Positions 1 through 64,000 of a stretch of DNA of 64,000 bases are shown one piece after another (positions within the stretch are counted from its first letter, which is position 1; every line of letters begins with the position of its first letter). Made by a program: the position numbers and the translations under genes. The DNA comes from Comamonas testosteroni. GTDB taxonomy: Bacteria > Pseudomonadota > Gammaproteobacteria > Burkholderiales > Burkholderiaceae_C. The stretch lies in the NCBI RefSeq assembly GCF_014076415.1, contig NZ_CP043568.1, forward strand, positions 3,720,001 to 3,784,000, written 5' to 3'. The notes under the pieces were generated by a model. That model searched no databases. It saw nothing but the letters and a program-made list of their open reading frames with translations, and was not told the origin of the DNA.

Positions 1-1
1 G

Positions 2-568
2 CGCGCCTTCACCCCGCGCGACCAGAAAGCCGTGGCCTCGGCCGCCTCCACCATGCGCCCCAACCCGGGCCTGGACATTGCCGCCGCCATCACCGAGCTG
101 GCCGTGGGTGAGGCCCTGATCAGCTTCCTCGACGAAAAAGGCCGCCCCAGCGTGACCGAGCGTGTGTTCGTGATTCCGCCCGGCAGCCAGCTCGGCCCCA
201 TCACGGCCGAACAGCGCAGGGCGCTGATCGCCGGTTCCCTGGTCGCCGGCGTCTATGAGAAAGCCGTGGACCGTGAATCGGCCTTCGAGATATTGCGCGA
301 CCGCACTGCGAGCGCCACGCCCGCCAAGCCCGGCGATGCCCCTGCCGCTGCCACAGCGGCCGGAACGCCCCCGCCAGGCAGCGCCACGGACTCCATGATG
401 GACGGACTCAAGGAGCTGCTGTTCGGTCGCACCGGCCCGCGCGGCGGCCAGCACGACGGTCTGGTGCAGACCATGGCCAAATCCACGGTACGCACCGTGG
501 GCAACAGCCTGGGCAAGGAGATTCTGCGTGGCGTGCTGGGCGGCATTCTGGGCAACAAGAAGCGCTGA
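2..568 (+). CDS. HerA-like ATPase, DUF853/YjgR family, C-terminal part (5' end outside window)
   Basis: The reading frame is open from base 2, so the gene begins before the window; only about 188 C-terminal residues are present. The stretch RAFTPRDQKAV, then ITELAVGEALISFLDEKG and VIPPGSQLGPIT, is the conserved tail of the DUF853 (YjgR) family of HerA/FtsK-like P-loop ATPases. The Walker motifs would lie upstream and cannot be checked. After residue 90 there is an Ala/Pro/Gly-rich linker, then a Gly-rich C-terminus ending NKKR. A GTG at 32 is internal to the frame and is not the real start. A hairpin terminator follows 25 bp after the stop. Confidence 0.85.
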   Translation, partial: RAFTPRDQKAVASAASTMRPNPGLDIAAAITELAVGEALISFLDEKGRPSVTERVFVIPPGSQLGPITAEQRRALIAGSLVAGVYEKAVDRESAFEILRDRTASATPAKPGDAPAAATAAGTPPPGSATDSMMDGLKELLFGRTGPRGGQHDGLVQTMAKSTVRTVGNSLGKEILRGVLGGILGNKKR

Positions 569-593
569 TTCCAGCCCACTCTCTCGCTCCAAG

Positions 594-617
594 GGCCTGC
601 TTCCGCAGGCCTTTTTT
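594..617 (+). terminator. Rho-independent terminator after the DUF853 gene
   Basis: GGCCTGC and GCAGGCC pair around a TTCC loop and are followed by six T. It lies just downstream of the partial ATPase gene and upstream of the chemotaxis receptor. Confidence 0.85.
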
Positions 618-827
618 GTGGCCGCCGCACAGAAAGCGCTCAAGGCGGCACGCATTATGTCGATACATAATAAATCCGGCTCCTGGTGCCTGCCACCAGT
701 CTCTTGGACATGTGCTGTTGCCTGCAGGCACAGCCGCCTCTTTCCTCTACGCTAACCACGCTGCCCGGTCTTGCCGCAGACCACCAGTTCGCTCCGGTCG
801 GGCAGTGCTTTTGCAAATTTTCAGCCA

Positions 828-2402
828 ATGCAATTCAATCAATGGCGTGTATCCACCAAGCTGTGGTGCACTTTGGGCGGGCTTCTGGCCATGATGCTGG
901 CCGTCTCGCTATGGAACCAGCACTCATCCACCCAGGCCCTGCAGGCCGGCATGCAGACCCTGACCGACTATGACAATCGCATCAATCTCGCCCTTCAGTG
1001 GAAAGGTGCCACCGAGACCACGGGCGAGCGCGTGCTCACCAGCAATATGACCTCCGACGAAGCGCTGACCCAGCGCATGGACGAGCGCGTCAGCGAAGGC
1101 GTGGCCGTCAATGGGGCGCTGCAGGCACAGGTCATCAAACTGGCTCAAAGCGATGCCGACAAGGCTGCCCTGCAAAAGATCGCAGCCGTGCGCGCCGAAG
1201 TTCTGGCGCTGAACAAGCAGGCGCGGGAGATCAAGCTGAGCGGCGATATCGAAGCCATGCGCGACTTCATCCGCCTGCAGTATCTGGGCGCCATCGGCCG
1301 TTATGTCGATTCGCTGCAGGACTTTGTGAAGCTGCAGGAGCAGCAGCGCGACGCTGCCAGCCTTCAGCTGCAGCAAGACCAGCAAAAAGCGATCTGGCTG
1401 TCCTGGGTGGTGCAGGCTCTGGTGCTGACCGCCGCTCTGGGCCTGGCGCTGGCCCTCACCCGCTCCATCACCCAGCCTCTGAATGAAGCCGTGGAGCTGA
1501 CCCAGGCCATTGCACAGGGCGATCTCACGGTAACTGCCGGCAACGACCGCCATGACGAGTTCGGCCGCCTGCTGAGCTCCGTCTCGACCATGGCGGCCCA
1601 GCTGCGCAGCCTGGTGGCCGATGTACGCACCAGCGTGCACTCCATCAGCACCGCCTCGGCCGAAATCGCTACCGGCAACCACGACCTGTCTGCACGCACC
1701 GAGCAGACCGCCGCCAATCTAGAGGAAACCGCGGCCAGCATGGAGCAGCTGACCGCCACCGTCGCCCAGGCCTCGGACACCGCCCGCCAGGCCAACCACC
1801 TGGCAGGCAATGCCGCACAGGTGGCTCAGCGCGGCGGCCATGTGGTGCAGTCCGTGGTCAGCAGCATGGGGCGCATCAGCGACAGCGCACACCGCATCTC
1901 CGACATCATCGGCGTGATCGACTCCATCGCCTTCCAGACCAATATCCTGGCCCTGAATGCAGCTGTCGAAGCCGCCCGTGCCGGCGAGCAAGGCCGAGGC
2001 TTTGCCGTGGTCGCCGGCGAGGTGCGCGCCCTGGCCCACCGCAGTGCCGAGGCCGCCAAGGAGATCAAAGCGCTCATCACCACGTCCGTGGATGCCGCCC
2101 AGGAAGGCGCAGACCAGGTCTCCCAGGCGGGCCGCGTGATGGAAGAAATCGTCAGTAGCGTCGGCAAGGTCTCGGACATGATTGGCGAGATCAGCGCTTC
2201 GGCCATGGAGCAGCATGACGGTATCAGCCAGGTCAACCAGGCCGTGACAAACCTGGATGAGATGACGCAGCAGAATGCGGCCCTGGTCGAGGAATCCACG
2301 GCTGCCGCTGTCTCTCTGAGCGACCAGGCCCAGCGGCTCACCGGCATGGTGGCCGTGTTCAAGGTCCAGGCCGCGGATAGGGCGCCGGCGCTGACGGCCT
2401 GA
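828..2402 (+). CDS. Methyl-accepting chemotaxis protein
   Basis: A transmembrane chemoreceptor of about 524 residues. It has an N-terminal membrane segment ([17 protein letters not shown]), a four-helix-bundle-type periplasmic ligand domain with a long helical region, a second membrane segment ([18 protein letters not shown]), a HAMP domain ([22 protein letters not shown]), and a cytoplasmic signalling domain. The hairpin tip [20 protein letters not shown] and [22 protein letters not shown] is the hallmark of CheA/CheW-binding receptors. The ATG at 828 places the first membrane helix close to the N-terminus; a TTG at 771 would add 19 residues that look non-coding. No strong ribosome binding site is visible for either start. 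No che genes are nearby, so it is an orphan receptor; the ligand cannot be predicted. Confidence 0.95.
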
Positions 2403-2491
2403 ACCAGCAGGGGCTTGCCGGCCACCCTGGTTTGCCCGGATCAGTCACGCTTGTGACTGGCCCGCTCGGCGCCGCAAGACACCATGCCGGC

Positions 2492-3388
2492 ATGCCTCAT
2501 ACCTCTGACGACACCTTGCTGACCGCCGGTCTGAGCAGCTTTCGCCTGGACCTGGCCGACCATATCGCCCATCTGGTGCTCAACCGCCCCGATGCCTTCA
2601 ACACCCTGAATCCCAGGTTCTGGCAGGAGCTGGACCTGGTGCTGGATACGCTGCAGCGCAGCGGCCAGTCGCGCGCGCTGGTCATCAGCAGCACGGGCAA
2701 GCATTTTTGCGCCGGCATGGCACTAGAGACCTTTGCCGACCCCGCCTTTGCGCCCAATGACCGTACACCCGAGGGCCGCGCCGCCATCATCGACACCCTG
2801 GCCCAGTTGCAGTCCACCTTCAACAAGATCGAAGCCCTGCGCATGCCCGTGATCTGCGCCATTCAGGGCGCCTGTGTGGGTGGAGGGCTGGATCTGGTGG
2901 CCACTGCCTGCATACGCTATGCCAGCGCCGAGTCCTTTTTCTGCGTCCAGGAGATCAATATCGGCATGACGGCCGACCTGGGCAGCCTGCAGCGCCTGCC
3001 CAAGCTGATGCCGCTGGGCATCGTCAAGGAGCTGGCCTACACCGGCCGCCGCATGACTGCCCAGGAGGCCGCCAGCCACGGCTTGGTCAATGCCGTCTAC
3101 GACACGCCCGAAGCCGCCGTCACCGCAGCCCTCGCCTGCGCGCGCGAGATTGCGGCCAAGCCGCCCGTGGCCATCTGGGGCAGCAAGCAGGTGATCAACT
3201 ACGCGCGCGACCACAGCGTGAGCGACTCGCTGCAGCAAATGGGCTGGGTGCAGAGCGGCATCTGGAGCAACCGCCATGTTATGGAGGCCGTGAGTGCCAT
3301 GCAGGCCAAGCGCGCCGGCGATTTCCCCCCGCTGGAGCCACTGCAGGCGTTTGCACCAGCGCTGCCAAAATCAGGCAACCGATCCTGA
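2492..3388 (+). CDS. Crotonase-family enzyme, probable delta3,5-delta2,4-dienoyl-CoA isomerase
   Basis: A crotonase of 298 residues acting on acyl-CoA. The oxyanion-hole segments are GKHFCAGMAL and QGACVGGGLDL. Three acidic residues that define ECH1-type dienoyl-CoA isomerases are all present: D134 in GGGLDL, E154 in VQEINIG and D162 in MTADLGSLQRLPK. Their spacing (20 and 8) is the same as D176/E196/D204 of the rat enzyme as I recall it. The C-terminal YARDHSVSDSL is also ECH1-like, so isomerase is preferred over plain enoyl-CoA hydratase. The likely role is beta-oxidation of unsaturated acyl-CoAs. The ATG at 2492 (MPHTSDD) is chosen over an upstream start at 2432 whose extra 20 residues resemble nothing. 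It stands alone, not in a beta-oxidation operon. Confidence 0.85.
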   Translation: MPHTSDDTLLTAGLSSFRLDLADHIAHLVLNRPDAFNTLNPRFWQELDLVLDTLQRSGQSRALVISSTGKHFCAGMALETFADPAFAPNDRTPEGRAAIIDTLAQLQSTFNKIEALRMPVICAIQGACVGGGLDLVATACIRYASAESFFCVQEINIGMTADLGSLQRLPKLMPLGIVKELAYTGRRMTAQEAASHGLVNAVYDTPEAAVTAALACAREIAAKPPVAIWGSKQVINYARDHSVSDSLQQMGWVQSGIWSNRHVMEAVSAMQAKRAGDFPPLEPLQAFAPALPKSGNRS

Positions 3389-3570
3389 TTAGATAGCAAT
3401 AATCCATCTACAGAAAAGGTCGTCATACCTTTTGCGCTGACATTCCTCAGTCTTCTCGATGGCTCGCTGGAGGCCATCGAGGTGATGGTGAGCAGCAACG
3501 CAGCAATTCGGGTTGAAGTGGACCAGGCCCCGTTATCATGGGTTCAGTCACCACCTCAGCCTGTCCTGCC

Positions 3571-4545
3571 ATGAGCACAAACACCGCCCCCCTGCCCACT
3601 TATGACGATGTCGTGGCTGCTGCCCAGCGCCTGCAGGGCGTAGCCCATCGCACGCCGGTGCTGACCAGCCGCACCATGGACGAACAGCTGGGCGCGCGCC
3701 TGTTCTTCAAATGCGAGAACCTGCAGCGCATAGGCGCTTTCAAGTTTCGCGGCGCCTACAACGCTCTGGCGCAGTTCACGCCCGAGCAGCGCAAGGGCGG
3801 CGCCCTGGCCTTTTCCTCCGGCAACCATGCCCAGGCCATTGCCCAGGCAGCCCAGTTGCTGGACATGCCGGCCCTGATCGTCATGCCCGAGGATGCGCCG
3901 GCTTCCAAGATGGCAGCCACGCGCGGCTATGGCGCCCAGGTCGTCACCTACAACCGCTTCACCGAAGACCGCGAAGCCATCGCCCACAAGCTGGCGACCG
4001 AGCGTGGCATGACGCTGATCCCGCCTTACAACCACCGCGACGTGATCGCCGGTCAGGGCACGGCGGTCAAGGAATTGCTGGAGGAAGTGCCGGATCTGGA
4101 CTATCTGTTTGTCTGCCTGGGCGGCGGCGGTCTGCTCTCCGGCAGTCTGCTGGCCGCCAACGCCCTGGCTCCGCAATGCAAGGTGATCGGCGTCGAGCCC
4201 GAAGCGGGCAACGATGTGCAGCAGTCGCTGCGCGCCGGCCATATCGTCAAGATCGATACGCCGCGCACCATTGCCGACGGTGCCCAGACCCAGGCGCCGG
4301 GCGATCTGACCTTTGCCATCATCCAGCAGCGAGTGAACGAAGTTCTTACCGTCAACGACGAGCAATTGGTCCAGGCCATGCGCTTTTATGCCGAGCGCAT
4401 GAAAATCGTGGTCGAGCCCACGGGATCGCTGTCTCTGGCAGCCGCCATCCACGGCGGTTTGCCGCTCAAGGGCAAGCGCGTGGGCATTGTGATCAGCGGC
4501 GGCAATGTGGATTTAGAGCGTTTTGCCAGCCTGCTGTCCGCGTGA
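3571..4545 (+). CDS. PLP-dependent threonine/serine dehydratase family enzyme
   Basis: A fold-type II PLP enzyme of 324 residues related to biodegradative threonine ammonia-lyase, serine racemase and hydroxyaspartate dehydratase. The Schiff-base lysine is K58 in [12 protein letters not shown]. The substrate loop is SSGNHAQ, the phosphate-binding loop is GGGGLLSG, and the end is [12 protein letters not shown]. There is no C-terminal ACT regulatory domain, so it is not the long biosynthetic IlvA. Expected reaction: deamination of threonine or serine (or a beta-hydroxy amino acid) to a 2-oxoacid. The start at 3571 gives MSTNT; an in-frame ATG at 3538 would add 11 residues. It lies 112 bp upstream of upp on the same strand, perhaps by chance. 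Confidence 0.88.
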
Positions 4546-4657
4546 CAGCGAAAATAGCGTCCGTTGCGGCCCGGCCCGCATCCGCCTGATCCCATTTTTT
4601 GCAAGCACGAGTCCGCCACAAGCGGGCCTGCCTGCCTTCACCACAAAGACCAAGAAC

Positions 4658-5290
4658 ATGAGCACTCTGCATTTGATCGACCACCCCCTGGTCCAGCACA
4701 AACTGACACTGATGCGCCGCAAGGAAGCATCGACCAACAGCTTTCGCCGCATGCTGGGCGAGCTGTCCACGCTGATGGCCTATGAGTTGACACGCGACTT
4801 CCCACTGCAGGATGTCGAGATCGAAACCCCCATGGAAAAGACCATGGGCAAGGTCATCGACGGCAAGAAGCTGGCGCTGGTTTCCATTCTGCGTGCCGGC
4901 AACGGCTTCCTGGACGGCATGCTCAACGTGGTGCCCGGCGCGCGCATCGGTCACATCGGCCTGTTCCGCGACCCCGAGACCCTCAAGCCTGTCGAGTACT
5001 ACTACAAGATGCCCGAAAACATGGGCGAGCGCGACGTGATCGTGGTCGACCCCATGCTGGCCACCGGCAACTCGGCCGTGGCGGCCGTGCAGCAGCTCAA
5101 GGACAAGAGCGCGCCCAAGTCCATCAAGTTCATGTGCCTGCTGGCCGCCCCCGAAGGCGTGAAGACCATGCAGGCCGCCCACCCCGATGTGGACATCTAT
5201 ACCGCCGCCGTGGACCGCGAGCTGGACAGCCATGGCTACATCCTGCCCGGCCTGGGTGATGCGGGCGACCGTATCTTCGGCACCAAATAA
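4658..5290 (+). CDS. upp: Uracil phosphoribosyltransferase
   Basis: A 210-residue protein of normal Upp length that converts uracil and PRPP to UMP in pyrimidine salvage. The start [20 protein letters not shown] is the classical N-terminus. The PRPP-binding region is [13 protein letters not shown], and the uracil-binding C-terminal region includes [17 protein letters not shown]. The longer frame that begins at 4523 has no homology and is rejected. A strong terminator follows at 5310-5361. Confidence 0.97.
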
Positions 5291-5309
5291 GCACGGCTGC
5301 TTGCCAACA

Positions 5310-5361
5310 AAAAGCCCCAGGCGCAAGAACGTGTTTACGATCTAAGGCCTTGGGGCTTTTT
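5310..5361 (+). terminator. Terminator after upp
   Basis: AAAAGCCCCAGG pairs with CCTTGGGGCTTTT across a loop of roughly 25 bases and runs into a T tract. A-rich on one side and T-rich on the other, it could also serve the convergent gene that ends at 5426. Confidence 0.75.
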
Positions 5362-5380
5362 CATGCTCAAAACAGCCTGC

Positions 5381-5416
5381 AGCGCTTATCCATCAAGCGC
5401 AGGCAGCTATCAATTT
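5381..5416. repeat. Degenerate Comamonadaceae-type intergenic repeat (copy 1)
   Basis: GCGCTTATCCATCAAGCGCA followed by GGCAGCTATCAA. The same order of words (TTAT, AAGCGCA, AGCTATCAA) occurs at 33491-33521. Relatives occur at 7511-7548, 16305-16349, 58496-58528 and 61155-61189. All are between or at the ends of genes. Confidence 0.6.
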
Positions 5417-5425
5417 CAGATCAAG

Positions 5426-6529
5426 TCAGATCTGTTTCAGCGCCACATTGTTGAGCTTGTCCAGCCGCCCAGGCCAATTGCCCTGCCGGGCCGACTGCAG
5501 CAAGATACGCGTCCAGGCAATCCAGGCATCCCACTGCACGCGCTTGTCCCAGGCATTGCCCCAGGTGCAAAAGCACTGCAACGCACTCTCGGCGGCCCGA
5601 GCGGCCTCGGCGCAGCGGCCCGCGCTCAGGTATAGCTGGGCCAGCACCATCCGCGGCTCGCCCACCCAGGGATTGAGCGCGGCAGCCTGCTCCAGCGTGG
5701 CGGTGGCTGCATCCAGATCGACCAGCGGCTGATCGAGCTGAATCACCGACCAGTACAGCGCTACGGCCGCAGCCTCGTTGCCAGCGCTCAGCAGCTGGCT
5801 GCAGTTCGCAAAAACGGGCGGCAGCGGCAGCTGGGTCTTGAGCGCAGGATGCTGCAGCGCCTGGCCCAGGCCGCTGATCTGGCTGAGCATGCGGCTGCTC
5901 GGGCGCATGGGGCCGGGCCACAGCGACGCCGCCCAGTGCACGGCCTGCTGGCGACTGTGGTCCACGGACGGGAAGCGCGAATAGATGTCTTCCTGCCAGC
6001 TGAACCACTGCTCCATGCTGTCGGCCATGCTGACAATCGCGAACACAGCCACTTCATAGGCGGTGAGTCTGATGGTCTCGCGCGGCTCGGGGCCGTTGCG
6101 CTCCAGCTGCATGCTGCCGTCCGCCGCGATATCGCCAGCCAGCAGTTTTTGCACGAACTGGGTGCGGCTCATGGTGCAGAACAGATAGACCAGATGCTCG
6201 GCCTGCTCACCGATCAGGCGCTTGAGCTGCTCGCGCTCGTTTCCGGCATCGAACTTGACCAGATCGACAAAGGCATTGCCGTAGACACTGTGCAGCAGAC
6301 CCAGCTGCCGCACCTCCCTGGGTTGTTGCCACAGCGCCAGAGAGCGCGCCACGCCTGCCAGATGGTGGCGAAAAGTGCCGGCCTTGTGCCAATCCTGGCC
6401 CACACCGCGCTCCAGCACCACAGGCAGCAGCGGCGCCAGATCGGCATCACGGCTCAGCCATTCCTCGTCCAGCAAGGTCTTGGCGCGCTCGAACAGCGCC
6501 TCATCCAGTTGATTCCAGGGCTGATTCAT
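5426..6529 (-). CDS. DUF6817-like N-terminal domain with C-terminal TPR-like region
   Basis: A cytoplasmic protein of 367 residues. Residues 40-120 contain GTFRHHLAGVARSLALW, GLLHSVYGNAF and EQAEHLVYLFCTMSR, the histidine-containing pattern of the HD-like DUF6817 domain. The C-terminal third (AAAVALYWSVIQLDQP, LEQAAALNPWVGEPRMVLA, RCAEAARAAESALQCF) reads as tetratricopeptide helices. A nucleotide- or phosphate-hydrolase activity is possible from the HD-like histidines, but the function is unknown. The start ATG at 6529 lies 4 bp after the stop of the metQ-like gene, so the two are surely co-transcribed and probably coupled. Confidence 0.75.
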   Translation of the reverse strand: MNQPWNQLDEALFERAKTLLDEEWLSRDADLAPLLPVVLERGVGQDWHKAGTFRHHLAGVARSLALWQQPREVRQLGLLHSVYGNAFVDLVKFDAGNEREQLKRLIGEQAEHLVYLFCTMSRTQFVQKLLAGDIAADGSMQLERNGPEPRETIRLTAYEVAVFAIVSMADSMEQWFSWQEDIYSRFPSVDHSRQQAVHWAASLWPGPMRPSSRMLSQISGLGQALQHPALKTQLPLPPVFANCSQLLSAGNEAAAVALYWSVIQLDQPLVDLDAATATLEQAAALNPWVGEPRMVLAQLYLSAGRCAEAARAAESALQCFCTWGNAWDKRVQWDAWIAWTRILLQSARQGNWPGRLDKLNNVALKQI

Positions 6530-6533
6530 GCGT

Positions 6534-7334
6534 TCACCATGCGGTTGTGTAAGCACCCTTGAAGGTCTTTTCCACAAAGGCCTTGACCTCGGGTGACTGG
6601 TAGGCCTTCACAAACGCCTGCAGGCCTTTGCTGTTTTCATGGCCGGCACGCGTGACGATGAGAACGGTCACATAAGGCGTGTTCACATCTTCCAGCGCCA
6701 GCGAATCGCCCTGAGGGGACAGACCGGCTGCCACGGCATAGCTGCTGTTGACAGCCGCGGCGTCCAGATCATCAAGGGCTCGGGCCAGCTGGGCAGCCTC
6801 GAGCTCGACAAACCTGAGCTTTCGGGGATTGGCAGTGATGTCCAGCACCGAGGCACGCGCACCGGCATCGGCCTTGAGCGTGATCAATCCCTGCTTGGCC
6901 AGCACCATCAGAGCACGCGAGCCGTTGGTGGGATCGTTGGGAATGCCCACGCGCGCGCCGCTCTTGAGATCGGCCAGCTTTCTGACCTTTCTGGAATACA
7001 CGCCCATTTGCTGGTTCACAGCCTTGGCCACGGGCACCAGCTTGTAGCCACGGTCCTTGTTCTGGGCATCGAGGAAGGGCTGGTGCTGGTAGATGTTGGC
7101 GTCGAGATCGCCGGTGGACAGCGCCGCATTGGGCTGGATGAAGTCGCCAAATTCCACCAGTCTGACCTTCAGGCCCTGCCTGGCTGCAACCTGCTTGGCC
7201 ACTTCGGCAATCTGGGCGTGGGGGCCAGCCGTCACGCCGACGGTCACGGCCAGATCCTGGGCCTGGGCCAGCAATGCAGCAGGTACCAGGGCGGCAACTG
7301 CCAGGGCTTTTACGAGAGAACGCTTGTGCACCAT
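6534..7334 (-). CDS. MetQ/NlpA-family periplasmic substrate-binding protein
   Basis: A substrate-binding protein of 266 residues of the methionine ABC uptake family. It has a type I signal peptide (KALAVAALVPAALLAQAQD) but no lipobox cysteine, so it should be soluble in the periplasm, unlike lipoprotein MetQ. Family motifs are GVTAGPHAQIAE, EFGDFIQPNAAL, NIYQHQPFLDAQN and IPNDPTNGSRALMVL. The ATG at 7334 has a ribosome site (AAAGGTG) seven bases upstream. No MetN ATPase or MetI permease is encoded nearby, so it must use a transporter encoded elsewhere. The only operon partner is the DUF6817-like gene. Confidence 0.9.
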   Translation of the reverse strand: MVHKRSLVKALAVAALVPAALLAQAQDLAVTVGVTAGPHAQIAEVAKQVAARQGLKVRLVEFGDFIQPNAALSTGDLDANIYQHQPFLDAQNKDRGYKLVPVAKAVNQQMGVYSRKVRKLADLKSGARVGIPNDPTNGSRALMVLAKQGLITLKADAGARASVLDITANPRKLRFVELEAAQLARALDDLDAAAVNSSYAVAAGLSPQGDSLALEDVNTPYVTVLIVTRAGHENSKGLQAFVKAYQSPEVKAFVEKTFKGAYTTAW

Positions 7335-7510
7335 GGGCACCTTTCAAGACAAATCCGGGAAATGCTGGTCCGCCAAGCATGTGCACGCTCAGGGACAGCA
7401 GCTTGAAACTTAACGCATAAAGCAAACCTCAGCCGCCAGGCCGGGGCCCGCCCCCATCACAAAGCGGGATGGCTGGCAGCGTGGCTCGGGAAATATCAAT
7501 AAAACCAGCT

Positions 7511-7548
7511 CAACCCCTTAACCATCAAGCGATGAAAGCTATCAAAAC
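7511..7548. repeat. Degenerate intergenic repeat (copy 2)
   Basis: AACCATCAAGCGATGAAAGC followed by TATCAAAA; same word order as the copies at 5381 and 33491 but more diverged. Confidence 0.45.
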
Positions 7549-7574
7549 AGGAATATTTAAAGCACATCGCATGC

Positions 7575-7605
7575 TTGACATTGAACTGCGCTTCAAGCTT
7601 AAGTT
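7575..7605 (+). promoter_or_regulatory. MerR-type promoter/operator in front of the DJ-1/PfpI gene
   Basis: A TTGACA -35 box at 7575, a 19-bp spacer and a TAAGTT -10 box at 7600. The spacer holds the dyad TTGAA-N6-TTCAA. An over-long spacer with a central dyad is the signature of promoters untwisted by MerR-family activators. Two nearly identical sites lie at 8780 and 13468, and a MerR gene lies between them, so a shared regulon is inferred. Confidence 0.7.
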
Positions 7606-7626
7606 GGGAGCCACAGGAGACACCCC

Positions 7627-8313
7627 ATGCCTCGTCGCATTCTTCACGTAGTCAGCAACGTCGCCCATTACGATGACCCTGCCGAACCCACCGGCCTGTG
7701 GCTATCGGAGCTCAGCCATGCCTGGGAAGTCTTTGCCCTGCGAGGTTATGCGCAGCACCTGGTCAGCCCGCTGGGTGGTCGCTCGCCGCTGGAACCGCGC
7801 TCGCTGAAATGGCCAAACATGGATGCCACGGCCAGGGCATGGCTGGCGGATGCAGCGCGCATGGCCCTGCTCTCCAACACGGACGCCCCTGATGCCGTGG
7901 ACGCGCAAGACTTCGATGCCATTTATTTCACGGGCGGCCATGCCGTGATGTGGGACTTTCCATCCTCGCAGGGACTGCAGCGCATCACGCGCGACATCCA
8001 TGAGCGCGGCGGCGTCGTTGCCTCGGTCTGCCACGGCTATTGCGGTCTGCTCGAAACCCGCCTGTCCGACGGCTCGCTGCTGGTCGCCGGACGCAGACTG
8101 ACAGGCTTTTCGTGGCTGGAGGAAAGGCTGGCCGGCGTGGCCGGCAAAGTGCCGTACAACGCCGAAGCGCTGATGCGCCAGCGCGGTGCCCAATATGAGA
8201 AGGCCCGGCTGCCCTTTGTGCCCAAGGTCGTGATGGACGGCAGGCTGGTGACGGGGCAGAACCCGCAGTCGGCCCGGGCCACTGCCCTGCAGGTGGCTCA
8301 GTTGCTGGGCTGA
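7627..8313 (+). CDS. DJ-1/PfpI-family protein (class I glutamine amidotransferase-like)
   Basis: A protein of 228 residues with the Hsp31/PfpI pattern: Glu-containing N-terminal strand region (EPTGLWLSELSHAW), YFTGGHAVMWDFP, and the nucleophile elbow ASVCHGYCGLL with C135 followed by H136. Family members are glyoxalases, deglycases, amidases or chaperones, so it may detoxify reactive electrophiles. A strong ribosome site (AGGAG) sits seven bases before the ATG. Expression is probably driven by the MerR-type promoter at 7575. The 3' end overlaps the convergent merR gene by 16 bp. Confidence 0.9.
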   Translation: MPRRILHVVSNVAHYDDPAEPTGLWLSELSHAWEVFALRGYAQHLVSPLGGRSPLEPRSLKWPNMDATARAWLADAARMALLSNTDAPDAVDAQDFDAIYFTGGHAVMWDFPSSQGLQRITRDIHERGGVVASVCHGYCGLLETRLSDGSLLVAGRRLTGFSWLEERLAGVAGKVPYNAEALMRQRGAQYEKARLPFVPKVVMDGRLVTGQNPQSARATALQVAQLLG

Positions 8314-8753
8314 GCGGGTCGACCCGCCGCCTCCCCGTCCCCCTCCCGCCCCAAAAAGCGCATTTGCGACAGCACACGCCGTGCGTTGCCGGCGCAGTCC
8401 ATGTCTTCGGGTCTGGCCTCGATCTGGGCAATCAGCTCGCCCAGTTCGGCGCGATTTTGCGTCAGCTGTACCAGCATCAGATCGATGCTCTGCAGCTTGC
8501 GATGCAGCGTGGCCAACAATTCGTCATGCTGCCACTGCTCCAGATCCTCGGGCAGCAACTGGCGCAGCTCCTGCAGGCTGAAGCCGGCCCGCTGCGCCGT
8601 GGCAATCAGCCTGAGCGCCAGCACTGCCTGTTCGGGATAGCTGCGATAGCCATTGGCCTGACGCCGGGCAGCGCTCAGCAGGCCGATGCGTTCGTAGAAA
8701 CGAATGCGCGATGCGGCAAGACCTGTGCGCTGGGCGAGTTCTCCGATCTTCAT
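8298..8753 (-). CDS. MerR-family transcriptional regulator
   Basis: A regulator of 151 residues. The N-terminal winged helix-turn-helix MKIGELAQRTGLAASRIRFYERIGLL and the wing RRQANGYRSYP are canonical. A coiled-coil dimerisation helix follows (residues about 80-120). There is no metal-binding CxxC cluster; one cysteine lies near the C-terminus (DMDCAGN), so the inducer is not predictable and may be organic or oxidative. The ATG at 8753 is chosen because it starts the HTH; the longer frame to 8840 runs through the operator. It probably controls the dyad promoters at 7575, 8780 and 13468, including its own upstream region. Confidence 0.93.
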   Translation of the reverse strand: MKIGELAQRTGLAASRIRFYERIGLLSAARRQANGYRSYPEQAVLALRLIATAQRAGFSLQELRQLLPEDLEQWQHDELLATLHRKLQSIDLMLVQLTQNRAELGELIAQIEARPEDMDCAGNARRVLSQMRFLGREGDGEAAGRPAQPSN

Positions 8754-8758
8754 GTCCA

Positions 8759-8900
8759 CCATTCTCGCGCAATCCGCGCTTGACCTTGAACCTGGCTTCA
8801 AGCTCACGCCTGCACCATTCCCGGTCGTTGATGCCGGCAAAGCCTATGCTTCAAGGAGTTGAAGCGCCGAGCCATATCGGGCACCAATGGTCAGATCGCC
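8759..8900. repeat. Copy A of a 140-bp duplication: MerR operator plus decayed epimerase start
   Basis: From CCATTCTCGCGCAATCCGCG to CAGATCGCC this segment aligns almost base by base with 13447-13586, where it is the promoter and first 12 codons of the epimerase gene. In copy A the corresponding start codon is lost (GAAGCGCCGAGCCATATCGG) and homology stops at 8900. Copy A therefore marks the original place of an epimerase gene divergent from merR. Confidence 0.8.
8780..8810 (+). promoter_or_regulatory. MerR-type operator upstream of merR
   Basis: TTGACC at 8780, then a 19-bp spacer with the dyad TTGAA-N6-TTCAA. The -10 position (CACGCC) is poor, so on the plus strand this copy is probably a decayed promoter. 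It lies 27 bp upstream of the merR start and could serve autoregulation. Confidence 0.6.
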
Positions 8901-9019
8901 TCGCGCGGAGTACGACGATTTCTTCCTGGGCAGTCTCGGAGGATAAACGGCCAGAGATTCCAATGGAATAAACAGCGTCCTTGAACTGTTTACAGCAGGT
9001 CAACCTCAAGGAGATCTCC

Positions 9020-9377
9020 ATGACCCGTCTCGCTTCCTTCGCCACCCTCACCTCGGTGTTCCTGGCGGCCTGCGCCGTGGCAACTGCCGCCCAGGCACAG
9101 GCGCCCGCTTCTGCCATGAATGGCGTGCTCGTGGGCCCCAACCAGATGACACTTTATGTCTTCGACAAAGACGCCGCCGGATCCGGCAAGAGCGTATGCA
9201 ACGGTGGCCCCGGGTGCGACGGCTACCGGTGACTGGAGCCTGGTTGTCCGCGACAACGGTAACCAGCAATGGGCCTACAAGGGCCGTCCTCTCTATTACT
9301 GGGCCAAGGATGCCAAGCCCGGAGACAGAACGGGGGATGGATTGCTCAACAACAGCTGGCACATCGCCAAGCCCTGA
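9020..9377 (+). pseudogene. COG4315-type secreted protein (YxFxxD repeat family), internal deletion
   Basis: The N-terminal part (signal peptide LTSVFLAACAVATAAQAQ, then MTLYVFDKDAAGSGKSVCNG) and the C-terminal part (TGDWSLVVRDNGNQQWAYKG, then RPLYYWAKD, GDRTGDG, SWHIAKP) are the two halves of a family usually about 125 residues long with repeated Y-x-F/Y-x-x-D motifs. They lie in different reading frames: the first stops at 9232, and the second is open through the region. Around 9200-9225 the expected CNGPC-xxxWPP segment is missing, so a short deletion has removed it and shifted the frame. A good ribosome site (AAGGAG) precedes the ATG. It lies 34 bp upstream of the SrpA-type peroxidase gene. 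Confidence 0.75.
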
Positions 9378-9411
9378 GAACTCAAGCCTGGATCATCAAG
9401 AGGAAGAAACA

Positions 9412-10410
9412 ATGAAGCTCCGAAAAATGAAGCTCGCGCTGAGCTGTGTCATGCTGGTGCCGCCGTTTTTTGCCCTGGCAGCCGAGCAGGAAGTGACGGC
9501 ACTGCGGGTGGTCCAGGCTCTGGAAACGACCTTTGGCGTTCATCAGGGAGAGCGCCGCAATCACATCAAGGGGACCTGCGCAGTGGGCGAGTTCACCGCT
9601 ACCGCCGAGGCCGCCAGATACTCGCGCTCTACACTGTTTTCCGGCCAAGCCGTTCCGGTGATTGCGCGCTTCTCGCTGGCAGGAGGAAACCCCAAGGTTC
9701 CAGATGTTGCCCAAAGCGCGCGTGGAATGGCCCTGCAATTCAAGCTCCCAAAGGGACAGTTGCACCAGATGTCCATGTTGAACACCCCCATGTTCGGCGC
9801 CGCCCACCCCGGAACGTTTCTGGACCTGACCGAAGCTCAGCGCCCCGATCCAGCCACCGGCAAGCCGGACCCGGAAAAGCTCAGAGCATTCAGGGCCTCC
9901 CATCCTGACAGCCTGGCTCAGGCGCAATACCTGGCAAGCCACAACCCTCCCGACAGCTACACCCGCAGCGCATTCTTTGGCATTCACACCTTCAAGTTCA
10001 TCAATGCACAGGACAAGGTGACTCTGGTGCGCTGGCGCTTCATACCTCAGGAGGGAGAGAAGCCGCTAAGCAACGAGGCGCTGAAGACGGCCGGGTCGGA
10101 CTTTCTGGAAACCGTATTGATCAGCAGCACATCGAAAAAACCGGCTCGCTGGGACATGCTGGTGACAGTCGGACAGCCAGGTGATGCGCAGGACGACCCC
10201 ACGCAGTCATGGCCCGCACAGCGACCTGAGTTCAAGGCTGGCACCTTGACGATCACGAGCGCTTCGACTCAGAAAGGAGGCTTGTGCGAGCCGATCAACT
10301 TTGATCCGATGGTGATGGCCGACGGCATTGCGCCCACCAATGATCCGGTGCTCCGCTTTCGCTCCCAGGCCTATGCAGTGTCATTTGGCAAGCGCTTGAG
10401 TGGTCAATGA
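9412..10410 (+). CDS. Periplasmic catalase-related peroxidase, SrpA family
   Basis: A protein of 332 residues: a small heme catalase-fold protein of the SrpA type rather than a full-length catalase. The signal peptide is KLALSCVMLVPPFFALAAE. Family motifs are FGVHQGERRNHIKGTCAVGE, the catalase-like segment PVIARFSLAGGNPKVPD, ARGMALQFKLPKG and FFGIHTFKFINAQ, and the terminal NDPVLRFRSQAYAVSFGKR. The expected role is hydrogen- or organic-peroxide removal in the periplasm. The ATG at 9412 has AGAGGAAG upstream; the longer frame back to 9196 is a shadow of the broken COG4315 gene. Confidence 0.9.
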   Translation: MKLRKMKLALSCVMLVPPFFALAAEQEVTALRVVQALETTFGVHQGERRNHIKGTCAVGEFTATAEAARYSRSTLFSGQAVPVIARFSLAGGNPKVPDVAQSARGMALQFKLPKGQLHQMSMLNTPMFGAAHPGTFLDLTEAQRPDPATGKPDPEKLRAFRASHPDSLAQAQYLASHNPPDSYTRSAFFGIHTFKFINAQDKVTLVRWRFIPQEGEKPLSNEALKTAGSDFLETVLISSTSKKPARWDMLVTVGQPGDAQDDPTQSWPAQRPEFKAGTLTITSASTQKGGLCEPINFDPMVMADGIAPTNDPVLRFRSQAYAVSFGKRLSGQ

Positions 10411-10833
10411 ACTCCGAGGATCAAGCTCGTACATTTCTCCTTGGGCTCCAGCATGGACAAGTCCAAGCAAGGGCAAACCAGGGAGGCAAGCTTGTGGCCG
10501 ATCTTCGAATGTCGTTGATCGGCCATCAGCGGTCGTCTGGCGCGAGGAAACAAAGGGCAGGTCCACGAAGGGCAGGTCCAGACTGCACTGAGACGGTCGC
10601 CTACCGTCCAGCTTCGCGTCGCAGGCTTTTTCAGGCAGATCTGCGACGCTAGCAGACGGTGTCAGGACAGCAACGATTATCCCAAAGCAGATAAGCGGCA
10701 CTGGTGAGTGCCATCAACAGCTTTACTCCGCAGTCGATTGATCGACTGCACCCCCTTCAGCAAGCCTGGCTTGAACGACCTCCACGCGCGGGGCAACAGC
10801 CTTAGAGCCCCGTCACGGACGCTTGACAGCCAA
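10411..10833. other. 422-bp stretch with no convincing gene; one inverted repeat
   Basis: No frame here shows a recognisable protein. At 10616-10649 GCGTCGCAG and CTGCGACGC form a perfect 9-bp inverted repeat around 16 bases that include five T. At 10557-10583 GGGCAGGTCCA occurs twice in tandem (14-bp period). It lies between the SrpA gene end and the end of the convergent broken GltI gene. Confidence 0.5.
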
Positions 10834-11727
10834 TCACTGCGCTGGCTTGTCGCTGTGCAGCTTTAGGTTTGTCTTGAGTTGTGCAGCCATGGGCATCGAC
10901 AGGTTTACACCCTTGGGCGGAATCGGCGATTCAAACCACTTGACATAGAGCTTTGCAAACTCGCCCGAGTCCATCAATCGGGTTATGGCCCCATCAACCA
11001 GCTTCTTGAACTCTGGATCGTCCTTGCGCATCATGCAGCCATAGGGCTCGACCTGGAGTGTCTCACCGACCACTTCAAGCATATTGGAATTCTTGGAGTT
11101 GGCTTTCAAGCCAAACAACAGAATATCGTCCAGCGCCAAGGCTGACGCCTGGTCTGTCTCAAGCAGTTGCAGCCCCTCCTCATAATCCTTTCCCAGGACG
11201 AACTGGAGGTCGAGATTCTTTTCGAGACCGTAGGCCCGCAATACTTTTTCATTTGTACTGCCGCCTGTGCTGGCTACCGTCTTATGCATCAGATCGGCGT
11301 AATTCTGAATGCCAGACGCCTTCTTGACGAGCAGGCGGGTACCGGCATAGAACTAACTGACAGAAAAAGCCACATCTTTGCCCCGTGAAGAGGTGTTCGT
11401 CGTCGAACCACACTCCAGATCGTAGGCCCCGCTCATCAATAGCGGTATCCGGTTTTGGGCCGTCACTGGCATATATATGACGTCCAAATTCGGCCTGTCC
11501 AACTTCTTGCGCAAGTTGTCGACGATGGCGTCCGTCAGGTCTACGGCAAATCCGACTGCCTTGGAGGGAGCGATGAGATAGCTAAAGGGCACCGATGATT
11601 CGCGGTAGGACACGGTGATCCTGTTGCTCTGCGCAACTTTTTCCAGAGTCTGAGCAGTGGTTGGAGTGACCGCAGTAACCATAGCAATGACTGCTAGGAA
11701 CCCTGTGGCATGTTTCATAGCGAGCAT
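10834..11727 (-). pseudogene. GltI-type amino-acid ABC transporter binding protein with an in-frame amber codon
   Basis: Signal peptide and N-domain (MLAMKHATGFLAVIAMVTAV, VSYRESSVPFSY, VGFAVDLTDAIVD, CGSTTNTSSRGKDVAFSVS) are followed by TAG at 11353-11355. The same frame then continues FYAGTRLLVKKASGIQNYAD, MHKTVASTGGSTNEK and on to the normal C-terminus. Removing the stop gives a 297-residue protein of the glutamate/aspartate family, so one base change (probably Tyr to stop) interrupts the gene. The ATG at 11727 has an AAAGGAG site eight bases upstream. No permease or ATPase genes are nearby. Confidence 0.85.
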
Positions 11728-12137
11728 GGCGCGTACTCCTTTTGCGACCTGAGTCGCATGCGTTGCGTAAACCAACAAGCAAGGATTGAGCGCATTCACT
11801 GCAAGGCATGAGGCTCGCGCGGATGTATCAACACCTGCGCAGTTGATTTTAGGCACGCCAACTCAAGCGTCATTGACGGACATCAAACTAATGACGGGTC
11901 AGATTGAAGGCCTCCGAATCACGCATGAGACCCCAAAAAAGCTGATATACAAGGTTGAACTGCATAGCAGCCGCGGGCTGCAATGGGCCGTCAGCGACCG
12001 TCCCAGATCGGCCAAGAGCAGCGAAGAGCAGCGAAGAGCAGCCACTGAACCTAAATCATTAGGAGGGAGTGACGCACCACCGCTCTTCATCAGAACCAAC
12101 GAAACGATACGATCCCAACGAAAACTCAGGTAAAAAA
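11728..12137. other. 410-bp gene-free stretch with a short tandem repeat
   Basis: Contains the promoter side of the broken GltI gene. At 12014-12043 the 10-mer AAGAGCAGCG is repeated three times (last copy one base different). GC content starts to fall at about 12050, toward the AT-rich HIT/ThiF genes. No protein family is recognisable in any frame. Confidence 0.45.
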
Positions 12138-12626
12138 TCAAGATGCTCCCTTGGTCGATTGGCGCCAGATTTCAAATCCCCTTGATTTTTTTGCCATCAA
12201 TTGCAACTCCAAATCACTTGCCCGAGGTCCATCATGGGAAGAAATATACCCCTCATATTTTGAGAAAACTTTATTATTATTTGATTTTATTCGAGCCCAG
12301 CTTGTGGGTGTTTGATGCATAGGGAATAACTTTATATGCGCATGATCGACTCCGTATCCTTCCGCAATAATTCCAGTTCGCGCTACATCATCCACGCCTA
12401 AGTCAATCATTTTGCATACTTTTCTTGCTGCTAAAAATAAATCGGCAAAGCGCACATCATCTAAGTCAACTACATAGCTTGGCAGGTGCTCTTTTGTGAC
12501 TACCACGGAAAAACCTGGCGTATTTGGGAAGATTGATAAAAATGCCATATGATTCTCATCTTCCCACAATATATGAGCGGGGGATTTTCCATTTATAATT
12601 TGACAAAAAATACAATCATTAACCAT
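12138..12626 (-). CDS. HIT-family protein (Hint-like nucleotide hydrolase)
   Basis: A 162-residue protein beginning CIFCQIINGKSPAHILWED, the classic start of Hint/HIT proteins with a CxxC pair. The histidine motif is GVDHAHIKLFP: the first two histidines are present, including the likely nucleophile, but the third position of the HxHxH triad is lysine. HIT enzymes remove AMP from adenylylated substrates. Its start overlaps the stop of the upstream ThiF-like frame by 8 bp (ATGGTTAA), so the two were translated as a pair. Base composition is clearly more AT-rich than the flanking genes, suggesting transfer. Confidence 0.8.
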   Translation of the reverse strand: MVNDCIFCQIINGKSPAHILWEDENHMAFLSIFPNTPGFSVVVTKEHLPSYVVDLDDVRFADLFLAARKVCKMIDLGVDDVARTGIIAEGYGVDHAHIKLFPMHQTPTSWARIKSNNNKVFSKYEGYISSHDGPRASDLELQLMAKKSRGFEIWRQSTKGAS

Positions 12627-13062
12627 TTTTAAAAACCTTTCCTCCAGAGTGTCTTGGAAAACTCATCGAATTCCAATATTCTTCCATATGGTCAGATTCG
12701 GCCAATATTCCGCAAATGTGACCAATTATTAATGAACTGACAACACCTGCTATTTCCGTGTTGACTGGTCCAAAACTGGGCCCAACAAACCATGGATTTC
12801 TTTTCCATATTGAGGTTGGTGTGTCACCATTGAATTTCCCTAATCGTGTATAGTAAACGTCACTATGAATATACCCAGTATTTATTACCAGTGAATCAAA
12901 GTAATCACGGATATATTTTGTTATGCCCAATGGCTCATCAGCACCAACTACAACAGCATCGTAGTTTTTTCCAAAACTGGCAAGCCTTGGAAAACTGCGC
13001 ATCCGCTTTGAAAGGCGGTTAGATATCCACGACGCATTGCTGAAACTGGCCGCAGCGATCAT
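12619..13062 (-). pseudogene. ThiF/MoeB-like adenylyltransferase, N-terminal half missing
   Basis: The 147-residue frame matches only the C-terminal half of ThiF/E1-like proteins: NYDAVVVGADEPLGITKYI, FDSLVINTGYIHSDV, and PWFVGPSFGPVNTEIAGVVS. The Rossmann GxGxxG and the ATP-binding arginine region that should precede it are absent. About where they should begin, the sequence changes (13063 onward) to a LysR remnant on the other strand. It is therefore probably a beheaded gene left by recombination, although its coupling to the HIT gene is intact. AT-rich like its partner. Confidence 0.65.
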
Positions 13063-13077
13063 CTGTGCACGCTTCGT

Positions 13078-13320
13078 GGGCCGGTGCTGTTAGCCGCTCT
13101 AAGCCTGGTTCGGCGCGGTGTGGGTGTGGGTGCAGTCCCTCAGCATGCCATCAGCGGGATCGATCTCTGCGGCATTCCGTTGGTAGAGCCGCAGGTACTT
13201 CGCAGCATCGGCTTGATCTCGCGACGAGGCAAGGCACTTTCTGCCAGGGCTCAGGAACTCCAGAGGGCGTTGCGACTGGTTCATGCCCAGCAGTTGAACA
13301 AAGCACAAAGTTATAGGTAG
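13078..13320 (+). pseudogene. LysR-type regulator, C-terminal remnant
   Basis: LAALSLVRRGVGVGAVPQHA, GIDLCGIPLVEP and RSIGLISRRGKALSARAQEL match the last third of a LysR effector-binding domain (second lobe plus the final basic segment). No helix-turn-helix or first lobe precedes it; the neighbouring sequence is the truncated ThiF gene on the opposite strand. A 13335-13362 inverted repeat (GGAAT..CCTGC / GCAGG..ATTCC) follows the stop. Confidence 0.7.
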
Positions 13321-13446
13321 ACGACTGCCTGATAGGAATTGCCTGCCGAGCAGGCCTATTCCTCGCCCATTCTTGCCCTATCAAGCCCAGCATTTACGTC
13401 ACCGCTGCAAGCCTGTCTGCCTTCCGGGCTGAGCGGGCGGGGCCCG

Positions 13447-13586
13447 CCATTCCTGCGCAATCCGCGCTTGACCTTGAACCAAGCTTCAAGCTTAGGCTTG
13501 CCTCGTTCCCGGTCATCAAGGCTGGTGAAGCTATTCATCTAGGAGCTGGAATGCAGACCATATTGGGCGCCAACGGGCAGATCGCC
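13447..13586. repeat. Copy B of the 140-bp duplication (intact promoter plus epimerase start)
   Basis: Aligns with 8759-8900. This copy keeps the MerR-type promoter, an AGGAG ribosome site and the ATG at 13551, and so is the functional or younger version. The two copies bracket 4.5 kb of mostly broken genes. Confidence 0.8.
13468..13498 (+). promoter_or_regulatory. MerR-type promoter/operator for the epimerase gene
   Basis: TTGACC at 13468, a 19-bp spacer containing TTGAA-N6-TTCAA, and TAGGCT at 13493. It has the same architecture as the sites at 7575 and 8780 and lies about 50 bp upstream of the epimerase ATG. Confidence 0.7.
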
Positions 13587-13826
13587 ACCGAGCTGGCGCG
13601 CGAACTCAAGCGCAACTACAGCGATGAACTCAAGCTGGTGAGCCGCAGGCCGCGCAAGATACATGACACGGACCTGCTCGAAGTCGCCGACCTGCTCGAT
13701 GCCGAGCAGACTGCCAGAGCCGTTCAGGGCAGCAGCGTGGTGTATTTCACCGCAGGCCTGTCCCCCGATACTCAGCTTTGGGAGCAGCAGTTTCCGACCA
13801 TGCTGCACAACGCCCTTGCGGCCAGC
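13551..13826 (+). pseudogene. NAD(P)-dependent epimerase-like gene, 5' part, split by insertion
   Basis: The first 92 codons carry the Rossmann start MQTILGANGQIATELARELK, the second strand LKLVSRRPRKIHDTDLLEVA, and GSSVVYFTAGLSPDTQLWEQ, typical of atypical short-chain epimerases. The frame is then left at AAS (13821-13826), where AT-rich DNA begins. Conceptual removal of 13827-15632 joins NALAAS directly to RAAGAPFFYFDNTYMYP and restores a protein of about 328 residues. An AGGAG site precedes the ATG. Confidence 0.88.
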
Positions 13827-13827
13827 A

Positions 13828-14314
13828 CTAGGAAATTTAGTTCGAGAAAGAAAAATTAAACCAAATAAGGAATACTTTGGGGAAATTCAGAACTTGTCTT
13901 TTACTAGAAATTCATACATACTTTTCGGAGAAAACGGAAAAATAACAATAGAAATAATTTCACTTGACAATAAATGTGAAACCATCGAATTAAACAATAT
14001 TGGAGACGATATTTTTAATACTTGGAAACCTCAAAAAATTGCGGAAGATACTTTTGTTGCAAGATTTAATAGCGATTTTTGGAACGGTTGGCTTACAATA
14101 AAAAGAACCAATTGTTAGAAATATTTTACAGCAAAGGAGAAAAGGCTATAAAAACTTTTTGACGAACGAAGTTTTAGCAGTTGAAAATGATAACTTAGTC
14201 GTTTCAAACTTAAACAAGACTAAAGAAAACAGTTATTCGGTTGTATTTTATCCAATGACTGACCTAGAAGACAAAAATAAAGAATTAATAATCTTAAATC
14301 GTGAAATAAAATAA
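13828..14314 (+). pseudogene. Unidentified Bacteroidota-like protein, 5'-truncated and frameshifted
   Basis: From the left junction the frame reads NLVRERKIKPNKEYFGEIQ, then SYILFGENGKITIEIISL and FWNGWLTIK. At the run of five A at 14099-14104 it stops in one frame (RTNC-stop at 14118). The next frame continues sensibly (EPIVRNILQQRRKGYKNFL, ENSYSVVFYPMTDLED, IILNREIK) to a TAA at 14312. A single-base indel in the A run is the simplest explanation. No family recognised; the 5' end is lost at the insertion point. Confidence 0.6.
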
Positions 14315-14449
14315 CAGCAGGTAACAAGAGCTTTGTATCAGGTGGTGTGAGTGCAAAATTCAACAGTAGTTTTCAATTGAACTTTAGTAGTAACATCAGC
14401 TTTTGTGCTTCGACCTCCCACCCGAACACAAAGCCCCAAGCCATTAGTG
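14309..14449. repeat. attC-like imperfect hairpin, spacer A
   Basis: Between the first and second genes of the insert. GAGCTTTGTATCAGGTGG near the left pairs imperfectly with CCACCCGAACACAAAGCCC near the right. The outer ends are AATAACA and ATTAGTG. Size (about 140 bp), bulged long-stem form and position directly after a stop codon are as in integron attC sites. Spacer B shares the right end ATTAGTGA. Confidence 0.55.
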
Positions 14450-14489
14450 ACAAGCATATAGTAGCCATAATTGAAATGGAAACGACAAA

Positions 14490-15164
14490 ATGAACAGAAA
14501 TAGAACAAATGCTAAAATATCAGGATATGCTTTGATTTTAATGGCTTTGACAGCGGGCTTTGCCATTGGCTTTGCATTTCCTAAAGTTTACGACAAAAAC
14601 CAGCTTGAATTGCTTTTAAAGAATTTTACTGAGAATTACGGACTATATAAACAAATGCTAGTAGGACTTTCTACCACTCTCATTCTTGACTTTTTGGTTT
14701 CGTGGACACTTTTTCAATTTTTTAAAAACGATAATAGAAAAATTGCACTTACGTCATTTTTATTGAGAATAATCTATACTTTCATTTTTGGAATTGCGAC
14801 ATATTATTTATTTGCAAATCTAAAATCAGGAATTGATAATAGAACTCTATTAGAAAACTACAACTCGTTTGACAAAATTTGGACTTCGGGACTAATCATT
14901 TTCGGTGGACATTTATTCGCAATTAGTTTGCTAATGAAACTACACAAGAAAATACCAAAAGCACTTTGGATTTTGACACTGATTGCAGGTGTGGCATATA
15001 TGATTATTCACTTACTAAAAGTTATGCTTCCACAACTAAATGAATTTACTCAAATATTGGACAACCTTTTTGCCTTGCCAATGGCTTTGGGAGAAATTTG
15101 TTTAGCAATCTGGTTAATTATTAAAGGCGGAAAACAACATGAAACAAAAAACGCTAGCCACTAA
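14490..15164 (+). CDS. DUF4386-like integral membrane protein (Bacteroidota type)
   Basis: A 224-residue AT-rich gene with about six hydrophobic helices (for example ISGYALILMALTAGFAIGFA, LVGLSTTLILDFLVSWTLF, IWTSGLIIFGGHLFAISLLM and LPMALGEICLAIWLII). The pattern and spacing suggest the DUF4386 family, common in Flavobacteriia; function unknown. It is the only intact gene in the insert. Codon use (A/T-ending codons throughout) contrasts sharply with the host genes. Its ribosome site is not of Shine-Dalgarno type, as expected for Bacteroidota, so expression in this host is doubtful. Confidence 0.75.
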   Translation: MNRNRTNAKISGYALILMALTAGFAIGFAFPKVYDKNQLELLLKNFTENYGLYKQMLVGLSTTLILDFLVSWTLFQFFKNDNRKIALTSFLLRIIYTFIFGIATYYLFANLKSGIDNRTLLENYNSFDKIWTSGLIIFGGHLFAISLLMKLHKKIPKALWILTLIAGVAYMIIHLLKVMLPQLNEFTQILDNLFALPMALGEICLAIWLIIKGGKQHETKNASH

Positions 15165-15269
15165 CATCAGCTTGCAGTCAGACAATTTGAGATTGCACCG
15201 GCGGCAGTTGAGGGGAGACACAATTCCCGTTCTATTAATTGCCTGTCCGCAAGCCACAAACGATTAGTG
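15159..15269. repeat. attC-like imperfect hairpin, spacer B
   Basis: Starts CACTAAC (overlapping the stop codon of the membrane-protein gene) and ends ATTAGTG. Inside these, GCTTGC at 15170 pairs with GCAAGC at 15249, and CAGACAATT with AATTGCCTG. The layout of outer and inner paired boxes around a bulged stem mirrors attC R and L boxes. Confidence 0.55.
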
Positions 15270-15294
15270 ATAACATTGCGAAACTTTACAAAAA

Positions 15295-15632
15295 ATGACA
15301 GAACTCGAACAATATATAAAATCTTAATTTGGAGTTATTGATGCAGACGACTTAAAAAAGATAGTCGAATTATTCAAACTGACTACAATTAAAAAAGGCA
15401 ACTTTTTATTGAAAGAAAGAAGACAATGTGAAAATTTAAGTTTTGTACAAACAGGACTTTTGAGAATGTATATTTCAACCGACGAAAAAGAAATTACTCA
15501 ATGGATTTCAACAAAAGGGAATCTTTCAAACGACTTATCAAGTTTTGTATTTGAAACACCTTCTGTTTTATCAATTCAGGCATTGGCAGACACAGAAGTT
15601 ATTTAATTACAAAGACCGATTATAAAAATTGG
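15295..15632 (+). pseudogene. Crp/Fnr-family regulator fragment (Bacteroidota type), three defects
   Basis: Starts MTELEQYIKS, then an in-frame TAA at 15325. It continues DADDLKKIVELFKLTTIKKG, NFLLKERRQCENLSFVQTG, LLRMYISTDEKEITQWIST and FVFETPSVLSIQALADTEVI, the cyclic-nucleotide-binding-like domain of flavobacterial Crp/Fnr regulators. At 15602-15606 a missing T in a T run gives a second stop; shifting frame gives ITKTDYKNW up to the junction. The DNA-binding C-terminal domain is absent because the insert ends at 15632. Confidence 0.75.
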
Positions 15633-16343
15633 AGCCGCGCTGCGGGGGCCCCATTTTTCTATTTCGACAACACCTATATGTATCCGCAGAACGCGCAGCT
15701 GCAGACCGAGCAGACGGCATTCGCCCCTGTGGGGCGCAAAGGCCGGGTGCGCGCCGCCATGGCCGAGATGGTGCTGTCCGAGATGGAGCACGGCAAGATT
15801 CCCGTGCTGATTGCCCGCGCCCCCGAGTTCTACGGCCCGGCACAGACGCAGAGCATTACCAACACCTTGGTGATTGACAGGCTCAAGGCCGGCAAGACAC
15901 CGCTGGCCCCGGTGCGGGACGACCGTCTGCGCACCCTGATCTGGACGCCCGATGCCAGCCGGGCTCTGGCCCTGCTGGGCAACACGCCCGATGCTTATGG
16001 CCAGACCTGGCATCTGCCATGCGACGATGAGCGCCCCAGCTACAAGCTGCTGATCGACTGGGCCAGCCAGAGCTTTGGTCGCTCTTTCCGGTCTTCCCGC
16101 CATCACAGGCTGCCCCGCTGGGCACCGAGCGCAGCCGGCCTGATCTCCAAGCCCGTGGCCGAGCTGCAAGAGCTGCTGCCCCGCTATGCCCACGACAATC
16201 TGTTTGACTCCAGCAAATTCAAGCAGGCATTTCCGGGGTTTGCCGTTACCAGCTACCAGCAGGGGCTGGCGCTGATTGCCGATGAATTTCATAGAAATCA
16301 GCAGCAATCCCTTACCCAGACTGCGAAAGATGCTATCAAATAA
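15633..16343 (+). pseudogene. NAD(P)-dependent epimerase-like gene, 3' part
   Basis: Resumes the epimerase interrupted at 13826: RAAGAPFFYFDNTYMYPQ contains the tyrosine of the family's active-site region, followed by GRKGRVRAAMAEMVLSEM, IARAPEFYGPAQTQSITNT, TLIWTPDASRALALLG and a normal C-terminus. No start codon with a ribosome site serves it, so a separate product is unlikely. The degenerate AGCTATCAAA-type repeat lies at its end (16305-16349). Confidence 0.88.
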
Positions 16344-16349
16344 GCATCG
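16305..16349. repeat. Degenerate intergenic repeat (copy 3), overlapping a gene end
   Basis: GCAGCAATCCCTTACCCAGA followed by GATGCTATCAAATAAGC. The 3' end of the epimerase gene, including its stop codon, is formed by the repeat, a common behaviour of this family. Confidence 0.4.
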
Positions 16350-16361
16350 ATAGTTAAAAAG

Positions 16362-18236
16362 CTACCAGCTCAGCGCCTGGGCCAGCTGCTCGGCCCGGGT
16401 TTGCTCGCGCGGGCTTCCCACCGAGGCGCGCAGGATGGCACGGCTTGCACCCTGGTCAACGATCCAGAAGACGACGTGCTTGACGGAAGCTGCGCCCGGC
16501 CGGCTCTCCTGCGGGCTCACTTCAAACGTCCATTGGCGGCCTTCAGGCCGGCGGTCCCTGGACCGCGTTGGTGCAGCAAAGCTGCGCTTTTTCAAGCTCC
16601 CCGCCTTCAGGCGGAACTGCTTTTCCAGCGCTGCACGCAGCAGCTTTTCCTGCGCTTCGTCGGATTCGGGGATCTTCAGCTCCGTGGTCAGGCCCAGTTG
16701 CTGTCCGGTCATCAGATCGCGGTACATCATGCGCTGCGAATCCTTAGGCTCCTGCAGATGAAAGCCTGCCGCACGCATGGGCAGCACCATGCCGGTGCGG
16801 CGATTTTCCAGGTCGGCCACCTTCGGGTCCTGGGCCTGCACCCAGATGTTCTGCAGCCCACCGGCATTGCGCAGGTACTGGCGCATCAGTCGCACTGCGT
16901 CGGCGTCGCGGCCCTGCTGCGCCGCCAGCTCGGCCCCATATTGCTGGGCCTGGTCCACCAGCTCGGACTCCAGCCTGAACAGGCTGACATAGGGCCAGGC
17001 CTGCAGAGCCTGATCCAGATAGCGGCCAGCCTCGGCTTGCTGACCGGCCTTGAAGGCCGAGATGCCTGCCACCGTATTCAGGCGCGCCAGCTCGGCGGGA
17101 AACTGAGCATCGGCCAAGGCCGTGCGGGCCAGTTGACCGGCCCTGGGCCAGTCGTCATCGACCCGCCAGGCATGACTCACCTCGCGCTCCTGGCGCGGTA
17201 GCTCTGGCGGCAGCTCGGGCGCTTTGGGCCATTGCATGGCCTGCCACAGCTGGGGCAGTTGCTGCAGCGCGCTATCACGCTCGCTGTCCATTTGCTCGGC
17301 GTGCAGGCTCAGTTTCCAGTTGCCGCGCACCAGCCCCCAGTCCAGATGCAGGATGTCGGGCCTCCCCTCTTCTCTTTTCTCGCGGCTGGCCTGCTGGCTT
17401 TGCACAGCGTCGCCGAACGGCAGGGCCGGTAGCCTCAGCCCAGGCTCTGGCGTCTGCTCGCTGGCAAAAATGCTGCGCTCCTGCTGCAGCGACTTCTGCC
17501 TGGCTGCAGCGTCCATGTCTTTCAGACCATCGTCATAGCCGAGCCGCATGCGGACCCGCAGACGCCTGCCATCGGGTTTCAGATAGACGTACTCCAGGCT
17601 CGCGACATCCTTGCGATCCCTGGTCGGCTCCAGCTGGACCAGTACCCAGCGCCCCTGCACCAGCGGCACGCTGAGCTGTGCGGCCTGGTAGTGCAACTGC
17701 TGCTCTGACGTATTCCAATGCCACAGCGGCGCAAAAGCCTTGGACTCCTGCCGGAGCTCCTGCAGATAGCGAGCCAGTGCGCCCTGATCACCGGCCATCA
17801 TGGCGGCGGTCAGACCGCGCTGTATCAGCGCCTGCATCTGCCCACTGACCGGGTCGTAGCCGTCGGCTGCGGCCAGAGCCATCATCTGGTCAGTCTGCAA
17901 CACGGCCTGCGCGTACTGCCCTTGCTGATAGAGCAAGCCGTAGAGCAAACCCGAAGCATCGAGCTGCTCGTATGGATTGCCGCGTGGCAGTGTCATGTCC
18001 AGCAGCTTGCGCGCCTGGGCGGTGGCATCGTCCCAGCGCCTGGCCTGTGCCGCCTCGACCACGGCACGGCGCAGCCTGAAAAAAGGCGAATCCTGTTCTG
18101 CAGGCGAATCCGCCTGCCCACTCCCCCCCGCCTGCCTTGCTGGCTCAGCCGCCTGCGGCGCGGGGCCCGACAGCAGCATGACCACCGCAATGGCAGTCAG
18201 TGAAACAGGCGCGGGGATGCGAGGCAAAAAATACAT
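16362..18236 (-). CDS. Exported TPR-type protein of unknown function
   Basis: A protein of 624 residues with a signal peptide (PVSLTAIAVVMLLSGPAPQAAE). Two helical-repeat regions resemble tetratricopeptides: about residues 55-140 (AAQARRWDDATAQARKLLD, LLYGLLYQQGQYAQAVLQT) and about 370-460 (FKAGQQAEAGRYLDQALQAW, AAQQGRDADAVRLMRQYL). Between them is a beta-rich segment of about 150 residues with LVQGRWVLVQLEPTRDRKDV. No family recognised. The ATG at 18236 is preferred to a TTG at 18251 because it places the signal peptide at the N-terminus. It is convergent with the split epimerase; its own downstream side carries no clear terminator. Confidence 0.75.
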   Translation of the reverse strand: MYFLPRIPAPVSLTAIAVVMLLSGPAPQAAEPARQAGGSGQADSPAEQDSPFFRLRRAVVEAAQARRWDDATAQARKLLDMTLPRGNPYEQLDASGLLYGLLYQQGQYAQAVLQTDQMMALAAADGYDPVSGQMQALIQRGLTAAMMAGDQGALARYLQELRQESKAFAPLWHWNTSEQQLHYQAAQLSVPLVQGRWVLVQLEPTRDRKDVASLEYVYLKPDGRRLRVRMRLGYDDGLKDMDAAARQKSLQQERSIFASEQTPEPGLRLPALPFGDAVQSQQASREKREEGRPDILHLDWGLVRGNWKLSLHAEQMDSERDSALQQLPQLWQAMQWPKAPELPPELPRQEREVSHAWRVDDDWPRAGQLARTALADAQFPAELARLNTVAGISAFKAGQQAEAGRYLDQALQAWPYVSLFRLESELVDQAQQYGAELAAQQGRDADAVRLMRQYLRNAGGLQNIWVQAQDPKVADLENRRTGMVLPMRAAGFHLQEPKDSQRMMYRDLMTGQQLGLTTELKIPESDEAQEKLLRAALEKQFRLKAGSLKKRSFAAPTRSRDRRPEGRQWTFEVSPQESRPGAASVKHVVFWIVDQGASRAILRASVGSPREQTRAEQLAQALSW

Positions 18237-18311
18237 GAAGGCAATCCACAAGGCAGTTCAGCAGCCTTGCAGTATAGAAAACCGCTGTCTGCCTGCAGGC
18301 CAGGGAAAAGT

Positions 18312-18342
18312 CAAAAAAAAAGAGCGGCCCAGGGCCGCTCTC
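18312..18342 (-). terminator. Terminator for the yebC-like gene
   Basis: GAGCGGCCC and GGGCCGCTC form a GC-rich hairpin; on the minus strand it is followed by a run of eight to nine U (plus-strand A run at 18313-18321). It lies about 20 bp after the stop of the YebC-family gene. Confidence 0.85.
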
Positions 18343-18362
18343 TTTGCCAGACGGCAATGACT

Positions 18363-19067
18363 TCAGTCCACCAGACCAGCGTAGACATGTTGCACGTCGT
18401 CGTCGTTTTCCAGACCGGCCAGGAATTCCTGCACTTCTTCCTGCTGCTCGGCAGACAGGCTGCTCATGCTGATGGGGTTCTTGGCCTTGTAGCCCAGCTT
18501 GACCGACAGCACCTTGATGCCTTGCGCGGGCAAAGCCTTGCTCACGGCATCCAGATCGGCAATATCGGTAATGAACAGCGTCGTGCCTTCTTCTTCACCG
18601 GGCTCGAAGTCCTGGGCGCCAGCTTCGATGGCGGCCATTTCGACGTCGGCGCCGTTTTCAGGCTCGCCTTCGATCATGCCCACATGGTCAAAATCCCAGG
18701 CCACGGCGCTCATCTGGCCCTTGCGGAAGCAGACGCGCATATTCGGAGCCGTGCGATTGGGATTGTCGGTCAGGCACTCCACCATCACGGGCACGCGATG
18801 GGGGGCATAGCCCTCAAACAGCACGCTGGAGTAGTTCACGGCGTCGGCGCCAACGCCAGCGCCCTTCTTGATGGCGCGATCCAGCGTGTCCTTGGGCATG
18901 GAAGCCTTGCGGGCCGCTTCCACCGCCATGCGCAGACGCGAATTGGCTGCAGGATCACCGCCGCCCAGACGGGCAGCAACCATGATTTCCTTGACCAGCT
19001 TGCCAAACAGCTTACCCTTGGCATCGGCGACCAGCGCCTTGCCTTTTGCTTTCCATTGCGCGCCCAT
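18363..19067 (-). CDS. YebC/PmpR-family transcription or translation factor
   Basis: A 234-residue protein of standard YebC length. The N-terminus [20 protein letters not shown] and [20 protein letters not shown], with [20 protein letters not shown], is diagnostic. The start at 19067 has AAGGAA about eight bases upstream; the extra 39 residues of the longer frame have no counterpart in the family. Family members act as DNA-binding regulators or as translation factors that relieve ribosome stalling. It is followed by a strong terminator and is monocistronic. Confidence 0.93.
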
Positions 19068-19255
19068 GGCTGCGTTCCTTGTTGAATATGGTCCAAGCCT
19101 GCGTTGTGCACACACAGGCCGCTCGCCAAACTGTGGCGAGCAAAAGCCGGATTTATACACCTGCGCGCAATCTTTTGTCGGCAAACGGCATCAAGCCCGG
19201 GTCATAAACACAGGCAAACAGCGTGCTGCCGCCCGGTCATCGAAGAGGAGAAAAC

Positions 19256-20398
19256 ATGCATCGCATTGTCGTTCAAGCCCTGAGCTGCTGCGCACTGGCC
19301 CTGCTCGGCTCGCACGCCCTGGCGGCAGCCGAGCTGGGCACGCAAACCTTGGCAACGGGGCTCGAGCACCCCTGGGCACTGGCCTTTTTGCCGGACGGGC
19401 GCTATCTGGTAACGGAACGCCCTGGCCGCATGCGCATTGTGGAGGCAGGGGGCAGGCTCAACGCCCCTCTCAAAGGCCTTCCTGCCATCGCCGTCGCCGG
19501 GCAAGGCGGCCTGCTGGACGTGGTGCTTGACAGCGACTTTGCCAGCAACCGCCAGCTCTATTTCTGCTTCTCGGAACCGGGGCAGGGACCAGACCGGGGC
19601 AAGAACAGCACGGCCATGGCCAAAGCCCGACTTTCAGCCGACTCCGGCACCCTGGAAAACGTGCAGATTCTGTTCAGCCAGCGCCCCAAGATCGATTCGG
19701 CCCTGCACTTCGGCTGCCGCATCGTGGAGCGCAAGGTGAACGGCAAACCCGACGGCTCGCTGTTTCTGACGCTCGGAGAGCGCTACAAGGCCATGCAGGA
19801 GGCGCAGAATCTGCAGACCCATCTGGGCAAGATCGTGCGCATCAACAAGGATGGCAGCGTGCCTCGCGACAACCCCTTTGCGGGCAGGCCCGATGCGCTG
19901 GCCGAGATCTGGAGCTATGGCCACCGCAACAGCCAGGGCGCCGCGCTGGGGCCCGGCGACGAGCTCTGGATGACGGAACATGGCCCGCAAGGCGGCGATG
20001 AACTCAACCGCATCGAGCCGGGCAAGAACTACGGCTGGCCCGTCATCACCTATGGCGAGAACTATGGAGGCGGCAAGATCGGTGCCGGCATCACCGAAAA
20101 GGCGGGCATGGAGCAACCCCGTCATTACTGGGTACCGTCCATTGCCACCTCGGGGCTCGCCTATCTGAGCAGCGAGCGCTATGGCATGGCCTGGAAAGGC
20201 TCGTTCATCACGGGTGCACTCAAGGCCATGCAGTTGCAGCGCCTGCAGATTGCCGATGGCAAGGTCACCGCCACCGAAGTGCTGCTGCCGCGCCTGGGCC
20301 AGCGCGTACGCGATGTACGCCAGGGACCGGACGGCCTGCTGTACCTGCTCACCGATTCATCCAACGGACAACTGCTGCGTGTGCAGGCAACGCCTTGA
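19256..20398 (+). CDS. PQQ-dependent aldose sugar dehydrogenase (Yli/Asd type), periplasmic
   Basis: A soluble six-bladed beta-propeller quinoprotein of 380 residues with a signal peptide (VQALSCCALALLGSHALAAA). Family motifs: LEHPWALAFLPDGRYLVTER, GQGGLLDVVLDSDF, the EIWSYGHRNSQGAAL segment and WMTEHGPQGGDELNRIEPG, with KNYGWPVITYGENYGGGKIG. These contain the PQQ- and calcium-binding residues. The expected reaction is oxidation of aldose sugars with transfer of electrons to a quinone; PQQ synthesis genes are not in the window. A GAGGAG ribosome site lies six bases before the ATG. Divergent from yebC with about 190 bp between. Confidence 0.92.
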   Translation: MHRIVVQALSCCALALLGSHALAAAELGTQTLATGLEHPWALAFLPDGRYLVTERPGRMRIVEAGGRLNAPLKGLPAIAVAGQGGLLDVVLDSDFASNRQLYFCFSEPGQGPDRGKNSTAMAKARLSADSGTLENVQILFSQRPKIDSALHFGCRIVERKVNGKPDGSLFLTLGERYKAMQEAQNLQTHLGKIVRINKDGSVPRDNPFAGRPDALAEIWSYGHRNSQGAALGPGDELWMTEHGPQGGDELNRIEPGKNYGWPVITYGENYGGGKIGAGITEKAGMEQPRHYWVPSIATSGLAYLSSERYGMAWKGSFITGALKAMQLQRLQIADGKVTATEVLLPRLGQRVRDVRQGPDGLLYLLTDSSNGQLLRVQATP

Positions 20399-20405
20399 GT
20401 TCGGA

Positions 20406-20831
20406 TCAGCGCAGCACGTCGCGGCTCTTGAGCCAGTTGAGATAGCCCACAATGCAGAACCAGAAGATGGCCTCTCCCAGCCACAGGCCCAGCGACAGCA
20501 TATCGACCTGGCTGCCGAGCCTGCTGACATACCAGAACATGCCAGCCTGGCTGACCACGCCGAGCACCACGTAAAGAACGCACAGCAGCAGAGCCGCGCG
20601 ATTGCGCGTCCACAGCAACCACACCATCGTGAAGCACATGGCCGAGTTCAGCGCCAGCATGGCCTGCAGCACCAGCGCCCACTGGATCCCGGCGGCAGTG
20701 CGCCAGCCGTCTGAAAAATCGGCCTCCAACAACATCCATCCGCTCATCAGGCCAAGAAAACCGAACAGACACATCAACAGGGCCAGCCCCTTGCCATAGG
20801 GCTGCGCCCAGAGAACTTGCTTTGCTGTCAT
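20406..20831 (-). CDS. Small integral membrane protein, unknown function
   Basis: A 141-residue protein with four hydrophobic helices: ALLMCLFGFLGLMSGWMLLE, GIQWALVLQAMLALNSAMCF, LLCVLYVVLGVVSQAGMFWY and LGLWLGEAIFWFCIVGYL. It ends LNWLKSRDVLR. No family recognised. The ATG at 20831 (MTAKQVLW) is chosen; the frame extends to 20903 without a better start. The stop lies 8 bp from the convergent sugar dehydrogenase gene. Confidence 0.7.
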   Translation of the reverse strand: MTAKQVLWAQPYGKGLALLMCLFGFLGLMSGWMLLEADFSDGWRTAAGIQWALVLQAMLALNSAMCFTMVWLLWTRNRAALLLCVLYVVLGVVSQAGMFWYVSRLGSQVDMLSLGLWLGEAIFWFCIVGYLNWLKSRDVLR

Positions 20832-20965
20832 CCGTCCACTGTCCCTGTCTGATTCAAAACATCTGAGGGCCCGCCATACTCGCCCGGGCAACCAAGGAGC
20901 CACAGTGTGCCATTGCAGCTCCGGTTTCGCGCCACAATCGGCAGCAGTACAGAACAGGCGCTCTT

Positions 20966-22195
20966 ATGCTCAATGCCTTGTGGCTCGGTTTTTTCTTGGT
21001 GGCGGCCGTGGCGGCGCTCGCGCAATGGCTGCTCGGCGGCCAGGCCCAGGTGTTCTCGGCCATGGTGCAGGCCCTGTTTGCCATGGCCAGGCTGTCGGTC
21101 GAAGTGATGGTGCTGCTGTTTGGCACGCTCACGCTGTGGCTGGGCTTTCTGCGCATCGCAGAAAAGGCGGGCGTGGTCGAATGGCTGGCAAAAATGCTGG
21201 GCCCGCTGTTTGCCAAGCTCATGCCCGAGGTACCGCGCGGTCACCCCGCACTGGGCCTGATCACGCTGAACTTTGCCGCCAACGGCCTGGGGCTGGACAA
21301 CGCGGCCACGCCCATGGGCCTCAAGGCCATGCGCGCGCTGCAGGAGTTGAACCCGAAGCCCGACACCGCGACCAATGCGCAGATTCTGTTTCTCGTGCTC
21401 AATGCCTCGTCGCTGACGCTGCTGCCGGTCACCATTTTCATGTACCGCATGCAGCAGGGCGCGGCCGATCCGACGCTGGTCTTCCTGCCGATTCTGCTGG
21501 CCACTTCCGCTTCCACACTGGTGGGCCTGTTCAGTGTCGCACTCGTGCAGCGGCTGCCCCTGTTCAGTCCCGTAGTGCTGGCCTATCTGCTGCCCGTGGG
21601 GCTGGCGCTGGCAGCCTTCATGGCCTTTCTGGCCACGCTCAGCGCAGCGGCACTGGCCCAACTATCCTCGCTCATGGGTAACCTCACGCTATTTGCGCTG
21701 ATCGTGCTGTTCGTAGGCCTGGGCGCGCTGCGCAAGGTAGCCGTGTACGACAGCTTTATCGAGGGGGCCAAGGAGGGCTTTGATGTAGCCAGGAACCTTC
21801 TGCCCTATCTGGTCGCCATGCTTTGCGCCGTGGGCGTGTTTCGCGCCTCGGGGGCACTGGAATATGCGCTGTCGGCCATCCGCTGGACAGTGGACGTCCT
21901 GGGCATGGATGCCCGCTTCGTCGATGCCCTGCCCACAGCGCTGGTCAAGCCCTTTTCCGGCAGCGCGGCGCGTGCCATGCTGATCGAGACCATGCAAAGC
22001 CAGGGCGTGGACAGTTTTGCGGCTCTGGCTGCAGCCACGATTCAGGGCAGCACCGAAACCACGTTCTACGTGCTGGCCGTGTACTTTGGAGCAGTGGGCA
22101 TTCAGCGCGCACGCCATGCCGTTCCCTGCGCGCTGGTGGCCGAGCTGGCAGGCGTAGTCGCTGCCATCGTGGTTTGCTATCAATTTTTTGGATAA
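20966..22195 (+). CDS. SpmA-SpmB fusion: nucleoside-recognition (Gate) domain membrane protein
   Basis: A 409-residue integral membrane protein. The first half resembles spore maturation protein A (VEVMVLLFGTLTLWLGFLRI, then NFAANGLGLDNAATPMGLKA and ILFLVLNASSLTLLPVTIFM). The second half resembles SpmB (SFIEGAKEGFDVARNLLPYL, ALPTALVKPFSGSAARAMLI, IQGSTETTFYVLAVYFGAVG). Fusion of the two is common in non-sporulating proteobacteria; transport of a small solute is assumed but not shown for this group. The next gene starts 62 bp downstream after a weak AGCTATCAA-type motif. Confidence 0.9.
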   Translation: MLNALWLGFFLVAAVAALAQWLLGGQAQVFSAMVQALFAMARLSVEVMVLLFGTLTLWLGFLRIAEKAGVVEWLAKMLGPLFAKLMPEVPRGHPALGLITLNFAANGLGLDNAATPMGLKAMRALQELNPKPDTATNAQILFLVLNASSLTLLPVTIFMYRMQQGAADPTLVFLPILLATSASTLVGLFSVALVQRLPLFSPVVLAYLLPVGLALAAFMAFLATLSAAALAQLSSLMGNLTLFALIVLFVGLGALRKVAVYDSFIEGAKEGFDVARNLLPYLVAMLCAVGVFRASGALEYALSAIRWTVDVLGMDARFVDALPTALVKPFSGSAARAMLIETMQSQGVDSFAALAAATIQGSTETTFYVLAVYFGAVGIQRARHAVPCALVAELAGVVAAIVVCYQFFG

Positions 22196-22257
22196 ATCTC
22201 AGAACTGGCGGTCGTTGCAAGCCGTTTTGTATCAAATCATTCAGAGAGAGCAAAGCC

Positions 22258-22875
22258 ATGGACACTGCAACTTCCCTGTTCCAAGCCTCCTGGCAGCGCA
22301 CATGGCAGGCCCTGGGCCTGACGCCCCCCGCAGATCTGCTGCAACGCCTGCTCGCAGCCTGGGCCGAACCCCAGCGCCACTATCACACCCGGCAGCATCT
22401 GGCCGAATGCCTGGGCCAACTCGACTGCGTCTGGGCACAGGCGCAGCGGCCCGGCGAAGTGGCTGTGGCACTCTGGTTTCACGATGCCGTCTACGACATC
22501 AAGGCCAGCGACAACGAGCTGCGCAGCGCCGACTGGGCGGCACAGGCACTGCAGGGCAGTGGCGCGTCCGAAGCCTGCTGGCGCCGGGTGCATGAGCTGA
22601 TCATGGCCACCTGCCATACCGTCACACCCACGCAGGCCGATGCCAGGTTGCTGGTCGATATCGATCTGGCAATTCTGGGCGCCGACCCCGTACGCTTTGC
22701 CGAATACGACCGCCAGGTCGCCGCCGAATATGCCTGGGTGCCGCGTCTGCTCTATGGCTTCAAACGCAAGCAGGTGCTGCGCGGCTTTCTGGACCAGGCC
22801 TTCATCTATGCCACGCCGCACTTTCGGCAACGGCTGGAGGCCAAGGCCCGCAGCAATCTGCAGCGGGTCACCTGA
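22258..22875 (+). CDS. HD-superfamily metal-dependent phosphohydrolase (COG4339 type)
   Basis: A 205-residue protein with HYHTRQHLAECLGQLD near residue 40, WFHDAVYDIKASDNELRSA (the HD pair) at about 77, and the later VDIDLAILGADP. This pattern is that of predicted HD phosphohydrolases of unknown substrate. A GAGAGAGCAAAG purine run precedes the ATG at 22258. It may be co-transcribed with the SpmAB-type gene (62 bp). Confidence 0.88.
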   Translation: MDTATSLFQASWQRTWQALGLTPPADLLQRLLAAWAEPQRHYHTRQHLAECLGQLDCVWAQAQRPGEVAVALWFHDAVYDIKASDNELRSADWAAQALQGSGASEACWRRVHELIMATCHTVTPTQADARLLVDIDLAILGADPVRFAEYDRQVAAEYAWVPRLLYGFKRKQVLRGFLDQAFIYATPHFRQRLEAKARSNLQRVT

Positions 22876-22881
22876 GCAGGC

Positions 22882-23535
22882 CTACATCTCGTCAATGACC
22901 GTGCTGGCCGTGGCGCTCAACGCGGGTGCCCGGCCCTCATCGGCTTCGACGGCAAAGCGGTCGCGGCAGTTGACGTAGAAGCTCGCCCCGAAACGTCCCA
23001 CGGGGAAGAACTCCTGAAGACGCACCCGCCATTTCTCGGTGTCCACCAGCCCTTCGCGCACGGCCAGCCATTGGACGCGGCCGATGAAGACATAACGGCT
23101 CTCGGTCTCCAGCGTCTCGTGCAACACGCATTCAAAGGCCACCGGCGCCTGGGCAATGCGCGGCGGCTGCACGCTCTGGGACGGGGTCGCTATTAAGCCT
23201 GTGTGCTGCAACTCGCTGTGCTCGGGCGGCAGGCTGTCGCCGCAGCGGTGCATGGCGGCGGACATCGCCTCGTCGGTGATGTGCACCACGAACTCGCCCG
23301 TGCGCAGGATATTGGTGGCCGTGTCCTTCTGCGCCATATCCTGGCGCTTGTTGATGCTGAGCATGACCACCGGCGGGTCCTCGCCCATCATGTTGAACAT
23401 GCTAAAAGGCGCCGCGTTCACCGTGCCATCGACTCCCAGCGTAGTCACGAGTGCGATCGGGCGCGGCACGATCAGGCTGGCCATCAGCTTGTAGCGGGCA
23501 TAGGTGTCCAGTTGCGCAAAATCAATTTCGGTCAT
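22882..23535 (-). CDS. Flavin reductase-like, FMN-binding split-barrel protein
   Basis: A 217-residue protein with YKLMASLIVPRPIALVTTLG, NAAPFSMFNMMGEDPPVVM and FVVHITDEAMSAAMHRCGD, the flavoredoxin-type flavin reductase fold that binds FMN at a dimer interface. Such proteins reduce flavins with NAD(P)H or pass electrons to oxygenases; no partner oxygenase is nearby. The start at 23535 (MTEIDF) has GGGAGA about seven bases upstream. Convergent with the HD-domain gene (6 bp between stops). Confidence 0.88.
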   Translation of the reverse strand: MTEIDFAQLDTYARYKLMASLIVPRPIALVTTLGVDGTVNAAPFSMFNMMGEDPPVVMLSINKRQDMAQKDTATNILRTGEFVVHITDEAMSAAMHRCGDSLPPEHSELQHTGLIATPSQSVQPPRIAQAPVAFECVLHETLETESRYVFIGRVQWLAVREGLVDTEKWRVRLQEFFPVGRFGASFYVNCRDRFAVEADEGRAPALSATASTVIDEM

Positions 23536-23856
23536 TGCAGTCTCTCCCGGCCTTTGCGGCCGCTCTCGCCCTGGCGGCGGATCTGGTATGGATTCGATAG
23601 CAGGCTGCGCAATCAGCAGCAGCCCTGAAACTGCAAAGGACCGCAATATTCATGCCGGGCGCCTGCCAGCTGACCCGCGCTTGATCTGCGCACGGCCACG
23701 CACCATCGCAGGCGCCCCATGCACCAGAGCCGGACATGCAGGTCCGGCACGCACCGTCGCAGTGCCCTCTCCAGCGGTTCACGCTTTGTATACACATTGG
23801 CATCGATCTTGCGCACAGGCAGCAGTCCCTTCGCCATCGATAAACCAAGGAGTCAT
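23536..23856. other. 321-bp divergent intergenic region
   Basis: Separates the flavin reductase gene from the NMT1-type binding-protein gene. It holds a perfect 7-bp hairpin, GCCGGAC-N6-GTCCGGC, at 23729-23748, and a TATACA-like element at 23789 that may be the -10 box of the rightward gene. No coding frame is convincing. Confidence 0.45.
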
Positions 23857-24879
23857 ATGCGCAAACGAACCTTTCTTCAGGCCGCCACGGCTGCTGCAGC
23901 TCTGAGCTGGGGCGCTGCCCAGGCGGCAGACACGCCGCTCAAGTTCCAGCTGGACTGGCGCTTCGAAGGACCTGCAGCCCTGTTTGTCCACCCCGAGCAA
24001 AAAGGCTATTTCAAACAGGCCGGTCTGGATGTGAATGTGGAGGCCGCCAGCGGCGCAGGCGCCATCCAGCGCGTGGCCTCAGGCACCCATGATCTGGGCT
24101 TTGCCGACCTCGCCGCGCTGATGGAATTTCACGCCAACAACCCCGACGCGCCCATCAAGCCCGTGGCCGTCATGGTGATCTACAACACCACGCCGGCCTC
24201 AGTGATGGCGCTCAAGAAGTCGGGCATCACCAAGGCTGCCGACCTGACGGGCAAGAAAATGGGAGCCCCCATCTTTGACGCCGGCCGCCGCACCTTCCCT
24301 ATCTTCGCCCAGGCCAATGGCGTGGGCGAGGTGCAATGGAGCACCATGGAGCCGCAACTGCGCGAAACCATGCTGGCGCGTGGCGATCTGGATGCCGTCA
24401 CCGGCTACACCTTCACCAGCCTGCTCAATCTGGAGGCCCGCGGCATCAAGCGCGAGGATGTGGTGGTGCTGCCCTACGCCACGCACGGTGTTCAGCTCTA
24501 TGGCAATGTAATCATCGCCAGCCCCAGGCTGATTGCGGAAAAGCCGGAAGCCGTACGCGCCTTCCTCAAGGCCTTTGCGCGGGGCGCCAGGGAAGGGATT
24601 GCCAATCCCGAAGCTGCCATTGCGTCCATGAAAGCCAAGGATGGACTGGTCAACGTGCCGCAGGAGGTCAAACGCCTGAAGCTGACGATCGAAACCGCCA
24701 TCGACAGCAAGGGCGCGCGCGAAGAAGGCTTTGGCCAGTTGCGCACCGAGCGTCTGGCCAGGATGGCCGAGCAGGTCGCCAAGGCCTATGCCACCAAGAA
24801 CCCGGTGCCGGCCAACGCCGTATGGAACGGCAGCTTCCTGCCCACCGCAGCAGAGCTGGACATCCTGCCCAAACGCTGA
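23857..24879 (+). CDS. NMT1/THI5-like ABC transporter substrate-binding protein
   Basis: A periplasmic binding protein of 340 residues. It starts MRKRTFLQAATAAAALSWGA, a Tat-like signal with KR instead of RR. Family motifs: KFQLDWRFEGPAALFVHPEQ, GYFKQAGLDVNVEAASGAGA, TSHDLGFADLAALMEF-like text, and LNLEARGIKREDVVVLPYAT. The group (SsuA/ThiY/TauA relatives) binds sulfonates, nitriles, thiamine precursors or similar. Neither permease nor ATPase follows; a strong terminator and an IS element come next, so the rest of a transport operon may have been lost or lies elsewhere. Confidence 0.88.
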   Translation: MRKRTFLQAATAAAALSWGAAQAADTPLKFQLDWRFEGPAALFVHPEQKGYFKQAGLDVNVEAASGAGAIQRVASGTHDLGFADLAALMEFHANNPDAPIKPVAVMVIYNTTPASVMALKKSGITKAADLTGKKMGAPIFDAGRRTFPIFAQANGVGEVQWSTMEPQLRETMLARGDLDAVTGYTFTSLLNLEARGIKREDVVVLPYATHGVQLYGNVIIASPRLIAEKPEAVRAFLKAFARGAREGIANPEAAIASMKAKDGLVNVPQEVKRLKLTIETAIDSKGAREEGFGQLRTERLARMAEQVAKAYATKNPVPANAVWNGSFLPTAAELDILPKR

Positions 24880-24984
24880 TCCAACCGGAACCGGCTGGCA
24901 CCGCCACAGTGAGCCAGCGTCATCGCGCCTAGCCACACATAAGGCAGACCGGACGTCATAGCGGCTGCGACTGACCTATAGCCC

Positions 24985-25039
24985 CCCCATTAATAAAAAC
25001 CAGCTGATTCATTGCATCAGCTGGTTTTTATTAATGGGG
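24985..25039 (+). terminator. Perfect 24-bp hairpin terminator
   Basis: Arms 24985-25008 and 25016-25039 are perfectly complementary over 24 bp around a 7-base loop (TCATTGC). The core CAGCTGGTTTTTATTAATGG contains a T5 run in the second arm. It terminates the binding-protein gene and could act in both directions; it ends 16 bp before the IS element. Confidence 0.8.
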
Positions 25040-25068
25040 TCGGCGGCAAGACTAGGACGTGTTGAGAT

Positions 25069-25494
25069 TTAACGTGAATTGATCACAGCCGATGCCAGCG
25101 TGATGACAGCAGCGAAGCTGCTGTCTGTCTTGTCGCTGCGCATTGCAATGCGCTTGAACTCCTTGAGCTTGCAAAAGAAGTTCTCGATCAAGTGCCGCCA
25201 CTTGTAGACCTCTATATCAATCTGCAAGGGCGCTCGACGATTGGCCTTTTGTGCAATCACCACTTGGCAACCCTGTGCCAGCAAGTGTTGCTTCAGCCAG
25301 TCTGCGTCAAACGCTTTGTCGGCCAGCAATGTCCGCAGGTCTATGCCTTCGAGCAGCTGTTCTACACCTTGAAGATCATGCCGTTGGCCTGGCAGCAACA
25401 CAAATCGGATCAAGTTTCCAAGGGCATCCGTCAGCGCCAATATCTTGGTGGTCAAACCACCTCGACTGCGACCTATGGCCTGGCTCGCAGACCC
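25069..25494 (-). CDS. IS5-family transposase, ORF B (C-terminal catalytic part)
   Basis: From the slip site the frame reads SASQAIGRSRGGLTTKILAL, then LLADKAFDADWLKQHLL with the second catalytic aspartate, and KWRHLIENFFCKLKEFKRIA with the catalytic glutamate of the DDE triad. It has no start of its own with a ribosome site and is expected to be made as a fusion with ORF A by -1 frameshifting. Confidence 0.88.
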   Translation of the reverse strand, partial: GSASQAIGRSRGGLTTKILALTDALGNLIRFVLLPGQRHDLQGVEQLLEGIDLRTLLADKAFDADWLKQHLLAQGCQVVIAQKANRRAPLQIDIEVYKWRHLIENFFCKLKEFKRIAMRSDKTDSSFAAVITLASAVINSR

Positions 25495-25817
25495 CCTTTT
25501 GCACCCTGTCCATGCCTGTGCACTCGCACAATCGTTGCATCCACCATCACGTATTCCATGTCCGGTTGATCGCTGACCGCGTCAAACAGCTTTTGAAAGA
25601 CATCAGCTTTGACCCAGTCGCGAAACCGTTTGAAGACGGTGTTCCACTTGCCAAATTCAGGCGGCAGATCTCGCCAAGGGCTACCTGTACGCGCAACCCA
25701 AAGCACTGCTTCCAAGAACAGTCGATTGTTGGAGCCACTGCGTCCTCGATCCCCAATCTTCCCTAAACACAATGGGCTCATACGAGCCCATTGTTCATCT
25801 GTCAAAACGTATCGCAT
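25473..25817 (-). CDS. IS5-family transposase, ORF A
   Basis: Starts MRYVLTDEQWARMSPLCLGK and contains GSPWRDLPPEFGKWNTVFKR and the first catalytic aspartate in VMVDATIVRVHRH. It ends shortly after a slippery run (AAAAGGGGG, plus-strand 25492-25500), where -1 frameshifting would join it to ORF B. Both reading frames are intact, so the element may still be active. Confidence 0.88.
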   Translation of the reverse strand: MRYVLTDEQWARMSPLCLGKIGDRGRSGSNNRLFLEAVLWVARTGSPWRDLPPEFGKWNTVFKRFRDWVKADVFQKLFDAVSDQPDMEYVMVDATIVRVHRHGQGAKGGLRARP

Positions 25818-25875
25818 CACAGCGCGATTGTGACGCCACCCCGGAAGGTAAAAATCAAATCTCAACAGACCCTAG

Positions 25876-26138
25876 CTGCCTAGTGCATCAAGAAGTTCAA
25901 GACCATGCGATTTTGCAGCGATGCGATCCCACATCTATCGACTGGTTCTGGAAGTCGCTTCAGGCGGTCTGTCTGAGGCTCTGCATCTAAATGACCGCGC
26001 CTAGCTAGAAAGAGGCGCTCCTTGCGGCATCTTGGCAAACACAGAAAAACTGCTATTCGGTGACAGCGCTATCCCACCGTTCGCCCTGCTCTTCATGCAG
26101 CATGCAGACCCCTTGAGTCGCCCAGACACCTTCGAGGC
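25876..26138. other. Gene-free 263 bp between the IS element and the sulfur cluster
   Basis: No recognisable protein. The IS sits between this stretch and the preceding terminator, so any older gene here is not preserved. No terminator is obvious at the end of the leftward sulfur operon. Confidence 0.4.
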
Positions 26139-27371
26139 TCAAACAAACGCTTGAGTATTCCTGATCAACTCATTGATTCCTGACCTCTCAAACGCTTGTG
26201 CTAGATCCGCGATCAAATCCTGCGGGTCTTCCAAACCGATGTGCAGTCTCACGACCGAGCCACGCTGACTCCAGTCAGTGACGCTGCGAGCCTGCGTCAT
26301 TTGTGCTGCAACTACCAGGCTTTCATAGCCTCCCCATGACGCACCCAGCCCAAACAGTTGCAGATTGTCGATGAAACTATCCACGCCTTCAGCGGTGATG
26401 CATGGCTTCAGCTCAAAGGAAATTAGACCATTTGTACCTGCGCAATCCCTTCGCCATAGATCATGTCCCTCATGACCAGGAAGTGCAGGACAAAAGACTG
26501 TCTGCACAAGTGGGTGCTGCTCAAGCCAGCGCGTCACGGCCAGGGCATGCTCCCCATGCATGCGTAGCCGCGCGGATAAGGTGCGCAAGCCTCGCAGCAC
26601 CAGCCACGCATCGTCGGGACTGACCGTCATGCCAAAAGAATCGCAGCGCTCAGCCAGTGGCTCCCAGACAGCTTGTGTAGTGGCGACCGTACCCATCATG
26701 ACATCCGAATGCCCTGACAGATATTTGGTGGCAGCCATAATGGAGATGTCGGCCCCCAGCGTCAGAGGCCGGTACTGCACGCCTGAGCCCCAGGTATTGT
26801 CGACTGCGACCAGCGCCCCCTGCGCGTGGGCCATGGCAGCCAGTGCCGGCAGATCGCACATTTCATAGACGAGCGAACCCGGACATTCGGCATACAGCAT
26901 GCGGGTATTGGGGCGCATTTTGGCGGCAGCATCGCTGCCGTCTGCCGCAAAGAAGCTGTATTCAATACCGTAGGGTTGCAGAAACTGCTGCGTCAGATGC
27001 CGCACCGGCTGATAAGCACTGTCGGTGATGAGCACGTGGTCGCCCGGCTTCAGATAGCTGAGCAAAGCCATGCTTACGGCTGCCAGCCCGGTGGGCAAGA
27101 GCCGCGTGCGATAGGCGCCCTCCAGCTCGCTGACCGCATCTTCCAAAGCAAAGCTGGTCGGCGTGCCGCGCGCGCCGTAACTGAAAATGCGCTCCTGACC
27201 ACGCCGAGCACGCATCTCTCGTTGCTGGGCAGTGCTTTCAAACACTACAGTGCTGGCTCGCACAATGGCTGGATTGACAGCACTGCCACCCACATAAGCG
27301 GGAGACATTCCCATGTGAGTCAGGCGCGTTCCCAAGCCAGGAGTCGACGCTTGCTGATCTTTGCTCGTCAT
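26139..27371 (-). CDS. Cys/Met-metabolism PLP enzyme, cystathionine beta-lyase-like (paralogue 1)
   Basis: A fold-type I PLP enzyme of 410 residues. The pyridoxal lysine is K216 in IMAATKYLSGHSDVMMG, with the aspartate in LVAVDNTWGSG; FSYGARGTPTSFALEDAV is the N-terminal family signature. These enzymes cleave C-S bonds of cystathionine, cysteine or related thioethers. It is the last gene of a leftward cluster (thiol dioxygenase, rhodanese, Bug receptor, this gene) under a divergent LysR gene. This context suggests use of an organosulfur compound rather than methionine synthesis; a second paralogue lies at 61259-62482. Confidence 0.9.
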   Translation of the reverse strand: MTSKDQQASTPGLGTRLTHMGMSPAYVGGSAVNPAIVRASTVVFESTAQQREMRARRGQERIFSYGARGTPTSFALEDAVSELEGAYRTRLLPTGLAAVSMALLSYLKPGDHVLITDSAYQPVRHLTQQFLQPYGIEYSFFAADGSDAAAKMRPNTRMLYAECPGSLVYEMCDLPALAAMAHAQGALVAVDNTWGSGVQYRPLTLGADISIMAATKYLSGHSDVMMGTVATTQAVWEPLAERCDSFGMTVSPDDAWLVLRGLRTLSARLRMHGEHALAVTRWLEQHPLVQTVFCPALPGHEGHDLWRRDCAGTNGLISFELKPCITAEGVDSFIDNLQLFGLGASWGGYESLVVAAQMTQARSVTDWSQRGSVVRLHIGLEDPQDLIADLAQAFERSGINELIRNTQAFV

Positions 27372-27392
27372 GATGATGTCCTGAAATCCGGA

Positions 27393-28379
27393 TCAGTCCA
27401 ACTTTGCACCGGACAGTTTGACCACATGGCTCCAGCGCTTGGTGTCGCTATTGAGCTGGGCAGCAAAGGCCTCGGGGGTGCTCGCCACCACTTCACTGCC
27501 GCCATCGGTGACCAGCTTGCTGACTTCGGGCTTGCGCAGCGTCTTGACAATGGCCTCGTTCAGATAGGCAACACGCTCGGGCGGAGTCCCGGCCGGGGCA
27601 AAAAAGCCGTACCAGTCTTCAAACGTGGAGTTTTTATAACCCAGCTCCTCCAACGTGGGCACCTTGCCGAAAACACCAACCCGACGTGGACTGGTGACGG
27701 CCAGTGCGCGCACCTGACCGCCTTGAATCATGCCGGCAACCGATGAGGTCGAGGTGATCAACACATCCACCTGATGACCCAGCAAATCATTGATGGCCGG
27801 GCCGGCGCCCTTGTAAGGCACATGGGTCATGGTCACGCCGCTTTCCTTGGCCAGCACCACACCGACCAAATGCGACAAGGTACCGTTGCCGGGCGTGGCA
27901 TAAGTGACCTTGCCGGGCTCAGCCTTGGACTGGGCCGCCAGATCGGCAAAACTTTTGAGTTTCGATCCAGCTGCGACCACGATGGCAAGCGGTGCCGCAT
28001 TGACCTGTGTGACAGGAATGAAGTTTTTGAGTGGATCAAAGCCTGGTGCGCTGTACAGAGAGGGGTTGACCGCCATCAGCGAGACCTGCCCCGTCAACAA
28101 GGTGTATCCGTCGGCCCTGGCCTCGGTCACCGCCTTGGCGCCAATGTTGCCGCCCGCCCCGCCCTTGTTTTCTACGACGGCCGGCTGCCCAGTGAACTCT
28201 GACAAGCGTGTAGTAACCCAGCGCGTGGTTGCATCGTTGCCGCCCCCCGGAGGGAAAGGCGAGACAAAGCGAATGGGCTGGCTGGGAAAGCCATTGCGCT
28301 GCGGCAAGGTTTGCGCATGCCCCTGCGCAGCAAGCACAACGCCCATGAAAACGGTAGCCAGAGAACGGATAGCAAGCAT
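27393..28379 (-). CDS. Bug/TctC-family periplasmic solute-binding protein
   Basis: A 328-residue protein with signal peptide MLAIRSLATVFMGVVLAAQG and the Bug motifs PIRFVSPFPPGGGNDATTR, VENKGGAGGNIGAKAV, ADGYTLLTG and VTMTHVPYKGAGPAINDLLG. Bug proteins bind carboxylates and other small solutes and are greatly expanded in Betaproteobacteria; most lack their own TctAB permease, as here. It lies 21 bp upstream of the PLP enzyme and 35 bp downstream of the rhodanese gene, so it probably captures the substrate of this sulfur cluster. Confidence 0.92.
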   Translation of the reverse strand: MLAIRSLATVFMGVVLAAQGHAQTLPQRNGFPSQPIRFVSPFPPGGGNDATTRWVTTRLSEFTGQPAVVENKGGAGGNIGAKAVTEARADGYTLLTGQVSLMAVNPSLYSAPGFDPLKNFIPVTQVNAAPLAIVVAAGSKLKSFADLAAQSKAEPGKVTYATPGNGTLSHLVGVVLAKESGVTMTHVPYKGAGPAINDLLGHQVDVLITSTSSVAGMIQGGQVRALAVTSPRRVGVFGKVPTLEELGYKNSTFEDWYGFFAPAGTPPERVAYLNEAIVKTLRKPEVSKLVTDGGSEVVASTPEAFAAQLNSDTKRWSHVVKLSGAKLD

Positions 28380-28414
28380 GGTTTCTCCCGGAAAGTGCGA
28401 AACGAATTGCGCGG

Positions 28415-30004
28415 TCAGGCGGCGCAGGAGTGGGGGGATTCAGAGCTAGGCAGCTGAAATGCTGCGAGCTCTTGTGCATCGAGTTGCTGCACCAGCCCGG
28501 TTTCCCAAGCCAGGTACTGACGAGCGGCCTCCTTGTTGCCGTCGTGGCGGTCATGCACGAAGAACAGGTAATCAATGCAATCGTGATTCGCTGGGGTATC
28601 GGCACTGGCCACCACCGGCAAGCCAGCTTGCTGCCACGCAGCCATGCCCTCTTGCAGCAGGCTTACCGACTCCGGCAACTCCAGCGATGCCCATTGCGCC
28701 AAAGCCGGCTCATCAGACACCAGCACGATGCTGCGTTTCTCATCACGCAAGTTCTGGGCCAGTCGCGATCGAATCGACCAGACTGCCCCAGGAATATGGG
28801 CAGCCCGGTATTTCATGCTGGCCCGCAGGTCGACCAACAGCACCTCATCGCGTTCAATACGGGCTTGCAGCTCGGCAACCGTCATCCGGTGCAGTTGCGG
28901 CCTGACAGTTTCTGAAGAGCTGGCTAACTCCAGGCCGCTGTGCACGCCATCGATGAGCACGCAGGCGTCCTGTCCCATCTGGCGCAGCCAGCTGGCGATC
29001 ACGGCAGCGCGCACGCCGTCGCTATCAAAAAGCACCAGCCGTGCACCGCGCACGCCGATGAATTGGTCGCCTGCCTGCACCAGTTGACCACCCGGTGTGT
29101 GCTGGGCGCCAGGCAGGCTGCCGGCGGCGAATTCCTCAGGTGTACGCACATCGCATAGAAACAGGCTGCGTTCGTTGTCCGCAGCCCATTGGCTGACCGT
29201 CTGGGCAGTGACCCAAGGCACGTCAAAGCGCTGTGCCAGCTGCTGCGCCTGAGATTGCAATGCGCCGCTGCCCGAGTCGTCGGCATAACGGCTTCTGCCG
29301 CCATGCTCCAGTGATAGGTCGTTCAGAAACCAGCCTTGCGTACCGTTCTCCAGAGCGTATACGGGGTTGGAGATTCCCAGGTTGATCAGCGTCTGCGCAC
29401 CCAGGATGGAGCGCGTGCGCCCGGCACAGTTGATGACAACAGGTGTGCTGTCATCAGGAACCAGCGAGCGGATGCGATAGGCCAGCTCGCCATTGGGGCA
29501 GCATATGGCGCCAGGTATGTTCATCTTGTGGAACTCGGACACCGGCCGACCATCCAGCACCACCAGCGGTTCGCCCGAAGCCTGCTTGGCCGCCAGCTGC
29601 TGGGCCGTGATGCGTGGCGTGCCATAAGCATGCTCCACCAGCTCTCCAAAGGTTTTGGAAGGCAGGTTCACTCCTGCAAACAGCACATAGCCTGCAGCTT
29701 TCCATGCCTTGGTACCGCCTTCCAACACATGGACATCGGTATAGCCCAAAGCCTGCAGGCGCTGCGCCGCCCGCAAAGCCACGTTTTTCGTGTCGGCCTC
29801 GCCGCTGTCATACACCACCACACGCACCGGCTTGCGCGGCACCAGTCGCGGCACATCGATTTCAAGGCGGCTATAGGGCAGCGGGGTGCCGTAGAACAAA
29901 TGCGACTCGCCATACTGGCCATGCTCGCGCACATCCAGCACGGCGATTTCCTGGCCATCATGTAGCCAGGACTTGAGTTGGGAAGCGGTGACAAATTGAG
30001 TCAT
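28415..30004 (-). CDS. Four-domain rhodanese (sulfurtransferase)
   Basis: A 529-residue protein made of four rhodanese-like units at about 1-110, 125-245, 265-365 and 375-475. Only the second keeps the active-site cysteine, C193 in VVINCAGRTRS. The equivalent positions are aspartate near 66 (VVYDSGEAD) and 327 (VLFDSDG) and serine near 430 (VLVSDEP). So one catalytic domain is framed by three non-catalytic ones. Rhodaneses move sulfane sulfur from thiosulfate, persulfides or mercaptans to acceptors. It lies between the thiol dioxygenase and the Bug receptor and likely handles sulfane sulfur released by the cluster. Confidence 0.9.
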   Translation of the reverse strand: MTQFVTASQLKSWLHDGQEIAVLDVREHGQYGESHLFYGTPLPYSRLEIDVPRLVPRKPVRVVVYDSGEADTKNVALRAAQRLQALGYTDVHVLEGGTKAWKAAGYVLFAGVNLPSKTFGELVEHAYGTPRITAQQLAAKQASGEPLVVLDGRPVSEFHKMNIPGAICCPNGELAYRIRSLVPDDSTPVVINCAGRTRSILGAQTLINLGISNPVYALENGTQGWFLNDLSLEHGGRSRYADDSGSGALQSQAQQLAQRFDVPWVTAQTVSQWAADNERSLFLCDVRTPEEFAAGSLPGAQHTPGGQLVQAGDQFIGVRGARLVLFDSDGVRAAVIASWLRQMGQDACVLIDGVHSGLELASSSETVRPQLHRMTVAELQARIERDEVLLVDLRASMKYRAAHIPGAVWSIRSRLAQNLRDEKRSIVLVSDEPALAQWASLELPESVSLLQEGMAAWQQAGLPVVASADTPANHDCIDYLFFVHDRHDGNKEAARQYLAWETGLVQQLDAQELAAFQLPSSESPHSCAA

Positions 30005-30102
30005 AACACGTGATTTGGCAAATTTCAGGCAAAGCTGCGCCCGCGCACATCAAAGTGCACTACAAAGCAAAAAGGAATCAGGCTTGGCTGATCAGCAGCG
30101 CA

Positions 30103-30693
30103 TCAGCGCCTTGTCTGCACGCCAATCGACATGGTTTGGCATGTCCCGGCCTGCAGGTCGTAGCCGGTTCGGCCATTCAGTGTCTCCAGTGCGCGGCCAT
30201 ACATGTGCAGATGACGGATCACCTGCTCACCTTGGATTTCCACAGAGTGGATGTCTTCCGCCATCAACGCAATCCCCGTTCCGGGCTGGACGATGACCAG
30301 GTCGACCTCCCTGAGCGTGCCCTTGCCTGGCACCGAGCCATCGTCGGTTCGCTCGTAAACCCGGTTGTGCTCCGTGCCTTGCACAGCCGCAATGCAGGCC
30401 CAGGTCGTGTGGTTGTGCGGCACGATGCGCTTGCCTGGGCGCATGACGTTCAGATACAGCGCATAGCTCTGATCCGCATCCTCGGCAATCATGTAACGCG
30501 CCTGATGCTCATCGCCCTCAGGTGGCGGAAAGTCCTCGGCTCCCCAAAGCTGGCTTTGCTCGGCCAGACCTATTAGCTGAGCCAGAACTTTTTCCAGGCT
30601 CTGGCGCGTTTCAGGGCCACTACCAATTGCGCACTTCATTGCCGAAATTGCTGTCTGTACAGCGCTATTACGTTGTTCTGTCATCGTGGTCAA
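30103..30693 (-). CDS. Cysteine dioxygenase-type thiol dioxygenase (cupin)
   Basis: A 196-residue cupin. The 3-His iron site is H93 and H95 in [14 protein letters not shown] and H149 in [21 protein letters not shown] is also typical. The family oxidises thiols (cysteine, 3-mercaptopropionate) to sulfinic acids using Fe(II) and O2. Start choice: AAGGAG lies six bases before a TTG at 30693 but fifteen before the ATG at 30684, so TTG is more likely (MTTMTEQ). First gene of the leftward sulfur cluster. Which thiol is used is not decidable here. Confidence 0.85.
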
Positions 30694-30703
30694 AGCAAGC
30701 TCC

Positions 30704-30722
30704 TTGGTTGAATGACAACCAA
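30704..30722. promoter_or_regulatory. Palindrome in the divergent LysR/thiol-dioxygenase promoter region
   Basis: TTGGTTG-AATGA-CAACCAA is a perfect 7-bp inverted repeat with 5-base spacer. It lies 11 bp upstream of the dioxygenase start and touches its ribosome site. It is a candidate regulator site or RNA hairpin masking that site. The region also holds an AT-rich ATACTTAAG..CTTATAT block next to the LysR start. Confidence 0.5.
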
Positions 30723-30788
30723 TGTAGCGAGCGACTTTAATGCGAACAATCCCAATAGTTCAACCATATACTTAAGAAAAACTTATAT

Positions 30789-31649
30789 ATGGACACACTG
30801 GATCTAGACCAACTACGCACGCTGGCGACCATTGCCCGCCAGCAGAGCTTTGCCGCTGCAGCCGTGCAACTGGGCTGCACTCAATCGGCCATCACCCAGC
30901 AGATGCAACGGCTGGAAGACAAAGTGGGCCACACGCTGTTTGAAAAACAAGGCCGGCAAAAGCGCTTGACCGAGCATGGCCAGCGCCTGCTCGGTTATGC
31001 CCAGCGAATGTTGGCGATTCACGATGAAGCGCTCAGCAGCCTTCGAAATCAGCATCTGGAAGGATTGGTGCGCATAGGCGCACCGCATGATGTTGCCGAC
31101 ACTCTGCTGCCACCGGTGCTGAAAGAGATCGCACTGAAATTTCCCGGCATGCTGATCGACATCCATATGGAACGCAGCCCGTTTCTGATGGAGTCGCTCA
31201 AGCAGGGTGAGCTGGACATGGTCATCTCCAACCGCGATGACACCACATTCGAAAGCTTTGCACTGCGCTCCAGCCCCACGGTCTGGCTGTGTGGTGCGAA
31301 CTATGTGCATGACCCAAGCAAGCCTCTGCCCCTGGTGCTCGCGAGCGGGCCCAGCATTTTTCGCCGCCTGGCCTGCGATGCGCTAGACGCAGCGGACATT
31401 AGCTGGACACCGCGCCATACTTGTACCAGCCTGGTGGGCATACGTGCAGCCCTGCGCGCCGACCTGGGGATCACTGCGCGCGGCGTTGAGCAGTTGGACC
31501 CCGGTCTGCGTGTACTGAGCAATGGCGACGGTTTGCCTCCCCTTCCCGATCTGGTCTACAAACTCTATATACGCAGTCATGTTGTCAACCCGATCACACG
31601 CCAGGTGTTCGAAAACCTCAGGGCTCGTATGTGGTTGCCTGGTACGTGA
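30789..31649 (+). CDS. LysR-type regulator of the sulfur cluster
   Basis: A 286-residue LysR protein. Helix-turn-helix: LDQLRTLATIARQQSFAAAA, GCTQSAITQQMQRLEDKVG. The effector domain runs from about residue 90 (GLVRIGAPHDVADTLLPPVL) to VFENLRARMW. It is divergent from, and 95 bp away from, the thiol dioxygenase gene, the usual layout for a LysR activator of its neighbours. Confidence 0.92.
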   Translation: MDTLDLDQLRTLATIARQQSFAAAAVQLGCTQSAITQQMQRLEDKVGHTLFEKQGRQKRLTEHGQRLLGYAQRMLAIHDEALSSLRNQHLEGLVRIGAPHDVADTLLPPVLKEIALKFPGMLIDIHMERSPFLMESLKQGELDMVISNRDDTTFESFALRSSPTVWLCGANYVHDPSKPLPLVLASGPSIFRRLACDALDAADISWTPRHTCTSLVGIRAALRADLGITARGVEQLDPGLRVLSNGDGLPPLPDLVYKLYIRSHVVNPITRQVFENLRARMWLPGT

Positions 31650-31973
31650 GCCCCATCTCTGGTGCATTGAGGCGTCACTTGGGCAGTTTGAATGATGCGC
31701 AAGCCAGCGTGCGCAACATGACTGGTAGATCCGAACAAGCGACCACAAGTGACCAGCTTCCTGATCGCCTGCAACGATGGATTGGCCGCTCACTAGAGCT
31801 TCAGCCGCTAAAAATCAATGCAGAGACGAGCACCCAAGCGAGACCTCCCTACCCCTAGCTGTAAGGGCCTGCGAGCGCATCATCACTAAGCTAGAGCCAA
31901 AGATAAAAGGCTGCTGACGGTATTCAGTGGAAGCAGCCTTTCTGGATGACGATGAGCAGCAGAAATGGGTCGA
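31650..31973. other. 324-bp convergent intergenic region with a terminator
   Basis: At 31906-31941 AAAGGCTGCT and AGCAGCCTTT form a hairpin with a 16-base loop, a terminator usable by the LysR gene or the convergent sbcB. The rest has no recognisable gene. Confidence 0.6.
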
Positions 31974-33413
31974 TCAGGCCTCGGGCACCATGGCGTCGGC
32001 ATAGTCATAGAGCTCGCCCAGAATCTCCTCGGCGCGCTCGTCGGCGGTTTCGGACAGGCTGTCGATCATGGCAAACATCTGCTCGGCCGTACGTGCCCCG
32101 CCCTGGCCTTCGATCAGGCAGGCTGCGCGGTGCTCCTCCCAGCGCTGCTGCTCCCGGGCATCGAGCGTCTGCGGGAAGTTGCGCGCACGATAGCGCCAGA
32201 CCAGCTCAGTCAGGCGTGCGTCATCAAAGCCGGTCTTGTCCAGCGCCAGCTCCTGGGGCGAGAGGCGCTTGATGCGCTCCAGACGGCGGCGGTCCTCGTT
32301 GCCTACAAAGCCGCCATACAGATCCTGGTCGGCGTCCAGCGGCTCACCCGCCTCGCGCGTGAAGACGGCCTTCCATTGGGCGCTCATGTCGGGCAGGTCG
32401 CGGGCCATCGCCGCATGCTGCATCGCCAGTTCCATGTCCACGCCCCATTTTTCGGCCATGGCCGGGCTCAGGGTCTTGAGGCTTCCCACCACCATGGGCG
32501 ACTTGTTGACGTGGATGCTCTTGATGGGCAGACGAGTCACGCCCTCGGGCAGTTCGGCCTGACGCGTGAACAGCCGCAGGCGCAGGTCCTCGATGCTGAT
32601 GCCCGAAAGCTCGGTCGGGTCGGCCGCCAGATCCCAGCAGATGACTTCGTTCTTGTTGGTCGGGTGGGTGGCCAGCGGCCACATCACGGCCAGGCAGCCG
32701 CGCGCAGGGCTGATCATGCCGGTCACATGCAGGAAGGGGCGCGCGTGCTCCTGCGTGGCGGGCAGGCCCATCTCACGCAGAGCGCCGTCCTTTTTATGCA
32801 GACCAAAGGCAAAGTCAAACAGGCGCGGCTGCTTTTCGCGGATCAGCCGCGCCAGGGCAATCGTGGCGCGCACATCACTCAGCGCATCGTGGGCCTGCTC
32901 GTGCAGCAGGCCATTGGCGCGGGCCAGGTCCTCGAGTTTGAAGCTGGGCGTGCCGTCTTCCTTGTTCGGCCACTGAATGCCGTCGGGGCGCAACGCATAG
33001 ACCATGCGCACCACATCCAGCAAATCCCAGCGGCCGCAGCCGTTCTGCCACTCGCGCGCATAAGGGTCGGTGAGATTGCGCCAGAACATGAAACGCGTGA
33101 TCTCGTCGTCGAATCGAATGGTGTTGTAGCCCACGCCCACGGTACCGGCCTGGGCCAGCTCGGCCTCGATCAGCGCTGCAAACTCGTGCTCGGCAACGCC
33201 TTCCTGCAGTGCACGCTGGGGCGTGATGCCCGTGATCAGGCAGGATTGCGGATCGGGCAGATAGTCATTGGCCGGCTGGCAGTACCACATCACGGGCTCG
33301 CCGATTTCGTTGAGCTGGTCATCCGTGCGTATGCCCGCAAACTGCGCGGGACGGTCATAGCGCGGCTGGGCGCCAAAGGTTTCGTAGTCGTGCCAGAAGA
33401 AGGTATGAGCCAT
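31974..33413 (-). CDS. sbcB: Exodeoxyribonuclease I
   Basis: A 479-residue 3'-5' exonuclease on single-stranded DNA, of normal SbcB length. DEDD-type residues are visible: FFWHDYETFGAQ (D9, E11), YNTIRFDDEITRFMFWRNL, and the histidine-aspartate motif EQAHDALSDVRATIALAR. The C-terminal SH3-like and helical regions carry typical ExoI text such as RYRARNFPQTLDAREQQRWE. It is used in recombination and mismatch repair. Same direction as rtcR but about 100 bp downstream of it, with the intergenic repeat between. Confidence 0.95.
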   Translation of the reverse strand: MAHTFFWHDYETFGAQPRYDRPAQFAGIRTDDQLNEIGEPVMWYCQPANDYLPDPQSCLITGITPQRALQEGVAEHEFAALIEAELAQAGTVGVGYNTIRFDDEITRFMFWRNLTDPYAREWQNGCGRWDLLDVVRMVYALRPDGIQWPNKEDGTPSFKLEDLARANGLLHEQAHDALSDVRATIALARLIREKQPRLFDFAFGLHKKDGALREMGLPATQEHARPFLHVTGMISPARGCLAVMWPLATHPTNKNEVICWDLAADPTELSGISIEDLRLRLFTRQAELPEGVTRLPIKSIHVNKSPMVVGSLKTLSPAMAEKWGVDMELAMQHAAMARDLPDMSAQWKAVFTREAGEPLDADQDLYGGFVGNEDRRRLERIKRLSPQELALDKTGFDDARLTELVWRYRARNFPQTLDAREQQRWEEHRAACLIEGQGGARTAEQMFAMIDSLSETADERAEEILGELYDYADAMVPEA

Positions 33414-33490
33414 GGGCCTGAAGTATGCCTGCGAACCGGCACAGCTTGCGGCTCAGCCTCATCAGCTTAAAGCCTTTTTGGCCCTTATCC

Positions 33491-33521
33491 CTTATTAATA
33501 AAGCGCAAGCAGCTATCAAAA
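33491..33521. repeat. Intergenic repeat (copy 4), best preserved
   Basis: TTATTAATAAAGCGCAAGCA followed by GCTATCAAAA. It lies next to the rtcR stop codon and shares its word order with the copy at 5381. Confidence 0.6.
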
Positions 33522-35126
33522 TGATTGTTTGAGCTGCTCCCAATTCAAACCAAATTTGTGCAGAAATTTGCGCAGCCGGTCTGCATCGTTGACCACGGCT
33601 TTTTGCTGGCGCGACTGGTCAAACAGTTTGCGACCTGCATCGGACAGCGTGGTCGATGCGCGGCAGACAGTGATGACGGACTGCAGTTGCAAGCGGTCAA
33701 ACAGATCGATCTGGGCGATGGCGTCTTCGGACAGATAGTCGCCCAGATCCACCTCGGCCTTGGGCAGGACATGGCTATGCGCATGCTGCCACAGCCAGTC
33801 CAGGCGCTTGATCTCGGCCTCCACCTGCCTGGTCGTGATGCGACCGCTGTCGGCCAGCGTGGCCAGCCGCGTGATGCTGGCCGCAAGGTCGCGGAAGTTG
33901 CCGCTCCAGGGAGCCTGGGCAGACTTGGCAAACTGCAGATACAGCGCCCTGGCCTCGGCGTTGAAGCGCACGGAGCTGCCGGTCTCGGCCACGGCCCGCA
34001 GCAGCAGGTGGTCGATATTGGGCTCCAGATCCTCGGGGCGCTGTGCCAGGCCCGGCAAGGTATAGGACCAGAGATTGATACGCGCAAACAGGTCTTCGCG
34101 AAAGCGCCCCTCGGCCACATCGACGCGCAGGTCACGGTGAGTGCCAGCTATGAGCTGAAAGTCGCTGCTGACCTCCTTGTCGCTGCCCATGGGGAAAAAG
34201 CGCTTTTCCTCCACGGCCTTGAGCAGCATGGCCTGCTCGTCCAGACCGAGCTCGCCGATCTCGTCGAGAAACAGCACGCCTTCATGCGCGGTGCGCAGCA
34301 GGCCGGCACGGTCTGCCGCCGCCCCGGTGAACGCTCCCTTTCTGTGGCCAAACAAGGTGGAGGCCGCGCCGTCGCCACGCAAGGTTGCGCAGTTGACCTC
34401 GACAAAATCGCCAGCCACCTGGTGGCGCGATTTCTTGAGCTCGAAGATGCGCCGCGCCAGATGCGACTTGCCCGCACCTGTGGGCCCGGTGAAAAGAATC
34501 GGTGCACGCGAGCGAATCGCCACGCGCTCTATCTCTTCAATCAACTGGTTGAACTGCGGGTTGCGCGTGGCAATGCCGTTCTTGAGGAAGTCCAGCGCCT
34601 CGGTCTGGGCCTGATGGAAGCGCTGTGCCAGAGCTTCGTAGCGCGTGAGGTCCAGATCGATCAGGATCATGCTGCCCGGCGAGCCCGCCTGCTGCTTGCG
34701 CGGTGGCGAGGTCTGCAGCAGCACTCCCGGTATCTGGCGCGACTCCACCATCAGGAACATGCAAATCTGCGCCACATGGGTGCCCGTGGTGATGTGTACC
34801 CAGTAATTCTCGCGCTCGGTATCAAAGCGGTAATTACGCGCCCAGTCGTAAAGCGCGGCATACATCTCGCCAAAGTCCCAGGGGTCCTGAACATCGGAGT
34901 CCACCAGATTGACCCGGGTTTCGGGCGAGACATTGGCAATGTCCTGCACCAGGGTCTGCGCCAGCTTGTCGTAGCGGCTGGAGTACAGCAGCTCCAGCCG
35001 GTCTATCACCTGGTCTTCATGCTGCATCAGCGACACCGTAGGCCGCCACTTGCTCCAGCGCCCTGCCCCTTGCCCCGAATCGAGCTGAGTGCCCATGAAA
35101 CCAATCACCACGTTCTTTTTTGACAT
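33516..35126 (-). CDS. rtcR: RtcR, sigma54-dependent regulator of RNA repair
   Basis: A 536-residue bacterial enhancer-binding protein. The N-terminal ~180 residues are the CARF-like RtcR domain (VIGFMGTQLDSGQGAGRWSK, YWVHITTGTHVAQICMFLMV). The AAA+ domain has Walker A GPTGAGKSHLARRI, the sigma54-contact loop GAFTGA, and Walker B LFLDEIGELGL. The C-terminal region provides DNA binding. The CARF-like domain senses an RNA-damage ligand; the AAA+ domain then opens sigma54 promoters. It is divergent from rsr, whose promoter is a perfect -24/-12 site at 35268. Confidence 0.96.
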   Translation of the reverse strand: MSKKNVVIGFMGTQLDSGQGAGRWSKWRPTVSLMQHEDQVIDRLELLYSSRYDKLAQTLVQDIANVSPETRVNLVDSDVQDPWDFGEMYAALYDWARNYRFDTERENYWVHITTGTHVAQICMFLMVESRQIPGVLLQTSPPRKQQAGSPGSMILIDLDLTRYEALAQRFHQAQTEALDFLKNGIATRNPQFNQLIEEIERVAIRSRAPILFTGPTGAGKSHLARRIFELKKSRHQVAGDFVEVNCATLRGDGAASTLFGHRKGAFTGAAADRAGLLRTAHEGVLFLDEIGELGLDEQAMLLKAVEEKRFFPMGSDKEVSSDFQLIAGTHRDLRVDVAEGRFREDLFARINLWSYTLPGLAQRPEDLEPNIDHLLLRAVAETGSSVRFNAEARALYLQFAKSAQAPWSGNFRDLAASITRLATLADSGRITTRQVEAEIKRLDWLWQHAHSHVLPKAEVDLGDYLSEDAIAQIDLFDRLQLQSVITVCRASTTLSDAGRKLFDQSRQQKAVVNDADRLRKFLHKFGLNWEQLKQSF

Positions 35127-35328
35127 ATCTTTCCAGATAAATATCTATCTTTAATTCTAATAATCTTTCAATTCTTCTTCCAACGCATCTGCCACCCAAA
35201 GTAATTGAAATGAAATTTATCCAATTAATTCAATGACTTGAAAATTAACCACTCCACCTTCGAGAAGTTGGCACACCGCTTGCAATAACCAAAGCATCTG
35301 CAAGTTGAATGCAAACAGGAGAAGAAGA
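35127..35328. promoter_or_regulatory. rtcR-rsr divergent regulatory region, AT-rich
   Basis: AT-rich against the surrounding GC-rich genes. AGATA-AA-TATCT at 35135-35146 is a small dyad that could be part of an upstream activator site for RtcR. The sigma54 promoter lies at 35268-35285. The binding sites of RtcR itself cannot be set from this sequence. Confidence 0.5.
35268..35285 (+). promoter_or_regulatory. Sigma54 (-24/-12) promoter of the RNA-repair operon
   Basis: TTGGCAC-N5-TTGCAA matches the RpoN consensus TGGCAC-N5-TTGCW exactly, with GG and GC elements correctly spaced. It lies about 44 bp upstream of the rsr start, opposite an enhancer-binding protein gene, so RtcR control is almost certain. 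Confidence 0.93.
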
Positions 35329-36906
35329 ATGGTCAACACGCAATTGTTTCAAACCAGCCGCGGTGCACTGACTGCAGCCGCCAACACGGTCAATCGGGAA
35401 GGCGCCGCAGCCTATGCCTTGAGCCCCCGCCACCAGTTGGCCCAGATGGCCGTGACCGGCTGCCTGAGCCAGACTTTCTATGCAGGCGACCAGGATCAGC
35501 TGGAGCAGCTGGGCAATCTGGTACTGGAAGTGGACACGCGCTTTGCAGCCCAGACGGCCGTCTATGCCCGCCAACGCGGCTATATGAAGGACATGCCAGC
35601 CACCCTGGCTGCCGCGCTGGCTGTCTGGGATACCGCGCTGCTGAGCCAGGTGTTTGGCCGCGTGATCGACAACGGCAAGATGCTGCGCAACTTTGTGCAG
35701 ATCGTGCGCAGCGGCGCCATGGGTCGCAAGTCCCTGGGCTCGGCACCCAAGAAGCTGGTGCAGAACTGGCTGCTCAATGCGAGCGAGAAGCAGCTGCTCA
35801 GCGCTGCCGTGGGCCAGCAGCCTTCGCTGGCCGATGTGGTGAAGATGGTGCACCCCAAGCCTCAGGAGGCCTGGCGTTCCGCATGGTTTGCCTGGTTGAT
35901 CGGCAAACCGTTTGATGAAGCGCAGCTGCCGCCCATCACCCAGGCTTTCGAGCGCTTCAAGCGCGATGTGGCCCAGGGCCTGTTGAGTGCCGAGCTGCCT
36001 GATGTGCCGTTTCAGATGCTGACCGCACTCGAGCTGAACGCCCAGCAATGGGCGCAGATCGCCCACAGCGGCTCATGGCAGATGGTGCGCCAGAACCTGA
36101 ACACCTTTGCACGCCATGGCGTGTTCGAGATCAAGGGGATGACGGCACTGATCGCCCGCAAGCTGGGAGATGCCGACGCCGTGGCCAGGGCCCGTGCCAT
36201 GCCCTATCAGCTGCTGTCGGCCTACCAGGCTGCCGGTGAGAAGGTACCGGCCCAGGTGCGCGATGCGCTGCAGGACGCCATGGAGCATGCCATTGCCAAT
36301 GTGCCCTGCTTTGCAGGAGCGGTAGTGGTCTGCCCCGATGTATCGGGCTCCATGCACAGCCCTGTGACGGGTTATCGCGCCGGAGCCACCACGGCGGTGC
36401 GCTGCATCGATGTGGCCGGCCTGATGGCCGCCGCCGTGCTGCGCAAGAACAGGACGGCACGCGTGCTGCCCTTCGAGCAGAAGGTGGTGAAGCTGGAACT
36501 CAACGGCCGCGACTCGGTGATGACCAATGCGAGCAAGCTGGCAAAGATCGGCGGCGGCGGCACCAACTGCAGTGCACCACTGAAGCAGCTGGCCGATGAA
36601 AAGGCACGGGTGGATGTGGTGATCATGGTCTCGGACAACGAGTCATGGGTCGATGGTGTGCGCTGCGGTGCCACCGAAACCATGCAGCAGTGGGAGCGCA
36701 TCAAGCAGCACAGCCCCAATGCCCGGCTGGTCTGCATAGACATCCAGCCCTATGGCACGACGCAGGCCATGGAGCGCGACGACATTCTGAATGTCGGCGG
36801 CTTCAGCGATGCGGTATTCGATGTGGTGGCAAGTTTTGCCGAAGGCAGGCTTGGCGCGGAACACTGGGTGGGCGAGATCGAGAAGATCGCTCTCGAGTCC
36901 CAGTGA
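35329..36906 (+). CDS. rsr: Rsr, bacterial Ro60 (TROVE-domain) protein
   Basis: A 525-residue ring-shaped RNA-binding protein. The N-terminal HEAT-like TROVE region (residues about 10-320) includes DTRFAAQTAVYARQRGYMKD and HGVFEIKGMTALIARKLGDA. The C-terminal von Willebrand A-like domain has the MIDAS motif D337-V-S-G-S with VIMVSDNESWVDG later. Ro60 proteins bind misfolded RNAs in the ring and Y RNAs on the outside. AACAGGAGAAG lies before the ATG at 35329. First gene of the sigma54 operon; the Y-RNA array follows directly, which matches the known rsr-Y RNA-rtcBA order of Salmonella. Confidence 0.95.
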   Translation: MVNTQLFQTSRGALTAAANTVNREGAAAYALSPRHQLAQMAVTGCLSQTFYAGDQDQLEQLGNLVLEVDTRFAAQTAVYARQRGYMKDMPATLAAALAVWDTALLSQVFGRVIDNGKMLRNFVQIVRSGAMGRKSLGSAPKKLVQNWLLNASEKQLLSAAVGQQPSLADVVKMVHPKPQEAWRSAWFAWLIGKPFDEAQLPPITQAFERFKRDVAQGLLSAELPDVPFQMLTALELNAQQWAQIAHSGSWQMVRQNLNTFARHGVFEIKGMTALIARKLGDADAVARARAMPYQLLSAYQAAGEKVPAQVRDALQDAMEHAIANVPCFAGAVVVCPDVSGSMHSPVTGYRAGATTAVRCIDVAGLMAAAVLRKNRTARVLPFEQKVVKLELNGRDSVMTNASKLAKIGGGGTNCSAPLKQLADEKARVDVVIMVSDNESWVDGVRCGATETMQQWERIKQHSPNARLVCIDIQPYGTTQAMERDDILNVGGFSDAVFDVVASFAEGRLGAEHWVGEIEKIALESQ

Positions 36907-37052
36907 GAGTTGAAAGCACGGCCCAGCAAACCGAAGGTTTGCGTTTGAGACGAGGCGCGTAGCCGCAGGCAGTACAAAAGTACGACAAGGCTGAGCAACG
37001 ACGTATCAAGGTCCGTGTTAGCAACTCGGAGTTGAAGTGATCATCTGTTGTT
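36907..37052. other. Leader stretch between rsr and the Y-RNA array
   Basis: Holds a perfect hairpin GCAAACC-GAA-GGTTTGC at 36926-36942 just after the rsr stop, and GTAC-AAAA-GTAC at 36973-36984. The segment with GTAGCCGCAGGCAGTACAAA resembles a dispersed Comamonas intergenic repeat, which I recall but cannot verify here. The hairpin could trim or stabilise the 3' end of the rsr message. Confidence 0.4.
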
Positions 37053-37111
37053 GGCGAATGCTGGTGGGACTACATATCCAAACTGTCCCGTCTCACCAAC
37101 CCCTTGTCGCC
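37053..37111 (+). ncRNA. Y RNA-like RNA, unit 1 (short, no tRNA-like module)
   Basis: Outer stem GGCGA/TCGCC (37053-37057 with 37107-37111), a conserved asymmetric internal loop (AUGCU opposite AACCCCUUG), and inner stem GGTGGGAC/GTCTCACC (37063-37070 with 37090-37097) including a G-U wobble. The loop is only about 19 bases. The same stem with compensatory changes is found in the next three units. A form without the tRNA-like part is comparable to Salmonella YrlB. Confidence 0.75.
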
Positions 37112-37154
37112 CGCCGCAGATGTCCTGAATGAAGTTGAACGGTTTGAATGACTG

Positions 37155-37290
37155 GCTGCGAATGCCGGTGGAACTACATGGGTGCCCGGATTGCAGGTTC
37201 GATTCCTGCCCGCCTCGTAGGATCGAAAGATCAACGAGCGGTAGCCAAAGGTACAGCACGGGTTATGTTTCACCCAACCCTTGTCGCAGC
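37155..37290 (+). ncRNA. Y RNA-like RNA, unit 2, with permuted tRNA-like module
   Basis: Outer stem GCTGCGA/TCGCAGC (37155-37161 with 37284-37290), inner stem GGTGGAAC/GTTTCACC (37167-37174 with 37267-37274). Inside, a T arm (GCAGG-TTCGATT-CCTGC, 37193-37209) comes first, then an acceptor-like hairpin closed by GATC-GAAA-GATC, and then a D-arm-like segment with GG in the loop (GTAGCCAAAGGTACAGC). The T arm preceding the D arm is a circular permutation of tRNA order. Confidence 0.8.
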
Positions 37291-37318
37291 AAGACATTCA
37301 TCACCATGGTTTGAGTTT

Positions 37319-37413
37319 GGCGCGAATGCCAGCAGGACTACATCGGTTGCCACGGGTTCGATTCCCAAGCCGGGAAACCGGTCACGGCTATGTCTTGCTT
37401 CTCTGGTCGCGCC
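37319..37413 (+). ncRNA. Y RNA-like RNA, unit 3, short tRNA-like module
   Basis: Outer stem GGCGCGA/TCGCGCC (37319-37325 with 37407-37413), inner stem AGCAGGAC/GTCTTGCT (37331-37338 with 37392-37399). The inner stem differs at several positions from units 1, 2 and 4 but stays paired, so the bases covary. The T loop TTCGATT in GGG/CCC is kept; a clear D arm is not seen, only CCGG-GAAA-CCGG. Six T follow at 37417-37422, so the 3' half-stem may act as a terminator or processing signal. Confidence 0.75.
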
Positions 37414-37471
37414 GCCTTTTTTGAACACGACTTGCGCAAGCGTGAGTCCAAATGAATTATCGGTTTGGCTG

Positions 37472-37606
37472 CCTTGTAGCGAATGCCGGTGGAACTACAG
37501 ACTTTTAATCTCGTGGTCGCGGGTTCGAATCCCGCCAGCAGTTGCAAAGCTGTTGTAGCTCAGACTGGTAGAGCACGATGTTTCACCACCCCTTGTCGCT
37601 GCAGGG
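37472..37606 (+). ncRNA. Y RNA-like RNA, unit 4, near-complete permuted tRNA mimic
   Basis: Outer stem CCTTGTAGCGA/TCGCTGCAGGG (37472-37482 with 37596-37606), inner stem GGTGGAAC/GTTTCACC (37488-37495 with 37580-37587). Then a small hairpin AGA-CTTTTAA-TCT (37499-37511) like a tRNA-Lys anticodon arm, T arm GCGGG-TTCGAAT-CCCGC (37519-37535), a 7-bp acceptor-like stem CAGCAGT/GCTGTTG (37536-37542 with 37549-37555, two G-U pairs) closed by six bases, TA, and D arm GCTC-AGACTGGTA-GAGC (37558-37574). This reads as the 3' half of a tRNA before the 5' half. It is not a normal tRNA gene: it has no free acceptor end. Confidence 0.85.
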
Positions 37607-37729
37607 CAGTCATCCATGACAGGAACAACAAGGAAACGACTTACGCAAAACGGGTTCAGGCAAGACGACTGCCTCAGTCGGCAGTCCGCTGTTGCCTTCC
37701 AGTTTGCGCAAGTTCTAAAGGAAATCAAG

Positions 37730-38956
37730 ATGTCCGAACAGAATTACCAACTGCTGGAAATCGCTGGCGGCGTGCCCGTCAAGATGTGGACCAAGGGCGT
37801 GCCCGTGGAATCCGAGGCCCAGCAGCAACTGGCCAACGCCGCGCGCCTGCCCATTGTCTTCAAACATATCGCCGCCATGCCCGATGTGCACCTGGGCATT
37901 GGTGCCACCATCGGCTCGGTGATTCCCACCGTCAAGGCCATCATCCCTGCGGCCGTCGGGGTGGACATCGGCTGCGGCATGATGGCCGCCAGGACCACGC
38001 TGCGGGCCGAAGACCTGCCCGACAGCCTGGCCACGCTGCGCTCGGCCATTGAAAAGGCCGTGCCCCATGGATCGGCGCCCAAAAGCCGTGGCCGTGACCC
38101 TGGCGCCTGGGAGAACCCTCCCGATCTGGTGGACCAGAAATGGGCCACGCTGGTGGACGAATTCGACGCACTATGCGAGCTGCACCCTCGCCTGGAAAAG
38201 ACCAATAACCGCAAGCACCTGGGAACCCTGGGTAGCGGCAATCACTTTGTGGAAGTGTGCCTGGACGAAGTCGGCTTTGTCTGGTTCATGCTGCACTCGG
38301 GCTCGCGCGGCGTGGGCAATGCCATCGGCAACCATTTCATCGAGCTGGCCAAGAAGGATGCCGAGCTGCACCAGCGCAATCTGCCCGACCGGGACCTGGC
38401 CTACCTTGAAGAAGGAGCCCGCTACTTTGGCGACTATGTGCGCGCCGTGTCCTGGGCCCAGAAGTTCGCCATGAGCAACCGCGAAGTGATGATGGCCAAC
38501 CTGATCGCCACCGTGCGCCAGGTGATTACCAGGCCTTTCGAGTCCCATGTGGAGGCCGTGAACTGCCACCACAACTATGTGCAGAAGGAACATCACTTTG
38601 GCGAGGATGTGTTCGTCACCCGCAAGGGCGCCGTGAGCGCCAAGCGCGGCGAAATGGGCATCATCCCCGGCAGCATGGGCGCGCGCAGCTATATCGTGCG
38701 CGGCCTGGGCAACCCCGAGAGCTTTGAAAGCTGCAGCCACGGCGCGGGCCGCGTAATGAGCCGCACCAAGGCCAAAAAGCTGTACTCGGTGGCTGACCAG
38801 ATCAAAGCCACCGAAGGCGTGGAATGCCGCAAGGACGAGGGCGTGATCGACGAGATCCCCATGGCCTACAAGGACATTGACGCCGTCATGGCCGCCCAGA
38901 AGGACCTGGTGGAAGTGCTCCATACCCTCAAGCAGGTGATCTGCGTCAAGGGCTAG
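37730..38956 (+). CDS. rtcB: RtcB RNA ligase
   Basis: A 408-residue GTP- and Mn-dependent ligase, the same length as the E. coli enzyme. It joins 2',3'-cyclic- or 3'-phosphate ends to 5'-OH ends. The guanylylated histidine is H337 in ESCSHGAGRVMSR, the same number as in E. coli. Metal-site text includes MPDVHLGIGATIGSVI, VGVDIGCGMMAARTTL and GTLGSGNHFVEVCLDEVG. The ATG at 37730 has AAAGGA upstream; the longer frame to 37616 runs back to the Y-RNA array. It follows unit 4 by 123 bp in the RtcR operon. Confidence 0.97.
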   Translation: MSEQNYQLLEIAGGVPVKMWTKGVPVESEAQQQLANAARLPIVFKHIAAMPDVHLGIGATIGSVIPTVKAIIPAAVGVDIGCGMMAARTTLRAEDLPDSLATLRSAIEKAVPHGSAPKSRGRDPGAWENPPDLVDQKWATLVDEFDALCELHPRLEKTNNRKHLGTLGSGNHFVEVCLDEVGFVWFMLHSGSRGVGNAIGNHFIELAKKDAELHQRNLPDRDLAYLEEGARYFGDYVRAVSWAQKFAMSNREVMMANLIATVRQVITRPFESHVEAVNCHHNYVQKEHHFGEDVFVTRKGAVSAKRGEMGIIPGSMGARSYIVRGLGNPESFESCSHGAGRVMSRTKAKKLYSVADQIKATEGVECRKDEGVIDEIPMAYKDIDAVMAAQKDLVEVLHTLKQVICVKG

Positions 38957-39009
38957 CAAATGCAGCGGGAGCATGGGTTCTCGCTGCCTGTAGAAGAACG
39001 AGAACCATC

Positions 39010-39858
39010 ATGCAAACCGTTGAACAAGAATTCAAACCCCAAGAGAGCGTGCTGAGCGCACACCCGATATCCGATGCCATGCGCAGTGCCGTGCAAGCCC
39101 AGCTCAAGGCACTCGAACGCGAACACGATGTAAAGGTGCTGTTTGCCTGCGAATCAGGCAGCCGTGGCTGGGGCTTTGCTTCGCCCGACAGCGACTATGA
39201 CGTGCGCTTTGTCTATGTGCCACGCCTGCCCTGGTATTTGCGCACCCGCGCGGGCCGCGATGTGATCGAGCTTCCTGTGAGCGCCGAGCTGGACGTGAGC
39301 GGCTGGGAACTGCGCAAGACGCTGCAGCTGATGCAGGCTTCCAATCCGGTGCTGCTGGAGTGGCTGCGCTCGCCCGTGGTCTATTGCAGCGAGACCGCCT
39401 GGGTCAAGCGCCTGCACGAGCTGGCGCTGCAGAGCTTTTCGCCAGTGCGCGGCTACCACCACTATCTGTCCATGGCGCGCAAGACCATGAAGAGCCACTT
39501 GCGCCCGAAAAGCGAGGTCGTGAAGTACAAAAAATACTTTTACGCGCTGCGCCCGTTGCTAGCCGCACGCTGGATACGCGAGATCGGCGGCGTGCCGCCC
39601 ATGCGCTTTGCCGAGCTGGCGACGGCGCTGCTGCATGATGCCGAACTGCTGAGCGAACTCAATGCCTTGCTGACGGTCAAGATGCGCGCCGGTGAAGCGG
39701 CCACCAGCGCCCCCTGGCCTCGCATACAGGAGTTTCTGCAGACCGAGCTGGCCCTGGCCGAACAATATGCGCCGCAGGCCAAGCCATTGCGCGCCGAAAC
39801 GGTGCAAGCAGCCGATGCGTTTTTGCTGGAGGCCGTTGCGCGCTTCAACACCCAATAA
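39010..39858 (+). CDS. RlaP-type nucleotidyltransferase of the RNA-repair operon
   Basis: A 282-residue protein with the polymerase-beta-type core GSRGWGFASPDSDYDVRFVYV (Gly-Ser plus D-x-D). After it come YLRTRAGRDVIELPVSAELD and a helical C-terminus (RPLLAARWIREIGGVPPMRF). This is the COG3541/YcgL-like group found with RtcB/RtcA and named RlaP in comparative work. A predicted role is end-modification or nucleotidyl transfer to RNA before ligation; the substrate is unknown. It lies between rtcB (53 bp) and rtcA (35 bp), clearly one operon. Confidence 0.85.
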   Translation: MQTVEQEFKPQESVLSAHPISDAMRSAVQAQLKALEREHDVKVLFACESGSRGWGFASPDSDYDVRFVYVPRLPWYLRTRAGRDVIELPVSAELDVSGWELRKTLQLMQASNPVLLEWLRSPVVYCSETAWVKRLHELALQSFSPVRGYHHYLSMARKTMKSHLRPKSEVVKYKKYFYALRPLLAARWIREIGGVPPMRFAELATALLHDAELLSELNALLTVKMRAGEAATSAPWPRIQEFLQTELALAEQYAPQAKPLRAETVQAADAFLLEAVARFNTQ

Positions 39859-39893
39859 TCGAGAAAAAAATCAAGAACAAGAGGAATAGGACA

Positions 39894-40931
39894 ATGATAG
39901 AAATCGACGGCTCCCAGGGCGAAGGCGGCGGCCAGATACTGCGCAGCGCCTTGGCCCTGTCCATGTGCACGGGCCAGGCTTTTGCCCTGACCCGGATCCG
40001 CGCGGGCCGCTCCAAGCCGGGGCTGATGCGCCAGCACCTGACCTGCGTTCACGCAGCCATCGAAATCAGCAGCGCCCGGGTGGAAGGTGCAGAGCTGAAT
40101 TCGCAGGCACTGCAGTTCACGCCCGGCACCGTGCACTGCGGCAGCTATGCGTTCAATGTGGGATCGGCCGGCAGTTGCACCCTGGTGCTGCAGACCGTGT
40201 GGCCCGCGCTGATGCTGGCCGCTGGCGAAAGCCGGATCCAGCTCAGGGGCGGCACGCACAACCCCATGGCTCCGCCCTTCCACTTCCTTGAGCGCAGCTA
40301 TGCGCCGCTGCTGCGCCGCCTTGGCGCACCTGTGCAACTGACACTTCAGCGCCACGGCTTCTACCCCGCCGGAGGCGGCGAGTTCAAGGCCGTGATCGGC
40401 GGCGCCAGAGAGGTGCTGACCCCGTTTGACCTCAACGAGCGCGGCAGCGCACTCGAGGCGTATGCGGACTGCCTTGCTCCAGCCCTGCCTTCGTCGATTG
40501 CACGGCGCGAACTCAACAAGCTGGCTGCCCTCATGGACTGGCAACCCGGGCAGCTGCGCCAAGCCGGCGTGCGCCAGAACGAGGGGCCTGGCAATGCGCT
40601 GCTGGGCACGCTGGTGCACGAGCAGGTGACCGAGGTCTTCACCGAATTCGGCGAAAAAGGCGTAACCGCCGAAACCGTGGCCACCCTGCTGGCGCAGGAA
40701 ATGCGCCGCTACCAAAGCAGCGACGGCGCACTGGGCCCACACCTGGCTGACCAGTGGGTGCTGCCGCTGGCGCTGGCCGTGCATTTGCGCGGGCAGCCCG
40801 CCAGCTACAGCTGTACGGAGCTGACGCCCCACGCACTGAGCAATTTCGCGGTGATTCAGCGCTTTCTGCCTGTGCGAATCACGACGAAGGCCGGGGCAAG
40901 TTCCCATCTGGTGCAGATCGCCCCGGGCTGA
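39894..40931 (+). CDS. rtcA: RNA 3'-terminal phosphate cyclase
   Basis: A 345-residue cyclase that converts RNA 3'-phosphates to 2',3'-cyclic phosphates using ATP. N-terminus IEIDGSQGEGGGQILRSALA and RAGRSKPGLMRQHLTCVHAA are classical. The adenylylated histidine is H313 in LTPHALSNFAVIQRFLPV, aligning with His309 of E. coli. It ends the RNA-repair operon. The convergent sir2 gene stops 17 bp away. Confidence 0.96.
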   Translation: MIEIDGSQGEGGGQILRSALALSMCTGQAFALTRIRAGRSKPGLMRQHLTCVHAAIEISSARVEGAELNSQALQFTPGTVHCGSYAFNVGSAGSCTLVLQTVWPALMLAAGESRIQLRGGTHNPMAPPFHFLERSYAPLLRRLGAPVQLTLQRHGFYPAGGGEFKAVIGGAREVLTPFDLNERGSALEAYADCLAPALPSSIARRELNKLAALMDWQPGQLRQAGVRQNEGPGNALLGTLVHEQVTEVFTEFGEKGVTAETVATLLAQEMRRYQSSDGALGPHLADQWVLPLALAVHLRGQPASYSCTELTPHALSNFAVIQRFLPVRITTKAGASSHLVQIAPG

Positions 40932-40948
40932 TCCCCTTGCGCGAGCAG

Positions 40949-41794
40949 CTAGAGGCTCAGGCTCGTCAAGACCTGCCCCACATCGGCTTCGAGCTTGAAG
41001 TCCAGCAATGCATCGGCTCGCGTCACCCCCTGGTTGATGGCCACGATGGACTTGCCCTGCTCATGCGCTGCCAGCGCAAAGCGGTAACCCGAATACACCA
41101 TCAATGAAGAGCCGGCGATCAGCACGGCGTCGGCCCTGGCCACGGCAGCCATGCAGGTCTGCACGCGTTCACGCGGCACCGTCTCGCCAAAGAACACCAC
41201 GTCGGGCTTGATCAGGCCGGTACCGCAATGTGGACAGGCCGGCACGACAAAGCGGCTGAAGTCCTGGTCTTCCAGGTCGGCGTCACCATCGGGCGCTGGT
41301 GCGGCATACAGTTCAGCCCAGGCCGGGTTCAGCGCCAGCAGGCGCTGCTGCAGATCGGCGCGGGCAGAGCGCTTGCCGCAGTCCATGCAGCGCACGGTGT
41401 CGATGCGACCATGCAGGTCCACGGTGTTCAGGCTTCCGGCCGCATCATGCAGGCCATCGACATTCTGGGTAATCAGCAGCTCCAGCCGGCCTTGCTGCTC
41501 CAGCCGCGCCAGTGCCTGATGGGCGGAACCGGGCCGCGCCTGGCCCATCACGCGCCAGCCCAGCATGGAACGCGCCCAGTAGCGCTGACGCACCAGCACA
41601 TCGCCAATGAAGGCCTGATAGGTCACGGGCTGCGGACGCTTCCACTGCCCGTTGCGATCACGATAGTCGGGGATACCGACTTCGGTACTGCAGCCGGCGC
41701 CGCCAATGACAACCACACGCGGGTGCGCATGCAGCCAGTCTTGCAGGCGCCACAGCGCCAGAGCGTCCACACAATGGTTCACGGTTTCACCCAT
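40949..41794 (-). CDS. Sir2-family NAD-dependent deacylase (copy 1)
   Basis: A 281-residue sirtuin: VVIGGAGCSTEVGIPDYRD (NAD site), ITQNVDGLHDAAGSLNTVDLHG with the catalytic histidine, and zinc cysteines CMDCG and CPHCG. An acidic loop (PDGDADLEDQDFSRFV) and FFGETVPRERV follow. It belongs to the class without the YxxR desuccinylase motif seen in the second sirtuin of this window. Its start codon overlaps the stop of cls by one base (TAATG), so the two are translationally coupled. Confidence 0.92.
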   Translation of the reverse strand: MGETVNHCVDALALWRLQDWLHAHPRVVVIGGAGCSTEVGIPDYRDRNGQWKRPQPVTYQAFIGDVLVRQRYWARSMLGWRVMGQARPGSAHQALARLEQQGRLELLITQNVDGLHDAAGSLNTVDLHGRIDTVRCMDCGKRSARADLQQRLLALNPAWAELYAAPAPDGDADLEDQDFSRFVVPACPHCGTGLIKPDVVFFGETVPRERVQTCMAAVARADAVLIAGSSLMVYSGYRFALAAHEQGKSIVAINQGVTRADALLDFKLEADVGQVLTSLSL

Positions 41795-43248
41795 TACAGC
41801 AGCGGCGATGTCAATCGGGCGACGGAACCGAACAGCCGTCGCCGCAGACCTTTTTCGCTGCGATATTGCACCATTCGAGCTTGGCCCAGGTCGGCCTCGA
41901 ACTGGGCAGCGATGGCCTGATTCAGCTCTGGCCCATAGCCGATCACGCAGACCTCGTAGTTGAGGAAAAAACTGCGATAGTCAAAATTGGCCGTACCAAT
42001 CATGGCCATATTGTCGTCGACCACCAAGGTCTTGGAGTGCAGCATGCTGGCTGCATATTCATAGATGTGTACGCCACAGCGAATCAGCTCGTCAAAATAG
42101 GAGCGCGCAGCGGCCGTCACCAATAGCGAATCAGACTTCTTCGGCACCAGAATGCGGACCTCCACACCGCGCAGCGCGGCATTGGTGAGAGCCGTCAGCG
42201 CGCCTTCGGTCGGCACAAAGTAAGGCGTGGTCAGCAAGATGCGTTGCTGGGCCGCGTTGATGGCCGCCAGATAAGCTCGGTAGATGGCGTCCAACTGGTC
42301 GTCAGGCCCCGAGGTCACAACCTGCATGGGGATGGGGCCGTCCTCGCAATCGGGCAACAGATCATCGAGATCGTCGGGCAGGCGGTGCGGATCCTCGTTG
42401 CGGGTGTAGGCCCAGTCCTCAAGAAAAACTGTCTGCAGCCAGTTGACGACGGAGCCTTCGACCCGGATATGCACGTCGTGATAGGCATCGTCACAAATGC
42501 GCTCGTTCTCTTCATCGGTGACGTTCACGCCGCCCGTAAAACCCACTTTTCCATCGCAGACCAGAATCTTGCGGTGGGTACGGAAGTTGACCACGGGTCG
42601 CAGCCGCCGCCCAATCTTGGCGTCGTGAAAGCGCAGCACCTCGGCCCCGGCCTGCTGCAGCGGCTCCAGGAATTTTCGCCCCAGCTTCTTGGAGCCCAGA
42701 GCATCCACCAGCAAGCGCACCTGCACGCCTGCGCGTGCTTTCTCGATCAGCAAATCACGCAAGGCCGTACCGGTCTGATCGGGCTCGTAGATGTAGTACT
42801 CCAGATGCACATGGTGGCGTGCTGCATTCACGGCCTCGGCAATCGCATCAAAGGTCGCGGCGCCCCCTGCCAGCAACTGCATGGAAGTGGCCGTGCTTAC
42901 CGGGAAATCGCTGGTCATGCCAACCAGCCGCGCCACCTGACGCAGGCGCTCCTGCTGGGCGGGAATGCGTTCCCTGAGCTTTTGCATGCTGTTGCGCACA
43001 CGCGAACGCTTGCGCGAGCGCAGCCGCTTGATACGCTGGCGCTTCATGCGTTGTGGACCGAAGTAGTAATAGACCAGCAGACCCACCACGGGCAGCGCTG
43101 CCATGGACAAGAGCCAGCTCAGCGTGGCAATCGGCTGGCTGCGCTGCAGCAGAATCCAGATGCCCACCACGATGACATACAGCGACCAGCCCACGGACAG
43201 CCATAGCTTGACGCTCTCGTGGCTCAGCTGCATTGCTATCCAGTCCAA
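41794..43248 (-). CDS. cls: Cardiolipin synthase-type phospholipase D enzyme
   Basis: A 484-residue membrane enzyme. Two N-terminal membrane helices (LWLSVGWSLYVIVVGIWILL, TLSWLLSMAALPVVGLLVYY) are followed by a basic stretch and two HKD motifs: THRKILVCDGKVGFTGG and LHSKTLVVDDNMAMIGTANF. It condenses phosphatidylglycerols to cardiolipin. AGGAG lies seven bases before a TTG at 43248; the ATG at 43233 is too far from it, so TTG is the better start. Coupled to sir2 downstream. Confidence 0.93.
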   Translation of the reverse strand: MDWIAMQLSHESVKLWLSVGWSLYVIVVGIWILLQRSQPIATLSWLLSMAALPVVGLLVYYYFGPQRMKRQRIKRLRSRKRSRVRNSMQKLRERIPAQQERLRQVARLVGMTSDFPVSTATSMQLLAGGAATFDAIAEAVNAARHHVHLEYYIYEPDQTGTALRDLLIEKARAGVQVRLLVDALGSKKLGRKFLEPLQQAGAEVLRFHDAKIGRRLRPVVNFRTHRKILVCDGKVGFTGGVNVTDEENERICDDAYHDVHIRVEGSVVNWLQTVFLEDWAYTRNEDPHRLPDDLDDLLPDCEDGPIPMQVVTSGPDDQLDAIYRAYLAAINAAQQRILLTTPYFVPTEGALTALTNAALRGVEVRILVPKKSDSLLVTAAARSYFDELIRCGVHIYEYAASMLHSKTLVVDDNMAMIGTANFDYRSFFLNYEVCVIGYGPELNQAIAAQFEADLGQARMVQYRSEKGLRRRLFGSVARLTSPLL

Positions 43249-43400
43249 TTGCGCACTCCTGTTGTTCGATGAACCATCACCACCATGCCCTCGCAGTATG
43301 GCAGCGGCATGGCAGACTGCGGCGGTCCGCCTGACCGGGGAAACACTCTCCAGCAGGCGCCATGCTTTTGCACCGCGCTACAAAGAGTATATTGATACGC

Positions 43401-43697
43401 ATGACTTCCGAACTCATCACCACTCTGGCCCAGGCCCGCAAGGCCGCCCGCATCACCCAGGCCGATCTGGCCGAACGTGCCGGCCTGTCGCGCATGGCCG
43501 TACAGCGCACTGAAACCGGCGATGTCGACCCGCGCTTTTCCACTCTGCAGGAAATGGCCCGTGTGCTGAATATGGAACTGATCGCCGTGCCCGCCGAGCT
43601 GCATGCCCAGGTGCTGACACTGATTCGGCCCCAGACCGACCAGACGGCTGCAGCCGACGACATCGCCAGACCGGTGACCGGCCAGGATTCACCTTGA
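43401..43697 (+). CDS. XRE-family helix-turn-helix protein (HipB-like)
   Basis: A 98-residue protein with ARKAARITQADLAERAGLSR and AVQRTETGDVDPRFSTLQEM, a cro/CI-type helix-turn-helix. The C-terminal tail is Pro/Thr/Asp-rich. HipB-like antitoxins look alike, but no HipA-like kinase follows. The start MTSELITTLAQ at 43401 has only weak AGAG upstream. Confidence 0.85.
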   Translation: MTSELITTLAQARKAARITQADLAERAGLSRMAVQRTETGDVDPRFSTLQEMARVLNMELIAVPAELHAQVLTLIRPQTDQTAAADDIARPVTGQDSP

Positions 43698-43781
43698 AGC
43701 CTTACGTATTGTTAACTTGAGAACCCTGTTTGCTCGGCCACAATGGTCCGAGTTTTTGCGCGACATTCAGAGGTTTGAGAG

Positions 43782-44365
43782 ATGGCGATTCACAACTGGG
43801 ACTACGCACCAGAGGCACTGGAGGTACAGGTCAGCGAATTGTTGCTGGCCACGGCAGATCGAAGCGACGAACTGGTCGATGAAAACGTGCGCCTGGTCCT
43901 GCAGGAGCTGCGCCAGCACCTCAATATGGAGGTGATTTTTGTCTCCGAGATCCGCAACGGCCAACGCATGTTCCAGCATGTCGATACTGCCCCCGGCAAG
44001 GAATGGATTGCTACCGGCGGCGCCCCCCTGGAAGAGTCGTTTTGTCAGTGCGTGCTCGACGGTATTCTGCCTGGCCTGGTCCAGGATGCGACCAGCCACC
44101 CTGCCTTTGCCAAGCTGCCTGCAACTCCTTTTCGCGTGGGCGCCCATCTGAGCACGCCCATCGTGCTGGCCAGCGGCAAGGTCTAGGCACGCTCTGCTGC
44201 TTCCGCCAGGCGGCCGATGAAAGCCTGACGGCCAAGGACCTGCAAAAACTCGAATGCGTGGCCAGGATCACAGCCAGGCGAATCGATATCAAGCAGGCCC
44301 AGCAGCTCCAGCCGGCCGAAGAAAAGCGCACGCCTTCCGGCCCGGCTTCTCCCGGAAAGCTCTGA
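43782..44365 (+). pseudogene. GAF-domain protein with a single-base deletion
   Basis: The first frame (MAIHNWDYAPEALEVQVSEL, MEVIFVSEIRNGQRMFQHVD, FRVGAHLSTPIVLASGKV) is a GAF sensor domain and ends with TAG at 44184. Adding one C after GTCTA restores YGTLCCFRQAADESLTAKDL, then QKLECVARITARRID and the end at 44365. The gene is thus broken by one missing base near 44186. The intact product would have had about 194 residues: one GAF domain with a C-terminal tail (no output domain). Confidence 0.85.
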
Positions 44366-44393
44366 AAACCAGCTCTCCGGGAAAAAAGCTGCG

Positions 44394-45242
44394 TCAGTTC
44401 ACTGCCACGCAGACCTGGCGTTGCTCGCCCAGTCCGTCAGCCCCCAGCCGCACCACGTCGCCGGGCTTGAGAAAGACGGGCTGCGGCTTTTGTCCCAGGC
44501 CCACGCCCGCAGGCGTTCCGGTAAGAATCACATCGCCGGCCTCCAGCGTCATGAACTGGCTGATATACGAAATGAGCGTGGGCAGGCTGAAAATGAAGTT
44601 GGCCGTATTGCCGCTCTGCATGCGCTTGCCGTTGACTTCCAGCCACAGGCCCACACGATGCGGATCGGCAATTTCGTCGGCCGTCACCAGCCAGGGGCCC
44701 AGCGGCGCAAACGTGTCATGGCTCTTGCCCTTGGTCCAGGTGCCGCCACGCTCCAATTGCCAGCCGCGCTCGGACACATCGTTGGCCAACAGATAGCCGG
44801 CCACATGGGACAGAGCCTGCTCCTCGGTCACGCGCCGCGCGCGGCTGCCGATGACAACGCCCAGCTCAACCTCCCAGTCGACCTTGTCCGCGCCCTGCGG
44901 AATCTGCACCGCATCGCCCGGACCGCAGATCGCCGTCACGGCCTTCATGAACAGCACGGGTTCGGCCGGCGCTGGCAGTCCGGCCTCGGCCGCGTGGTCA
45001 GCATAGTTGAGGCCCGCACAGACCAGCTTGCCCACCTGTGCCACGGGGCAGCCCAGGCGTGGCGCTCCGTCAACCTTGGGCAAACGACTCCGGTCCGTAT
45101 ACCGTATGCGCTCGAGCGCATCGGGACCTAGCTGGCCCGGGCCCCAATCGGACACCAGGGCCGATGCATCACGCAGCACGCCGTCGGCGTCCAGCACGCC
45201 CGGGCGCTCCGCACCCACGCTGCCATAGCGAAGCAGTTTCAC
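44394..45242 (-). CDS. Fumarylacetoacetate hydrolase-family enzyme
   Basis: A 282-residue FAH-fold hydrolase/decarboxylase. VCAGLNYADHAAEAGLPAPA, then DKVDWEVELGVVIGSRAR (metal-binding glutamates), DVSERGWQLERGGTWTKGKS and ILTGTPAGVGLGQKPQPVFL are characteristic. It starts with GTG at 45242 with AAGGAG about nine bases upstream (VKLLRYG); the ORF further upstream is spurious. It lies 50 bp downstream of the AMDase-like gene and, with it, is divergent from the MFS/amidohydrolase genes. The substrate is probably a diketo or unsaturated dicarboxylic acid of that pathway. Confidence 0.9.
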   Translation of the reverse strand: MKLLRYGSVGAERPGVLDADGVLRDASALVSDWGPGQLGPDALERIRYTDRSRLPKVDGAPRLGCPVAQVGKLVCAGLNYADHAAEAGLPAPAEPVLFMKAVTAICGPGDAVQIPQGADKVDWEVELGVVIGSRARRVTEEQALSHVAGYLLANDVSERGWQLERGGTWTKGKSHDTFAPLGPWLVTADEIADPHRVGLWLEVNGKRMQSGNTANFIFSLPTLISYISQFMTLEAGDVILTGTPAGVGLGQKPQPVFLKPGDVVRLGADGLGEQRQVCVAVN

Positions 45243-45291
45243 GATGGTTGTCTCCTTATGAATCGGCCAGTGTCGCCCTCTAAGGTCTTCA

Positions 45292-46023
45292 TCATGCAAC
45301 ATCGAACAGGCGGCCCCAGCCTTTGACGGCGGAAGGATCACGCCCGGCCGCGCGCAGCATGCCCCAGACCGTGGTACTCACGGTATCGAGCAGCGGCACG
45401 CCCCAACGGCGCTCCACCTCTTCGGCCAGGTGCGCAGCGCGCAAATTGGTGCAGTAAGTCACGACGGTGTCAGGTTTGCCTTCTTCGATCACGTTGCCGA
45501 TGAGTTGCAGCAGTTGCTCGGGCTCCACCAGCGCAAAGCTGTGGTTGACCGAGATGTCCAGATGGCGCTCTGCCGTGGTCTCGACGCCTGCGGCGCGGTA
45601 GTTGTTGACGATGCATTGCTGCACGTCCGCCGTGTACGGGCTGACGATGGCCAGCTTCTTCACGGAGAGCTTTTCCATCAGCTCATTGAGTGCCAGGATG
45701 GCCGTCGTGGCCTTGATGCCGGTGCGCTCGGCAATACGCTCGCACAGCCGCATATCGGTCTCAAAGCCCCGCCATCCTGCGGCCGTGCCGCTCCAGCCGA
45801 TCACGTCCACCTTGGCATCGGCCAGCAGCTCGGCTGCGGCCAGGATCTTGCTGTCGTCAAACTGGTTCAGTGCCCCCTCGGCCAGCGAAATCTCAGTCAC
45901 CGTGAAGCGCGAAAAATGGGCCGAGCAATTGCCGGCACTGGCAGCCAGTGCGCTGGTCAGAGGCTCCAGCGCGGTGTTGGAAGAAGGCGTGAGCACGCCC
46001 AGGCATGTCGTAGTTGCAGTCAT
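45292..46023 (-). CDS. Asp/Glu racemase-superfamily enzyme, arylmalonate decarboxylase-like
   Basis: A 243-residue protein of the maleate isomerase/AMDase group. The first catalytic position is not cysteine: VIGWSGTAAGWRGF has G79 where AMDase has Gly74. The second is C191 in TYCTNLRAAHLAEEVERRWG. The end VKGWGRLFDVA also matches AMDase. So the Gly/Cys pair resembles the decarboxylase rather than two-cysteine maleate isomerases or racemases. AAGGAG lies nine bases before the ATG. Forms a leftward pair with the FAH gene. Confidence 0.85.
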   Translation of the reverse strand: MTATTTCLGVLTPSSNTALEPLTSALAASAGNCSAHFSRFTVTEISLAEGALNQFDDSKILAAAELLADAKVDVIGWSGTAAGWRGFETDMRLCERIAERTGIKATTAILALNELMEKLSVKKLAIVSPYTADVQQCIVNNYRAAGVETTAERHLDISVNHSFALVEPEQLLQLIGNVIEEGKPDTVVTYCTNLRAAHLAEEVERRWGVPLLDTVSTTVWGMLRAAGRDPSAVKGWGRLFDVA

Positions 46024-46078
46024 ATTGCTTGTCTCCTTTGTATTGCCAGCCGGCATTGTTCACCTCGCCAAAACAAAC

Positions 46079-46096
46079 GTCAACAATATTGTTGAC
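46079..46096. promoter_or_regulatory. 18-bp perfect palindrome, putative GntR operator 1
   Basis: GTCAACAATATTGTTGAC; its right half reads TTGTTGACAA (46090-46099), fitting FadR/FCD-type operators of the form TTGTNNACAA. It lies 56 bp upstream of the AMDase-like gene and on the far side of the MFS promoter. A GntR regulator gene ends the divergent operon. Confidence 0.7.
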
Positions 46097-46210
46097 AATA
46101 AATCAAAGTCAAATCGCTCAAAGTTATCTGACAAGAAAATCTTTACTTCGTCACCGCCGTTCGCCTCACAGCATATTTCAGAGAATAATTCTCAAATAGG
46201 TGTTTACGAT

Positions 46211-46235
46211 ATTGTTGACACAATTGTCGACATTT
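46211..46235. promoter_or_regulatory. Two overlapping GntR-type half-palindromes, putative operator 2
   Basis: ATTGTTGACACAATTGTCGA, continuing CATT: two TTGTNGAC-type boxes (46213 and 46224) in tandem, about 50 bp upstream of the MFS start. Together with the palindrome at 46079 they frame the divergent promoters. Confidence 0.6.
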
Positions 46236-46287
46236 AGATTTCGACCTCACATCGAACAACCAATCAACCGATGGAGCGAGACCCGAG

Positions 46288-47595
46288 ATGCAAAACCCAA
46301 CCACACTTGCCACGCCGCAGGCGGCGGCAGCGCCGACCAAGGTGCGCTGGAAGATCTTCCTGATGATGCTTTTCCTGATCGCAGTCAATTACATTGACCG
46401 CGCATCGCTGTCCGTGGCCATGCCCATGATCGCCAAGGAGTTCGATCTCAGCCCTGCCGTTCAGGGCCTGCTGATGAGCTCCTTCTTCTGGACCTATGCC
46501 TTCATGCAGATTCCCGGAGGCATGCTGGCCGACCGTTTCGGCCCACGCGTGGTCATCGTCTGCTCCACCCTGGGTTGGGGCTTCTTCCAGGCCATCGCCG
46601 CAGCTTGCACCGGCTGGGTGTCGCTGCTGATCACCCGTCTGGGTCTGGGCGCCTCCGAGGCCCCCATCTACCCCGCAGGCGGCAAGCTCAACGGCATCTG
46701 GATGACCCAGAACGAACGCGGCCGCGGCGCCACGCTGCTGGACGGTGGCGCACCGCTGGGCGCCGCCCTGGGCGCGCTGATCATCGCCGGCCTGCTGACC
46801 CACTTCGACTCCTGGCGCGTGTCCTTCGTCGTCGCGGGCGTTGGCACCATGATCGCGGGTGTCTTTGCCTGGTGGTATATCCGCAACCATCCCCGTGAGC
46901 ACGCCGGCGTCAATGAAGCCGAAGCTGCCTTCATCGAGGAAGCACATGCCGCCGACCTCGCCGCCGAGCCCGCCCATGCCAGCGGCAAGGTAATGGACTT
47001 CTTCAAGTACCGCTCGGTATGGGGCATGTTCTTCGGCTGGATGTGCTTCAACGCGCTGTTCTACGGCCTGCTGACCTGGATGCCCACCTACCTGTCCAAG
47101 GTGCATGGCATGGACATCAAGCAGATGGGCGGCGCCGTGTTCATCATGTTCTTCTCCGGCTTCGTCGGTGAGATGGTCGGCGGCTGGATTGCCGACAAGT
47201 GGAAGGCTGCGGGCGCTTCGCAAGCCAAGGTGCTGCGCACGCTGTTCGGTATCGCCTCGATCATCGCCACCATCGCCATCTACAACGTGGCCCGCTTCAA
47301 GGACCCCGTGACCATCGTGATCCTGCTGTCGGTAACGCTGTTCTTCCTGCGCTGGTGTGGTCTGTTCTGGTGCGTTCCTTCCATTCTGGGCACCCGCAAG
47401 CGCGTCGGCTTCCTGGGTGGCGTCATGAACCTGGGCGGCAACTTCGCCGGCATCGGCGTACCCATTCTGGTGGGCGTGATCGTGCAGGCCACCGGCTCCT
47501 ACGACATGGCCATGATGCTCTTCGCTGCTGCGGGCGCAGGCCTCTTCGTCTGCTCGTCGATCGTGATCGACTACAGCAAGAAGATCCCGGTCTAA
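46288..47595 (+). CDS. MFS transporter of the anion:cation symporter (ACS) type
   Basis: A 435-residue permease with about 12 helices. NYIDRASLSVAMPMIAKEFD, IPGGMLADRFGPRVVIVCST and GLGASEAPIYPAGGKLNGIW are the signatures of hexuronate/glucarate-type and aromatic-acid ACS carriers. Likely imports the acidic substrate degraded by the following genes. First gene of a rightward operon: MFS, serine hydrolase, amidohydrolase, racemase homologue, GntR. Confidence 0.9.
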   Translation: MQNPTTLATPQAAAAPTKVRWKIFLMMLFLIAVNYIDRASLSVAMPMIAKEFDLSPAVQGLLMSSFFWTYAFMQIPGGMLADRFGPRVVIVCSTLGWGFFQAIAAACTGWVSLLITRLGLGASEAPIYPAGGKLNGIWMTQNERGRGATLLDGGAPLGAALGALIIAGLLTHFDSWRVSFVVAGVGTMIAGVFAWWYIRNHPREHAGVNEAEAAFIEEAHAADLAAEPAHASGKVMDFFKYRSVWGMFFGWMCFNALFYGLLTWMPTYLSKVHGMDIKQMGGAVFIMFFSGFVGEMVGGWIADKWKAAGASQAKVLRTLFGIASIIATIAIYNVARFKDPVTIVILLSVTLFFLRWCGLFWCVPSILGTRKRVGFLGGVMNLGGNFAGIGVPILVGVIVQATGSYDMAMMLFAAAGAGLFVCSSIVIDYSKKIPV

Positions 47596-47638
47596 GTACC
47601 GCCCCCCGCCTCGCCTGGACACTTTGATGGAGAACCCC

Positions 47639-48853
47639 ATGCCCTTGCCCACACGCCAAGCCTTGGCCCTGACCTGCGCCACGGCCATCGCCTCAACCCT
47701 GAGCGCATATGCCGCCACGCCAGCCAGCCGCAACTCCGTCGCCGTCCAGGCGAGTCACGATTTCCCTGCTGCCGCCCCCGAGTCCGTAGGCGTGGATTCG
47801 CGTCCTCTGGTGCAGTTATCCGAGATGATCCGCAAGGAAAACCTCGACGTGCGCAGCTTTCTCGTCGTCAAGGACGGCAAGCTGATCTATGAGCGCTACA
47901 GCCAGGGCCTGACGCGCAACCACAACTACGAGCAGTACTCCATCACCAAGAACGTGACGGCCCTGGCCGCCGGCGTTCTGGTGGACGAGGGCCGCAGCAA
48001 GCTCGACGAGAAAGTGGCGCCCATCCTGGCCAAGGCCCACCCCGACCTTCAGGACGCCTTCTCCGACAAGCAATCCATCGAACTGCGGCATGTGCTGTCC
48101 ATGTCCACGGGCCTGGTCTATAACTTCAAGCCCACCGACGACCCCATCTACTACGGCGCCCCCGACCGTCTCAAGCTGGCGGCCGAAACTACGCCCAAAG
48201 TAGCGCCCGGCACGACCTTCGACTACACCGACGTCAACCCCATTCTGGCCAGCGCCACGCTGGGGGCCGACGCCGGTATGCCACTGCAGGACTTTGCAAA
48301 GGAGAGACTCTTCAAGCCCATGGGCATGAGCCATTACGCCTGGGAGCGGGCTGACGACAAAGGCCTGGTCTCCTCCGGCTGGGGGCTACGCCTGCGCGCA
48401 GTGGACATGGCCAAGCTGGGCCAGTTGGTGCTGACCGGCGGCCGCTGGGACGGCAAGCAGATCGTCTCCCAGGCCTGGGTCCGTACCATGACCGCGCCCG
48501 CCTCGGCGCCATGGTATGGCTATTACTGGTGGATCAACGACATCGTCGCCACCGAGCCCGAAACCCACGCCATGGGCTTCAAGGGCCAGTTCATTGTGGT
48601 TTTGCCCGAGCGCAATGCCGTGGTGGTCATGACCAGCATGCTGCCCATCGAAGGCGGCCTGCGCGAATCCCGGAACGTGCTGGCCATCCGCCGCATGGTC
48701 AATGACTACGTGCTGCCCGCGCTGAGCAACCAGGCCCATGCCAAACCCACGCCCGCCCGCCACAAGGCGTTGGCGCGCGAACTCGAACTCGCATCACAAC
48801 ACCAGGGCAAGTCCGGAGCACCGGCAGACCCTACCGACACCCCGAAACTCTGA
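47639..48853 (+). CDS. Exported serine hydrolase of the beta-lactamase/esterase fold
   Basis: A 404-residue protein with a signal peptide (LALTCATAIASTLSAYAATP). Active-site S-x-x-K in EQYSITKNVTALAAG, Y-x-N in FDYTDVNPILASATL, and a HAMGFKGQFIVV segment in the KTG position. Family VIII esterases, beta-lactamases and amidases share this. In this operon it may hydrolyse an ester or amide outside the cytoplasm. The start ATG at 47639 has GGAG six bases upstream; two upstream in-frame starts (47624, 47627) lack one. The stop is 7 bp before the next gene. Confidence 0.88.
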   Translation: MPLPTRQALALTCATAIASTLSAYAATPASRNSVAVQASHDFPAAAPESVGVDSRPLVQLSEMIRKENLDVRSFLVVKDGKLIYERYSQGLTRNHNYEQYSITKNVTALAAGVLVDEGRSKLDEKVAPILAKAHPDLQDAFSDKQSIELRHVLSMSTGLVYNFKPTDDPIYYGAPDRLKLAAETTPKVAPGTTFDYTDVNPILASATLGADAGMPLQDFAKERLFKPMGMSHYAWERADDKGLVSSGWGLRLRAVDMAKLGQLVLTGGRWDGKQIVSQAWVRTMTAPASAPWYGYYWWINDIVATEPETHAMGFKGQFIVVLPERNAVVVMTSMLPIEGGLRESRNVLAIRRMVNDYVLPALSNQAHAKPTPARHKALARELELASQHQGKSGAPADPTDTPKL

Positions 48854-48860
48854 TATCAGC

Positions 48861-50294
48861 ATGAAATCCAGCGAATTTGATCTCGTAGTGCGCAATGCGC
48901 GCGTTGCCACCGCCAGCGACATCTTTGAATCCGATATAGGCATCCGCGACGGCAAGATTGTCCAGCTGGGCGCCAACCTGCCCGCCGGCGCCCGCGAATA
49001 TGACGCTGCCGGCCGCGTGGTCACGCCCGGCGGCATCGACGCCCACTGCCACCTGGACCAACCCATGGAGCCGCCGGTGCGCATGGCCGACGACTTCGAC
49101 AGCGGCACGCGCGCCGCGGCCTGCGGCGGCACCACCACCGTGATTCCGTTCGCGGCCCAGGCCAAGGGCCAGTCGCTGCGCGCGGCCGTGGAGGACTACC
49201 ACCGTCGCGCCGACGGCAAGGCCCACGTGGACTACGGTTTCCACATGATTGTCAGCGACCCCACGCCCGAAGTACTGGAAAACGAACTGCCCGCGCTGAT
49301 CCGCGAAGGCTATACCTCCTTCAAGATCTACATGACCTATGACGATCTGAAGCTCAACGACGGCCAGATCCTCGACGTGCTGGACGTGGCGCGCAAGTAC
49401 GACGCCACCACCATGATCCATGCAGAGAACGCCGACTGCATCCAGTGGCTGACCAAGCGCCTGGAAGCCAGCGGCCGCACCGCCCCTCGCTATCACGCAG
49501 TCTCGCGCCCCATGCTGGTGGAGCGCGAAGCCACCCACCGCGCCATCGCGCTCTCGGAGCTTGCCGATGTGCCCATCCTCATCGTCCATGTCTCGGGCCG
49601 CGAGGCCGTCGAGCAGATCCGCTGGGCACGTTCCCACGGCATGAACATCATGGCCGAAACCTGCCCGCAATACCTGTTCCTGAGCGCAGAAGACCTGGGC
49701 CTCGACGACAGCTACCATGGCGCCAAGTGCGTATGCAGCCCGCCGCCGCGCGACAAGGCGAACCAGGAGGTCATCTGGAACGGTCTGAACGACGGGCTCT
49801 TCACGGTATTCTCGTCCGATCATGCGCCATTCAACTATGACGCCCCGGAAGGCAAAAAACCGGGTGGCAACGAGGTCTCCTTCAGCCATATTCCGAATGG
49901 CATCCCGGGCATCGAGACCCGTCTGCCCCTGCTCTACACCCATGGCGTGCTGGCGGAACGCATGACGCTGAACCGCTTCGTGGAACTGACCTCCACCAAC
50001 CCCGCCAAGGTCTATGGACTGCATCCGCGCAAGGGCAGCATCGCCATCGGAGCCGATGCCGACCTGGTCGTCTGGCAGGAAGGCGAGCGCACCATCAGCA
50101 ACCGCGACCTGCATCACAACGTGGACCACACCCCTTACGAAGGCCAGTTGCTCAAGGCCTGGCCCTGCCTGACCCTGTCGGGCGGCCAGGTCGTCTGGGA
50201 TGGCGAGAAGTTCCAGGCCCGAGCCGGCCAGGGACAATTTCTGCGACGTGGCGCCCCCACATTGCTGCCCAAGCGACATGCCCCTCGCTTCTGA
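48861..50294 (+). CDS. Dihydropyrimidinase/hydantoinase-type cyclic amidohydrolase
   Basis: A 477-residue metal-dependent hydrolase. Metal ligands: GGIDAHCHLDQPME, the carboxylated lysine region YTSFKIYMTYDDLKL, MIHAENADC, LIVHVSGREAVEQ and FSSDHAPFNYD. It opens hydantoin, dihydrouracil or cyclic imide rings. With the neighbouring racemase-fold and FAH genes, a cyclic imide or hydantoin is the likely substrate class; imidase activity cannot be separated from hydantoinase by sequence. Starts 7 bp after the serine hydrolase stop, so coupled. Confidence 0.92.
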   Translation: MKSSEFDLVVRNARVATASDIFESDIGIRDGKIVQLGANLPAGAREYDAAGRVVTPGGIDAHCHLDQPMEPPVRMADDFDSGTRAAACGGTTTVIPFAAQAKGQSLRAAVEDYHRRADGKAHVDYGFHMIVSDPTPEVLENELPALIREGYTSFKIYMTYDDLKLNDGQILDVLDVARKYDATTMIHAENADCIQWLTKRLEASGRTAPRYHAVSRPMLVEREATHRAIALSELADVPILIVHVSGREAVEQIRWARSHGMNIMAETCPQYLFLSAEDLGLDDSYHGAKCVCSPPPRDKANQEVIWNGLNDGLFTVFSSDHAPFNYDAPEGKKPGGNEVSFSHIPNGIPGIETRLPLLYTHGVLAERMTLNRFVELTSTNPAKVYGLHPRKGSIAIGADADLVVWQEGERTISNRDLHHNVDHTPYEGQLLKAWPCLTLSGGQVVWDGEKFQARAGQGQFLRRGAPTLLPKRHAPRF

Positions 50295-50309
50295 ACCGGA
50301 GCACACACC

Positions 50310-51056
50310 ATGAAACTGCTCATCATCAATCCCAATATCTCCGAGAGCGTCACTTCCTTGATAGAGAAAGAGGCCAGGCTGGCCGCCGCGCCAGGCACGG
50401 AAATCACCATGCTGACCGCCCCCATGGGCGTGGCCTATATCGAGACGCGCTTCGAGGCCATGATTGCCGCCTATGCCGTGGCCGAGCTGGCCGCAACCCA
50501 TGCCGCACGGCATGACGCCGTCATCGTGGCTGCATTTGGCGACCCCGGTCTCGAAGGCCTGCGAGAGGCCCTGGACATTCCCGTGCTGGGCATGACCGAG
50601 TCCGCGCTCATGAGCGCATGCATGCTGGGCAAACGCTTCTCGATCATTGCCATCTCCAGGCGCATTACCGCCTGGTACCGAGATATGGTCGAGCGCAACG
50701 GACTCATAGACCGACTGGCCAGCATTCGCTGCCTGGACGAGCCGCTGCGAGACATCGGAAGTGTGCAGGACGACCATGCAGCACGCCTGCAGGCCTTGTG
50801 CGAAGCAGCGGTCAGCGAGGATGGCGCCGACGTGCTGATCATTGCCGGCGCCCCGCTGGCGGGCCTCGCACGCTCCATCAAGCACAGTTTGCCGGTGCCG
50901 GCCGTCGATGGCGTCTCCAGCGCCGTCAACCATGCACAGAGCCTGGCCTCGCTGGCTCCCGCTCCGGCACGCGCCGGCAGCTTTGCCAAACCACCACGCA
51001 AGGACTTCAAGAACCTCCCCCCGGGGCTCACCCAGCTCTTGAATCAGCTGCCCTGA
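50310..51056 (+). CDS. Asp/Glu (hydantoin) racemase homologue lacking both catalytic cysteines
   Basis: A 248-residue protein of the HyuE-like group: KLLIINPNISESVTSLIEKE, VIVAAFGDPGLEGLREALDI and LIIAGAPLAGLARSIKHSLP. In true hydantoin/allantoin racemases the two cysteines sit in xxCFxDPG and GCAGM; here both positions are alanine. Racemisation by the two-base mechanism is thus not expected, so it may be a hydrolase, a binding protein or a variant enzyme. It starts 15 bp after the amidohydrolase gene and was surely co-selected with it. Confidence 0.85.
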   Translation: MKLLIINPNISESVTSLIEKEARLAAAPGTEITMLTAPMGVAYIETRFEAMIAAYAVAELAATHAARHDAVIVAAFGDPGLEGLREALDIPVLGMTESALMSACMLGKRFSIIAISRRITAWYRDMVERNGLIDRLASIRCLDEPLRDIGSVQDDHAARLQALCEAAVSEDGADVLIIAGAPLAGLARSIKHSLPVPAVDGVSSAVNHAQSLASLAPAPARAGSFAKPPRKDFKNLPPGLTQLLNQLP

Positions 51057-51126
51057 ACACTCTGCGGGATAACCTCAATCGGGGCGTTCGAAGCCGACAT
51101 GCCGTGTGACACTAGAATTCACCGGC

Positions 51127-51846
51127 ATGTCGACAAAATACACTACAAAAGTGAACAATCGAAGCAACACATCTCGATCTGAAATTACCGTGGATGAAAT
51201 GGCGGCTCGCATTGCCACAGCCATCCATGAGCACCGCCTGCTGCCGGGGACCAAGCTCGGCGAAGACAGGCTGGCCAATATCTTCAACACCAGCCGGGCT
51301 CGCGTGCGCGAGGTCCTTGCCCGCATGGCCCGCGACCAGATGGTGGAGCTGTTCCCGCAGCGTGGAGCCTTTGTCGCCAAACCCAGCATCGAGCAGGCGC
51401 TGGACGTCTTTGAAGCACGCCGACTGATAGAGCCAGGCATTGTGCGTCGCCTCGTTCTGAACATGGACAACAGCAAGATCCGTCGCCTGCAGACCCATCT
51501 GAAGCAGGAGCGCGAAGCACGTGCCAACTCCGACAAGCGAGCCACGGTGCGCCTGTCCGGCGAGTTTCATGTGCTGCTGGCGGAGCTGGCCGGCAACTCC
51601 GCGCTGCTGCGCAGCATGCGTGAACTGTCCACACTGACCTGCCTGACGATCTCGCTGTATGAATCGGCGGTCAATACCTGCTGCCTGGTGGATGAGCACG
51701 AAGCCGTGGTCGATGCCATCGTCGCGGGCAATGGCGAGCTGGCAGAGCAATTGATGCTCAGCCACCTGGACCACATACAGGGCAGCCTGCGCCTGGAGGC
51801 CGATGCCGACGACGCTGATCTGGAACAGATCCTGGGCGACCTCTGA
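51127..51846 (+). CDS. GntR-family (FadR/FCD type) regulator
   Basis: A 239-residue regulator. Winged helix: EMAARIATAIHEHRLLPGTK, EDRLANIFNTSRARVREVLA, LFPQRGAFVAKP. An FCD ligand-binding domain follows (FHVLLAELAGN, DEHEAVVDAIVAGNGELAEQ). Likely represses the MFS operon and the divergent AMDase/FAH pair through the TTGTNGACAA boxes at 46079-46235. TGTCGACA also spans its own start codon (51126-51133), which could be an autoregulatory site. Confidence 0.92.
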   Translation: MSTKYTTKVNNRSNTSRSEITVDEMAARIATAIHEHRLLPGTKLGEDRLANIFNTSRARVREVLARMARDQMVELFPQRGAFVAKPSIEQALDVFEARRLIEPGIVRRLVLNMDNSKIRRLQTHLKQEREARANSDKRATVRLSGEFHVLLAELAGNSALLRSMRELSTLTCLTISLYESAVNTCCLVDEHEAVVDAIVAGNGELAEQLMLSHLDHIQGSLRLEADADDADLEQILGDL

Positions 51847-51996
51847 CCTGCGCCAGGCGTCGCGCTCCGGCAACGGGAGCCATCAAAGTGATCGATACAC
51901 CCTTCTCTACTGAAGATGGCTCGAGCCAATCCGGAGACAGATGCCCGGATTAGCATCCACAGCTGACTCCGATCACTCTCTCCTTGAGACCGCCCG

Positions 51997-52584
51997 ATGA
52001 GCTCGCCCGCCCCACCGTCCTTGCCGCTAGCCGAGCGGCCCCGTCCCCGCCATCTGCGTGAACTGTTCTGGTCACTGACTTTTCTGGCGTTGCAGGGTTT
52101 CGGCGGCGTGCTGGCCGTGGTGCAGCGCGAACTGGTCGAAAAACGCCAATGGCTGAGCAATGAGGAGTTCATGGAGGATTGGGCCGTGGCGCAGATCATG
52201 CCCGGGCCCAATGTGGTGAATCTTTCCATCATGCTGGGCGAGCGCTACTTCGGCTGGCGCGGCGCCATCGTGGGGCTGTGCGGCATGCTGACATTCCCGA
52301 TGCTGGTGGTCATCAGCCTCACTTTGGTCTACACCCAGTTCGCGGCCAACCCGGCCGTTGCCGGCGCCCTGCGCGGCATGGGCGCCGTGGCGGCAGGACT
52401 GGTGGCGGGCATGGGCCTGAAGCTGTCCGGCACGCTGCGCAAGCACCCTCTGGGCAAGTGGTATTGCGCAGGGCTGGCCATCGCCGCCTTTGTGCTGGTG
52501 GCCGTGCTGCGCCTGCCGCTGTTCTGGGCCTTGTTGCTGGTGGGCGCAACAGGCTGCTTGCTGACCTACCGGAGGCTGACATGA
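51997..52584 (+). CDS. Chromate transporter-family (CHR) half-size subunit 1
   Basis: A 195-residue single-domain CHR protein. LFWSLTFLALQGFGGVLAVV, MEDWAVAQIMPGPNVVNLSI and LGERYFGWRGAIVGLCGMLT are the CHR signature, with five to six helices. Short-chain CHR proteins work as pairs; the second half starts in the ATGA overlap at 52581. The natural substrate may be chromate or sulfate-like anions. Confidence 0.92.
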   Translation: MSSPAPPSLPLAERPRPRHLRELFWSLTFLALQGFGGVLAVVQRELVEKRQWLSNEEFMEDWAVAQIMPGPNVVNLSIMLGERYFGWRGAIVGLCGMLTFPMLVVISLTLVYTQFAANPAVAGALRGMGAVAAGLVAGMGLKLSGTLRKHPLGKWYCAGLAIAAFVLVAVLRLPLFWALLLVGATGCLLTYRRLT

Positions 52585-53186
52585 GCCCGCTGGCGATCGG
52601 GCTGCAGACCGTGGACTGGCTGCATCTTTTTGCCTACTTCCTGACGCTGTCGCTGATGGCCGTGGGTGGAGCCATCACCGCCGCGCCCGATATGCACCGC
52701 TATCTGGTTGACGGCAACCACTGGCTGTCGGAAACCCAGTTCACCAGCTCCATCGCCATCGCCATCGCCCAGGCTGCCCCCGGCCCCAATGTGCTGTTCA
52801 TCGCCCTGCTGGGCTGGAACGTGGGACTGAATGCGGGCGGCGGCGCCGGCCCTGCGGCTTGGGGACTAGGTGCACTCGGAGTTGCCGTATGCATGGTGGG
52901 CATTTTGCTGCCCAGCTCGCTGCTGACCTGGCAGGCTTCGCGCTGGGGCCAGCGCAACCGGGACAAACGCGGCGTGCGCGCCTTCAAGCAAGGCATGGCT
53001 CCGCTGGTGATCGGGCTGCTGCTGGCCACAGGCTGGCTGCTGGGCAGCGCCAGCGGCAACCCTGGCAAGGACTGGAAGCTATGGCTGCTGAGCCTTGCGT
53101 GCACCCTGCTGGTATGGCGCACCCGCATTCATCTGCTGTGGCTGCTGGCTGGCGGTGCGGCGCTGGGTGCGCTGGGCTGGGTGTAA
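52581..53186 (+). CDS. Chromate transporter-family (CHR) half-size subunit 2
   Basis: A 201-residue partner: LFAYFLTLSLMAVGGAITAA, FTSSIAIAIAQAAPGPNVLF and ALLGWNVGLNAGGGAGPAAW. It starts with ATG overlapping the stop of the first subunit by 4 bp (ATGA). Both halves together equal one full ChrA. Confidence 0.92.
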   Translation: MSPLAIGLQTVDWLHLFAYFLTLSLMAVGGAITAAPDMHRYLVDGNHWLSETQFTSSIAIAIAQAAPGPNVLFIALLGWNVGLNAGGGAGPAAWGLGALGVAVCMVGILLPSSLLTWQASRWGQRNRDKRGVRAFKQGMAPLVIGLLLATGWLLGSASGNPGKDWKLWLLSLACTLLVWRTRIHLLWLLAGGAALGALGWV

Positions 53187-53278
53187 AAGCAGTACCGCCA
53201 AGCCTCGGGTTCGGCAGATCAGGCGTCAACTGCCAAGGCAGTCTCTTTCCTGATGCTGCTGCTGGCTCCTATGCCTGC

Positions 53279-54052
53279 CTACTCGGAACTTTCCAGCAGC
53301 AAGGGAAGCACTTTTGCCGATGGCATGGCGATCATCTGGTCCGCCACCGAGTCCAGCTCGCTTGCATGCGGGTTGATGATGACCACTCGCGCCCGGTTGC
53401 GCCCTGCGATCTTGGCCAGACCTGCTGCCGGGTAGACTGCGCCCGACGTGCCGATCACCAGCATCAGCTGACATTGCGCTGCCGCCTGCTCTGCCCTGGC
53501 CCAGGTCTGGCTGGGCAGAGACTCGCCAAACCACACGACGGCAGGCCGCAGCAAATTGCCGCAGGCGGCGCAATGAGGCGGCTCCCCCGGGACGGCCTGC
53601 TCCAGGTCGCAGGACGCACAACGGCGATTCAGCCAGCGATTCCCGTTCAGCTCTCCATGCAGGCTCAGCACATCTTCACTGCCCGCCTGCTGGTGCAGGC
53701 CATCCACATTCTGCGTGATGAGTGTCATTCGACCGGGATGCTGCCTTGCCCAACGCGCCAGCGCCAGATGCCCCTCATTGGGCTTCACCTTGGCAACCAG
53801 CGCACGTCGGTGCTCGTACCAGCGCCAGACATGAGCCGGATCGCGGCGGTACCCCGCCTCGCTGGCCATTTCCTCAGGCTTGAACTGGGACCAATACCCG
53901 TTTGCATCCTCCCTGAAAGTGGGCACTCCCGACTCAGCGCTGACACCTGCCCCGGTAAGCACGGCCAGCCGCTGGGCCTCGCCCAGCCAGCGACGCACGC
54001 AGGCAATCGCACTGAAGGACGCCGAAGAATTGTCAATAAGTGCTTGAACCAA
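53279..54052 (-). CDS. Sir2-family NAD-dependent deacylase (copy 2, SIRT5/CobB class)
   Basis: A 257-residue sirtuin: LAVLTGAGVSAESGVPTFRE, ITQNVDGLHQQAGSEDVLSL with LHGELNG, and four zinc cysteines (CASC, CAACG). VWRWYEHRRALVAK contains the YxxR pair typical of class III sirtuins that remove succinyl or malonyl groups. The only plausible start is TTG at 54052 (MVQALIDN), with a weak AGG upstream. It is convergent with the CHR pair and divergent from the PAS kinase. Confidence 0.9.
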   Translation of the reverse strand: MVQALIDNSSASFSAIACVRRWLGEAQRLAVLTGAGVSAESGVPTFREDANGYWSQFKPEEMASEAGYRRDPAHVWRWYEHRRALVAKVKPNEGHLALARWARQHPGRMTLITQNVDGLHQQAGSEDVLSLHGELNGNRWLNRRCASCDLEQAVPGEPPHCAACGNLLRPAVVWFGESLPSQTWARAEQAAAQCQLMLVIGTSGAVYPAAGLAKIAGRNRARVVIINPHASELDSVADQMIAMPSAKVLPLLLESSE

Positions 54053-54143
54053 GGCTATAACCTCAAAAATCGAGTTGCAACGTGGAATACTTGAATTCCT
54101 ATGCGGAGCTTCTTTTTTGCCTGATATTGCACCACACCAGCAT

Positions 54144-56084
54144 ATGAATGAATCGGGCCAATTGTTCGCACTTCAGCAAGCCATGACGCCAGCAGCATTG
54201 GCATGGGGTCTTGTTGATGTCCAAACATTGGAACTGCGCTTTGCCAATCCTGCATTGCGGCGTCTTCTGCAGCCCAGTCACCAGGCGCCCGGCATTCCCG
54301 AGCGCGAGATTCTGGAAACAGCCAGGCTGGCTATCAGGCAGTGCATGGAGACTGGCCTGGAAGCGACTGCAAACTTCCCCGATCACCCCGGGCTCTGGCA
54401 TTTTTCGCCAATTCAAGCCAATGGCACGGCAGAAGCGGTGCAATGCTATGTATTGCCGACCGAAACCTCGTTTCGTGAACCCGATGACGAACTCGGGCTG
54501 GGGCATGTCAACCGCTTTGAGGACTTTCTGGACCACCTGCCCTATCAGGTCTGGATTGCAACACCCCATGGAGAGGTGACCTGGCTCAACCGGGCCCTGC
54601 ATGAATACGCCTACCGCGAAGTACGCCCCCTGAGCCTGCGCGAAGGCATATGGATTGATATCGTGCACCCCGACGATCTGGCGACCGTCAACACCGGGCT
54701 GTCGCGCGCCCTGATCACCGAAAAGCCGACGGGATACCGGCTGCGTATCAAGCGCCATGACGGACAGTTCCACTGGTTTTTTTCATCGCTGTCTCCCGTC
54801 AAGAATGCGCAGGGAAAGATTCTCTACTGGGTCGGCGCCAACCTGGGCATAGACAGCGTCCGGCAATCCGAGAATCAGTTGCGCGACCAGATCACCACGC
54901 TGAGCCACCAGCTGAGACTCAAGCAGCAGGCGCTGGATCAGGCCGAAACCTACCTCGCCCAAGCCCAGAAAATGGGCATGGTGAACCAGTTGTCTGCCGG
55001 TGTCGCGCATGACATGAAGAACCTGCTTTTCATCACCGGCCTGCATGCCGGCATGCTGGAAAAGCAGCTGGGTGAGCCCGAGCAGCTCGAACATGTGGAT
55101 GTGATACTCAACACCATCCAGAAAGCAGGCAGCCTGGCATCACATCTGACGGGGTTCAGCAGTCGCAAATCCATGCAGTTGGCTGCCGCCGACCCCCGTG
55201 CACTGGTGCAAGACCTGGAGCCGCTGCTGAGCAAGGCCGTCGGCCAGAACGCTGAACTGCAGCTGCATATGGCCAGCAGCATCTGGCCCATCAGCGTGGA
55301 CAAGCTGTATTTCGAGAACTCGCTGATCAATCTCTGCATCAATGCGCGTGATGCTACCGAAGAGCAGGGCCAGATCACGCTGACAGCGGAGAACGTGCTG
55401 CTCAAGCGTGCCGGCCATACGGGCGACTACGTAATGATCAGCGTGGCCGACAACGGCACGGGCATGAGCGAAGAGATCAAGGCCCGCATCTTCGACATGT
55501 TCTTCACCACCAAGCCCGAAGGCAAGGGCGCGGGCCTGGGCCTGCCCATGGTCAAGAACTTCATGGACCATGTCCGGGGCCTGATCGAAGTGGAAAGCAC
55601 CCCAGGCCTGGGAACCACCGTGAGCCTGTACTTTCCGCGCGCACAACCGGTCGTACCGCAGAGCCCGCAAGCCTCGGCACCTGCGGGCCGGCAGGAAGCG
55701 ATTTTGCTCATCGAGCCCGATCTGGCCACGCGCAATGCCATGGCCCAGGTGCTCTACGGACTTGGTTATCAGGTCGTGACCGCATATTTACCCGAAGTCG
55801 CGCTGCGCTATATCAACAGCGGCATGAAGGTGGATCTCATCATTGCCGCCGATGAGTTTTCCGGTGCCTTGAGCATCGCAAAAATGCAGGAAAAGCTGGC
55901 CCGGGAGCATGTTCTCATTCCGCTCATCCTCATGACCAGCAGCGAAGAGGCCGAAGTGCCACATGCTCAGGAATGCCGCTACGTGGTGCTGAGCAAGCCC
56001 ATGGAGATTGGCGAGCTGGCACGCACCGTACAGCGCATGCTGCATCCGGACTGCGCGACGCCAGCCGATCTGCCGGCCGTCTGA
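54144..56084 (+). CDS. PAS-domain histidine kinase with degenerate C-terminal receiver
   Basis: A 646-residue cytoplasmic sensor. Two PAS domains: residues about 10-110 and 125-245 (DHLPYQVWIATPHGEVTWLN, GYRLRIKRHDGQFHWFFSSL). A coiled coil at about 255-280 and the phospho-acceptor H289 in GVAHDMKNLLF follow. The ATPase has N and G boxes NSLINLCINARDATEEQG-like and MSEEIKARIFDMFFTTKPEG, KGAGLGLPMVKNF. The receiver domain lacks a clear phospho-aspartate (DLIIAADEFSG, shifted by one) but keeps the lysine in LSKPMEI. No response-regulator gene is adjacent. Confidence 0.88.
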   Translation: MNESGQLFALQQAMTPAALAWGLVDVQTLELRFANPALRRLLQPSHQAPGIPEREILETARLAIRQCMETGLEATANFPDHPGLWHFSPIQANGTAEAVQCYVLPTETSFREPDDELGLGHVNRFEDFLDHLPYQVWIATPHGEVTWLNRALHEYAYREVRPLSLREGIWIDIVHPDDLATVNTGLSRALITEKPTGYRLRIKRHDGQFHWFFSSLSPVKNAQGKILYWVGANLGIDSVRQSENQLRDQITTLSHQLRLKQQALDQAETYLAQAQKMGMVNQLSAGVAHDMKNLLFITGLHAGMLEKQLGEPEQLEHVDVILNTIQKAGSLASHLTGFSSRKSMQLAAADPRALVQDLEPLLSKAVGQNAELQLHMASSIWPISVDKLYFENSLINLCINARDATEEQGQITLTAENVLLKRAGHTGDYVMISVADNGTGMSEEIKARIFDMFFTTKPEGKGAGLGLPMVKNFMDHVRGLIEVESTPGLGTTVSLYFPRAQPVVPQSPQASAPAGRQEAILLIEPDLATRNAMAQVLYGLGYQVVTAYLPEVALRYINSGMKVDLIIAADEFSGALSIAKMQEKLAREHVLIPLILMTSSEEAEVPHAQECRYVVLSKPMEIGELARTVQRMLHPDCATPADLPAV

Positions 56085-56105
56085 GAACGGTTCGGCCGGA
56101 CCTTC

Positions 56106-56139
56106 AAAAAAGGCGTGGCTGCTTTCGCAGCCACGCCTT
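56106..56139 (-). terminator. Terminator for rlmB (and possibly the kinase gene)
   Basis: AAGGCGTGGCTGC and GCAGCCACGCCTT form a 13-bp hairpin with loop TTTC. The A run on the plus side (56106-56111) gives the U tract for the minus-strand rlmB message. Confidence 0.88.
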
Positions 56140-56163
56140 GCTTCAGATACCGGTAAAGCCGGC

Positions 56164-56934
56164 TCAGGCCTTGATCGCCACGGCCGTTGCCAGGCGCTGG
56201 CGCAACGCCTCATACAGACATACCCCGCTGGCAACCGACACGTTCAGGCTTTCCACCGCGCCCTGCATGGGGATGCTGACCAGCGCATCGCAGGTCTTGC
56301 GGGTCAGCTGACGCATGCCATCGCCCTCGGCACCCAGCACCAGCGCTGTCGGGCCGGTCAGATCCATCTGGTAGAGATGCTTGTCGGCATCGCCGCTGGT
56401 ACCGATGATCCAGATACCGCGCTCCTTGAGTTCCTTGAGCGTGCGTGCCAGATTGGTGACCATGAAGTAAGGCACGGTCTCGGCCGCGCCGCTGGCCACC
56501 TTGGCCACGGTGGCATTGATGCCGGCCGCATGATCCTTGGGAGCAATCACGGCATGCACGCCGGCACCGTCGGCTACACGCAGGCAGGCCCCCAGGTTGT
56601 GCGGATCGGTCACACCGTCGAGCACCAGCAGCAGCGGGGCTTTCACACCCTCCTCCTCCAGGTCGTCGAGCAGCTCGTCGAGCGTGCGCGTGTCCTTGAC
56701 CTCTTCCACGCGCGCAGCGACGCCCTGATGGCCGTGAGAGCCGGCGAGCTTGGCAATGCGCAGGGCATCGGCTTCGATCAGACGCACACCGGCTTCCTTG
56801 GCACGCTCCAGAAACTGGCGCATGCGCGCATCGCGGCGCGAAGCCTCGAAATAGACTTCGATGATGGATTGGGGGGCGGTCTTCAGACGCACGCCTACGG
56901 CGTGAAAGCCGAAAAGAACTTTGGGGGACGACAT
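56164..56934 (-). CDS. rlmB: 23S rRNA (guanosine-2'-O)-methyltransferase RlmB
   Basis: A 256-residue SPOUT methyltransferase acting on G2251 of 23S rRNA. The N-terminal SpoU substrate domain ([20 protein letters not shown]) and the knot signature [40 protein letters not shown] and [20 protein letters not shown] are all present. Monocistronic with a strong terminator. Confidence 0.95.
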
Positions 56935-57238
56935 GGGGCCACATTATCCCGGCGTTTACGGCAGACCTGAGACTCGCAGGGCCATGTCTGGGCTGACAGC
57001 TGAGGTTTTCCATTGCCGCTACACTGCGCCCCCAACGGGCAAGGCACCGGATCATCAAGCAGCACCAGCATGGCTTTTTCCGAGTGCGAGTCTTTACATG
57101 AGGCTCCACTGCCACCCAGAACGACTGGCAACAGGCTTGAGCCTGCTGCCCCTGCATTCACGCATATAGCCTCTTCATGTCCGGCATGAGGAGGCTTGCG
57201 TGTTTGCATCCCCTCCAATCCCATAACGAATACCCAGC
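56935..57238. other. 304-bp divergent region between rlmB and sstT, with a leader hairpin
   Basis: At 57168-57196 AGCCTCTTCATG pairs with CATGAGGAGGCT (one G-U) around five bases, 42 bp before the sstT start; it could attenuate or hide the ribosome site. No coding frame is convincing. Confidence 0.5.
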
Positions 57239-58471
57239 ATGCTCAACGCCTTGCTCGATTGGTTCAACCGCAGCAGCCTGGTGCTGCAGATTCTGATTGC
57301 CCTGATTCTGGGCGGCCTGGTGGCCTGGCTATGGCCGGCCGCCGCCCAGTCGGTTTCCCTGTTGGGCAGCTTGTTCATTGCCGCGCTCAAGGCTGTCGCT
57401 CCGGTTCTGGTGCTGCTGCTGGTCATGGCGGCCGTCAGCAGCCACCGCCCCGGCCAGGAGACGCAAATCAAGCCCGTGCTCTTGCTGTACGTCATCGGTA
57501 CGCTGGCGGCGGCCTGCGTGGCCGTTGCAGCCAGCGCGCTCTTTCCCTCGGTGATTCACTTTCGTGAAGCGCCCAAAGTCCAGAGCGTGCCCGGCGAGAT
57601 CAGCCAGGTGCTGAGCACCGTCGTCCAGAGCCTGTTCGACAACCCCGTCAATGCATTGCTGAACGCCAACTACATCGGCATTCTGGCCTGGGCTATTGCG
57701 CTGGGCTTGGCACTACGCCACGCCACGCCCAACACCCGCACCATGGTGGAGGACTTTGGCCATGCCATCACCCGCGTGATTCAAGGCGTGATTCGCCTGG
57801 CCCCCTTCGGCATCTTCGGCCTGGTGGTCGCAACCTTCTCCTCCGGCGGGTTGGAAGCACTCAAGGACTATGCCCATCTGCTGGCCGTGCTGGTCGGCTG
57901 CATGGTGTTTGTGGCATTGGTGATCAACCCAGTCATTGTCTGGACTCAGACTCGCCGCAACCCCTATCCGCTGGTGCTGACCTGCCTGCGTGAAAGCGCA
58001 GTGACCGCCTTCTTCACGCGCAGCTCGGGAGCCAACATTCCCGTCAATCTGGCCTTGGCCCAGAAGCTCAGGCTCGACGAGAACACCTACAGCATCTCCA
58101 TCCCGCTGGGCGCCACCATCAATATGGCCGGCGCTGCCGTCACCATCAGCGTGCTGACACTGGCCGCTGCCCATACGCTCAATATCTCGGTGGACATTCC
58201 CACGGCCATACTGCTGTGCGTGGTCTCTGCGGTCTGTGCCTGCGGTGCCTCGGGTGTACCCGGTGGCTCGCTGCTGCTGATTCCGCTGGCCTGCAGCCTG
58301 TTCAACATCCCCAACGATGTGGCCATGCAGGTAGTGGGTGTCGGCTATGTGATCGGCGTGATTCAGGACTCGACCGAGACAGCCCTCAATTCCTCGACCG
58401 ACGTGCTGTTTACCGCAGCCGCCTGCCGCGCCGCAGAGCGCAGGGCCGGACTGGAAGTCGCGCGCATCTGA
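57239..58471 (+). CDS. sstT: Serine/threonine:sodium symporter SstT
   Basis: A 410-residue carrier of the dicarboxylate/amino acid:cation family. [40 protein letters not shown] and [20 protein letters not shown] contain the substrate and Na+ sites and are typical of SstT. About nine membrane segments. A strong bidirectional terminator follows. Confidence 0.95.
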
Positions 58472-58495
58472 GGCTTGAATTCAGAGACTACCGAT

Positions 58496-58528
58496 TTGAT
58501 AGCTTCAAGTGCCTGTTTGATAAGTGCC
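58496..58528. repeat. Degenerate intergenic repeat (copy 5, inverted)
   Basis: TTGATAGCTTCAAGTGCCTG followed by TTTGATAAGTG: the reverse-oriented version of the AAGCGCAAGCAGCTATCAA family, between sstT and its terminator. Confidence 0.45.
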
Positions 58529-58535
58529 AGACGCC

Positions 58536-58571
58536 AAAAAGGCCTGTGATCACACAGGCCTTTTTGTTTTT
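58536..58571. terminator. Bidirectional terminator between sstT and the ABC ATPase gene
   Basis: AAAAAGGCCTGTG-ATCA-CACAGGCCTTTTT is a perfect hairpin with an A tract on one side and a T tract on the other; it serves the converging sstT and ybbA-type transcripts. Confidence 0.92.
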
Positions 58572-59252
58572 TCAGACAGAGCGTCCGGCTTCTATGGTGA
58601 TGCTGCGATCACATTGCGTCGCAATCTCGCGGTCATGCGTCACCAGAATCAGGGTCGTGCCGCGCTCGCGGTTGAGCGCAAACATCAGCTCCATGATGGT
58701 CTGGCCCGTGGCGAAGTCCAGGCTGCCGGTGGGCTCATCGGCCAGCAGCACGGCCGGCTCCACCACAAAAGCACGCGCCAGGGCCACGCGCTGCTGCTCG
58801 CCACCCGACATCAGCCTGGGATAGTGATTGAGACGCTGACCCAGGCCCACACGCTCCAGCATCTGCGAAGCCCGTGCTCTCGCATCGCGCTGCCCCGCCA
58901 GCTCCAGCGGCAGCATGACATTTTCCAAAGCCGTGAGATTGCCCAGCAACTGAAAGCTCTGGAAGACAAAGCCCATCTTCTGTGCCCGCACCGCCGCCCT
59001 GTCGTCCTCGCTGAGTGCAAACAGATCCTGGCCCAGCAGGCGGACCGTGCCGTGACTGGGGGTATCGAGGCCGGCCAGAATCGACAGCAAAGTGCTTTTA
59101 CCCGAGCCGGAGGCCCCCACAATGGCAACGGTTTCACCGGCCGTGAAACTCAGATTGATATCCCGCAAAATATCCAGCACGCCTGTGGAATCGCTCACCG
59201 ATTTGGACAGTTGCTCAACGGCAATCAAAGGAATGGCAAGAGTTGTGGACAT
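58572..59252 (-). CDS. ybbA: ABC transporter ATPase, YbbA/LolD type
   Basis: A 226-residue ATPase. Walker A VAIVGASGSGKSTLLSILAG, signature RLMSGGEQQRVALARAF, Walker B VLLADEPTGSLD, H-loop VTHDRE. Its divergent pairing with the TesA-type gene is the usual E. coli-like tesA-ybbA neighbourhood. The cognate YbbP permease is not on this side, so it lies elsewhere or is missing. Its start codon overlaps that of tesA by 2 bp on the opposite strand. Confidence 0.88.
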   Translation of the reverse strand: MSTTLAIPLIAVEQLSKSVSDSTGVLDILRDINLSFTAGETVAIVGASGSGKSTLLSILAGLDTPSHGTVRLLGQDLFALSEDDRAAVRAQKMGFVFQSFQLLGNLTALENVMLPLELAGQRDARARASQMLERVGLGQRLNHYPRLMSGGEQQRVALARAFVVEPAVLLADEPTGSLDFATGQTIMELMFALNRERGTTLILVTHDREIATQCDRSITIEAGRSV

Positions 59253-59982
59253 GAATCAATTGGATAGCAAAAACGTCAAGAGTCGCAGCCAGCACTTTGC
59301 GCTGCAGCGCCGTCACTGTATCGCTGTTGCCCTGACGCTAGCCATTTCAGGGGCTTGCGGTGCGGCAGTGGCCTCATCGCCTGCCAGGAACAAGGAGCCG
59401 GCCAAGGCCGCTCCCGGTGCGAAATCCGGCCCGGTGCTGGTGCTTGGCGATTCGCTCAGTGCCGAGTACGGGCTGACGCGCGGCAAGGGCTGGGTACAGT
59501 TGCTGCAGCAGCGCATGAATGACGAAAAAAATCCGCGCAAGGTGGTCAATGCCAGTATCAGCGGCGAGACTACGGCCGGCGGCAGAGCGCGCCTGGCGTC
59601 ACTGCTCAGGCAGCATGAGCCGGGCATCGTGATTCTGGAGCTGGGCGGCAACGACGCATTGCGCGGCCTGGCGCTGCAGAGCACACAGCAAAATCTGGAA
59701 GTCATGATCAAGGCCGCCAGGGAGGCCGGGGCCCAGGTGCTGCTGGTTGGCATGCAGGTACCGCCCAACTATGGAGCAACCTATACCGAGCAATTTGCCG
59801 AGATGTTCAGGAGCATTGCCGACGCGCAAAGTCTGCCGCTGGTGCCGTTTCTGCTGTCGGGCATCGGCGATGCGGCGGATGCCGAGCGATGGTTTCAGAG
59901 CGACCGCATTCACCCCAATGCCCAGGCTCAGCCACAGATGCTGGCCAATGTCTGGCCCAAGCTGAAGCCCCTGCTGAAATAA
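59251..59982 (+). CDS. tesA: TesA-like SGNH hydrolase (arylesterase/thioesterase I), exported
   Basis: A 243-residue protein with signal region RRHCIAVALTLAISGACGAA and the SGNH blocks VLVLGDSLSAEYGLTRGKGW (nucleophile serine), ASISGETTAGGRARL, LELGGNDALRGL, and DRIHPNAQAQ (Asp-His). It hydrolyses acyl-CoA, aryl or lysophospholipid esters in the periplasm. The ATG at 59251 lies in the start region of ybbA, so its promoter must lie inside ybbA, or a later start is used; the next in-frame candidate before the signal peptide is GTG/TTG only. Confidence 0.9.
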   Translation: MNQLDSKNVKSRSQHFALQRRHCIAVALTLAISGACGAAVASSPARNKEPAKAAPGAKSGPVLVLGDSLSAEYGLTRGKGWVQLLQQRMNDEKNPRKVVNASISGETTAGGRARLASLLRQHEPGIVILELGGNDALRGLALQSTQQNLEVMIKAAREAGAQVLLVGMQVPPNYGATYTEQFAEMFRSIADAQSLPLVPFLLSGIGDAADAERWFQSDRIHPNAQAQPQMLANVWPKLKPLLK

Positions 59983-59999
59983 GCGACGGCCGCGCGGCC

Positions 60000-60218
60000 T
60001 CAGTCGCTGCCGCCTCCTCCATCACCGCCTGCGTCACTGCCGTCCGAGCTGCAAGCGCTCCCGCTGCTGTCCGAGCCGCAGAAATAGCTGTCGTTGAAGA
60101 CGTCGCGGCCATCTTCGCGGCTGCTCGCCGAAGTCCAGGCCAGCTGCGAATCGGTGCTGTGGCCCGAAGCGCCTGGCTGGGGCGCAAAGACTTTTTTCAG
60201 CCAGTTCCAGAACTCCAT
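60000..60218 (-). CDS. Small Ser/Asp/Gly-rich protein, unknown function
   Basis: A 72-residue protein: amphipathic start MEFWNWLKKVFAP, a middle with ASSREDGRDVFNDSYFCGSD, and a tail of Ser, Asp and Gly ending GGDGGGGSD, with two cysteines. GAGGGG lies six bases before the ATG, so the start is well supported. It lies 20 bp downstream of the DUF2189 gene in the same direction and is likely co-transcribed with it. Convergent with tesA. Confidence 0.65.
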   Translation of the reverse strand: MEFWNWLKKVFAPQPGASGHSTDSQLAWTSASSREDGRDVFNDSYFCGSDSSGSACSSDGSDAGGDGGGGSD

Positions 60219-60238
60219 GGCATCCCCCTCATTGCGCC

Positions 60239-61036
60239 TCAAGCAGGATCCTCCTTGCTTTCGGCGCGGACGCTGGCTTTATAGGCATGCCAGCTGGCGC
60301 AACCCAGCAGCGGTCCGATGACGATCAGACCTGCACTGTAGAAGAGCAGCGAGACCATAATCAACACGGTGATGATCAGCCCCCACAACAGCATCACGCC
60401 CGTATTGGCACCTACCACGCGCATGCTGGTGATGCAGGCCGTCAAGGCATCGGTATCCAGATCAAGAATGGTTGGCAGTGAAACCACCATGCTGGCAAAC
60501 ACCAAGGCAGCAAATATCCCGCCCACTGCGGTGTAGCTCAGCAGGAATTCCCAGTTCTCTGGCCGCAGCAGGGTCTGCAGCAAGGTCGCCGTACTGGGCA
60601 TGCCGGTATCGAACGAGATGGCGAACACCACCATGGCGGCGCGCCCCCAGAGCATCTCCAGCACCATCAGCACCATGACCAGCATGCCCATGCTGGCCAG
60701 ATGCTTGTCCCAGCAAGTCAGAGATTCCGACATCAGCACGGCCTTGCCCTGCTCCAGCTGCTTGCTGATGTAGTACAGACCCATGGCCATGAAGGGTCCG
60801 ACCAGCAGACAGCCGCTGGCCATGGACATCAGATATTCGGGGCTGGAGCGAAACACCCAGGCCATCAGGCGCGCCATGCCCCAGAAACACAGGCCGTAGA
60901 ACAGCGCAATCATCGGTGCGCGACGCACATCGCCCAGACCGAGCAGCAGCCATTGCCAGGGCTCGCTCCAGCGCAGTTGCAGAATCTGCAGATTGCCGGA
61001 CTCGGCCTTGACCTCGGAAACAGGGGAAGCTTGCAT
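60239..61036 (-). CDS. DUF2189-family integral membrane protein
   Basis: A 265-residue protein with about six helices: APMIALFYGLCFWGMARLMA, LMSMASGCLLVGPFMAMGLY, MLVMVLMVLEMLWGRAAMVV, LLSYTAVGGIFAALVFASMV, GANTGVMLLWGLIITVLIMV, YSAGLIVIGPLLGCASWHAY. The SGCLLVGPFMAMGLYYISKQ and TACITSMRVVGANTGVMLLW parts define the family; function unknown. AAGGAGGG sits six bases before the ATG at 61036. Confidence 0.9.
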   Translation of the reverse strand: MQASPVSEVKAESGNLQILQLRWSEPWQWLLLGLGDVRRAPMIALFYGLCFWGMARLMAWVFRSSPEYLMSMASGCLLVGPFMAMGLYYISKQLEQGKAVLMSESLTCWDKHLASMGMLVMVLMVLEMLWGRAAMVVFAISFDTGMPSTATLLQTLLRPENWEFLLSYTAVGGIFAALVFASMVVSLPTILDLDTDALTACITSMRVVGANTGVMLLWGLIITVLIMVSLLFYSAGLIVIGPLLGCASWHAYKASVRAESKEDPA

Positions 61037-61154
61037 GCGAGACCCTCCTTGTCGCCCGTGCCGCACCTGGTTGGCAGCAACTGACAGGCACAAGGTACCC
61101 GCTCAACCTCGAATCTGCATTGCGGAAAGCCCGCATGCCAGCCTCCGCGCTTCA

Positions 61155-61189
61155 CTATCAAAACAATAGCTCACAGCACTTATCTTTTA
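61155..61189. repeat. Degenerate intergenic repeat (copy 6)
   Basis: CACTATCAAAACAATAGCTC followed by ACAGCACTTATC; a second, reversed half (AAATAGCTTCAA) lies at 61252, next to the metC stop. Confidence 0.4.
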
Positions 61190-61258
61190 TTGATTTCAGT
61201 CAATAATGACGCTGAAATCACTTCTCAACAAGCGCTGCCAGCTCCTATTTAAATAGCT

Positions 61259-62482
61259 TCAACCAAAGGCCTTGAGCAGAGCCTGGGCCAGATCGGCCTG
61301 CAGATCGGTCGCATCTTCGAGGCCGATGGCAAAGCGCACCACGGTCCCCGCCTGGATATGGGGTGTGGCACGGCTGCGCATCTGCGGCAGCTCATAGGGC
61401 ACGACCAGGCTCACAGGCCCGCCCCAGCTGTAGCCCAGCTTGAACAGGTGCAGGCTGTCGCAGAAGCGATCCACGGCCTCCTGGTCGAAGCGCTCGTCAA
61501 TGACCACGCTGAACAGACCTGCCGCCACGCCATCCTGGCCCTGCCCTTGTGCGCACAGCTGCTTCCAGCAAGCGTAGCCCGGGGCTCCAGGCATGGCGGG
61601 GTGCAGCACCTGCGCCACGGCACTTTGGGTGGCCAGCCACTGCGCCAGCTGGCGGGCCGACTTGTCCTGGGCGTGATAGCGCAGACCGATGCTGGGCAGG
61701 CTGCGCAACACGGCTTCAGCGTCATTGCCGCTCACGCCCAGGCCCAGGCGCATGTGCGCGAGCTTGATGCGCATATGCAGGGGCTGGTTGCGCGTGATGA
61801 TGCTGCCCATCAGCACATCGCCGCCGCCGCTGGGGTATTTGGTCAGGGCATGGACCGTGACATCGATGCCCAGGCTGCCATCGCCCAGCAGGTCGAAGGG
61901 ACGGAAAGCCAGGCCCGCGCCCCAGGTGTTGTCCAGCACCATGGTCACGCCCCTGGCCCGGCACAGGCGCACCTGCTCGACGAGATCGGGAAACTCCATG
62001 GTTACCGAGCCAGGAGCCTCCAGCCAGACCAGCTTGGTGGCTGGCGTGATCTTGGCCGCCAGATCTTCGACACTCATGGGGTCGTAGTACCGATGGCGAA
62101 TGCCGAAATGGGCCAGCTCGCCCTCGGTCAGCGTCTTGTTGGGACCGTATACGTTATCGGGCAGCAGCACCTCGTCGCCCGTCCTGAGCAGCGCCAGCGA
62201 CACCGTGGCAATCGCGGCCAGGCCGCTGGGTACCAGCAGGCATTGCAGACCACCCTCCAGCGATGCCAGACGTTCTTCCAGGGCATAGGTCGTGGGCGTG
62301 CCATGCAGGCCGTAGGTGTAGCTGCTCTTGTCCAGCCAGCGGCGCTCGCGCATGGCCTGCACATTCTCGAAGTACACGGTCGAGGCCTTGTGCACGGCAA
62401 GCTGCGGGCCTTCGAAGTCCGTGGGTGGCTTGTAGGGATGATGGATCAGGTGGGTGGAAAGCTTGTGGTCGGCTTGGGTCAT
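61259..62482 (-). CDS. metC: Cystathionine beta-lyase (paralogue 2)
   Basis: A 407-residue fold-type I PLP enzyme. PLP lysine K215 in VTVHALTKYPSGGGDVLMG, aspartate in TMVLDNTWGAGLAF, N-terminal SSYTYGLHGTPTTYALEERL. Unlike the paralogue at 26139 it stands alone beside unrelated genes and is more likely the housekeeping enzyme that makes homocysteine from cystathionine. The two proteins share overall length and order of motifs but differ in most loops. Confidence 0.9.
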   Translation of the reverse strand: MTQADHKLSTHLIHHPYKPPTDFEGPQLAVHKASTVYFENVQAMRERRWLDKSSYTYGLHGTPTTYALEERLASLEGGLQCLLVPSGLAAIATVSLALLRTGDEVLLPDNVYGPNKTLTEGELAHFGIRHRYYDPMSVEDLAAKITPATKLVWLEAPGSVTMEFPDLVEQVRLCRARGVTMVLDNTWGAGLAFRPFDLLGDGSLGIDVTVHALTKYPSGGGDVLMGSIITRNQPLHMRIKLAHMRLGLGVSGNDAEAVLRSLPSIGLRYHAQDKSARQLAQWLATQSAVAQVLHPAMPGAPGYACWKQLCAQGQGQDGVAAGLFSVVIDERFDQEAVDRFCDSLHLFKLGYSWGGPVSLVVPYELPQMRSRATPHIQAGTVVRFAIGLEDATDLQADLAQALLKAFG

Positions 62483-62508
62483 GCCCTGATCTTAGTGCCA
62501 TGCAGCCA

Positions 62509-62541
62509 CAAAAAAGCCAGAGGGCTTGCGCGCTCTGGCTT
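62509..62541 (-). terminator. Terminator for the BON lipoprotein gene
   Basis: AGCCAGAG and CTCTGGCT pair around ten bases; the plus-strand A run (62509-62515) supplies the U tract on the minus strand. It lies between the BON gene stop and metC start. Confidence 0.85.
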
Positions 62542-62566
62542 CATGCGGGTTGGCGGCCTAGGAGTA

Positions 62567-63076
62567 TCAGCCGGCCTTCACGGTCAGATTGTTGTTGACC
62601 GAGGTCACGCCCTTGGCAGCCTTGGCGATCTCGCCGGCCTGGGTCTTGACGGCTTCGCTGGGCACGGTGCCGGTCAGGGTCACTGCGCCGCCCTTGGTGT
62701 CCACATTGATCTGCAGGGCGCTGATTTCCGGGGCCTTGATCAAATCGGTCTTGACGGCAGCGGTGATGCCGGCGTCATCGAGGGCAGCCCCCGCCTTGGC
62801 TGCGCCTTCTTCCATCTTGTTGCCAGCCTTTTCCATGGCGGCACCGGTAGCTTCACCAGCCTTGGCCAATGCATCGGCAGCTGCATCGCCGGCCTTGGCC
62901 GTACCTTCTTCAATCTTGCTGCCAGCATTTTCCGCAGCCTTCTCGGTCTGGGAAATGGCGGAATCGAGCTTCTGGCCAGCGGTCTTGTTGTCGTCGGACT
63001 TGCCGCAGGCAGCCAAGCCAAAGGCCAAGGCGGTAATGGCCAGAACTTGAGCGGAACGCTTGAACATAGTGGTCAT
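62567..63076 (-). CDS. BON-domain lipoprotein with Ala/Lys-rich helical repeats
   Basis: A 169-residue lipoprotein: lipobox in AFGLAACGKSDD. Residues about 35-95 form heptad-like repeats (TEKAAENAGSKIEEGTAKAG, AMEKAGNKMEEGAAKAGAAL). The C-terminal 65 residues are a BON domain (ITAAVKTDLIKAPEISALQI, GGAVTLTGTVPSEAVKTQAG, VTSVNNNLTV), which binds phospholipid or peptidoglycan surfaces in OsmY-like proteins. AGGGAG sits before the ATG at 63076. Probably an envelope stress protein. Confidence 0.88.
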   Translation of the reverse strand: MTTMFKRSAQVLAITALAFGLAACGKSDDNKTAGQKLDSAISQTEKAAENAGSKIEEGTAKAGDAAADALAKAGEATGAAMEKAGNKMEEGAAKAGAALDDAGITAAVKTDLIKAPEISALQINVDTKGGAVTLTGTVPSEAVKTQAGEIAKAAKGVTSVNNNLTVKAG

Positions 63077-63252
63077 ATCGATTTCTCCCTTAATGCTTGC
63101 AAAAACATGACGGTCAACTGTAACGAACCACCATTTTGGCTCGGATACGAACTTTTCCAGCATCTCTGTAGGACAAATTTGTCCGAATTTGTGACATTTG
63201 ATTAATAAGTGTTTTCTTCTGTGATTTACAGAAACTCTATGCAAGCCATGCG

Positions 63253-64000
63253 CTAGTCCGCAACCCCTTGCATGCGCGGATGGCGCGCAAATGCCAACCC
63301 CAGCAGGGTAGCCAACAGCATGACGAAGCAGGCAAACAGACTCACGGCCAGCTTCACGCTCCAGTGGTCGGCAATCCAGCCCACTGCCATCATGGGCAGC
63401 ATGGATCCCAGCAGACCGATGGTCTGATAGCTGGACAACATGCCTGCCCGGTTGTCGGGCCTGGCAAGACGGCCCACCATGGTCATGCCGGCCAGCATGC
63501 ACATGCCATGCCCCAGTGCCGTCAAACACACGCCCAAGATGAACAGCAGCGCCGAGCGCATCTGCAGATTCAGCAGCAGCATGCCGTTGCTGAGCGCCAG
63601 CAGCGCCATGCCGGCAAAACCGCAGCGGTGCAGCGGCAAGCTGGCAGCCACCAGCTGAATGCCCGCAGAGACGAGCAAAATCACCGCAATGGCCGTACCG
63701 CTGACCGCAGGGCCGCTCCAGGGAATCATCTGCTGCAGAAACAGCGGCGCCATGGAGGCATACAGCCCGAATACGCCGAACGCCACGAACGGGTAGCCGC
63801 AGGTCAGTGCAAAAGCCAGGGAATCCTCGCGCACAGGCCAGATCAGCCGCGGCAGGCAGTCCCGCCAGTGCAGGCGGCCCGATGCCTGCCCCGGTTGGCC
63901 CGCGTCCTGCTGCACCGATTCCGGCAGCTTGAGCGTGACAACGCCCGCCACACCGATGCAGCCCAGCACCAGCGGCACCAGATAGGCCGTCGTCAAGGGC
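63253..64000 (-). CDS. MFS transporter, C-terminal part (5' end outside window)
   Basis: About 248 residues from the C-terminal half of a drug- or metabolite-type MFS carrier, with six or seven helices. FGVFGLYASMAPLFLQQM, then the MTMVGRLARPDNRAGMLSSY and TIGLLGSMLPMMAVGWIADH parts. Truncated at the window edge, so the subfamily cannot be set. Confidence 0.85.
   Translation of the reverse strand, partial: PLTTAYLVPLVLGCIGVAGVVTLKLPESVQQDAGQPGQASGRLHWRDCLPRLIWPVREDSLAFALTCGYPFVAFGVFGLYASMAPLFLQQMIPWSGPAVSGTAIAVILLVSAGIQLVAASLPLHRCGFAGMALLALSNGMLLLNLQMRSALLFILGVCLTALGHGMCMLAGMTMVGRLARPDNRAGMLSSYQTIGLLGSMLPMMAVGWIADHWSVKLAVSLFACFVMLLATLLGLAFARHPRMQGVAD

Follow-up and report, generated by a model that had tools for sequence, protein, structure and literature searches.

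In Comamonas testosteroni, a Ro60-like protein gene and an RNA-repair ligase gene flank four predicted small non-coding RNAs. What are these RNAs, and why would a single operon carry four of them? We addressed both questions with a 64,000-nucleotide stretch of genomic DNA (hereafter, the window) and with the corresponding loci of other bacteria. The window has the gene order rtcR, sigma-54 site, rsr, Y units, rtcB, rlaP, and rtcA (Table 1), and the nearest named record among those listed is Comamonas testosteroni ATCC 11996 (L006), whose Rsr is 95% identical.

An RNA-repair operon with four Y-RNA-like units

The product of rtcR, which is divergent from rsr, joins an RtcR regulatory domain to a sigma-54 activator domain. 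In PMC7790460, 5′ tRNA halves that have been cut in the anticodon loop and carry a cyclic phosphate are described as activating RtcR, which turns the operon on. The exact motif TGGCAC-N5-TTGC occurs once in the window, where 0.59 matches are expected by chance, and 45 of 100 shuffled sequences contain at least one; since chance matches are this common, the position of the site rather than its count is the evidence. A scan for sigma-70 promoters or intrinsic terminators between the Y units returned none. A run of six T's at 37417–37422, two bases past the outer stem of unit 3, could terminate a unit 3 transcript; it is absent from the list produced by the terminator scan, which had a loop limit.

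Table 1. Positions of the genes, the promoter-type site, and the parts of the Y-RNA-like units in the window
Feature	Position	Strand	Basis or remark
rtcR	33516..35126	-	Pfam RtcR 273.8 bits, Sigma54_activat 167.3 bits
Sigma-54 type -24/-12 site, TGGCAC-N5-TTGC	35269..35283	+	45 bases upstream of rsr start
rsr, Ro60 orthologue	35329..36906	+	Pfam vWA_Ro60 78.3 bits and TROVE 25 bits, both above cut-off
Y unit 1, class S (short, without tRNA-like part)	37053..37111	+	Descriptor; class covariation; position of yrlB
Y unit 2, YrlA-like	37155..37290	+	T arm good; acceptor-like hairpin enlarged; D stem mismatched; Rfam YrlA 52.8 bits
Y unit 3, class H (T arm and tetraloop hairpin, without D arm)	37318..37414	+	Class covariation; Rfam YrlA 25.9 bits
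Unit 3 T arm, GGG-UUCGAUU-CCC	37354..37366	+	3 pairs; at least 4 in most relatives
Unit 3 acceptor-like hairpin, GCCGG-GAAA-CCGGU	37369..37382	+	GNRA loop in 33/36 parsed units
Y unit 4, class A (YrlA) with anticodon arm	37469..37609	+	Rfam YrlA 71.0 bits
Unit 4 distal anticodon arm, GA-CUUUUAA-UC (loop 37502-37508)	37500..37510	+	Letters as in the genome's tRNA-Lys(UUU)
Unit 4 proximal anticodon stem, 3′ strand UCG	37511..37513	+	Pairs with 37576-37578
Unit 4 T arm	37519..37535	+	
Unit 4 acceptor stem, loop-closed	37536..37555	+	
Unit 4 D arm	37558..37574	+	
Unit 4 proximal anticodon stem, 5′ strand CGA	37576..37578	+	Y stem inserted between it and 37500 in tRNA order
rtcB RNA ligase	37730..38956	+	Pfam RtcB 427.2 bits
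rlaP-type nucleotidyltransferase	39010..39858	+	Pfam RlaP 303.4 bits
rtcA RNA 3′-phosphate cyclase	39894..40931	+	Pfam RTC 243 bits

Y RNAs are recognized here by their place beside an Rsr/Ro60 orthologue and by a double stem with an asymmetric internal loop. The units lie beside rsr (35329–36906), and all four share such a double stem, consisting of an outer stem, the motif CGAAUGC opposite UUGUCG or UGGUCG, and an inner stem of 8 to 9 pairs. A sequence-only reading of this DNA had proposed a tandem array of four Y-RNA-like RNAs between rsr and rtcB; four units were confirmed at that place, in an array spanning 37053–37609, and the inner stems of units 1 to 4 pair as it had read them (GGTGGGAC/GTCTCACC, GGTGGAAC/GTTTCACC, AGCAGGAC/GTCTTGCT, and GGTGGAAC/GTTTCACC). 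The G–U wobble to which that reading drew attention is indeed present at the fifth inner pair of all four window units, but it is not general for this kind of RNA: among 32 distinct short units, the pair is G–U in 22, U–A in 6, C–G in 2, and A–U and G–C in 1 each.

Chance does not readily produce such structures. A strict descriptor (exact CGAATG, outer and inner stems with minimum lengths of 5 and 7 pairs, and a total length of up to about 200 bases) finds only the four units on the + strand of the window and nothing on the - strand, and on 500 dinucleotide shuffles of 36907–37732 it finds a mean of 0.004 and a maximum of 1. Across related loci, with four genomes entered twice, it yields 161 hits in 38,322 bases of rsr–rtcB gaps versus 0 in 154,554 bases beside the gaps, the latter being rsr 3′ parts and sequence from rtcB on, mostly coding and searched on one strand. 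A looser descriptor adds 2 places in the window on the + strand and 5 on the - strand. Two other identities for the array were rejected. A tRNA gene or tRNA pseudogene cluster is disfavored by the ARAGORN count of 0 tRNAs in the window and by the Y stem in every unit, and a candidate protein, the 136-aa frame at 37148–37558, has no Pfam match.

The units differ in how closely they approach known Y RNAs. Only unit 4 passes the Rfam YrlA model (RF02553, gathering score 69); units 2 and 3 fall under that cut-off, and unit 1 is not matched. Unit 1 also has no match among all Rfam Y families, including RF02565 (YrlB, gathering score 97) up to E = 10, and the YrlB model matches none of the four units. 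Judged by the T arm, acceptor-like hairpin, and D arm of YrlA, unit 4 is complete, unit 2 has a mismatched D stem, and unit 3 is without a D arm. Fold z-scores against shuffles are -4.46 for unit 4, -2.42 for unit 1, -1.90 for unit 2, and -1.57 for unit 3, so that units 2 and 3 fold modestly better than shuffled sequence, and the optimum of unit 2 differs from the Y fold. The mismatched D-like stem of unit 2 (37244–37257, GCCA/CAGC) is present in all five genomes compared within the C. testosteroni group, including this one; in L018 and L048 the same stem is better paired. Taken with the operon position, the relatives, and the covariation described below, the Rfam YrlA match supports the identification of these units as Y-RNA-like RNAs.

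Unit classes and their conservation in relatives

A search for Rsr, in which the genome studied here was counted each time, gave 37 positives among 399 family genomes, 4 among 369 for the class, and 10 among 398 for the phylum; within the genus, YrlA matches of at least 67 bits are present in 9 of 53 genomes. The 37 rsr-bearing family genomes have 2 units per locus in 8 cases, 3 in 5, 4 in 12, 5 in 11, and 6 in 1, in counts that combine descriptor hits, hits of the class-H model R1 up to E = 0.01, and six added hits of the class-S model R2, to the exclusion of weaker hits. The earlier suggestion that four in a row is unusual is therefore wrong, as 24 of these 37 genomes have at least four, and by the unit counts of its relatives the four-unit array is ordinary for its kind. 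Over all 61 distinct loci, 42 have at least four units and one has none, and arrays extend beyond the family to an acidobacterial locus (L014, 5 units), a planctomycete (L015, 3), and the enterobacterial Pragia (L012, 4).

We sorted 173 units by their inserts. Class S (38 units) is short; class H (36) has a T arm and a hairpin without a D arm; class Z (13) has hairpins without a T or D arm; class A (59), to which YrlA belongs, has T and D arms; and 27 are other. Loci of the family keep a near-constant order, (Z)-S-(A)-H-A, and those from other classes of the phylum differ in units and order. The array in the window reads S, A-variant, H, A. These classes and the predicted folds bear out the view that one short unit and three with tRNA-like inserts place different ends on one Ro-type stem. 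At the Rfam gathering score, classes S and H go unmatched in the window, as do both in L057 and class S in L014; with the models built here, unit 1 scores 77.6 bits (R2) and unit 3 scores 94.3 bits (R1), in each case by construction.

Covarying stems, proposed from the four units alone, are supported across relatives in classes S, H, and A. Alignment A1 comprises 33 of the 38 class-S units and A2 comprises 34 of 38 H or H-like units. In class S, 95.3% of the cells are paired, 7 of 14 pairs have changed on both sides, and the covariation is 0.267 versus at most 0.062 when the structure is slid; the corresponding values for class H are 90.5%, 9 of 28, and 0.150 versus at most 0.062. The pairing percentages are partly circular for the Y stem, because the descriptor requires Y-stem pairing. 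Unprompted, RNAalifold recovers the Y stem, the T arm, and the hairpin of class H; it does not give the closing helix, where the alignment is ragged, and the helix closing this three-way junction has weak support (6.33 versus a shuffled mean of 5.22 and maximum of 5.78). The parser for the class-H hairpin required a four-base loop and read 36 of 38 units, of which 33 have a GNRA tetraloop.

In 379 family genomes the class-H model R1 gave 26 matches of at least 75 bits, all 26 beside rsr; most of the matched units are in the model, so the weight of this search rests on there being no strong matches elsewhere. If weaker matches are admitted, the number of genomes with a match is 32, and two of the matched places are not beside rsr but next to an rtcB. 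In genome G277, a second rtcB is accompanied at a contig end by a class-A unit and a class-H fragment (L099, 2420–2603), the full locus lying elsewhere. In L013 the units (3658–3867) lie upstream of rsr, which begins at 4001. Genome G248, in which rsr was not found, has Y-type units on the - strand at 5676–5802 and 6016–6113 of L098, downstream of an rtcB that is 56% identical; a 1330-aa frame without a Pfam match follows. Because these units sit beside rtcB where no rsr was found, not every Y unit need serve Rsr.

In the close relatives, the units also change more slowly than the DNA between them. Unit versus spacer identity is 97 to 99% versus 87% in L021, 92 to 100% versus 89% in L006 and L019, and 91 to 97% versus 81% in L007. 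In L018, the units are 90, 71, 89, and 94% identical against 36% for the spacers, a figure depressed by an extra unit in that locus. L024 and L008 are more distant, and their identities are only 43 to 82% for units 2 to 4, against 78 to 80% for unit 1 and 30 to 43% for the spacers; part of the low identity of L008 is misalignment, because its unit order differs. The better preservation of units than spacers in the four closest relatives argues, at the level of sequence, for selection on the units and not for any one function.

Likeness of unit 4 to a circularly permuted tRNA

As modeled, unit 4 and many of its relatives resemble whole tRNAs in circular permutation, anticodon arm included; this arm of unit 4 had been missed by the sequence-only reading. 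Read in tRNA order from the acceptor loop, unit 4 provides an acceptor stem of 7 pairs, U8–A9, a D arm (GCUC/GAGC, with GG in the loop), A26, the strand CGA (27–29), the Y stem, GA (30–31), the loop CUUUUAA (32–38), UCUCG (39–43), UGGUC (44–48), and the T arm. Thus, four arms with tRNA-type loops are present irrespective of order, and as a linear cloverleaf nothing in the window is called by ARAGORN. The likeness to the genome's tRNA-Lys(UUU) extends to the anticodon-arm letters GACUUUUAAUC, the following stretch UGGUCGCG, and all four arms, and the pattern GACTTTTAATCNNNNGGTC recurs in the genome just once, in the tRNA-Lys(UUU) gene itself. Unlike that tRNA, unit 4 is circularly permuted, has acceptor ends closed by a loop, and has an anticodon stem interrupted by the Y stem.

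Unit 4 resembles YrlA (RF02553) in the Y stem, the T arm, the acceptor-like hairpin, the D arm, and the place before rtcB. In a review (PMC8394870) the tRNA-like domain consists of D, T, and acceptor arms, to which unit 4 adds the anticodon arm. Aligned to Rfam YrlA, the distal anticodon arm of unit 4 shows up as an insert of 13 nt, agacuuuuaaucu, so that the arm lies outside the YrlA model. Two enterobacterial YrlA RNAs (L103 and Pragia) have no 7-nt-loop hairpin of 3 pairs at the anticodon-arm place.

Is the arm a property of the class? Of the 59 class-A units, 37 have the modal 23-nt spacer and were selected irrespective of their loop letters; they are not independent, as this genome and five of its close Comamonas relatives contribute six of them. 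U occupies position 33 in 36 of the 37, and C occupies position 32 in 32; A is present at position 37 in 30 and at position 38 in 27. The pair 31:39 is C–G in 18, A–U in 17, and G–C in 2, and the pair 30:40 is G–C in 34, U–A in 2, and unpaired in 1. The triplet drifts, with A at position 34 in 10 of the 37, and the commonest loop, CUCUUAA, is of the type with a CUU triplet (8 of 37). With the loop letters required, the arm is found in 31 of the 55 class-A units whose T arm was located; 500 shuffles gave 1.5 on average and never more than 6. A letter-free test, which sought a 7-nt-loop hairpin of at least 3 pairs in spacers of 21 to 25 nt, found one in 43 of 44 units (shuffled mean, 21.6; maximum, 31 of 44); this test is weak, and in part of the units the best hairpin is other than the anticodon arm; the position-anchored count over 37 units is the better one.

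Class A and its neighbors were further aligned as two hand-chosen sets of 46 (A3) and 33 (A4) units, the latter selected for an anticodon-like 5′ spacer, with three near-identical Comamonas copies excluded. Over A4, the whole tRNA and Y structure has 99.3% of its cells paired, with 16 of 35 pairs doubly changed and a covariation of 0.275 versus at most 0.059. For the anticodon stem alone, the value is 0.330, and sliding gives at most 0.086; in 3 of the 33 related units, both sides of its outer pair have changed, from G–C to C–G. The anticodon, acceptor, and T helices are not required by the descriptor; because class A was sorted on T- and D-arm letters, the D stem is invariant partly through that selection. 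The drift of the triplet counts against the permuted-tRNA reading, and so does thermodynamic folding: the optimum for the unit 4 core folded alone lacks the anticodon arm and prefers another hairpin, and a longer fold contains the distal hairpin with its base paired differently. On doubled inserts, ARAGORN makes tRNA-like calls for many class-A units, often without a clear anticodon, and we treat these as a lead only.

The Rfam YrlA model is a poor genome-wide counter, giving matches of about 40 bits elsewhere in this genome and in 7 of 14 control genomes. Three overlapping places of this kind in the present genome are tandem tRNA-Lys(CUU) genes, of which there are four (L003, 1474–1924), and the matches bridge adjacent copies: the 3′ half of one tandem tRNA and the 5′ half of the next have the part order of a permuted tRNA. 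As a hint to the origin of the permuted-tRNA units, this arrangement, together with the CUU-type loop that is commonest in class A, is suggestive only. Y units of L057 (3592–3650) and L079 (1068–1202) contain or overlap Rfam tRNA matches that exceed the cut-off, at 31.7 and 33.1 bits, and the class-A unit of L057 is under the YrlA cut-off. Outside the class of this genome, Y units on the - strand of L083 (758–886 and 622–760), L082 (846–971), and L085 (1048–1171) also look as if they hold an entire tRNA with its anticodon arm, in a permutation where the D loop rather than the anticodon stem is opened by the Y stem.

Candidate roles of the array

We consider it probable that the array represents four Rsr-binding Y RNAs within an RtcR/sigma-54-controlled RNA-repair operon, the ends of which tether Rsr to different tRNA-recognizing partners. 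This explanation draws on the gene order, the sigma-54 type site, the predicted folds, the covariation, the conservation of the classes, and the finding that, in the genomes searched, strong class-H matches occur only beside rsr; from these we infer discrete transcripts, Rsr binding, and a division of labor between the ends. Counting against it are the low identities of units 2 to 4 in L024 and L008, the modest folding of units 2 and 3, the folds of unit 4 that omit the anticodon arm or pair its base otherwise, the weak closing helix of class H, the Y units of L098, and the different units and order outside the class of this genome. Cut tRNAs would activate RtcR, and the operon would then co-produce Rsr, the Y RNAs, RtcB, and RtcA. 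All four RNAs would, judging from their anatomy, dock on Rsr through the common Ro-type double stem. Unit 1, with its short loop, could only gate the Rsr ring; unit 3 may mimic the acceptor–T half of a tRNA; and units 2 and 4 may mimic the tRNA body, with unit 4 a putative complete permuted tRNA whose Y stem lies within the 5′ strand of the anticodon stem and whose acceptor ends are joined by a loop. The different ends would tether Rsr to partners such as PNPase and tRNA-modifying or tRNA-cutting enzymes and could thereby sort damaged structured RNAs between decay and repair. More generally, a shared stem with ends made of different tRNA parts suggests a Ro60-like protein that is steerable to several tRNA-recognizing partners.

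Known systems offer partial precedents. PNPase is tethered by Rsr–Y RNA in Deinococcus (PMC7790460) and bound by Rsr and YrlA in Salmonella (PMC9879122), and YrlA is reported to be a substrate of the tRNA-modifying enzymes TruB and DusA (PMC8394870). The Deinococcus RYPER is likewise described as a single RNA with an Rsr end and a partner-enzyme end (PMC7790460 and PMC8394870); the operon studied here differs in having several different ends. Unit 1 recalls YrlB (RF02565), a short Y RNA right after rsr with a GGGAUUACAU-like loop entry, in having the same place and nearly the same size, and differs from it in the lack of any RF02565 match up to E = 10, where an enterobacterial record scores 105.5 bits.

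The anticodon arm of unit 4 invites a different explanation, in which it is a false target for anticodon nucleases: the arm might soak up the enzymes, or a cut arm might mark damage while the RNA stays on Rsr, the cut perhaps leaving a 5′ piece with a cyclic phosphate that feeds RtcR and RtcB. We regard such a decoy or sentinel as rather unlikely, although the unit 4 anticodon loop fits it. That loop is identical to the tRNA-Lys(UUU) loop of the genome, and U33, A37, and A38 are kept in 36, 30, and 27 of the 37 modal-length class-A units. According to PMC7790460, the operon responds to anticodon-loop cleavage of tRNAs, which in several cases falls between two adenines, and competitive inhibition of the nuclease by YrlA was proposed earlier; the same text reports that YrlA is not cut in Salmonella, which is silent on unit 4 either way because the enterobacterial YrlA examined here lacks a 7-nt-loop hairpin of 3 pairs at that place. 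Against a nuclease target, a repeat is inserted in the anticodon-like loop of the second unit in two relatives. An A at position 34 is rare in working bacterial tRNAs, and since 10 of the 37 units have one, the triplet is not tied to real anticodons. The genome itself has no match to PF13166, which we take to be the PrrC/RloC family, above the cut-off (28.3 bits versus 36). We likewise deem unlikely, and speculative, the combined picture of a modular Y-RNA set with graded tRNA mimics in which the complete one, with a working anticodon loop, would be bait on Rsr beside RtcB, cut by or blocking anticodon nucleases and so reporting or buffering tRNA damage.

Two further explanations dispense with separate functions for the four RNAs. 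If the units acted solely in cis, setting the rsr:rtcB ratio through processing or attenuation of the operon mRNA, one would expect them to lie in the same direction between two genes, as they all do, and the six-T run just past unit 3 (37417–37422) would have a place; however, units lie upstream of rsr in L013 and downstream of rtcB, with no rsr found, in L098, the terminator scan gave no terminator-like site, and tRNA-like ends are unnecessary for a cis role, so that we judge this quite improbable. It is very unlikely indeed that repeated duplication of YrlA left units 1 to 3 as degenerate copies without function. The mismatched unit 2 D stem in all five C. testosteroni group genomes, the fall in Rfam YrlA scores from unit 4 through unit 2 to unit 3, and the low conservation of unit 2 in L018 (71%) would suit decay, but classes S and H keep their own sequences and their pairing through double changes across genera, the order of classes is near-constant in the family, and the units change more slowly than the spacers in the four closest relatives.

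For the preferred reading, a set of Y RNAs that tether Rsr to different partners, one docking stem with graded tRNA mimics in one operon makes a natural series of test molecules. The anticodon arm predicts in addition that a Y RNA meets the nucleases whose products induce the operon, a prediction that enterobacterial YrlA, being without the arm, cannot test. A bacterial Y RNA survey by Chen et al. in 2014 reportedly noted some species with more than one, so arrays of several Y RNAs may well have been published before. New here is the anatomy, that is, the recurring unit classes and the anticodon arm of unit 4; the literature searched, short of the primary Y RNA survey and the YrlA structure paper, did not describe an anticodon arm for any Y RNA.

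For the Salmonella operon, only yrlB and yrlA are named in the available parts of PMC7790460 and PMC9879122. Two records filed as phage, OR851267.1 (L103, 925–1033) and OR845705.1 (L104, 1078–1186), which are of enterobacterial type and probably host DNA, have a third Y unit before rtcB, after YrlB (105.5 bits) and YrlA. This unit has a T arm, an acceptor-like hairpin, and another hairpin; it has no Rfam match at the gathering score, and neither E. coli genomes (near) nor plasmids (distant) yield a match to it.

A dispersed repeat of about 120 bases lies right behind rsr (36914–37034) and has 5 matches in the genome, itself and one partial match included, that are 74 to 100% identical. It is missing at that place in L006 and L021, and GAGTTGAA, which flanks it on both sides in the window, is present as a single copy in L006. 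In L022 (1084–1340) and L023 (1086–1335), a repeat akin to it interrupts the second Y unit within its anticodon-like loop, whereas in L024 (1210–1337) the loop of the second unit is uninterrupted.
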